Positions 1 to 35,518 of a stretch of 35,518 bases of DNA are shown in pieces; the first letter of the stretch is position 1; each line of letters begins with the position of its first letter. This DNA is from Tannerella sp. (GTDB lineage: Bacteria; Bacteroidota; Bacteroidia; Bacteroidales; Tannerellaceae). The translations under genes and the position numbers were made by a program. The notes beneath the pieces are model-generated. The model worked only from the letters and a program-made list of their open reading frames with translations, was not told the origin of the DNA and ran no database searches. The DNA is taken from assembly GCA_031255595.1 (NCBI GenBank), contig JAIRSF010000227.1, positions 1 to 35,518 of the forward strand, written 5' to 3'.

Positions 1-36
1 TAACAGGTACAAAATTAATCATTTAATTTGAAAAAG

Positions 37-57
37 AATCATTATAAATGATTTTTT
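37..57. terminator. AT-rich hairpin AATCATT-ATA-AATGATT followed by a T run
   Basis: Perfect 7-bp inverted repeat 37-43/47-53 with T-run 52-57; would serve a + strand gene ending before the window. Confidence 0.4.
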
Positions 58-183
58 CCATCCATAATGAAAATATTGACAATCGGAGGCGATCGGAAAA
101 GATATGGAAAAGATTCGAGGTTTGTCCCGATTGCTTCTGCACAATTTCAATGTACTTTCCGGAGTGAAATTTTATGTAGCTAT

Positions 184-678
184 CTACTTGGATTTGATGA
201 TCACCGTTGTATCTGTGCCAAGATTATAAGTGAAACGGATAGGTGTTTTATCGTTTATCTGTAGGGTATATTCTCTGTCATGGGGTAATGAAATCTCGTA
301 TGAAAGATTATAAGGACAGAATAAATAGGTCGGCGAAGAGTCGGTATCTTTTTCTGTGATACGTATCATCGCATTTTCAATAAAGGCTTCGATCTCTATT
401 TTTGCCGCACAATTGAATTGTATGTTTTTATGTTCTATCCGTAACCTGTTGTTTTCTACGGTTGTAAGTCTGATAGTTTCGGGTTGTTGTCCCTGAATCT
501 GATTAGCCAGAGGACTTTCCGGCATAATGGATTTGTTTATACCTCCCGAATTGATGTAATCATATACAATCAGATTTCCCGAGTACGCCTGTTCATCACT
601 GTTTTCATCACTGCATCCTACAAATACAGAAAGTATTGCAGCTATCCCTGCTGATAATATAAATCTGTATGTTTTCAT
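184..678 (-). CDS. Putative lipoprotein of unknown function
   Basis: N-terminus MKTYRFILSAGIAAILSVFVGCSDENSD: signal peptide followed by lipobox-like VFVGC. Confidence 0.7.
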   Translation of the reverse strand: MKTYRFILSAGIAAILSVFVGCSDENSDEQAYSGNLIVYDYINSGGINKSIMPESPLANQIQGQQPETIRLTTVENNRLRIEHKNIQFNCAAKIEIEAFIENAMIRITEKDTDSSPTYLFCPYNLSYEISLPHDREYTLQINDKTPIRFTYNLGTDTTVIIKSK

Positions 679-728
679 CTTTAAGTAATTTATGCTTGCA
701 TATATAAGACGTAAATCACTATAAAATG

Positions 729-764
729 TTGCAGGGTTATGAAAAAAAAATCATAACCCTGCAA
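729..764 (-). terminator. Perfect 14-bp hairpin downstream of ilvE
   Basis: TTGCAGGGTTATGA - A8 - TCATAACCCTGCAA; 22 nt beyond the ilvE stop on the - strand. Confidence 0.65.
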
Positions 765-785
765 TATTATTAAGTGAAATTAACA

Positions 786-1805
786 TTATTCGATGATACG
801 CGTCCACCCAAATTCATCCGGTTCATCACCGTACTGTATGGCGCGTAGTTTATCGTACAGTTTCTGGCAAACAGGCCCTGCTTTGCCGTCTTTCGCAAAA
901 AAATACTGTTTGTTTTCGTCCAGGTCGTCTATTTGTGCAATGGGCGTAATTACGGCTGCCGTCCCACATTCGGCGGCTTCTTCGAAAGTAGCTAACTCCT
1001 CTAAGGACACCGGGCGACGCTCAACCGTCATTCCGGTTGTTTCCGCCAGCCGGATCAGGCTTTTGTTGGTGATAGAGGGCAATATTGAGCCGGAGGCCGG
1101 TGTGATGTATGAATTTCCTTTGATACCAAAGAAATTTGCCGGGCCACATTCATCTATGTATTTTTTCTCTTTCGGGTCTAAATAGAGAACGGCGGCATAT
1201 CCGTTTATCTGTGCTTTCTGTCCCGCAACAAGGCTTGCCGCATAGTTGCCGCCTACTTTTATAGTACCCGTACCTTTCGGAGCGGCACGATCATAATCGC
1301 GCATAATGCATACTTTTGCCGGTTTAAATCCGTCCTTAAAATAAGGGCCTACCGGGGTTACGAAAACAATAAACATATATTCATTCGCCGGTTTTACGCC
1401 CACCTGCGCCCCCGTTCCGATTAGAAGCGGACGGATGTATAAAGAGGAACCGCTTTCGTAGGGGGGGATAAAGCGTTGATTCAATAAAATCACCTTACGT
1501 ACGGCTTCTTCAAATTTTTCAACGGGAAATTCCGCCAACATGATACCACGACTCGACGCCTGAAGCCGCAGGGCATTCTCATCCATACGAAAAACGCGTA
1601 TCTTTCCGTCTTTTCCCCGGAAAGCCTTCAGTCCCTCAAACGCTTCCTGTCCGTAGTGCAGGCATGTAGCAGCCATGTGTATGTTCAGGATTTCAGATGA
1701 CGATACTTCCAACTCTCCCCATTTTCCTTCTTTATAACAACATCTTATGTTGTAATCGGTTTTCATGTAACCGAAAGGCAATTCAGACCATTTTATATTT
1801 TCCAT
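786..1805 (-). CDS. ilvE: Branched-chain amino acid aminotransferase
   Basis: 339 aa; class IV aminotransferase features (CLHYGQEAFEGLKAFRG, KVGGNYAASL, EAAECGTAAVITPI). Confidence 0.93.
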   Translation of the reverse strand: MENIKWSELPFGYMKTDYNIRCCYKEGKWGELEVSSSEILNIHMAATCLHYGQEAFEGLKAFRGKDGKIRVFRMDENALRLQASSRGIMLAEFPVEKFEEAVRKVILLNQRFIPPYESGSSLYIRPLLIGTGAQVGVKPANEYMFIVFVTPVGPYFKDGFKPAKVCIMRDYDRAAPKGTGTIKVGGNYAASLVAGQKAQINGYAAVLYLDPKEKKYIDECGPANFFGIKGNSYITPASGSILPSITNKSLIRLAETTGMTVERRPVSLEELATFEEAAECGTAAVITPIAQIDDLDENKQYFFAKDGKAGPVCQKLYDKLRAIQYGDEPDEFGWTRIIE

Positions 1806-1929
1806 GTTTTATAATTATTATGTTTTTGCTTTCAAGCCCGCAAATTTAATAGTTTTTCCGGTATTATGTCATTTTTTCTTTGTTTTTTGTACCCTTTTTC
1901 TATAAATTCCATCATGGTATTTTTACAGG

Positions 1930-1963
1930 TTTGTGCATATATGAGGACTTTTATGTACATTTG
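1930..1963 (+). promoter_or_regulatory. Bacteroidota-type promoter candidate for metF
   Basis: TTTG (1930-1933), N22, TACATTTG (1956-1963); spacing slightly long. Confidence 0.4.
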
Positions 1964-1998
1964 CAATGCATAAAAGGAAAAATTAGAGATATAAACAC

Positions 1999-2952
1999 AT
2001 GAAAAAAGTGATTGAACATATAAACGACAGTAAAAAGACGGCTTTTTCTTTTGAGATACTACCGCCTCTTAAAGGAAACAGTATCAAGAGGATTTATCAT
2101 ATAATCGATAAGTTGATGGAATTTGAGCCCAAATATATCAACATAACATCTCATCACAGTGAATATATAGATAAAACCGGGCCTGACGGTTTGATACAAA
2201 GGGTTAATATACGTCGTCGCCCGGGTTCCGTTGCGATAGCTTCGGCCATTCAGAATAAATACGGTATTACGGCTGTGCCTCATATCATTTGCAAGGGTTT
2301 TACAAAAGAAGAAACGGAGTATGCTTTGATAGACCTGAATTTTCTGGGTGTGCATGATTTGCTGTTATTGCGCGGCGACGAAAAAAATATGCCGGGGAAT
2401 ATCGATCGGTCGTTGTACCATCATTATGCTACGGATTTGCAAAAACAAGTAAACGATTTCAATAAAGGCGTCGCATTGGACGGCTCCTCTTTTGAAGGGA
2501 TTGACACGCCGTTCTCTTATGGCGTGGCCTGTTACCCGGAGAAACATGAGGAGGCGCCGAATATGGAATCGGATATTTTTTATGCGAAGAAAAAGGTTGA
2601 AAACGGGGCGGATTATCTGGTGACCCAGATGTTTTTCGACAACTCAAAATATTATGCTTTTGTAGACCGAATGCGTGCCGAGGGTGTAACCGTACCCATT
2701 ATTCCGGGAATTAAGCCGGTGGTGTTTATGAATCAGTTGACCGTTCTGCCTAAAATATTCCGTTCGGAAATACCGGAAACATTTGCTCATGAACTTCGTA
2801 AATGCAAAACGGACGACGAAGCGAAAGAGGTAGGAATAGAATGGTGTATCGGGCAATGTAAAGACCTGATTTCACACAGGGTTCCGAGTATTCATTTTTA
2901 CACCCTGATGGCAACGGACAGTGTCGGAAGGGTTGCAAAGGAAATATACTAA
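1999..2952 (+). CDS. metF: Methylenetetrahydrofolate reductase
   Basis: 317 aa; SFEILPPLKG, TSHHSEY, LLLRGD, VTQMFFDN motifs. Confidence 0.92.
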   Translation: MKKVIEHINDSKKTAFSFEILPPLKGNSIKRIYHIIDKLMEFEPKYINITSHHSEYIDKTGPDGLIQRVNIRRRPGSVAIASAIQNKYGITAVPHIICKGFTKEETEYALIDLNFLGVHDLLLLRGDEKNMPGNIDRSLYHHYATDLQKQVNDFNKGVALDGSSFEGIDTPFSYGVACYPEKHEEAPNMESDIFYAKKKVENGADYLVTQMFFDNSKYYAFVDRMRAEGVTVPIIPGIKPVVFMNQLTVLPKIFRSEIPETFAHELRKCKTDDEAKEVGIEWCIGQCKDLISHRVPSIHFYTLMATDSVGRVAKEIY

Positions 2953-2982
2953 CCCGCACATTGCTGCAATGTGAGTTAGTAT
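2946..2982. terminator. Long hairpin spanning the metF stop codon
   Basis: ATACTAAC-CCG-CACATTG-CTG-CAATGTG-A-GTTAGTAT; no strong T run follows. Confidence 0.5.
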
Positions 2983-3075
2983 AATTCTCTCAAAACTCCA
3001 CTTTGTAACAGATCAAACCGGATGTGATAACTCTTTGGATGTAAGAGGGAAATACACTTTCCAAAAGAGAGGGGG

Positions 3076-3885
3076 CTATGTCGCGGACAGGATAGCTTCC
3101 CTGATTCGTATCAGTTTTTTCAGCAAGCCTTCCAGTAAATCCAATTGGAGCATGTTGGTGGCGTCGGATTTGGCTTTTAATGGTTCGGGATGAGTTTCTA
3201 TAAACAGGCCATCCGTTCCGACGGCGACAGCCGCTTTTGCTATGGTTTCTATCAGTTCGGGCAATCCGCCCGATACTCCGGAGGTCTGATTCGGCTGTTG
3301 CAGGGAATGGGTGATATCGGTTATGACCGGAAAACCGAATTTTCTCATTTGCGGGATACCGCGAAAATCAACCACCAGATCGGTATATCCGAAGGTTGAT
3401 CCTCTTTCCGTTAGCATCACATTCGGATTACCGGCGTCAACAACTTTTCGTGCGGCGAACTGCATGGATTCGGGAGCCAGGAATTGTCCCTTTTTGATAT
3501 TCACAATTTTTCCCGTCCGGGCGGCAGCGGCCAACAGATCCGTTTGCCTGCACAGGAAAGCCGGGATTTGAAGCACGTCTACATATTCGGCGGCCATTTC
3601 GGCTTCTGTTGTTTCATGTATGTCGGTTACGGTAGGAATTCCGAATGATTCATGTACCTTGCGTAGTATTTTCAAAGCTTTCTCGTCACCAATCCCGGTA
3701 AAGGAGTCTATTCGCGAACGATTCGCTTTCCGGTAAGAGCCTTTAAAAACGTACGGGATATTTAGCCTTTCCGTTATATCAACAATGCGTTCCGCTATTT
3801 GCAGCGCCATTTCTTCACTTTCAATCACGCAAGGCCCTGCGAGCAGGAAGAAATTTTTAGAACTCGTTAAATCTTTTATTGTCAT
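3076..3885 (-). CDS. kdsA: 3-deoxy-8-phosphooctulonate synthase
   Basis: 269 aa; LLAGPCVIESEEMALQIAE, FKGSYRKANRSR, FGYTDLVVDFR, TDGLFIETHPEP. Confidence 0.95.
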   Translation of the reverse strand: MTIKDLTSSKNFFLLAGPCVIESEEMALQIAERIVDITERLNIPYVFKGSYRKANRSRIDSFTGIGDEKALKILRKVHESFGIPTVTDIHETTEAEMAAEYVDVLQIPAFLCRQTDLLAAAARTGKIVNIKKGQFLAPESMQFAARKVVDAGNPNVMLTERGSTFGYTDLVVDFRGIPQMRKFGFPVITDITHSLQQPNQTSGVSGGLPELIETIAKAAVAVGTDGLFIETHPEPLKAKSDATNMLQLDLLEGLLKKLIRIREAILSAT

Positions 3886-3889
3886 AATT

Positions 3890-4828
3890 TTATGTATTTA
3901 TTGTATTATTAAAACGATTGTCTATCTGCGCGAAAAGCGCCAACTTTTCTTCGGTAGGGAGGGCAGCGTCTATCCAGTGTATCGTGAATCCGCGCCGTTC
4001 CATTCCCCGGAACCAGGTCATCTGACGTTTGGCAAATTGGTGTATGGCAATTTCCAGTTGCCGGATCATTTCTTCGTATGTCAACTTGCCTGTCAGATAC
4101 AATGTCAGGTATTTATACTCCAATCCGTAGTATATCAAATCATCCGGGTGTATTCCCGAGTCGATAAGTTTGCGTACTTCATCTATCATACCTTCGTCTA
4201 AGCGGCTTTGTAGCCGGTCGGATATTTTTTTGCGTCGCGCCTCGCGGTCGATGTCAATACCGATAATCAGGCTGTTGATGGCTTCGAATTCATTTTTATC
4301 GGGAGATTCGTTTTGATAGTATTCTTCAATTTCAATCGCACGTATGGCGCGTTGGGGGCTATCAACATCCGTTTTGTTATGAAGGGTTTTGTAAGAGGCC
4401 AGTATTTTTTCAAGTTCCGGTAGCGATTTTTCTTTTAACAAGTCGCGTAACTGCGGGTTGGGGGGGACATCCAATAATTTGTATCCTTTCAGTACCGCTT
4501 CTATATACATACCCGTACCTCCGCATAAGATGGGAACTTTTCCTTCCTTTCTCAGCCGGTGGAAAATGTTGAAGAAATCATGCTGATACTGGAAGACATT
4601 GTATTTTGTTCCCGGTTCGCAGATATCAATCAGGTGGTAAGGAATTTTTATCCCCGCCATCGTATAATCATCCAGATCCTTACCTGTCCCTATATCCATA
4701 CGGCGATAAACCTGCCTTGAATCGGCGCTGATGATCTCCGTATTCAGATGTTTAGCCAGAGCTGCGGCAAAAGTTGTTTTCCCGCTGGCCGTAGGGCCTA
4801 AAATCGTAATAAGTTCATATTTCCCCAT
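3890..4828 (-). CDS. miaA: tRNA dimethylallyltransferase
   Basis: LGPTASGKTTFAAALAKHLNTEIISADSRQVYRRMDIGTGK; ORF extends to 4882 but the promoter position favours the internal Met at 4828. Confidence 0.92.
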   Translation of the reverse strand: MGKYELITILGPTASGKTTFAAALAKHLNTEIISADSRQVYRRMDIGTGKDLDDYTMAGIKIPYHLIDICEPGTKYNVFQYQHDFFNIFHRLRKEGKVPILCGGTGMYIEAVLKGYKLLDVPPNPQLRDLLKEKSLPELEKILASYKTLHNKTDVDSPQRAIRAIEIEEYYQNESPDKNEFEAINSLIIGIDIDREARRKKISDRLQSRLDEGMIDEVRKLIDSGIHPDDLIYYGLEYKYLTLYLTGKLTYEEMIRQLEIAIHQFAKRQMTWFRGMERRGFTIHWIDAALPTEEKLALFAQIDNRFNNTINT

Positions 4829-4894
4829 CGGGGGTATTATTTTGTTTTCTATTGTATCCTGCCTGTCCACCTTTGTCAGCATAAAACCATGGGG

Positions 4895-4926
4895 CGAAGG
4901 TACGAACTGTTTTTTGAAAAAACAAA
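4895..4926 (-). promoter_or_regulatory. Bacteroidota-type promoter for miaA-kdsA
   Basis: On the - strand: TTTG-N20-TACCTTCG (plus-strand CGAAGGTA 4895-4902, CAAA 4923-4926). Confidence 0.55.
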
Positions 4927-5405
4927 CCCCTTTACCCCTTGATCCAAACGCTTCGCTGTTGCAAAGGGTGTCGGCGGCGCTCTTTGGATGGGCGTAGAAA
5001 ACCTTTACGTGAAACAGGCAAGCCTTCCGTTCAAATACGGCCGGCTCGCTTGTTTATTTCAGAAGAACTTATTATAATTGGCAGAGAAGCGCCCTGTTTT
5101 CTTTTTTCTCATTATTATCTCTTCCTGTTCTTCTTTCACATTTTGACCATTCATATTCTGACCTTCATAGTAAATTTCCTGATGTTTTTGAGATTTCGCA
5201 TCACTCTTTTCCGTAGTGTTGCCGGAAAAGAAACTTCGTTTTTTAGATAAATTGTCCATGACTTCCAGCGTTTAAAATTAGACATAATTAAAAAAGATGT
5301 ATCGCTCATCATTTTATTTTATTTCTGTAAATATAACGCAAAAAAGAAACAGTTGTTCTATGTCTGTTGATATTTATAGAAGTTTAACAGGGATATGTTA
5401 AAGAA

Positions 5406-5437
5406 AAAGACTGTATCTACGCATAGACACAGCCTTT
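5406..5437 (-). terminator. Rho-independent-like terminator of gapA
   Basis: - strand AAAGGCTGTGTCTA-TGCG-TAGATACAGTCTTT (14 pairs, two G-U) then TTCTTTAAC. Confidence 0.75.
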
Positions 5438-5482
5438 TCCATTATTGAAAAAAATAATCTTAAAAACAGATTTTTGTATTCT

Positions 5483-6490
<1,008 letters not shown>

Positions 6491-6571
6491 TTAAAAATTT
6501 AATAGTTTGAATAAAAAATATTTCGAAATCTTGTTTCTTCTTCATATGTAATAATCCATTTTTTGCGGGTA

Positions 6572-6603
6572 CAAAAATACAATATATTTATAATATGTAC
6601 AAT
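6572..6603 (-). promoter_or_regulatory. Bacteroidota-type promoter for gapA
   Basis: On the - strand: ATTG-N20-TATTTTTG (plus-strand CAAAAATA 6572-6579, CAAT 6600-6603). Confidence 0.6.
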
Positions 6604-6632
6604 AGAATGGAGAAAAATTTCTTTAATGAATC

Positions 6633-7064
6633 TTATGAAATCCGTCGTTTTTTTCCGGAGAACAATCCGGACAGTAATGATTTTGCCTTGCTAATACACC
6701 ATGTGAGGACGAGCGGCTGAACGATTTCCCATACTACGGGCAAAAATCCTTTGGCTATATTCAGGTAATCCGATACGGAAAGCGAAACGTTTTCGGCTGT
6801 TTTCCGGTGACCGTCGCCGGAACCGGGCAACACTTGTTTCTTCACTTTTCCATTTGCATTTTTGACCGGAAAAAACAATGCGAATAGGCCTGAAACCAGA
6901 AGGGCGTAAGCGTTATCTTGAATATATACAAAGTCTTCGTTGAGTTTCTTTTTCTGTAAACGGCACCTTTCCTCGATCAATGATTTCTCGGCGAGAAGTT
7001 GCTCCAAAGGCGTCGGTACCTTATTGCGGATTGCCGGCTTCACGTTCTGTATCGGTTGTTGCAT
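6633..7064 (-). CDS. Hypothetical protein (coiled-coil/membrane) in the YtxH-holin-like cluster
   Basis: 143 aa ORF overlapping the upstream ORF; basic C-terminus SKAKSLLSGLFSGKKRR; start uncertain. Confidence 0.6.
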   Translation of the reverse strand: MQQPIQNVKPAIRNKVPTPLEQLLAEKSLIEERCRLQKKKLNEDFVYIQDNAYALLVSGLFALFFPVKNANGKVKKQVLPGSGDGHRKTAENVSLSVSDYLNIAKGFLPVVWEIVQPLVLTWCISKAKSLLSGLFSGKKRRIS

Positions 7065-7419
7065 CTCTGTTTTGTTCGTTTGAGTTCAAGGTAGAAATAA
7101 CGATGTTGATGACTTTTCTGCGGATACGTTCCCCATAAAAGATAACGGCAAAAACCTGTATCAGGTATATTGCGGCGACTATACAGAACCCTCCTGTTGT
7201 GGAGTCGAGCCATTTGCTTAAAGCAAAACCTAAGGTAAGCAAGGCAAACTGCATCGTTATAAATACCAGCGCAAATAATAATAATCCGTACGAGAGGATT
7301 GCAATTAGTTTGCTGATCCGCTCGTACGTATTAAGTTTGATTAATTCCAACTTCAATTCCGCAAACGTAGTTATATCGTCTTTCAGTTCGCAGAATACGT
7401 TTTCAACATTTTTTCTCAT
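7021..7419 (-). CDS. Phage holin superfamily-like membrane protein (DUF1469/Phage_holin_3_6 type)
   Basis: MRKNVENVFCELKDDITTFAELKLELIKLNTYERISK plus two hydrophobic segments; ORF extends to 7476. Confidence 0.65.
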   Translation of the reverse strand: MRKNVENVFCELKDDITTFAELKLELIKLNTYERISKLIAILSYGLLLFALVFITMQFALLTLGFALSKWLDSTTGGFCIVAAIYLIQVFAVIFYGERIRRKVINIVISTLNSNEQNRDATTDTEREAGNPQ

Positions 7420-7444
7420 AAGATAATTTGTCCGGAAAGCCCGT

Positions 7445-7672
7445 TCAGATGTTTTCGGGATTTTCAACAATATCATCCGCTTTATTGTCGATCTTGCATT
7501 TGTATTTGCTTACGGCGGCATTGAAGCTTTCTTTAACTTTCCCGACAACATTGTTCAGTTCATCAAAAATCTGTTCTTTTTTATCTGTTGCAGCAAGATA
7601 ACCGATTGCCGCACCTATTGCTGCACCTACAACAAGGCCAAGCAATAATTTCGAATCACCATTGTTTTTCAT
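7445..7672 (-). CDS. YtxH domain-containing protein
   Basis: KLLLGLVVGAAIGAAIGYLAATDKKEQIFDELNN: glycine-zipper TM typical of YtxH. Confidence 0.8.
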   Translation of the reverse strand: MKNNGDSKLLLGLVVGAAIGAAIGYLAATDKKEQIFDELNNVVGKVKESFNAAVSKYKCKIDNKADDIVENPENI

Positions 7673-7787
7673 AACTCTTCAAATTAAAAATTAGTCTTAC
7701 AAATTTAATTGTAATAATCGTTAGAACCAAATATTCAATAAACATTTATTCTATTTATTGTTTTTTTATAAAGGGATTCGACCCCGT

Positions 7788-8639
7788 TTAACGCCGAACT
7801 TTTACGGCGGCCCAATTGTCGCGTTCCGTAAAGGACAACAGGTGTAAGTCATTGTCATTACACACTTTTTCTATTGCGGGGATATCTTCCTTATAAAATC
7901 CGCTCATGAAAAGCATGCCGCCTTTTTTTAGCGCCGGTACGTACGAATGAATATCGTTTAATAAAATATTCCTGTTTATATTGGCAAAAATATAATCAAA
8001 CGTGCCGGAATTTTCTATTTGTTCGGCGCCTCCGAGCGCAACCTGTATATTACCGGTGTTATTGAGGCGGCAATTTTCAATCGCATTGTTGTATGCCCAT
8101 TCGTCGATGTCGATGGCTACTACACGCGATGCACCTTTTTTGGTCGCCAGAATGGCCAGGACGGCTGTTCCGCATCCCATGTCGAGCAATTCCCTGTTTT
8201 TCAAATCCAATTTCAGCATCTCATGCAGCATCAGGTAGGTAGTCGCATGATTACCCGTCCCAAATGCCATTTTGGGGTCAATAACAATCGGATAGCCGAA
8301 TCCGCTTTCCTCCGGATGAAAAGATGCCCGGATTATACATTCGTTATCAATACGGATCGGTTGAAAATAATTTTTCTCCCATTCTTCGTTCCAATTGCGT
8401 TCTTTTATCCGTTCTTTTGTATGGTAGAACCGGATGCCGGGAACCGGGAAATTTTCCAGGCATTTTTCCAGGGAAGGCGAATGATACTTGTTGACGGCGA
8501 TGAATGCCGTCAGTCCGTTATCCTCCGAAACAAAACTTTCGAAACCGATACCGCCGAGTTCCGCCGCCAGCAGATCGTTGACGATCTCCGTTTCGACCTG
8601 TGGCGATTCGTAGCTGAAAGATATTTTGTAATATTCCAT
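7788..8639 (-). CDS. prmA: Ribosomal protein L11 methyltransferase
   Basis: PKMAFGTGNHATTYLMLHEML, LLDMGCGTAVLAILATKKGASRVVAIDIDEWAYNNAIEN; likely start at MEYYKISF. Confidence 0.93.
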   Translation of the reverse strand: MEYYKISFSYESPQVETEIVNDLLAAELGGIGFESFVSEDNGLTAFIAVNKYHSPSLEKCLENFPVPGIRFYHTKERIKERNWNEEWEKNYFQPIRIDNECIIRASFHPEESGFGYPIVIDPKMAFGTGNHATTYLMLHEMLKLDLKNRELLDMGCGTAVLAILATKKGASRVVAIDIDEWAYNNAIENCRLNNTGNIQVALGGAEQIENSGTFDYIFANINRNILLNDIHSYVPALKKGGMLFMSGFYKEDIPAIEKVCNDNDLHLLSFTERDNWAAVKVRR

Positions 8640-8697
8640 ATATGACACATAAATTTTTTTGATCCGCATCCTGAAACCGGAGCGGTTTAAATCGATG

Positions 8698-8705
8698 CAA
8701 AGATA
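8698..8705 (-). promoter_or_regulatory. -7 element candidate for prmA
   Basis: TATCTTTG on the - strand; no clear -33 element at standard spacing. Confidence 0.35.
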
Positions 8706-8844
8706 CGAAAAAAGTCCTCACATATATGCGAATCCGTTCAAAACCTGCGATGGGATTTGTAGAAAAAAGGTGCGTTTCCACATTATAAGAAAAGAACATT
8801 TCCGGATGCTGCATTATAAAAAAAACAAAAATGTTTGCGCACAC

Positions 8845-8875
8845 ATTGCGTATTTAAAAAAAGGATTTATCTTTG
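8845..8875 (+). promoter_or_regulatory. Bacteroidota-type promoter for the Gfo/Idh/MocA gene
   Basis: ATTG (8845-8848)-N19-TATCTTTG (8868-8875). Confidence 0.6.
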
Positions 8876-8925
8876 CGAATCATAACTACGAAATTATTTA
8901 TATTCAAATTTTAATAAATAAAATC

Positions 8926-10341
8926 ATGACAACACGTAGAGGTTTTCTAAAAGCAGCAACTATGGCATCTGCAGGATTAGCCATGGGGGGAGTACGATTG
9001 AACGCATCAAGTTATCGCCAGATTATCGGAGCGAATGAAAAAGTGAATCTGGCATGTGTAGGTATCGGTTTTCGTGGCGCCGAAATCATCCGGGAATTTG
9101 CAAAGACAGGACTGGCTAACGTTGTAGCTTTGTGCGACATAGACATGGGCGCCAAGCATACGCAGGAGATCATGAATATGTTTCCCAATGCCGCCCGGTT
9201 CAAAGATTTCAGGGTCATGTTCGACAAAATGGGGAATAAATTTGACGCCGTATGTGCCGGTATTCCCGATTTTGCACATTATCCGGTAGTCATGCATTCC
9301 ATTAAAGAGGGAAAACACATCTATGTTGAAAAACCGATGTGCCGTACGTTCCTCGAAGGCGAACTGATGATCGAAGCGGCGAAGAAAAATCCGAAAATAG
9401 TCACTCAGATGGGTAATCAGGGACATTCGGACGCCAACTATTTTCAGTTTAAAGCATGGAAAGAAGCCGGTATCATAAAAGATGTGACGGCTGTTACGGC
9501 TCATATGAATTCATCCCGCCGCTGGCATGGATGGGATTCGCGTATCTATAAATATCCGGCGCCGAATCCGATGCCTGCAGGTATAGACTGGGATACATGG
9601 AATATGGCCGTTCAGTACCATGAGTTTAATGAAAAATATCATTATGGAAACTGGCGTTGCTGGTATGATCTGGGAATGGGTGCTTTGGGTGATTGGGGCG
9701 CTCACATATTGGATACGATACATGAATTTCTGGAACTGGGGTTACCCTACGAAATAAACCCGTTGATGCTGAAAGAGCATAATGACTATTTCTTCCCGAT
9801 GTCTTCCACGATTCTGTTCCGTTTTGCCGAAAGAAAGAAGATGCCGGCGGTTGATATCACATGGTACGACGGAGTAGACAATGTACCGCAAGTGCCGGAA
9901 GGATACGGCGTATCGGAAGTCGATCCGAATATACCTGCGGTGGCCGGAGGAAAATTGCAACCGTTGAAATTGAATCCCGGAAAAGAGATTTACAGTAAAA
10001 CGTTGACATTCAAAGGCGGATCTCATGGAAGTACGCTTTCGATTATTCCGCAGGAAAAGGCGAAAGAAATGGAATCCAAATTACCGGAAGTGCCGAAATC
10101 TACTTCAAACCACTATGCCAACTTCCTGTTGGCGTGTCAGGGTAAAGAAAAGACCCGTTCGCCGTTTGAAATTGCCGGCCCGTTAAGCCAGGTATTCTGT
10201 TTGGGAGTAATGGCGCAACGCCTGAATACGAAATTGGAATTTGACTCTGTGAAAAGACAGATCACAAACAATCCGTTTGCGAACGCAATGCTTGCCGGCG
10301 CTCCTCCGCGTTTGGGATGGGAAGAATACTATAAAATCTAA
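8926..10341 (+). CDS. Gfo/Idh/MocA family oxidoreductase with Tat-like signal
   Basis: MTTRRGFLKAATMASAGLAMGG signal; GIGFRGAEIIREF, EKPMCRTFLEGELMIEAAKK; promoter supports start 8926, not 8659. Confidence 0.88.
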   Translation: MTTRRGFLKAATMASAGLAMGGVRLNASSYRQIIGANEKVNLACVGIGFRGAEIIREFAKTGLANVVALCDIDMGAKHTQEIMNMFPNAARFKDFRVMFDKMGNKFDAVCAGIPDFAHYPVVMHSIKEGKHIYVEKPMCRTFLEGELMIEAAKKNPKIVTQMGNQGHSDANYFQFKAWKEAGIIKDVTAVTAHMNSSRRWHGWDSRIYKYPAPNPMPAGIDWDTWNMAVQYHEFNEKYHYGNWRCWYDLGMGALGDWGAHILDTIHEFLELGLPYEINPLMLKEHNDYFFPMSSTILFRFAERKKMPAVDITWYDGVDNVPQVPEGYGVSEVDPNIPAVAGGKLQPLKLNPGKEIYSKTLTFKGGSHGSTLSIIPQEKAKEMESKLPEVPKSTSNHYANFLLACQGKEKTRSPFEIAGPLSQVFCLGVMAQRLNTKLEFDSVKRQITNNPFANAMLAGAPPRLGWEEYYKI

Positions 10342-10373
10342 GCGTCTTGTTTTACGCCGGATAAGCGGGAAAA

Positions 10374-10404
10374 ATGGGCTGTCCTTACCGAAAGGACGGC
10401 CCAT
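10374..10404 (-). terminator. Hairpin terminator at the convergent oxidoreductase / LytTR gene end
   Basis: ATGGGCTGTCCTT-ACCGA-AAGGACGGCCCAT, one T-G pair; followed by TTTTT on the - strand; spans the stop codon of the response regulator. Confidence 0.7.
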
Positions 10405-11164
10405 CTTGCGTTTGTTCGTTAACGATCCAACTCTTAAACTCAGCCGCTTTGTTTTTACTGATGTATATACGTTCGGGAACTTCTGTGTCCAGCGTTATCA
10501 ATAAACGGTTATCGAACCAGATTGTTATATTTTTTACACTGTTACGGGCAATGATAAATTGTTTGTTGGCGCGGCAGAAATCGACAGGATTCAATGACGC
10601 GGATATTTGTTCCAATGTTTTGGAAAAAGGGTATGATTCTCCGTTTTTCAGGAAGATACGGGTGGTTTTGTCCGTTGTATAGAAACAGGAAACATCCGGT
10701 AAATCGACCGGAATCAATTTGTCTTTTACGGGTATCAACAGTTTGTCTTTATATCGTGGAGTAGGGGTGAGTTGTGTCAGGCGCGACAAGTACTCAACGA
10801 TGTCGGATCTTTTCCATTTGCCGAATTTTTGCAATGCCCGCTCCAGTTCGTCGGATTTGATCGGTTTCAGCAAATAGTCGATGCTGTTTACCTTAAAGGC
10901 TTCGATTGCATATTCATCATAGGCGGTCGTAAAGATGATGGGGGTTTCGACTTCTATGGCGTCGAAAATGGAAAAAGCGGAGCCGTCCGATAAATGAATA
11001 TCCATTAATATAAGATCCGGCAACGGATAGGTGCGCAGCCATTGGATCGTTTGGCTGATACTTTCTGTGTTACCGGTTATTTCAATGAGCGGATCTATCT
11101 CGTTGAGTATATCCACAAGATTCTCATAGGCCGCAGTTTCGTCTTCAACGATCAGTACTTTCAT
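10385..11164 (-). CDS. LytTR-family response regulator
   Basis: KVLIVEDETAAYENL, DLILMDIHLSDGSAF, FTTAYDEYAIEAF; C-terminal LytTR (FCRANKQFIIARNSVKNI). Confidence 0.92.
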   Translation of the reverse strand: MKVLIVEDETAAYENLVDILNEIDPLIEITGNTESISQTIQWLRTYPLPDLILMDIHLSDGSAFSIFDAIEVETPIIFTTAYDEYAIEAFKVNSIDYLLKPIKSDELERALQKFGKWKRSDIVEYLSRLTQLTPTPRYKDKLLIPVKDKLIPVDLPDVSCFYTTDKTTRIFLKNGESYPFSKTLEQISASLNPVDFCRANKQFIIARNSVKNITIWFDNRLLITLDTEVPERIYISKNKAAEFKSWIVNEQTQDGPSFR

Positions 11165-11170
11165 CTGTTA

Positions 11171-12184
11171 TCACATGAATAATGGTAAATATACATAAAA
11201 CATATCTCCGTCGTCTTTTGTCCTGATTTGTCTGTTCATTAACAGCGAGAACCGGTTATTCAGGTTCTCAAGGCCGGTTCCGTTTGTTTCGGGAGGGGAG
11301 AGTTTCGGATAGATAGGATTGGAAATGACTAATTCCTTTTGTTCGTTCTGCCGGATTGTAACGACCATTTTATGTTCACTGTCGATCCGGTTGTGGACTA
11401 CCACATTCTCAACGATGGGCAAAATAGAGAGAACCGGCAGTTTGAAGGATATCATTTCAGGATCTACATCTACCTTAAATTCCAGCTTATTGGCAAAACG
11501 TACCTCCATCATGTAGAAGAACGCATCGACAAATTCCAATTCTTCTCCAAGCGTGACCAATCCTTTTTTGTCACTTTGTAGGATGTAGCGGAATACATCC
11601 GACATCTTATTGACGTAGGTGAGTGTGTTCTCGTCGTTTTTTTTGCGGATCAGCGCCGTCAACCCGTTTAACGAATTGAAGAAGAAATGGGGGTTGATCT
11701 GGCTCATCAGGGCGTCGTAACGGCTCTGGAGATTTATCATTTTGAGATGTTCGATCTCCTGTTCTTTTTTTCGCTGTACCGAATATAATTGGTAAGTATG
11801 TCCCATAAAGGTCGAAAGAAAACATACGACAAAGAACTGAAAGACGAGTACACTCCCGAAATGACTTGCTTTGGAATAAAACAATACGGTCATTACGACA
11901 AAAACACCGTAACCGGTAAGGCAGATAAACGCATTATACAAAAAACGTTTCTTGAACGACAACGTATTCAGTTTCCGCATATTGGACATTAATAGTATGA
12001 AAATCAATATACAGAAGAACAGATAACGAAATGTAAAATATAACAGGTGATTTGTATACTCCGCTCCTTTCAGAAAGTCCAGTTCCCAGGGCAGGCAGAC
12101 AATATTGGGATATGTAATAAAAACAGCGCTGATTAAACTGATCAGAAATATTTTGAAAGGTGTATGTTTGTCTAAAATGTTCAT
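11171..12184 (-). CDS. LytS/YehU-type sensor histidine kinase
   Basis: Multi-TM N-terminus; SQINPHFFFNSLNGLTALIRKK; NGTGLENLNNRFSLLM. Confidence 0.9.
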   Translation of the reverse strand: MNILDKHTPFKIFLISLISAVFITYPNIVCLPWELDFLKGAEYTNHLLYFTFRYLFFCILIFILLMSNMRKLNTLSFKKRFLYNAFICLTGYGVFVVMTVLFYSKASHFGSVLVFQFFVVCFLSTFMGHTYQLYSVQRKKEQEIEHLKMINLQSRYDALMSQINPHFFFNSLNGLTALIRKKNDENTLTYVNKMSDVFRYILQSDKKGLVTLGEELEFVDAFFYMMEVRFANKLEFKVDVDPEMISFKLPVLSILPIVENVVVHNRIDSEHKMVVTIRQNEQKELVISNPIYPKLSPPETNGTGLENLNNRFSLLMNRQIRTKDDGDMFYVYLPLFM

Positions 12185-12393
12185 TTTTAATTATTTTCCA
12201 CAAAGATAATTTTTTTGCGGTGCAAATTTACTCATTTACTTTTTTAATTCATTATTCTTTTGACAATAACGAAAAAGAGAGGACTTAAAAAGAAAAAATA
12301 CCTTTGCGCGACGGCAATCCGAATCCCGGAAAATTTGAGGTTTTAGCCCTTTGCTCCGGCGCAGTCTTCCCATTACGAATCAACGTTTGCTTT

Positions 12394-13203
12394 TCAGGTG
12401 GGCGGGCCTGTTGTTTGTCGCATGGGAAACATAGCGTCGTTACCGGATTTTTCCGTCAGATATTGCCAGAACCTGACGGGCATGTTTTTCTTATGGAGGC
12501 GCGGATTGATACGTTCTTTGATCGTCATAGCTTTGAAATAATTTTTCCACAAATCCTGAAATAGTTTTTCATCTTCCGCCATCAGCGATTCGTCCAATTT
12601 GCCGCTTAATAGATGGTCGCCGCCGGCAAACGTGATTTCTTTGACAGTATGTAAATCGTAGAAGTAGCCGTATTTGCGGCGCAGATCGTAGATGACCCAT
12701 TGCTGGTCGGCGAAACGGTCGGCAAAATGACCGACCGCTAACGGCAGCGCATTGTAGATCGGATTGATAGGGGCAAAAAAGATATCGTCGGCCGCTTTCC
12801 GAAAGCGTACGAATTGCCGGATGTATTGCGCTTCGTGGCTTACCTTGCGGGCTATTTTTTCCACTTCAAGTATATCCGCATCGCCAAAGTTGTATTCAAT
12901 CTTCCGGTTCGCGGCAAATATTTTGCACAGATAGCGGAATAACAATTCATCGCTTCCGTCCAATTCGGACAACCATACGTGAAACAGCATGTTGCGAACA
13001 TTCTTTTGCACTTTTTTCTCCAATGCCCTCCATACACGATTCGCATGTTCTTCCCCGGTAACGACCGTATGGACGGTTTCCGCAAACAGGGGAGGGATAT
13101 CGCCGGCCTGAAGAAGTTTTTCAGGGAAAATATTCAGGCTATATGCGTCGAAAACGGCACATAACAGTCCTTCAAATGTTTTATCATAAAAAAAGAGGGT
13201 CAT
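12394..13203 (-). CDS. TIGR03915/DUF4130-type putative DNA metabolism protein
   Basis: FFYDKTFEGLLCAVFDAY; RQFVRFRKAADDIFFAPINPIYN; PVRFWQYLTEK; 4-nt overlap with the upstream radical SAM gene. Confidence 0.83.
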   Translation of the reverse strand: MTLFFYDKTFEGLLCAVFDAYSLNIFPEKLLQAGDIPPLFAETVHTVVTGEEHANRVWRALEKKVQKNVRNMLFHVWLSELDGSDELLFRYLCKIFAANRKIEYNFGDADILEVEKIARKVSHEAQYIRQFVRFRKAADDIFFAPINPIYNALPLAVGHFADRFADQQWVIYDLRRKYGYFYDLHTVKEITFAGGDHLLSGKLDESLMAEDEKLFQDLWKNYFKAMTIKERINPRLHKKNMPVRFWQYLTEKSGNDAMFPMRQTTGPPT

Positions 13204-14468
13204 TCGGGAAAAACAATAGATAATTGCCGTTCGTCGTGTATCATTTTTTTCTTTTTGGGTTCGGTCAGTACTTTTCGTACATATTCCGGCGTGACTTCGT
13301 TGACCGTATTTACCGGCAGTTCGCGGCAGGTAATGAAGTAGCGGGCTTTTTTCATTACGATGCCGATTTTTTTCAGTTGTTCCGACGTTAGCCGTCCGAA
13401 TTTTCGAGCGGATATAATCAGTCCGGCCGATTTTACGCCTATACCCGGAACGCGGAGGATCATCCGGTAGTCCGCCGTATTAACATCGACCGGAAACTGT
13501 TCGGGATGGCGCAGCGCCCAGGCCAATTTGGGATCTATCTCCTGATCGAGGTCAGGGAAACGATCGTCTACAATTTCGTCGGCGCGAAATTCGTAGAAAC
13601 GCATCAGCCAATCTGCCTGATACAGCCGGTTTTCACGAACGAGCGGCGCCTGCCGCAAAGCGGGCAATCGTTTGTCGTATGAATTGACGGGTATAAACCC
13701 CGAATAATAAACACGTTTCATACTCGGACGTTTATACAGGGCGGAGGAGATATACAATATGTCTTTATCGGACTCCGGCGTTGCCCCTACAATCATCTGG
13801 GTGCTTTGTCCGGCCGGAACAAAACGGGGCGTATGACGGAATTTACGCCGGTCTTCGAGGCTTTGCAGCATCCCTTGCTGAATATATCGCATTGGTGCAA
13901 AAACGCTTTGAAAATCTTTTTCCGGCGCCAGGAGTTTCAGGTTTTGCTCGGTCGGTATTTCCAGGTTTACACTCATACGATCGGCATAAAGTCCGCCTTC
14001 GTTAACCAATTCCCGGCTACATCCGGGGATACTTTTCAGATGTATATATCCGTTAAAACGGTGTACGGTGCGCAGGTCTTTGACGACACGCACCATTCGT
14101 TCCATCGTATAATCCGGATTGCGAACTACGCCCGAACTGAGAAACAGGCCTTCGATATAATTACGGCGATAAAATTCGATGGTTAATTCCACTAATTCGC
14201 TTACGCTGAACGTGGCCCGTTTCAGGTCATTGCTTTTCCGGTTGATGCAATAGGCACAATCGTAAATGCAGTGGTTCGTGAGCATGATTTTCAGTAACGA
14301 GATACACCGCCCGTCCTCCGTAAAACTGTGGCAAACGCCCATCCCGCCGACGGTATTTCCGATGCCGCCGGAAGAATTGTTGCGTACCGTTCCGCTCGAA
14401 GCGCACGACACATCGTATTTTGCCGATTCCGCCAAAATCTTTAGCTTGTCTAATACGGTTTCGTTCAT
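13200..14468 (-). CDS. Putative DNA modification/repair radical SAM protein (TIGR03916-like)
   Basis: CIYDCAYCINRKSND radical-SAM CxxxCxxC motif; C-terminal HhH MILRVPGIGVKSAGLIISARK; likely start MNETVLDKLK. Confidence 0.87.
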   Translation of the reverse strand: MNETVLDKLKILAESAKYDVSCASSGTVRNNSSGGIGNTVGGMGVCHSFTEDGRCISLLKIMLTNHCIYDCAYCINRKSNDLKRATFSVSELVELTIEFYRRNYIEGLFLSSGVVRNPDYTMERMVRVVKDLRTVHRFNGYIHLKSIPGCSRELVNEGGLYADRMSVNLEIPTEQNLKLLAPEKDFQSVFAPMRYIQQGMLQSLEDRRKFRHTPRFVPAGQSTQMIVGATPESDKDILYISSALYKRPSMKRVYYSGFIPVNSYDKRLPALRQAPLVRENRLYQADWLMRFYEFRADEIVDDRFPDLDQEIDPKLAWALRHPEQFPVDVNTADYRMILRVPGIGVKSAGLIISARKFGRLTSEQLKKIGIVMKKARYFITCRELPVNTVNEVTPEYVRKVLTEPKKKKMIHDERQLSIVFPE

Positions 14469-14559
14469 AATATGACGAAGATAATAATATGTTGAAATAC
14501 AACTTTTGCCTTTTTTTACATTGCCGCCGGAACACAATCTTACGTGTAAAAACGAACAT

Positions 14560-14577
14560 ACATCCGGTTACGGATGT
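14560..14577 (-). terminator. Hairpin downstream of the pepC-like gene
   Basis: ACATCCG-GTTA-CGGATGT, perfect 7 bp stem; TTTTT a few nt further on the - strand. Confidence 0.45.
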
Positions 14578-14611
14578 TAATTTGACGGGCGTCTGCGAAT
14601 GTTGACGATTC

Positions 14612-16009
14612 CTATTCTTCTTCGGCGAACATGGGATCCCATGCGGGAAGGCGTATCGGTTTCTGCTTCAGCACCTCTTTTGTTTTGTCGGTAATGTATT
14701 GTTTTTCCACCACTAAGCGGAACATATATTCGTTGAACCATTCGTCGGTCATGATGAGGTGTCCGTTGTTGGCGCCGGGGCCCCAACTGTTTTCTACCAT
14801 CCATTTTTTCGGTTTGCCGTATTCGTCCAGGTCTACGGCCATCAGTGTCATGGCGTGCGACGAACCGCTGCTGAATGTCCGGATACGTTGTTTCTTATCC
14901 ATGCCGAAAGAGGTGCCGAATAATGACGCATAATCGAAATTTTGTATGTCCAGCAGTCCGCGTTCGCGATCAAGGTATTTGCCGACGTCGCATGAGAAGT
15001 ACATCATTGTACTGTCTTTGATCGAACGTATGGCCATCTCTTTGATATCGTCGATCGGAAGGTTCACGTATGTCCAGTTCTCACCGTCGTAGGCATGGCG
15101 ATCGAAATCTATTTCGTAAAGTTTGTAGTATTCACGACTCGGATCGTTCATCAGCATGACATAATTATTTTTCAGATCCGCACCGATATATTCTTTATAG
15201 AAGGATAGGGGAGTGTATTCTTTTGTGGATACGGGATTTCCTCTTGCATCTTTCAATGTCCAGGCGAAACGGGCAGGCGGTTCGCCGAGTGTCAATACAA
15301 GCATCCGGTAGATAACTCCCAGCATTTCCGTTTTTTGTTTTTGCAGGCCGGTAGGGGATGTTCCGTTGGCGGATGCTTCCCGCAGATTCAATCCGAACTC
15401 ATTTAGTTTCAGCTTGAGCAGGCTTGCCATCTGGCGGGTGTTTTCGCTGCTGAAAGTTTCAATCATCACATCGGCGGGTACTACCCCGTATTTGGTGAGT
15501 ATATCCGCAACGCCGGTGAATTGTCCGCCGTCGCTCAGCGGATTTTTAAACAGCCATTCTACCGTTTTATCTTCCATTGGTTTATCGCGGGTGTCGATGA
15601 TACCCTGGAGGAAAAGGTTTGATTTTTCCAGTTGATCCCAAAAGAATGGGTATGTATGGGAAAACTGAAAATCTCTCAGGTTGTAATTGTTTATGATTTG
15701 TGAGCGAAAAACATTGAGGCCGGTGAATAGCCAGCAACGTCCCGATGATTTCTGGTTTGTGATCCCTTTACTGTCTACTTTGTGGGAAAAATAGGTGTCA
15801 AAATGATTTTTATTCTGATAGTTAACGGCCAGCTTGTTGATGTCGTTGTGTGTGATTGCATTTTGCAGCGCTTTGTCGGACGACGTTCCTTTGTAGGATT
15901 GCTTGATTTGTTGAAGCATTTCGGATGTGATACCGCCTTGGGGGTTTTGCCCGGATACCGGAATGGCCATGAGTAGTCCGATGCAGAGGATAAACCTATT
16001 TTTTTTCAT
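14612..16009 (-). CDS. pepC: C1B family cysteine peptidase (aminopeptidase C / bleomycin hydrolase type), exported
   Basis: Signal MKKNRFILCIGLLMAIPVSG; SSGRCWLFTGLNVFRS (Cys), SHAMTLMAVDLDEYGKPKKWMVENSWG (His/Asn). Confidence 0.88.
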   Translation of the reverse strand: MKKNRFILCIGLLMAIPVSGQNPQGGITSEMLQQIKQSYKGTSSDKALQNAITHNDINKLAVNYQNKNHFDTYFSHKVDSKGITNQKSSGRCWLFTGLNVFRSQIINNYNLRDFQFSHTYPFFWDQLEKSNLFLQGIIDTRDKPMEDKTVEWLFKNPLSDGGQFTGVADILTKYGVVPADVMIETFSSENTRQMASLLKLKLNEFGLNLREASANGTSPTGLQKQKTEMLGVIYRMLVLTLGEPPARFAWTLKDARGNPVSTKEYTPLSFYKEYIGADLKNNYVMLMNDPSREYYKLYEIDFDRHAYDGENWTYVNLPIDDIKEMAIRSIKDSTMMYFSCDVGKYLDRERGLLDIQNFDYASLFGTSFGMDKKQRIRTFSSGSSHAMTLMAVDLDEYGKPKKWMVENSWGPGANNGHLIMTDEWFNEYMFRLVVEKQYITDKTKEVLKQKPIRLPAWDPMFAEEE

Positions 16010-16078
16010 TGTCGTGTGGGGTTATAAAGTTATTCAACTTTCGCAAGTGTATCAAACTCGCCGGTTTATGATAAAAGT

Positions 16079-16146
16079 GTAGCATAATGTTTTAGTCATT
16101 AATTAACAATAAATACCTCTATGGAACAATAAAACAATTATGCTAC
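16079..16146. repeat. Long inverted repeat in the pepC 5' leader
   Basis: GTAGCATAATGTTTTA (16079-16094) against TAAAACAATTATGCTAC (16130-16146), 16 bp with one bulged A, 35-nt loop. Confidence 0.8.
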
Positions 16147-16150
16147 GGCG

Positions 16151-16181
16151 CAAAAGTACAACTATAATTCCGAAACTCAAA
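16151..16181 (-). promoter_or_regulatory. Bacteroidota-type promoter for pepC
   Basis: On the - strand: TTTG-N19-TACTTTTG (plus-strand CAAAAGTA 16151-16158, CAAA 16178-16181). Confidence 0.6.
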
Positions 16182-16284
16182 ATTATTTCGGTTCAAATAA
16201 AAAATTAATATTGTCCGGTGATATTTTCATTGAAAAATTTATGCTAATTTTGGGCGGCATACGAGATACACTCATTTCAAAACG

Positions 16285-16836
16285 ATGAAGATAGAAATAG
16301 CGAGAACGGAAGATATTGACGATATTATGGACGTATTTGAGGCGGCTAAACGCTTCATGCGTCAGACCGGGAATATAAAACAATGGGTCGACGGGTATCC
16401 GCACAGGGAATTGATACTGGATAATATCAGGGCGCAGGATTTCTATGTATGCCTGTCGGATGACGGGCAAATGGCAGGAGTATTTTATTTTAAAATGGAA
16501 GAAGATAAGACATACGCTCATATATATGACGGCGAATGGCTGAACGACGAGCCTTACGGGGTTGTTCATCGGATCGCTTCGAACGGCACGCGGAAAGGTA
16601 TCGCTGCTTTTTGCTTGCAATGGTGCCTTGAGCAATGTGGTAATGTGCGGGTGGATACACATCGTGATAATAGGGTGATGCAGGCCGTTTTAAGAAAAAA
16701 CGGCTACCGCCGGTGCGGGATCATTTATATTGCAGACGGAACGGAACGTATTGCCTTTCAGAAATCACTTATAAATCCACTCCCCAAAGCGCATTTACCG
16801 GAAGACAGGACTCATTTCCACAAGGCGTGCGAATGA
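16285..16836 (+). CDS. GNAT family N-acetyltransferase
   Basis: MKIEIARTEDIDDIMDVFEAAKRFM; YGVVHRIASNGTRKGIAAFCLQWC; VDTHRDNRVMQAVLRKNGYRRCGIIY. Confidence 0.85.
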   Translation: MKIEIARTEDIDDIMDVFEAAKRFMRQTGNIKQWVDGYPHRELILDNIRAQDFYVCLSDDGQMAGVFYFKMEEDKTYAHIYDGEWLNDEPYGVVHRIASNGTRKGIAAFCLQWCLEQCGNVRVDTHRDNRVMQAVLRKNGYRRCGIIYIADGTERIAFQKSLINPLPKAHLPEDRTHFHKACE

Positions 16837-16862
16837 AGTTAAAATGGGCTGAGCAAGATTTT
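16819..16862 (+). repeat. Copy A of a ~45-bp intercistronic repeat
   Basis: CACAAGGCGTGCGAATGAAGTTAAAATGGGCTGAGCAAGATTTT, similar to 22780-22824. Confidence 0.6.
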
Positions 16863-16903
16863 CGGCATGGACACATTTTATAAAACATAAAAACACAAAA
16901 CGT

Positions 16904-17914
16904 ATGAATGAAAAGTATCAGGCAGACAGCAAGCGGTATGACGGCGGAATGAAATATCGTCGTGCAGGAGAGAGCGGCGTATTGCTACCGGAGGTTTCTC
17001 TGGGATTGTGGCATAATTTCGGAGGAGATGACGTCTTTTCCAACAGTAAAAAAATGCTTCACATGGCTTTCGACCGGGGGATCACCCATTTTGATTTGGC
17101 TAATAATTATGGCCCGCCGTACGGTTCGGCGGAGGAAACGTTCGGTAAAGTGATGAAAGCGTCTTTTATGCCTTATCGCGACGAGTTGTTTATTTCAACA
17201 AAGGCCGGGCATGATATGTGGCCGGGGCCTTACGGTGAGTGGGGGTCACGCAAAAATCTGGTGAGTAGCCTGAATGCAAGTCTTCGACGCATGCAGTTGG
17301 ATTATGTGGATATTTTTTACTCACATCGTTATGATCCGGTTACTCCTTTGGAAGAAACGTTGCAGACGTTGGTCGATGTGGTTAAACAGGGAAAAGCCCT
17401 GTATGCAGGTATTTCCAAATATCCTGCCGATGCGGCTCGGTTTGCTTACGATTATTTGCGGAAGAGGGATGTATACTGCCTTTTGTACCAGGGGAAATAC
17501 AATCTTTTTTCGCGCGAACCGGAACAGGAAGGTATTTTGCAGCAGGCAAAAGACAATAGGGCAGGGTTTATTGCTTTTTCACCGCTGGCGCAGGGGTTGC
17601 TGACCGATAAGTATCTGAACGGCGAAGTATCCGCAACATCGAGGATGGCAAAAGGAAAATTCCTGAAAAGAGAACAACTGACGGATGAGGTGCTGACGAA
17701 AATACGGAGGCTGACGGAGGTTGCATCCGCACGTAATCAGTCATTGGCGGAAATGGCTTTAGCCTGGTTGTTAAAAGATGAATCCGTTTGTTCCGTCATT
17801 ATTGGAGCCGGTTCGGTCGAGCAATTGGACAGGAATTTAAAAGCCATGGAAAACACTTCGTTCTCCGGCGAAGAGCTGGATCTGATCCATCGGATCTTAA
17901 ACCCTCTTTCATGA
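16904..17914 (+). CDS. Aldo/keto reductase (YghZ/KCNAB-like)
   Basis: MKYRRAGESGVLLPEVSLGLWHNFG; HFDLANNYGPPYGSAEETFG; LDYVDIFYSHRYDP; AGISKYP. Confidence 0.92.
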   Translation: MNEKYQADSKRYDGGMKYRRAGESGVLLPEVSLGLWHNFGGDDVFSNSKKMLHMAFDRGITHFDLANNYGPPYGSAEETFGKVMKASFMPYRDELFISTKAGHDMWPGPYGEWGSRKNLVSSLNASLRRMQLDYVDIFYSHRYDPVTPLEETLQTLVDVVKQGKALYAGISKYPADAARFAYDYLRKRDVYCLLYQGKYNLFSREPEQEGILQQAKDNRAGFIAFSPLAQGLLTDKYLNGEVSATSRMAKGKFLKREQLTDEVLTKIRRLTEVASARNQSLAEMALAWLLKDESVCSVIIGAGSVEQLDRNLKAMENTSFSGEELDLIHRILNPLS

Positions 17915-18711
17915 CGGGTATCATTTTTGATATCAAACGATTTGCCGTACACGATGGCCCGGGTATTCGTGCGACGGCCTTCCTGAAAGGCTGTCCACTT
18001 GCGTGCCGCTGGTGCCACAATCCCGAAAGTATGAAACCGGCGGTCTGTTCGCTACCCAAAAGCGTCCGGGTAGGAAACAAGACTTTTGTCGAAGACGAAA
18101 CCGTCGGGTTTGAAATTTCGCCCGGTGAACTGATCGCCGAATTTCGGAAAGAACAAATATTTATGGAGGAATCGGGAGGAGGTGTGACCTTTTCGGGAGG
18201 AGAACCGCTCATGCAACCGGAATTTCTGGCGGCATCTCTCCGGTTGTGTAAAAAAGAGAATTTTCATACGGCGGTCGACACTTCCGGTTTCACTCCATGG
18301 GAAAACTTTGAGAAGATATTGCCTTTTACGGACTTGTTCCTGTATGATCTGAAACCAATAGATGACGGATTGCATACGAAATATACAGGTGTTTCCAACA
18401 AACCGATCCATGAAAACCTGTTCCGGTTACTGAAAAAAAAGCAACAGGTGCAAATTCGTATTCCGATGATTCCCCGGATCACATTCACCCACGAAAACAT
18501 CGCTCAAACGATCTCTTTTTTACAGAAGTTACCGTTGCCGCCGGCAGGAAAAGTCGATTTATTGCCGTATCACAACACAGCTTCGCACAAATACAAACGG
18601 TTTGGCGTTACCAACTCATTCGAAGGAACGGAATCCGTATCAAAAGACCAACTGCTGGATGCGAAGCGACAATTTGAATCGGCCGGATTTGAGGCCGGAA
18701 TCGGCGGATAA
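17911..18711 (+). CDS. Glycyl-radical enzyme activating protein (radical SAM)
   Basis: IFDIKRFAVHDGPGIRATAFLKGCPLACRWCHNPES; SGGGVTFSGGEPLMQPEF; ATGA overlap with the aldo/keto reductase supports start 17911. Confidence 0.93.
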   Translation: MTGIIFDIKRFAVHDGPGIRATAFLKGCPLACRWCHNPESMKPAVCSLPKSVRVGNKTFVEDETVGFEISPGELIAEFRKEQIFMEESGGGVTFSGGEPLMQPEFLAASLRLCKKENFHTAVDTSGFTPWENFEKILPFTDLFLYDLKPIDDGLHTKYTGVSNKPIHENLFRLLKKKQQVQIRIPMIPRITFTHENIAQTISFLQKLPLPPAGKVDLLPYHNTASHKYKRFGVTNSFEGTESVSKDQLLDAKRQFESAGFEAGIGG

Positions 18712-18741
18712 AATGCAAAACGATTAAACAAGTAATACAGG

Positions 18742-21132
18742 ATGACACCAAGAATCAAACAACTGCGCGAACAAAGCCTGAACGCCGTCAACCGTATTTC
18801 TGCGGAAAGGGCGCTACTGATAACCGAATTTTACGAAAACCATGTGGCGTTCGGTGATTCCGTACCCGTACAACGTGCGAAATCATTCGAATATATATTA
18901 TCTGAAAAAGAAATATGTATCAATGACGATGAACTGATTGTCGGCGAACGCGGGCCGGCGCCCAAAGCAACTCCCACCTATCCCGAAATTACGGTTCATT
19001 CATTGCAGGATCTGGATATTCTTCATTCACGTGAAAAGGTATGGTTTCGCGTGGACAACGAAACGCGCGAGGCGTACGAGAAAATAATCATCCCGTTCTG
19101 GAAAGGGCGTTCTAACCGCGACCGCGTGATGAAAGCCATGTCGCCGGAATGGCACGACGCTTATAATGCCGGCATATTCACCGAATTTATGGAACAGCGC
19201 GCACCCGGTCATACGGTTGCCGGATATAAAATATTCAACAAAGGCATGCTTGATATCATACGGGATATTGAGGAAAGTATAAAAAATATCGACCGGCGGA
19301 ACAACCCGTCGGCTCCGGAGAAAACGGAAGATGCGTCAGCCCCGGATAAAATAGAAGAACTGAAAGCTATGAAGATCGCCGCCGGCGCAATAATCCGTTT
19401 TGCGGAGCGCCATGCGGAAAAGCTCGAACAACGGGCCTGTACGGAAAAGGATCCGGGCAGGAAAAATGAACTGACCGAAATGGCGCGTATATGCCGCAGA
19501 GTGCCGGCGCATGCACCGGCAACGTTTCACGAAGCCTTACAACATTACTGGTTTATTCATCTGGGCGTAGTAACGGAACTAAATCCATGGGATTCGTTCA
19601 ACCCCGGACGGCTTGACCGGCACTTATATCCTTTCTACAAGGCGGAAACCGAAGCCGGCGTTCTGACCCGCGACAAAGCGGTAGAAATACTCGAATCTTT
19701 CTGGATAAAATTCAACAACCACCCCTCGCCGCCGAAAATAGGCGTTACGGCCGAGGAGAGCAACACCTATACGGACTTCTGCCTGATAAACCTCGGCGGA
19801 CTGACTCCCGACGGAAAAGACGCCGTCAATGAAATGTCATACATCCTGCTGGACGTCATTGAAGAAATGCGCCTCCTGCAACCGGGTTCCATGGTGCAGC
19901 TAAGTCGTCTGAACCCGGATACATTCATTGACCGGGCTGTGAAGATCGCCAAAACCGGATTCGGACAACCGTCCGTCTTCAATACCGACGCCATCGTTCA
20001 GGAACTCGTCAACCAGGGCAAAAGCCTCGAAGACGCCCGTAACGGCGGCGCCAGCGGATGTGTAGAAAGCGGCGCTTTCGGTACGGAAAGTTATATTCTG
20101 TGCGGATACTTCAACCTGCCGAAAATCCTTGAAATAACACTGCACAACGGCTTTGATCCACGCACACAAAAACAGGTCGGATTGCATACCGGCTTTCCCT
20201 CCGAACTGAAAACATACGACCAACTGCTGGGCGCCTTCAAAAAACAGGTGCAATATTTTGCCGGAATTAAAATCGAAGGCAACAACGCCATAGAAAAAAT
20301 TTTCATCTCGCATATCCCGACCCCATTTCTGTCACTAATCATAGACGACTGTGTTGCACGCGGCATAGATTATATACAAGGCGGTGCACGATACAACACA
20401 AATTATATCCAGGGAGTAGGTCTGGGCACGATAACCGATTCGCTGACCTCCCTCAGGATAAACGTATATGAAAACAAAAACATAACGTTGCCGGACTTTG
20501 TTGAAGCTCTGGAACAGAACTTCGAAAACAGGGATGAACTATTATATCGCCTACTGTATAAAACACCTAAATACGGTAACGACGACGACCGCGCCGACAC
20601 ACAACTAATAGATGTATTCAACATATACCACGATGCCGTCGCAGGACATAAAAGTCCGCGCGGAGCGGACTATCGCATCAACCTGCTTCCCACGACCTGC
20701 CACGTTTACTTCGGAAGCGTCATGCATGCCGGCCCCGACGGAAGGAAAGCCGGATTGCCTGTATCGGAAGGAATCTCACCGGTACAGGGGGCCGACACAA
20801 ACGGGCCAACCTCGGTCGTTAAGTCCGCCGCAAAAATCGACCACCTGCGTACGGGCGGCACGCTACTCAACCAGAAATTCAGCCCTTCATTCTTCGACGG
20901 CGATTCCGCCATACGGAAAATTTCCGCCCTGGTTCGCAGTTATTTCAGGATGAACGGACATCATATACAATTTAATGTAGTAGATGCCGATACATTGCGC
21001 GACGCCCAGCGGCATCCGGAAAAACACCGGAACCTCATTGTGCGGGTAGCCGGATATAGTGACTACTTCAATGATCTGGGAATAAGCCTGCAAAATGAAA
21101 TCATCATGCGCACCGAACATGCAAGCCTCTGA
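18742..21132 (+). CDS. hypD: Glycyl radical enzyme, probable trans-4-hydroxy-L-proline dehydratase (HypD-like)
   Basis: 796 aa; NGGASGCVESGAFG (C440/E442), RVAGYSDYF glycyl-radical loop (G771); pocket residues match recalled C. difficile HypD positions at a constant offset. Confidence 0.78.
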   Translation: MTPRIKQLREQSLNAVNRISAERALLITEFYENHVAFGDSVPVQRAKSFEYILSEKEICINDDELIVGERGPAPKATPTYPEITVHSLQDLDILHSREKVWFRVDNETREAYEKIIIPFWKGRSNRDRVMKAMSPEWHDAYNAGIFTEFMEQRAPGHTVAGYKIFNKGMLDIIRDIEESIKNIDRRNNPSAPEKTEDASAPDKIEELKAMKIAAGAIIRFAERHAEKLEQRACTEKDPGRKNELTEMARICRRVPAHAPATFHEALQHYWFIHLGVVTELNPWDSFNPGRLDRHLYPFYKAETEAGVLTRDKAVEILESFWIKFNNHPSPPKIGVTAEESNTYTDFCLINLGGLTPDGKDAVNEMSYILLDVIEEMRLLQPGSMVQLSRLNPDTFIDRAVKIAKTGFGQPSVFNTDAIVQELVNQGKSLEDARNGGASGCVESGAFGTESYILCGYFNLPKILEITLHNGFDPRTQKQVGLHTGFPSELKTYDQLLGAFKKQVQYFAGIKIEGNNAIEKIFISHIPTPFLSLIIDDCVARGIDYIQGGARYNTNYIQGVGLGTITDSLTSLRINVYENKNITLPDFVEALEQNFENRDELLYRLLYKTPKYGNDDDRADTQLIDVFNIYHDAVAGHKSPRGADYRINLLPTTCHVYFGSVMHAGPDGRKAGLPVSEGISPVQGADTNGPTSVVKSAAKIDHLRTGGTLLNQKFSPSFFDGDSAIRKISALVRSYFRMNGHHIQFNVVDADTLRDAQRHPEKHRNLIVRVAGYSDYFNDLGISLQNEIIMRTEHASL

Positions 21133-21216
21133 GCATAAGCTCCCGGCGCGACCGACCTCCGAACGCAGGCGCCTCCGGCATGAACCGACCTCCGAACGCA
21201 AGCCTCCGGCACGAAT
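21113..21216 (+). repeat. Degenerate tandem repeats overlapping and following the hypD-like 3' end
   Basis: CCGACCTCCGAACGCAGGCGCCTCCGGCATGAA (21152-21184), CCGACCTCCGAACGCAAGCCTCCGGCACGAAT (21185-21216), and related CCGAACATGCAAGCCTC at the gene end. Confidence 0.7.
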
Positions 21217-21298
21217 CGGCCCCTTTTGAAACGGTTTCTTTCCATTTCTTTTCTTTTTTCTTATATTTTGTGTATTTTTGCCTGAAAATATAAAATTC

Positions 21299-22330
21299 AT
21301 GATAGATATATCTACATTGGTAAGGGACAATATCCTTCGACTTAAACCTTATTCCTGTGCCCGTAGCGAGTATAGAGGTGAGGCCTCCGTTTTTCTGGAT
21401 GCAAATGAAAATCCGATGAATACGCCTTATAACCGGTATCCGGATCCGTTGCAGGAGGATTTGAAGGAAAAAATTGCGGAAATCAAATATATAAGGCCTG
21501 CACAAATCATGTTGGGTGTAGGAAGCGATGAACCGATAGATCTGGTTATCCGTATATTTTGTGAGCCGGGAGAAAATAATATGGTAGCAATAGATCCCAC
21601 CTACGGCATGTATCAGGTATGTGCGGATATTAATAATGTAGAATACCGGAAAGCTTTGCTGAACGAAGACTATACGCTCGATGCGCAGCGTGTGTTGGAT
21701 ATGGCGGACGACCGGACAAAGGTGCTGTTCCTTTGTTCTCCCAACAATCCTACGGGAAATGTATTAAACCGTAGAGAAATACGCAAAATACTGAACAACT
21801 TCGGCGGAATCATCGTAATAGATGAAGCCTACATAGATTTTTCGTCCGAACCGTCATGGTTGCGGGAGCTGGATGAACATCCGAACATGATCATCCTGCA
21901 GACGTTTTCCAAAGCATGGGGACTTGCTGCCGTCAGATGCGGCATGGCCTTTGCATCCGAAGAAATAATCGGGTTTTTCAACAAAGTTAAATATCCCTAT
22001 AACATCAATACATTAACACAAAAGTTTGTATATGAGCAGTTGGAACATAAAGATCGTAAGAACAAATGGGTTAAAATACTTCTCGAACAACGCGAATTGT
22101 TAGCCGAAAAACTTCGGGCCATACCGTTTGTGGAGAAAATTTATCCGTCGGAGGCAAACTTCCTGCTGATAAAAGTTCCCGATGCGAATGATATCTACAA
22201 TAAATTAGTAAAGAAGGGCGTTATTATACGTAATCGCAACAACATCTCCCTGTGCCTCGGATGTCTGCGTATTACCGTTGGCGTCGCAGAAGAAAATGAA
22301 ATATTAATAAACGAATTAAAACAATTATAA
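21299..22330 (+). CDS. hisC: Histidinol-phosphate aminotransferase
   Basis: [56 protein letters not shown]. Confidence 0.94.
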
Positions 22331-22334
22331 TCTT

Positions 22335-22709
22335 ATGGAAGTAAAAGGAAAAATTATTGTCGTACAACCTCTTCAGTCCGGCGAAGGTAAAAACGGCACA
22401 TGGAAAAAGCAGGAATATGTGATAGAATACGAACAGAACTCACAATATCCGCGTAAAATGATGTTTAACCTTTGGGGTGACAAGATCGACCAGTATAACA
22501 TACAGGAGGGACAAACCCTGAATGTCGGTTTCGATATCGACTGTCGTGAATACAACGGTCGTTGGTATAACGATATACGCGCCTGGAAGATCGACGTGAT
22601 ACCTGCGGAAGAAGTCGGAGGTACAACAACACCGTCCGCGCCGCCGTCGTTCACCCCGATGAATAGTGGCGACACCCCTTCGGACGATACGTCCGATCTT
22701 CCGTTTTAA
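22335..22709 (+). CDS. DUF3127 domain protein (OB-fold/SSB-like)
   Basis: MEVKGKIIVVQPLQSGEGKNGTWKKQEYVIEYEQ...PRKMMFNLWGDKID; Pro/Ser/Thr linker and acidic C-terminus DDTSDLPF. Confidence 0.85.
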   Translation: MEVKGKIIVVQPLQSGEGKNGTWKKQEYVIEYEQNSQYPRKMMFNLWGDKIDQYNIQEGQTLNVGFDIDCREYNGRWYNDIRAWKIDVIPAEEVGGTTTPSAPPSFTPMNSGDTPSDDTSDLPF

Positions 22710-22779
22710 AATTCGGTTAGCGACAAGCCTGTTCATCAAACCGGCTCCGAACGGCGCTTTTCCCCAAACGAACCTCGCC

Positions 22780-22824
22780 CACAAGACGTGTGAACGAGGG
22801 TCGAAATGGGTTGAACAGGATTTT
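22780..22824 (+). repeat. Copy B of a ~45-bp intercistronic repeat
   Basis: CACAAGACGTGTGAACGAGGGTCGAAATGGGTTGAACAGGATTTT; flanked by CCTCG/CGAGG stem arms. Confidence 0.6.
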
Positions 22825-22920
22825 TGAAGTGACCTTGAATGATGCGATCCTTACCCGGATTTGTTCCGGGCACAGGCGCTTCATGTAATGACTTTTGACA
22901 TACCCTCACAAGCCAGACAA

Positions 22921-24081
22921 ATGAAAAAAAGAGCTTTATTTATTGACCGGGACGGCACTCTGATCATAGAACCCCCGGTAACCTTTCAGGTTGATACGCT
23001 TGAACAGCTTACGTTTCTTCCGGGAGTTATACGTAACCTGTATTTCATACGTAAAAACCTTGATTTTGAGTTGGTCATCGTAACCAATCAGGACGGACTC
23101 GGAACGCCTTCGAATCCACAGGAAAATTTTGACCGCGTACAGCAGAAAATGCTTGAAGTCTTCGCCAACGAAGGTGTCCTTTTCGATAAGATCCTTATTG
23201 ACCCTTCTTTTCCGGAAGACAACTCACCAAACCGCAAACCGCGTACCGGAATGTTAAAAGAATATATGACGGGCGACTATGACCTTGAAAATTCATATGT
23301 GATCGGTGACCGGAAAACAGATATGGAGTTGGCTGCAAATCTTGGATGTAAAGGCATCTTAATAGCTGCCGGCGGGATTACCATGGCATCCGCACCGGAA
23401 GATGATATACAACATGCAGCCGAAGAATACACGTCCCGTCATAAAGACAGATTCCATACCTTCGATTCGTGGGAAAAGATAAAAGACTTTCTTTTTGCCG
23501 GCGAGCGCATTGCGACGGTACGGCGTACGACGAAAGAAACGGATATTCATATCAGCCTGAACTTAGACGGAAACGGCGCATGTGATATCTCGACCGGCAT
23601 AGGATTCTTTGACCATATGCTCGAGCAGATCGGAAAACATGGAGGATTAGACCTGACCATAAAAGTCTGTGGTGACCTGCATGTTGACGAACATCATACG
23701 ATAGAAGATACGGCCATTGCTCTCGGCGAAGCGCTGTCGACGGCGTTGGGAAACAAACGCGGCATAGAGCGCTATGGTTATTGCCTGCCGATGGACGATT
23801 GTCTTTGCCGCGTAGCGCTCGACTTCGGCGGACGTGCATGGCTCGTCTGGGATGCGGAATTTAGCCGCGAAATGATCGGAGGGATGCCGACGGAAATGTT
23901 CCTGCATTTTTTTAAGTCATTAAGCGACGCAGCCGGTATGAACCTGAATATCTGGGCGGAAGGAGAAAACGAACACCATAAAGCCGAGAGTATATACAAA
24001 GCGTTTGCCCGGGCGATTAAAATGGCCATTAAGCGCGATGTATATAAATACGAATTACCCAGCACAAAGGGAGTTTTATAA
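22921..24081 (+). CDS. hisB: Bifunctional histidinol-phosphatase / imidazoleglycerol-phosphate dehydratase
   Basis: [17 protein letters not shown] (HAD) and [40 protein letters not shown] (IGPD). Confidence 0.95.
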
Positions 24082-24121
24082 AAGCCGGTCAGCGAGTCCC
24101 GGCAGGAGTTGGTGAAAACGC

Positions 24122-24151
24122 GCCGGAGAATCATGCCTATGATGCTCCGGC
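24122..24151. terminator. Bidirectional hairpin between convergent hisB and the sulfhydrylase gene
   Basis: GCCGGAG-A-ATCAT-GCCT-ATGAT-G-CTCCGGC. Confidence 0.6.
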
Positions 24152-24166
24152 TGCTTATAATTCAGT

Positions 24167-25447
24167 TCAGGCCTTTTCCAACGCCTGTTTTACGTCGGCA
24201 ATCAGGTCTTCAATATCTTCTATACCTACCGAGAAACGGATCAGATCCGGCTGTACGCCTGCGGCAATCAGTTGCTCGTCCGATAATTGCCGGTGCGTAT
24301 GACTTGCAGGATGGAGCACGCATGAACGGGCGTCCGCAACATGTGTGACGATTGCAACAAGCTCCAGCGAATCCATAAAACGTATGGAATTATCGCGCCC
24401 GCCTTTGATACCGAATGTCAGAACGCCACAAGAGCCGTCCGGTAGATATTTCTGTGCCAGGTCATAATATTTATCGCCCGGCAATCCGCAAAAACGAACC
24501 CATGCTACTTTCGGATGATCACGCAGAAACTCGGCCATCTTCTGCGCATTTTCGCAATGACGCGGAATACGCAAATGAAGCGTTTCCAACCCTACATTTA
24601 ATAAAAATGCGTTTTGAGGCGACTGTATGGAACCCAGGTCACGCATCATTTGTGCAGTCGCTTTCGTAATATAGGCCGATTTGCCGAACTTTTCCGTATA
24701 GGTAATGCCATGATAAGAAGCATCGGGCGTAGTCAGGCCCGGAAATTTATCCTTATACCTGTCCCATTCAAAATTGCCACTGTCGACGATGGCTCCACCG
24801 ACGGCCATTGCATGCCCGTCCATATATTTGGTAGTGGAATGTGTCACGATATCGGCGCCCCATTCAAACGGGCGGCAGTTGATAGGCGTCGGAAACGTAT
24901 TATCAATAATGAGGGGGACACCGTTTTTATGAGCTATGCGGGCAAATTTTTCGATATCCAGAACAGCGCAGGCCGGATTGGCTATCGTTTCGCCGAATAC
25001 GGCTTTTGTGTTCGGACGAAAGGCTTCCTGTATCTCATCTTCCGAAGCGTCCTGATTGACAAACGTCACATCAATCCCCATCTTTTTCATCGTTACACCA
25101 TACAGGTTAAAAGTGCCTCCGTATATTTCGGATGCACAAACAAAATGATCGCCCGCCTCACAAATATTAAACAAAGCGTAGAAAGAAGCCGCTTGCCCCG
25201 AAGAAGTAAGCATGGCAGCCACACCGCCTTCCAGTTCCGCTATTTTGGCCGCAACAAAATCATTTGTCGGATTTTGCAGGCGTGTATAAAAGTATCCGGA
25301 TGCTTCCAGGTCAAACAATCGCCCCATTTCCTCACTTGTCGTATACTTAAATGTTGTACTCTGATAAATAGGTAACACACGCGGCTCTCCGTTTTTCGGT
25401 TTCCAGCCTCCCTGTATGCAAATTGTGTTTCTTTTCTGCTTTTTCAT
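24167..25447 (-). CDS. O-acetylhomoserine aminocarboxypropyltransferase/cysteine synthase family
   Basis: 426 aa; Cys/Met PLP family: YFYTRLQNPTNDFVAAKIAELEGG, DIVTHSTTKYMDGHAMAVGG, GIEDIEDLIADVKQAL. Confidence 0.92.
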   Translation of the reverse strand: MKKQKRNTICIQGGWKPKNGEPRVLPIYQSTTFKYTTSEEMGRLFDLEASGYFYTRLQNPTNDFVAAKIAELEGGVAAMLTSSGQAASFYALFNICEAGDHFVCASEIYGGTFNLYGVTMKKMGIDVTFVNQDASEDEIQEAFRPNTKAVFGETIANPACAVLDIEKFARIAHKNGVPLIIDNTFPTPINCRPFEWGADIVTHSTTKYMDGHAMAVGGAIVDSGNFEWDRYKDKFPGLTTPDASYHGITYTEKFGKSAYITKATAQMMRDLGSIQSPQNAFLLNVGLETLHLRIPRHCENAQKMAEFLRDHPKVAWVRFCGLPGDKYYDLAQKYLPDGSCGVLTFGIKGGRDNSIRFMDSLELVAIVTHVADARSCVLHPASHTHRQLSDEQLIAAGVQPDLIRFSVGIEDIEDLIADVKQALEKA

Positions 25448-25533
25448 CTTTGCCTCTGTATTATTACATTAATTATATATATTTGAATCCACATCAAAAG
25501 ATACCGTCCCCCCGGCAGTGTAACTGCGGCTTT

Positions 25534-26067
25534 TCAGTATACCAGATATCCCACGACTGCCGCCAGGATAATAATGCGTATCGCCCCCCATTTGAAAAAA
25601 TAAGAGAGCGCAAATGTACCAATAAAAATCAAAACGCCGGCATAATCCGTAAAATTCTGTTTATTCATCAACATGATGGCGGCTGCGGCAATCAGCCCTA
25701 TAGCGGCAGGAGTCATGCCGGACATCGCTGCCATGACGTATCTGTTTTTTTTGAAAAGCGTGAAAAAGCGACAAACCAACGCCATGATGATAACCGACGG
25801 CAGACATACGGCAAAAGTAGCGATCGCAGATCCCAGCACAGAGCCTCCCGTAGCCGCATAGCCTATGTATGTAGCGCTGTTGATGGCGATAGGGCCGGGT
25901 GTGACCTGGGATATGGCAATAATATCCGTAAACTCACCGGTTGTCAGCCATCGATGCGCTTCTACCACTTCATATTGTATCATAGACAACATGGCGTAGC
26001 CGCCGCCAAACCCGAACAGGCCGATCTTAAAAAACGTATAAAACAATTGCCAATAAATATCAATCAT
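25534..26067 (-). CDS. Chromate transporter, short-chain subunit
   Basis: FKIGLFGFGGGYAMLSMIQYEVV, SQVTPGPIAINSATYIGY. Confidence 0.9.
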   Translation of the reverse strand: MIDIYWQLFYTFFKIGLFGFGGGYAMLSMIQYEVVEAHRWLTTGEFTDIIAISQVTPGPIAINSATYIGYAATGGSVLGSAIATFAVCLPSVIIMALVCRFFTLFKKNRYVMAAMSGMTPAAIGLIAAAAIMLMNKQNFTDYAGVLIFIGTFALSYFFKWGAIRIIILAAVVGYLVY

Positions 26068-26602
26068 ATTTCTTCGTAATCAGATAATAAATAATTCCCC
26101 CGGCGCCGGCGATCATAATAACAAGAACAGGTGAAATCTTCAGCCAGGCGACGGCAACAGCGGCCATAACGGCAATCAGAACAATATTCCACGCAAAACC
26201 TTTGTTTTTAAGCATATTCACTACCGGAACGGCGATCAATGCGACCACAGCCGGGCGTAAACCGCCAAAAATACGTTCGATCATCCTATTGTCTTTTACA
26301 TTTGAAAAAAACATGGCAATCACGAGAATAACAACAAACGAAGGAATAACTGTTCCGAGAACGGCCGTTAAAACACCCATCATCCCGCGCATCTTATATC
26401 CGACAAACACAGCCGAATTGATTGATACAGGCCCCGGTGCCGATTGAGCCAATGTCAGCGTTTCCGAGAATTCATCGGGGCTAATCCAGCGCCTGCGCCC
26501 CACAACCTCCTGTTCTATCAATGGGATCATCGCATACCCACCTCCGATCGTAAAAGCGCCGATTTTAAAAAAAGACCAAAAAAGTTGCAGATAAAATTTC
26601 AT
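26060..26602 (-). CDS. Chromate transporter, short-chain subunit
   Basis: FKIGAFTIGGGYAMIPLIEQEVV, AQSAPGPVSINSAVFVGYKMRG; likely start MKFYLQLFWSFF. Confidence 0.9.
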   Translation of the reverse strand: MKFYLQLFWSFFKIGAFTIGGGYAMIPLIEQEVVGRRRWISPDEFSETLTLAQSAPGPVSINSAVFVGYKMRGMMGVLTAVLGTVIPSFVVILVIAMFFSNVKDNRMIERIFGGLRPAVVALIAVPVVNMLKNKGFAWNIVLIAVMAAVAVAWLKISPVLVIMIAGAGGIIYYLITKKYD

Positions 26603-26748
26603 CTTAAAATAACCCCTATGATTAAAACCACTCCGAAAGGGGGCAAATATAGTGCAAGTTGAGAGCAATACAAAATGAAAGCTTGCTTTTATTTTGCATT
26701 GCCGAAACGCCTATTTTCTACTTTGTGAAAAAAGACTTTGGTTTGTTC

Positions 26749-26779
26749 ATTGTCAATTATTAATTATTTTCTATCTTTG
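26749..26779 (+). promoter_or_regulatory. Bacteroidota-type promoter for ftsK
   Basis: ATTG-N19-TATCTTTG, 31 nt upstream of ATG 26811. Confidence 0.6.
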
Positions 26780-26810
26780 TCCGCTATTATACAATGAGAG
26801 GTATTTTTAT

Positions 26811-29222
26811 ATGGTAAGAAAACGCAAAAAAAACAAAAAAGCACAACATACCCATTCATTTTTCCAATTCGTCAAACATTACGGTATGAGTGTTAGAGTA
26901 CATTTTGTGACGGGGCTTCTCATTTGTTTTTTTACGGTTTACATAGGGATCGCTATGATTTCCTATTTTTTTACCGGTGCGGCAGATCAAAGTGTCGTGA
27001 GCAATCTGGCTGTAGGCGACCTCGCCTCAAAAAGCGGTATTGTCTTGAATTGGGCCGGTATACGGGGCGCCTACATATCGGATATAATCATAGACCGTTG
27101 GTTTGGCATCCCTTCTTTCTTTCTGCTTTTTTTCATAGGTTCGGTAGGATTCCGGTTGATGAAACTTTGCCGGATCAACCTTCTCCGGCGATTCCTTATC
27201 TGCTCCATATTAACAATCTGGGGTTCGTTGCTGCTGACTTTCCTGTTTTCCGGTATGAATAATCTGTCGTTTTTCCATTTAGGAGGACTACATGGTTTAA
27301 ATCTGTCGGAATGGCTTCGAGGTAATATCGGATATGTCGGTATAATCCTCATTCTACTGGCGGGATTTATACTGATAGCCATATTTATAAGCCGGCAAAC
27401 GGTGTCGGTGCTGCAATCCGGACTATCTTTCGGCAGGCTGAAGAAAAAAGACGGGAACGTATTCACCGGTAAAGATACATCCGGTACACATAAAAAAGGC
27501 GGATTATCCGAATATGAAGAAGGCTTAAACGAAGAAAATGAGGATGAAGATGAGGAGGAAGAAGATGATGAACAGGATGAAAAAACGGAAGACGACGAAG
27601 ACGCCGTTTCCGGCAACAAACCGGAAGAATATATTGACAGGGGCGGTTTCACCGTCGAAATAGCAAAAGATGAAGATGAGCCGTACGATAAATCCGAACT
27701 GGGCGCCTACGACCCGCGTTTAGACTTATCCGGCTATCGTTTTCCGGAAATAAACTTACTGAAAAAATACGATCAGTCCGACAAACAGGTCGATATGGTC
27801 GAACAGAATGATAACCAGAAACGTATCAAAAAAACGCTCGAAGATTTCGGTATTAACATCATATCGATCAAAGCGACCGTAGGCCCGACGATAACACTCT
27901 ATGAAGTCGTTCCGGACAAAGGTGTGCGTATCTCCAAAATCAGGGGGCTTGAAGACGATATCGCCCTGAGCCTTGCGGCGTTGGGAATCCGAATTATTGC
28001 GCCGATGCCGGGCAAAGGTACGATCGGCATAGAAGTGCCGAATAAGAATCCGCAGATTGTATCGATGGAATCGGTGGTCACCTCCCGGAAATTCGGAGAG
28101 TCGAGATATGAACTGCCGATCGTTCTGGGACGCACCATTACCAACGAAGTCTTTATGTTCGACCTGACAAAGACGCCGCACCTGCTGGTTGCCGGGGCGA
28201 CAGGACAGGGAAAATCCGTAGGTTTGAACGTCATCATTGCGTCATTATTATACAAGAAACATCCTGCGGAACTGAAATTCGTATTAGTCGATCCCAAAAT
28301 GGTGGAATTTAATATCTACGAAGACATCGAGCGCCACTACCTGGCCAAACTGCCGGACATGGATAATGCCATCATTACGGATTTCAGTCATGTAATAGAC
28401 ACGCTCAAATCGCTTTGCCGGGAAATGGACGACCGGTACGACCTGCTGATGAAAGCGCATGTGCGCAACATCTCCGAATACAACACCAAATTTATAAGCC
28501 GGCAGCTCAATCCGGAAAAAGGGCATAAATTCATGCCTTATATCGTCGTAGTGATCGATGAATTCGGCGACCTGATCATGACGGCCGGCAAAGAAATAGA
28601 AATGCCGATCGCCCGGATCGCCCAGAAAGCGCGTGCCGTAGGCATACATATGATTATCGCCACGCAACGCCCGTCGACCAATATTATTACCGGCACGATC
28701 AAAGCCAATTTCCCCGCACGAGTAGCATTCAAAGTTTCTTCTATGATCGATTCGCGCACGATCTTAGACTCTCCGGGCGCTAATAAGCTTGTCGGGCGCG
28801 GCGACCTGCTTTTCTCGCAGGGCAATGACACAAGCCGCGTACAATGCGCTCTTGTGAGTACGGATGAGATCGAAAATATTGTCAAATATATAAGTAACCA
28901 GCCGGGGTTTGAAACAGCTTACAAGCTGCCCGAAGTATTTGACGAAGGGCAGGGGGGAGGCGGCAACGGCTTTACGGATCTATCCAATCGTGACCCGCTG
29001 TTTGAAGAAGCCGCCCGTTTGATTGTCTTGCAGCAACAAGCCTCGACTTCCCTTATCCAGCGAAAGTTTGCGATAGGGTATAACCGCGCCGGACGTTTGA
29101 TGGACCAGTTGGAAAAGGCCGGAATCGTAGGCCCTATCGAAGGCAACAAGGGACGCCAGGTGCTCATTGCGGACGAATATACGCTGGAACAAAAACTAAA
29201 TATGATGTTAAACGGCGGATAA
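26811..29222 (+). CDS. ftsK: DNA translocase FtsK/SpoIIIE
   Basis: Four-TM N-terminus, acidic linker, VAGATGQGKSVGLNVIIASLLYKKHP, VVVIDEFGDLIMTAGKEIE, C-terminal gamma domain. Confidence 0.95.
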   Translation: MVRKRKKNKKAQHTHSFFQFVKHYGMSVRVHFVTGLLICFFTVYIGIAMISYFFTGAADQSVVSNLAVGDLASKSGIVLNWAGIRGAYISDIIIDRWFGIPSFFLLFFIGSVGFRLMKLCRINLLRRFLICSILTIWGSLLLTFLFSGMNNLSFFHLGGLHGLNLSEWLRGNIGYVGIILILLAGFILIAIFISRQTVSVLQSGLSFGRLKKKDGNVFTGKDTSGTHKKGGLSEYEEGLNEENEDEDEEEEDDEQDEKTEDDEDAVSGNKPEEYIDRGGFTVEIAKDEDEPYDKSELGAYDPRLDLSGYRFPEINLLKKYDQSDKQVDMVEQNDNQKRIKKTLEDFGINIISIKATVGPTITLYEVVPDKGVRISKIRGLEDDIALSLAALGIRIIAPMPGKGTIGIEVPNKNPQIVSMESVVTSRKFGESRYELPIVLGRTITNEVFMFDLTKTPHLLVAGATGQGKSVGLNVIIASLLYKKHPAELKFVLVDPKMVEFNIYEDIERHYLAKLPDMDNAIITDFSHVIDTLKSLCREMDDRYDLLMKAHVRNISEYNTKFISRQLNPEKGHKFMPYIVVVIDEFGDLIMTAGKEIEMPIARIAQKARAVGIHMIIATQRPSTNIITGTIKANFPARVAFKVSSMIDSRTILDSPGANKLVGRGDLLFSQGNDTSRVQCALVSTDEIENIVKYISNQPGFETAYKLPEVFDEGQGGGGNGFTDLSNRDPLFEEAARLIVLQQQASTSLIQRKFAIGYNRAGRLMDQLEKAGIVGPIEGNKGRQVLIADEYTLEQKLNMMLNGG

Positions 29223-29278
29223 ACAAGACTAATTTACATGATATAATGTCAGTACATAAAATAAAAGAAAATTACTTC

Positions 29279-29938
29279 ATGAAGATATCGGTATGCCCCG
29301 CAACATACATTCTCATGCTGTTATTTGTTTTAACAGCCGGCAGAACATACGCGCAGGCGGCGGATGCTCAATCTATTCTGGAAAAAACATCCCGGGTCTA
29401 CAAACAGTGGAGCGGGATGGATATTCGATTTACCTCAAACATACGGTCTGATAAAAACGGCGTTTCCGAAAGTTTTGAGGGAACCCTGGTGATCAAAGCG
29501 GATAAATTCGTGCTGACGACTCCGGATGGGATCACCTGGTTCGACGGTACAACACAATGGAGTTATGTGTCGAGAACCGGTGAAGTCAACATCACGACAC
29601 CCACAGGAAGCGATCTTCAGTTCATCAATCCGATGATCTTGCTGCAAGGCGGCCGGCGGGATTTCAATGTATCGTATATTGGAGAAAGCACGTCGGCCAA
29701 CGCAAGAATGGCTTATGATATTGCGCTGACGCCGAAGAAAAAGAGCGACGATATCGAAAAAATCGAAATGCAAATCGAGAAAAGCTCGTCGCTACCCGCC
29801 AAATTAGTCGTAACGATGAGCAACGACGTGCAGAACACGATCCATATAAAAGAAATAAAAGAAACCGGTCATCCGGATGAAATATTCACCTTTCCGGAAA
29901 ACAAATATCCGGATGCATACATCAACGACCTGAGGTAA
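29279..29938 (+). CDS. lolA: Outer membrane lipoprotein carrier protein LolA-like
   Basis: Signal peptide; SGMDIRFTSNIRSDKNGVSESFEGTLVIKADKFVLTTPDGITWFDGTTQWSY. Confidence 0.85.
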   Translation: MKISVCPATYILMLLFVLTAGRTYAQAADAQSILEKTSRVYKQWSGMDIRFTSNIRSDKNGVSESFEGTLVIKADKFVLTTPDGITWFDGTTQWSYVSRTGEVNITTPTGSDLQFINPMILLQGGRRDFNVSYIGESTSANARMAYDIALTPKKKSDDIEKIEMQIEKSSSLPAKLVVTMSNDVQNTIHIKEIKETGHPDEIFTFPENKYPDAYINDLR

Positions 29939-30020
29939 TGCACCGCGAAAAGAGAGCGTCCGGAAAAAACGTCGTAAATCGATATAAAATCAAAGTAACT
30001 GTTAAAATATTATCATTAGT

Positions 30021-30797
30021 ATGAATAAACTAAAAATCATTCCATTCGTTTTAGCTGTCACATTACCGTTGGTAGCGCAGGATCTGCCGAAAGTAATCGC
30101 CCACCGCGGCTATTGGCAGACATACGGTTCCACCCAAAACTCCATCTGTTCATTCGAACGTGCAGCCGAAATCGGAGCCTACGGTTCCGAATTTGATGTT
30201 CATATGACATCCGATAGCGTGTTGATCTTATTCCACGACAATACGATCCACAACTTGAATATTCAGGAAGTCCCGTACTCCCGCCTGATGGACATAAAAC
30301 TGCCCAATGGGGAATGTGTCCCTACTTTACGTGAATTTCTGGAAGCAACACGCAAAACCGGATCCGACATCAAACTGATTTTTGAACTCAAGCCCCATGC
30401 AACGCCGGAGCGTAACCGCGAAGCTGCACGTCGTTCGGTCGAAATGATACGCGAAAAAAAACTGACCTACCGTACCGAATTTATCACATTCAGTCTTGAT
30501 GCCGGCAAAGAGTTGATACGCTTGGCGCCGGAAATTCCGGTATACTATCTGAATGGGGAACTCTCTCCCCAGGAACTTAAAAATCTGGGATTTGCAGGGC
30601 TTGATTATCATTTCAACGTCATGCGTAAAAACCCCCAATGGTTTAAAGAGGCAAAAAAACTGGGATTGGGCGTTAACGTATGGACTATAAACGATCCCGC
30701 CATTATCAAAGAAATGGCCGATCAGGGCGCCGATTTTATCACGACCGATATCCCATCCCAAGCAATCATCCAACTGAATCACAGAAAAAATGAATGA
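30021..30797 (+). CDS. Glycerophosphodiester phosphodiesterase family protein
   Basis: Signal peptide; VIAHRGYWQTYGSTQNSICSFERAAEIGAYGSEFDVHMTSDSVLILFHDNTIH; GLGVNVWTIND. Confidence 0.93.
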   Translation: MNKLKIIPFVLAVTLPLVAQDLPKVIAHRGYWQTYGSTQNSICSFERAAEIGAYGSEFDVHMTSDSVLILFHDNTIHNLNIQEVPYSRLMDIKLPNGECVPTLREFLEATRKTGSDIKLIFELKPHATPERNREAARRSVEMIREKKLTYRTEFITFSLDAGKELIRLAPEIPVYYLNGELSPQELKNLGFAGLDYHFNVMRKNPQWFKEAKKLGLGVNVWTINDPAIIKEMADQGADFITTDIPSQAIIQLNHRKNE

Positions 30798-31368
30798 TTA
30801 TCAAGAATATCAGGTATCCGAAGAAAACGCGGAAAAAGATCCGGACTTAAATATAGAAACAATACAAAACGATTCAAAAACCAGAACAAGATTAAATTGG
30901 TATGCACTGTATACAAAGCCGCGGGCCGAAAAACGCGTTGACGAAAAACTTAAAACAAGAGGTATTGAGTCCTATTTGCCGCTTCATCGCTCGCCACGTG
31001 TATGGTCTGATCGGGTCAAAATAGTCGATATCCCATTGTTTAACTCCTACATCTTTGTCAGATGCAGAAAATCGGAGATATTGTATATGAACAAAATCTG
31101 TGGGGTTGCCAGAATCGTATTTTACGACGGGAAACCGGCTATAATACGTCAGAATGAAATCGACTCCATCAAAACCTTTATCAAAAAAGCCTCCGGTAAA
31201 GCTTTATGTAAGGGTGATGAAGTAGAAATACTGACCGGTTCTATGAAAAATATATCCGGGAAAATCGTCAGAATAAAAAAGAAATACCTCTTATTGCATA
31301 TTCAACAATTGATGGCTACCGTATGTGTCGATATGGAAAACGTCGCTCCGACAAACAGGATAAAATAA
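30790..31368 (+). CDS. UpxY-family transcription antiterminator (NusG-like)
   Basis: LNWYALYTKPRAEKRVDEKLKTRGIESYLPLHRSPRVWSDRVKIVDIPLFNSYIFVRC; C-terminal KOW region. Confidence 0.9.
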   Translation: MNDYQEYQVSEENAEKDPDLNIETIQNDSKTRTRLNWYALYTKPRAEKRVDEKLKTRGIESYLPLHRSPRVWSDRVKIVDIPLFNSYIFVRCRKSEILYMNKICGVARIVFYDGKPAIIRQNEIDSIKTFIKKASGKALCKGDEVEILTGSMKNISGKIVRIKKKYLLLHIQQLMATVCVDMENVAPTNRIK

Positions 31369-31472
31369 AATTATTGCATATGTGTCATAATTAATATTAG
31401 TAAAGTTGAAAAAAAAAATATACCTTTGTTGTTCTCAATTACTATGGAGAAAAACATATAAACGAAAAAAAG

Positions 31473-32276
31473 ATGATCAAATTAGAGAAAATAATAAAGA
31501 TTCTTCCGGCATTATTTGCATGGGCGCTGTTTTCTGCGTGCAGTACGCCGAAAGATGTAATCTACTTCCAGGATGCAGGAAACTACACCGCCTACAAAGA
31601 TGTTGAAAAATATGAAGTATACATTCATCAGGACGACCTGCTTGCAATTATGGTAAATAGCCGGGCGACCGAGGCTGCGTTGCCGTTTAATCTTCCGATA
31701 GCAAACTATTATGTAGGAGGAGAATCATACGGACAACAACGCATTTTAGGATACCTGGTCGACAAAGAAGGAACCATTGATTTTCCAATACTCGGAAAAC
31801 TACATATCGAGGGATTGACGCGGAACCAGTTGCGCGATATGATCATAGAAAAACTGAAAACAAGCGGACAGTTGAAAGATCCGATCGTGACGGTTAATTT
31901 CCTGAATTTCAAAGTGTCCGTCCAGGGAGAAGTGAACCGGCCCGGAAGTTTCAACATTACAGGTGAACGCATCACACTGCTGGAAGCGCTGAGTATGGCC
32001 GGTGACCTGACGATCTACGGCCGCCGCGACCGGGTAGCCGTCATCCGCGAAGCGAAAGGAACGCGCATGATTCTCTACCACGACCTTTCCAGTACGGAAG
32101 TATTCAAGTCACCCTGTTACTATCTTCAACAAAACGATATCGTCTACGTAGAACCCAACAAACGCAAGATTCAACAAAGTAATATAAATCAAAATAACAG
32201 TGCAAGCGTCTGGTTATCGATCGTATCCGTCATCCTGACGGCGACAAGCGTTATTATAAGTTTAAATAAAAAATAA
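31473..32276 (+). CDS. Polysaccharide biosynthesis/export protein (Wza-like, SLBB)
   Basis: Lipobox FSACSTPKDVIYFQD; SVQGEVNRPGSFNITGERITLLEALSMAGDLT; C-terminal TM helix. Confidence 0.92.
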   Translation: MIKLEKIIKILPALFAWALFSACSTPKDVIYFQDAGNYTAYKDVEKYEVYIHQDDLLAIMVNSRATEAALPFNLPIANYYVGGESYGQQRILGYLVDKEGTIDFPILGKLHIEGLTRNQLRDMIIEKLKTSGQLKDPIVTVNFLNFKVSVQGEVNRPGSFNITGERITLLEALSMAGDLTIYGRRDRVAVIREAKGTRMILYHDLSSTEVFKSPCYYLQQNDIVYVEPNKRKIQQSNINQNNSASVWLSIVSVILTATSVIISLNKK

Positions 32277-32282
32277 CAAAAA

Positions 32283-34676
32283 ATGAACGAACTATCTATA
32301 AACAAAGGAGAGTCTTACACAAAAGAAGAAGAAGATTCTTCCCTTAATTTGCGTGATATAGTCCATGTTGTTTTCAAAAATTGGTATTGGTTTGCCCTTT
32401 CCACCATTGTCTGTATGACGGTCGCCGTCGTCTACTTAATGTGGGCTCCGCAAATCTACGAACGGGGAGCGACGGTTCTTATAAAAGACGACAAAACAAA
32501 CAGTGCGGAAACCGCCATGTTTCAAGATCTTTTCCTTTTCGAAGGAAAAAGTAACGTCTATAATGAGATGATCGTATTTAAAAGCCAAAATCTGATGGCA
32601 GAAGCCGTACGCCGCCTGAAATTAGACATAAGCTACACCGTAAAAGACGGACTGCGTACACAGGAGCTTTATACCAATACGCCGGTTGCTTTCACATTCA
32701 TGAATATTGAAGACACACAATGGTTAACGTTCAAAGTGAAACTTCTTCACAATAACGAAATCGTTCTTTGGGATTTCAAAACCAAAGGACTGGAAACCGA
32801 TCAGATGGTTGTTGTGAACATGAACGACACGGTGAATACGCCGGTCGGTACGATGGTGGCAACCCCAACTTTGTGGTACAACGAAACATGGTTCGAAAAG
32901 CCGGTTACAGTCACCAAATCCCATCAGAAAGACGTCATCAACAGCTACCGGAATGCACTGATGGTGAATCTTGCGGACAAACAAACTTCCGTAGTGAATC
33001 TATCAATTAAAGATGAATCCACACAACGCGCCGAAGATTTACTGAATACGATCATTGCCATTTATAACGAAGAAGCCATCAATGATAAAAACATAATAGC
33101 GGTCAATACGGAAAATTTCATAAACGACCGGTTGATTATCATTGAGCGGGAACTTGGTTATGTAGACGAAAGAATACAATCCTATAAGACGACGCACCAG
33201 TTGACGGATATCCAGAGCGATGCGCAGATCGCCCTGCAGGAAAGCAGCGAGTCGGACAGGGAGATCTCCAATCTGCAAAACAAACGCTCAATGGCCACTT
33301 ATATACGCAATTATCTCGCAACCCCGTCTACCGGAACCGAATTAATCCCTTCGAACACAGGTGTAGACGATATGAACGTAGAAGGACAGATCTTGAATTA
33401 TAACGAAACACTGCTCAAACGGAATCGCCTGATTGATAACAGTAGCGAACGAAACCCCGTTGTTCAGGATCTGAACAACAGCCTGAACGCTATGCGCCAG
33501 AACATCATGCGTGCGGTGGACAACCTGATCGTAAATCTGGATATACAATTGCGCAGTGTAAAGGCGCGTACGGAAAGAACGCGGGCGCGTATCTCCGCCG
33601 TTCCCAAGCAGCAAACGGAAGTGACCAGCATAAGCCGCGAACAAAAAATAAAAGAAGAACTCTACCTCTACCTGTTGAACAAACGCGAAGAAAACGCGAT
33701 CAGCAAAGCAATCACCGAAAAGACGGCCCGTATAATAGACGCCGCCACAGGTGCGACTTTTCCGGTAGAGCCACGTAAAATGATTATTCTGGCAGCCGCA
33801 TTATTAATCGGCTTTGCAATCCCCGGATTAATTATCTACTTCATACTGCTGTCCGATATAACAGTCCGCGGACAAAAAGACCTGCGTAACATCTTATCTA
33901 TTCCGTTCCTGGGGGAAATTCCGTTCAAGAAAATGAAAAATAAGGGTAAAAACATGCCCAATATCGTCGTTAAGGAAAGCGGACGCGACCCGGTTTCCGA
34001 AGCATTCCGTATCATCCGTACCAATATGGATTTTATGCGGGTGAAACTGGATGATATAAAAGTGATAACGACCACATCGACAAATGTTGGTTCCGGTAAA
34101 ACGTTTGTATCTTCCAATCTCGCCGTAAGCCTTGCCATGACGGGAAAGAAAGTGATCCTGATTGATATGGACATCCGTAAAGGTACATTAGGTAGAGGCG
34201 TTGATACACGTAAAAATATTGCAGGCTATGATGTCGGTTTAACCAGTTACTTATCTAAAATAGTGGTGAACGTAGAATCACTCATCATACAAGATCAGGA
34301 ATATCCGAATATAGATATCATACGTTCCGGCCCGGAACCCCCAAATCCGGCCGAGTTGCTTCTAAGTCCGCGTTTGGACGAATTAATCAAAGAACTGCGT
34401 GAAATGTACGATTACATTGTCATAGATAATGTTCCGGCCGGAATGGTGGCCGATGCGATGATCTCAAATCGCGTAACGGATCTTACGCTCTATGTCATAC
34501 GCGCCGGAAAGATGAACCGCCGTTTGCTGCCTGAAATAGAACAGTTCCACCGGGATGAAAAACTGAAAAATATGGCTGTCATTTTAAACGGAGTCGGATC
34601 GGGACTCGGTTATGGTTATGGATATGGGTATAGTTACGGTTATGGTTATGGCTATGGAAATGATAAAGAGAAATAA
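32283..34676 (+). CDS. Polysaccharide biosynthesis tyrosine autokinase (Wzc/BY-kinase)
   Basis: Wzz domain; TSTNVGSGKTFVSSNLAVSLAMTGKKVILIDMDIRKGTLG; C-terminal Tyr cluster GYGYGYGYSYGYGYGYG. Confidence 0.93.
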   Translation: MNELSINKGESYTKEEEDSSLNLRDIVHVVFKNWYWFALSTIVCMTVAVVYLMWAPQIYERGATVLIKDDKTNSAETAMFQDLFLFEGKSNVYNEMIVFKSQNLMAEAVRRLKLDISYTVKDGLRTQELYTNTPVAFTFMNIEDTQWLTFKVKLLHNNEIVLWDFKTKGLETDQMVVVNMNDTVNTPVGTMVATPTLWYNETWFEKPVTVTKSHQKDVINSYRNALMVNLADKQTSVVNLSIKDESTQRAEDLLNTIIAIYNEEAINDKNIIAVNTENFINDRLIIIERELGYVDERIQSYKTTHQLTDIQSDAQIALQESSESDREISNLQNKRSMATYIRNYLATPSTGTELIPSNTGVDDMNVEGQILNYNETLLKRNRLIDNSSERNPVVQDLNNSLNAMRQNIMRAVDNLIVNLDIQLRSVKARTERTRARISAVPKQQTEVTSISREQKIKEELYLYLLNKREENAISKAITEKTARIIDAATGATFPVEPRKMIILAAALLIGFAIPGLIIYFILLSDITVRGQKDLRNILSIPFLGEIPFKKMKNKGKNMPNIVVKESGRDPVSEAFRIIRTNMDFMRVKLDDIKVITTTSTNVGSGKTFVSSNLAVSLAMTGKKVILIDMDIRKGTLGRGVDTRKNIAGYDVGLTSYLSKIVVNVESLIIQDQEYPNIDIIRSGPEPPNPAELLLSPRLDELIKELREMYDYIVIDNVPAGMVADAMISNRVTDLTLYVIRAGKMNRRLLPEIEQFHRDEKLKNMAVILNGVGSGLGYGYGYGYSYGYGYGYGNDKEK
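34608..34658 (+). repeat. Degenerate 6-bp (GGNTAT) tandem repeat encoding the Gly-Tyr tail
   Basis: GGT TAT GGT TAT GGA TAT GGG TAT AGT TAC GGT TAT GGT TAT GGC TAT GGA. Confidence 0.9.
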
Positions 34677-34693
34677 AAAAGTAGCGGCAAAAG

Positions 34694-35431
34694 GTGAAAT
34701 TGTTTAAAACAAAAAAATCATACATTAGATCCGGATTGTTATACGGTATAACCGATATTCACAGCCATCTGCTTCCGGGTGTTGACGACGGGATAGACAC
34801 TTACGACGAGTCCGTCAAAGTGTTGCACTGGCTGAAAGACAAAGGGATACGCCGTATTTACCTGACGCCTCATGTAATGTCCGATCTGCAGAAAAATACG
34901 CGGGCCTACCTGACGGAACAATTCAATGCCTTCACTAAACGCCTTGAAGATGAACAGGTAGAAGACATTCCCGAATTAAAACTCGGATCCGAATATATGC
35001 TCGAGGCGGCATTTGAAGAACATAAGAAGGAAGGGTTGATCACCTACGCCGACCGGCAGGTGTTAGTCGAAACTTCCTATATGTTTCCGCCGATAGATTT
35101 TATGCGGCTACTTATCAATTTACAGGAAGACGGATATTCGCCGGTGCTTGCTCATCCAGAACGTTACCGGTATATGGAGGAACGTGATTATACGTACCTG
35201 AAAAAACAAAACATATCATTTCAACTAAACATCTTCTCTCTGGCAGGTGCATATGGAAATTATGCAAAAGAGAAAGCCGAAAAACTGTTGAAATGCGGAT
35301 ACTATAATTATGCCGGATCGGATTTCCATTGTCTGAAACGCCACGAAAACAGTTTTTCTGTCAAAATACTGACAAAAAAACAACAGGTCGCCCTCAAAGA
35401 ACTTTTTGATAACAATAACCGGCTGTGGTAA
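34694..35431 (+). CDS. CpsB/CapC-type tyrosine-protein phosphatase (PHP domain), GTG start
   Basis: DIHSHLLPGVDDGIDTYDESVKVLHWLKDKG; LAHPERYRYM; YAGSDFHCLKRH. Confidence 0.92.
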   Translation: MKLFKTKKSYIRSGLLYGITDIHSHLLPGVDDGIDTYDESVKVLHWLKDKGIRRIYLTPHVMSDLQKNTRAYLTEQFNAFTKRLEDEQVEDIPELKLGSEYMLEAAFEEHKKEGLITYADRQVLVETSYMFPPIDFMRLLINLQEDGYSPVLAHPERYRYMEERDYTYLKKQNISFQLNIFSLAGAYGNYAKEKAEKLLKCGYYNYAGSDFHCLKRHENSFSVKILTKKQQVALKELFDNNNRLW

Positions 35432-35518
35432 CGATCTGCCCTGATCTGTGTTATAAACGTCTGTCTATTATGTGAACAGGCATTGCAGGGGATGATTGTA
35501 CTTTCATAATAAAAATAA

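Follow-up and report, generated by a model that had tools for sequence, protein, structure and literature searches.

Hydroxyproline is an amino acid of collagen, and HypD, the glycyl radical enzyme (GRE) that dehydrates it, was reportedly first described in a 2017 Science paper. In Clostridia, ProC catalyses the usual step after HypD. The activases of GREs usually carry two additional iron-sulfur clusters. HypD is already established in Firmicutes and Bacteroides (PMC11574389), and the closest known counterpart is that of C. difficile (PDB 6vxc and 6vxe), whose H160, D278, D339, F340, and E436 variants are inactive and whose D278 and D339 are strictly conserved in HypD and not in other GRE eliminases (eLife structure paper, PMC7077986). 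A ferredoxin-like insertion is absent from the activases of PFL and of GRM5 propanediol dehydratase (PMC6325248). The function of this ferredoxin-like domain is described as largely unknown in PMC10239695, in which IbsAE activity is independent of the domain's clusters; for 4-hydroxyphenylacetate decarboxylase, the portion of the same article that cites Selvaraj 2014 gives a shortened radical lifetime upon domain removal.

We analysed a stretch of 35,518 nucleotides from a Tannerella sp. genome, hereafter the window. An uninterrupted open reading frame on its forward strand (18742..21132) encodes hypD, a GRE of 796 aa with the thiyl radical residue Cys440, the CXE residue Glu442, and an RVAGY motif bearing the glycyl radical residue Gly771. 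The protein passed the NCBI HypD model NF043068 with 1201 bits (cut-off 1100) and remained far below the cut-offs of the models for sulfopropanediol dehydratase, CutC, arylacetate decarboxylase, and PFL. Its top PDB match was C. difficile HypD (6vxc; 998 bits, 53.8% identity over 780 aa by phmmer), followed at about half that score by glycerol dehydratase (517 bits). Lower scores were obtained for HplG (7vua, 395 bits), which is therefore not the nearest solved relative, CutC (~387 bits), isethionate lyase (362 bits), and PflB (85 bits). A Foldseek search with the AlphaFold model also returned 6vxc as top match (TM 0.93, 53% identity). Confidence in this model is moderate overall (mean pLDDT 78) and low in the active-site loops, so no claim is built on loop geometry. 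Phylogenetic analysis placed the window protein within the HypD clade that includes C. difficile, with a support of 100 against three other GREs. A preliminary description of this DNA had called the gene a 4-hydroxyproline dehydratase over PFL, choline lyase, or diol dehydratase, and had proposed alignment to the GRE families and an overlay on the HypD structure as checks and a position outside the HypD clade as refutation; the model score, the PDB scores, the fold match, and the position inside the clade all uphold its call.

Residues were mapped by phmmer alignment to 6vxc, in which native numbering equals the chain index minus 20. H160, D278, S334, F340, C434, E436, Y450, T645, and G765 of C. 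difficile HypD correspond to H157, D284, S340, F346, C440, E442, Y456, T651, and G771 of the window protein, respectively. Codons and alignment agree on the constant +6 offset that had been given for Cys440, Glu442, Gly771, Asp284, Ser340, Phe346, Tyr456, and Thr651, and the pairing of His157 with H160 also held, as a 9-residue insertion around residue 190, in the very stretch that had been named, shifts the offset from −3 to +6. Asp339, absent from the earlier list, maps to Asp345, and all five residues whose variants are inactive in PMC7077986 are kept. A suspected active-site difference at 'A752' had to be abandoned: C. difficile HypD has Asn as native residue 752, and HypDs vary at the aligned position (H 73, N 22, E 6, Y 4, T 3, S 2). 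His758, the residue of the window protein there, is therefore no active-site difference. Each of the ten diagnostic residues is identical in all 116 HypDs, and positions 157, 284, 340, 345, 346, 456, and 651 mostly differ in 17 other GREs. A HypD-like GRE might act on another substrate, as a C-N lyase such as HplG or as an N-methyl- or cis-hydroxyproline dehydratase, and HplG and two N-methyl-hydroxyproline dehydratases, all GREs, are among the fold matches. However, these score 395–459 bits versus 998 for HypD, and all ten HypD residues are present, including the HypD-specific Asp278/Asp339 pair, which leaves another substrate very improbable. Judged by sequence and fold, the window enzyme is a further HypD, ordinary as enzymology, that resembles the C. 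difficile enzyme in its catalytic and binding residues and differs from it in the 9-residue insertion and in His instead of Asn at 752.

The activase distinguishes the system from that of C. difficile. It is a radical SAM protein of 266 aa, encoded on the forward strand (17911..18711; ATG at 17911 is a more likely start than TTG at 17788) and separated from hypD by a 30-base gap. In each of the 74 loci that hold both genes, the window among them, the activase precedes hypD on the same strand, in most cases at a short distance. The CX3CX2C motif of the radical SAM cluster (Cys28, Cys32, and Cys35; 17992..18015, forward strand) is invariant in 35 aligned short activases. The protein shares this motif, the radical SAM core, the C-terminal half, and the adjacency to hypD with HypD activases of family NF043069, such as that of Cetobacterium (L134, 450 bits), but lacks their 8-Cys ferredoxin-like domain: it aligns to the model at positions 2–41 and 98–299 only, skipping positions 42–97, and scores 279.5 bits, below the cut-off of 425. 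Unrelated ferredoxin-like frames in the window's own genome match NF043069 at positions ~41–104 alone, and thus the missing stretch is the ferredoxin-like part. The equivalent stretch in Cetobacterium and Parabacteroides HypD activases holds eight or more Cys; that of the window activase holds one Cys in 57 aa. The segment that replaces the domain (residues ~42–69, 18034..18117, forward strand, with this one Cys) is predicted to form a beta-hairpin with strands at 46–54 and 57–65 (block-mean pLDDT ~88–95). As read from these comparisons, the locus very probably represents an activase-hypD module that serves the anaerobic utilisation of trans-4-hydroxy-L-proline, with an activase that is the usual HypD activase minus two auxiliary clusters.

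A damaged or misassembled activase in the MAG would be another account, and the window does come from a fragmented assembly that is 77% complete. However, many assemblies contribute to the 85 HypD-linked activases that share this architecture, the linker is constant at 55–59 aa with 0–1 Cys in all 67 measurable activases of 80 public-genome relatives and in that of the window, and the predicted activase fold has a mean pLDDT of 92. Because the architecture recurs in independent genomes, the activase is not a broken gene, and we regard damage as practically negligible. Recruitment of a PFL-type activase to HypD, in place of a HypD activase minus its domain, is improbable as well. The closest solved fold is the single-cluster PFL-activating enzyme (3c8f, 3cb8; TM 0.85), which is likewise without the domain, differs in its partner, and is 30% identical, and the deep branches of the activase tree are poorly resolved; this enzyme was the sole complete GRE activase returned by the PDB search, however, so that the fold match is biased. 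Recruitment is opposed by the HypD activase model, which scores best, whereas the PFL activase model TIGR02493 gives 192 bits (cut-off 231.75) for a protein whose partner is HypD. Furthermore, four Bacteroidales PFL-linked short activases split from the rest with a support of 100 and have a linker of 38 aa versus 59 in the window activase by the same measure, and the window's own genome holds a separate PFL-activase pair (C176). The GRM5 propanediol dehydratase activases, non-PFL and likewise reported to be without the ferredoxin-like insertion (PMC6325248), differ from the window activase in their GRE partner and their microcompartment loci. Alignments for structure prediction were built without sequences from the plasmid collection described below.

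HypD-linked activases were sampled from relatives in public genomes, related genomes, the wider phylum, and a plasmid collection; no Firmicutes HypD turned up in a scan of viral contigs, so comparators were drawn from the plasmid collection. Eighty-five activases were without the domain (nearly all Bacteroidota), 12 had the 8-Cys domain, and one was half-reduced; the short form thus prevails among the Bacteroidota sampled. Bacteroidota make up most of this sample, as the search began from a sequence of that phylum, and the few Firmicutes in it give no frequencies for theirs. We found no published account of domainless HypD activases in the searchable literature, which omits most subscription journals. 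Two Enterococcus plasmids encode a domainless activase that is annotated merely as 'radical SAM protein' or '4Fe-4S cluster-binding domain-containing protein', and activase counts from the curated model would thus miss the short form. Both activase types occur among species of the window's own genus, with the short activase in genomes G017 and G020 and the long form, in the order hypD-activase, in G003, G011, and G023. The latter three and a Parabacteroides locus (L135) share a module type that also encodes a Bacteroidales HypD but differs from the window in gene order, in a HypD that is ~50% identical to that of the window, and in an activase with the 8-Cys domain. In L135 (Parabacteroides distasonis, NZ_OY725750, a 168-kb record labelled plasmid), hypD and the three-cluster-type activase lie beside xylose-use and RND efflux genes. 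The half-reduced activase (L152) has an 84-aa linker with just five Cys (one CX2CX2C and a distant CP) and is possibly a one-auxiliary-cluster intermediate.

The domainless state arose in at least two lineages, in Enterococcus separately from the Bacteroidota-dominated clade. The HypD tree unites the large domainless clade in a single branch (support 99), whose sister is a three-member clade with the domain; the HypD of Enterococcus clusters with those of C. difficile and Cetobacterium (SH-aLRT 100), and a tree forced to unite all domainless HypDs was rejected by the AU test (p = 6.6e-6). The activase tree, which was built without most columns of the ferredoxin-like domain, groups the Enterococcus activase with that of Cetobacterium (support 96) and is otherwise weakly resolved; taken by itself, the HypD tree therefore overstates how firmly a swap for a different short activase can be dismissed. 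Among GRE activases of other lineages, those examined outside the PFL type retain the domain. This favours loss, and we infer that the domain was lost rather than gained. The missing clusters might still be provided in trans by a dedicated ferredoxin, the domain having been split off and not dispensed with, and other ferredoxin-like proteins are encoded in the window's own genome. The 85 domainless loci scanned (1.07 Mb) held no split-off ferredoxin gene beside hypD: only two frames of <400 aa had two CX2CX2CX3C motifs, and neither adjoined hypD. The replacement hairpin, moreover, is confidently predicted; we consider provision in trans unlikely. On balance, we favour the reading that the ferredoxin-like domain has been dispensed with at least twice in HypD activation, in the Bacteroidota-dominated clade and in Enterococcus, with L152 half-reduced. 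This would constitute a natural experiment in which one-cluster activases stand against three-cluster ones for the same reaction, including within a single genus, and from which the function of the domain could be read. HypD supplies naturally matched pairs that differ in the presence of the domain, and the domainless clade makes the open question of the auxiliary clusters a comparison that is feasible with existing sequences. When HypD was searched for residues that vary with the type of activase in the two domainless lineages alike, only one weak column emerged (residue 699, Ile versus Leu/Met).

The putative activase of the window would be a descendant of the usual HypD activase that lost two auxiliary clusters and in which the short beta-hairpin closes the gap. 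With a single [4Fe-4S] cluster and an electron probably received from flavodoxin or ferredoxin, it would cleave SAM and abstract a hydrogen from Gly771 of HypD. Based on the mechanism in PMC7077986, the glycyl radical would generate a thiyl radical on Cys440, which would abstract the C5 hydrogen of hydroxyproline, with protons handled by Asp284, Glu442, His157, and Asp345 while the 4-hydroxyl leaves, yielding (S)-delta1-pyrroline-5-carboxylate (P5C). Both the enzymatic activity of the window HypD and its cognate activation by the neighbouring activase are predicted from these similarities. Unlike in the C. difficile system, proC was not found: ProC (PF14748) had no match in the window's own genome, the assembly of which is 77% complete, and was matched in 41 of 61 genomes searched. 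The genome does encode a PutA-like protein (G000:C273, L167) in a 1159-aa open frame that runs off the start of the locus and has proline dehydrogenase and aldehyde dehydrogenase domains, and conversion of P5C to glutamate by this PutA-type protein is thus the likelier route. Neighbours of hypD in relatives include Xaa-Pro aminopeptidases (M24), DPP-IV, a proline-racemase-family hydroxyproline enzyme, an ornithine-cyclodeaminase-family reductase, and a C69 dipeptidase, which fits the use of collagen-type peptides. The window has none of these neighbours, save a C1B-type peptidase (14612-16009) on the opposite strand to hypD.

Upstream of the activase, an aldo/keto reductase of the YghZ/L-glyceraldehyde 3-phosphate reductase type (16904..17914, forward strand, PF00248) has a stop that overlaps the activase start (ATGA). 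It adjoins hypD only in the window and in no other locus examined, so its role in the pathway is doubtful; a functional tie to the hypD module was dropped, and nothing is built on the overlap. On the other side of hypD, hisC-DUF3127-hisB (21278-24081) adjoins the module in the window and also in G017 (L126), on opposite sides and in opposite orientations, and a rearrangement within the genus has thus affected either the module or its flank. Elsewhere, the window encodes a TIGR03915/TIGR03916 pair on the reverse strand (12394-14537), a putative DNA repair protein and its linked radical SAM protein, each of which exceeds its cut-off by far. The start of a capsule/exopolysaccharide locus (30790-35431) encodes an UpxY-type antiterminator, a polysaccharide export protein, a Wzc-like tyrosine kinase with a GYGYGY tail, and a Cps4B-like phosphatase.
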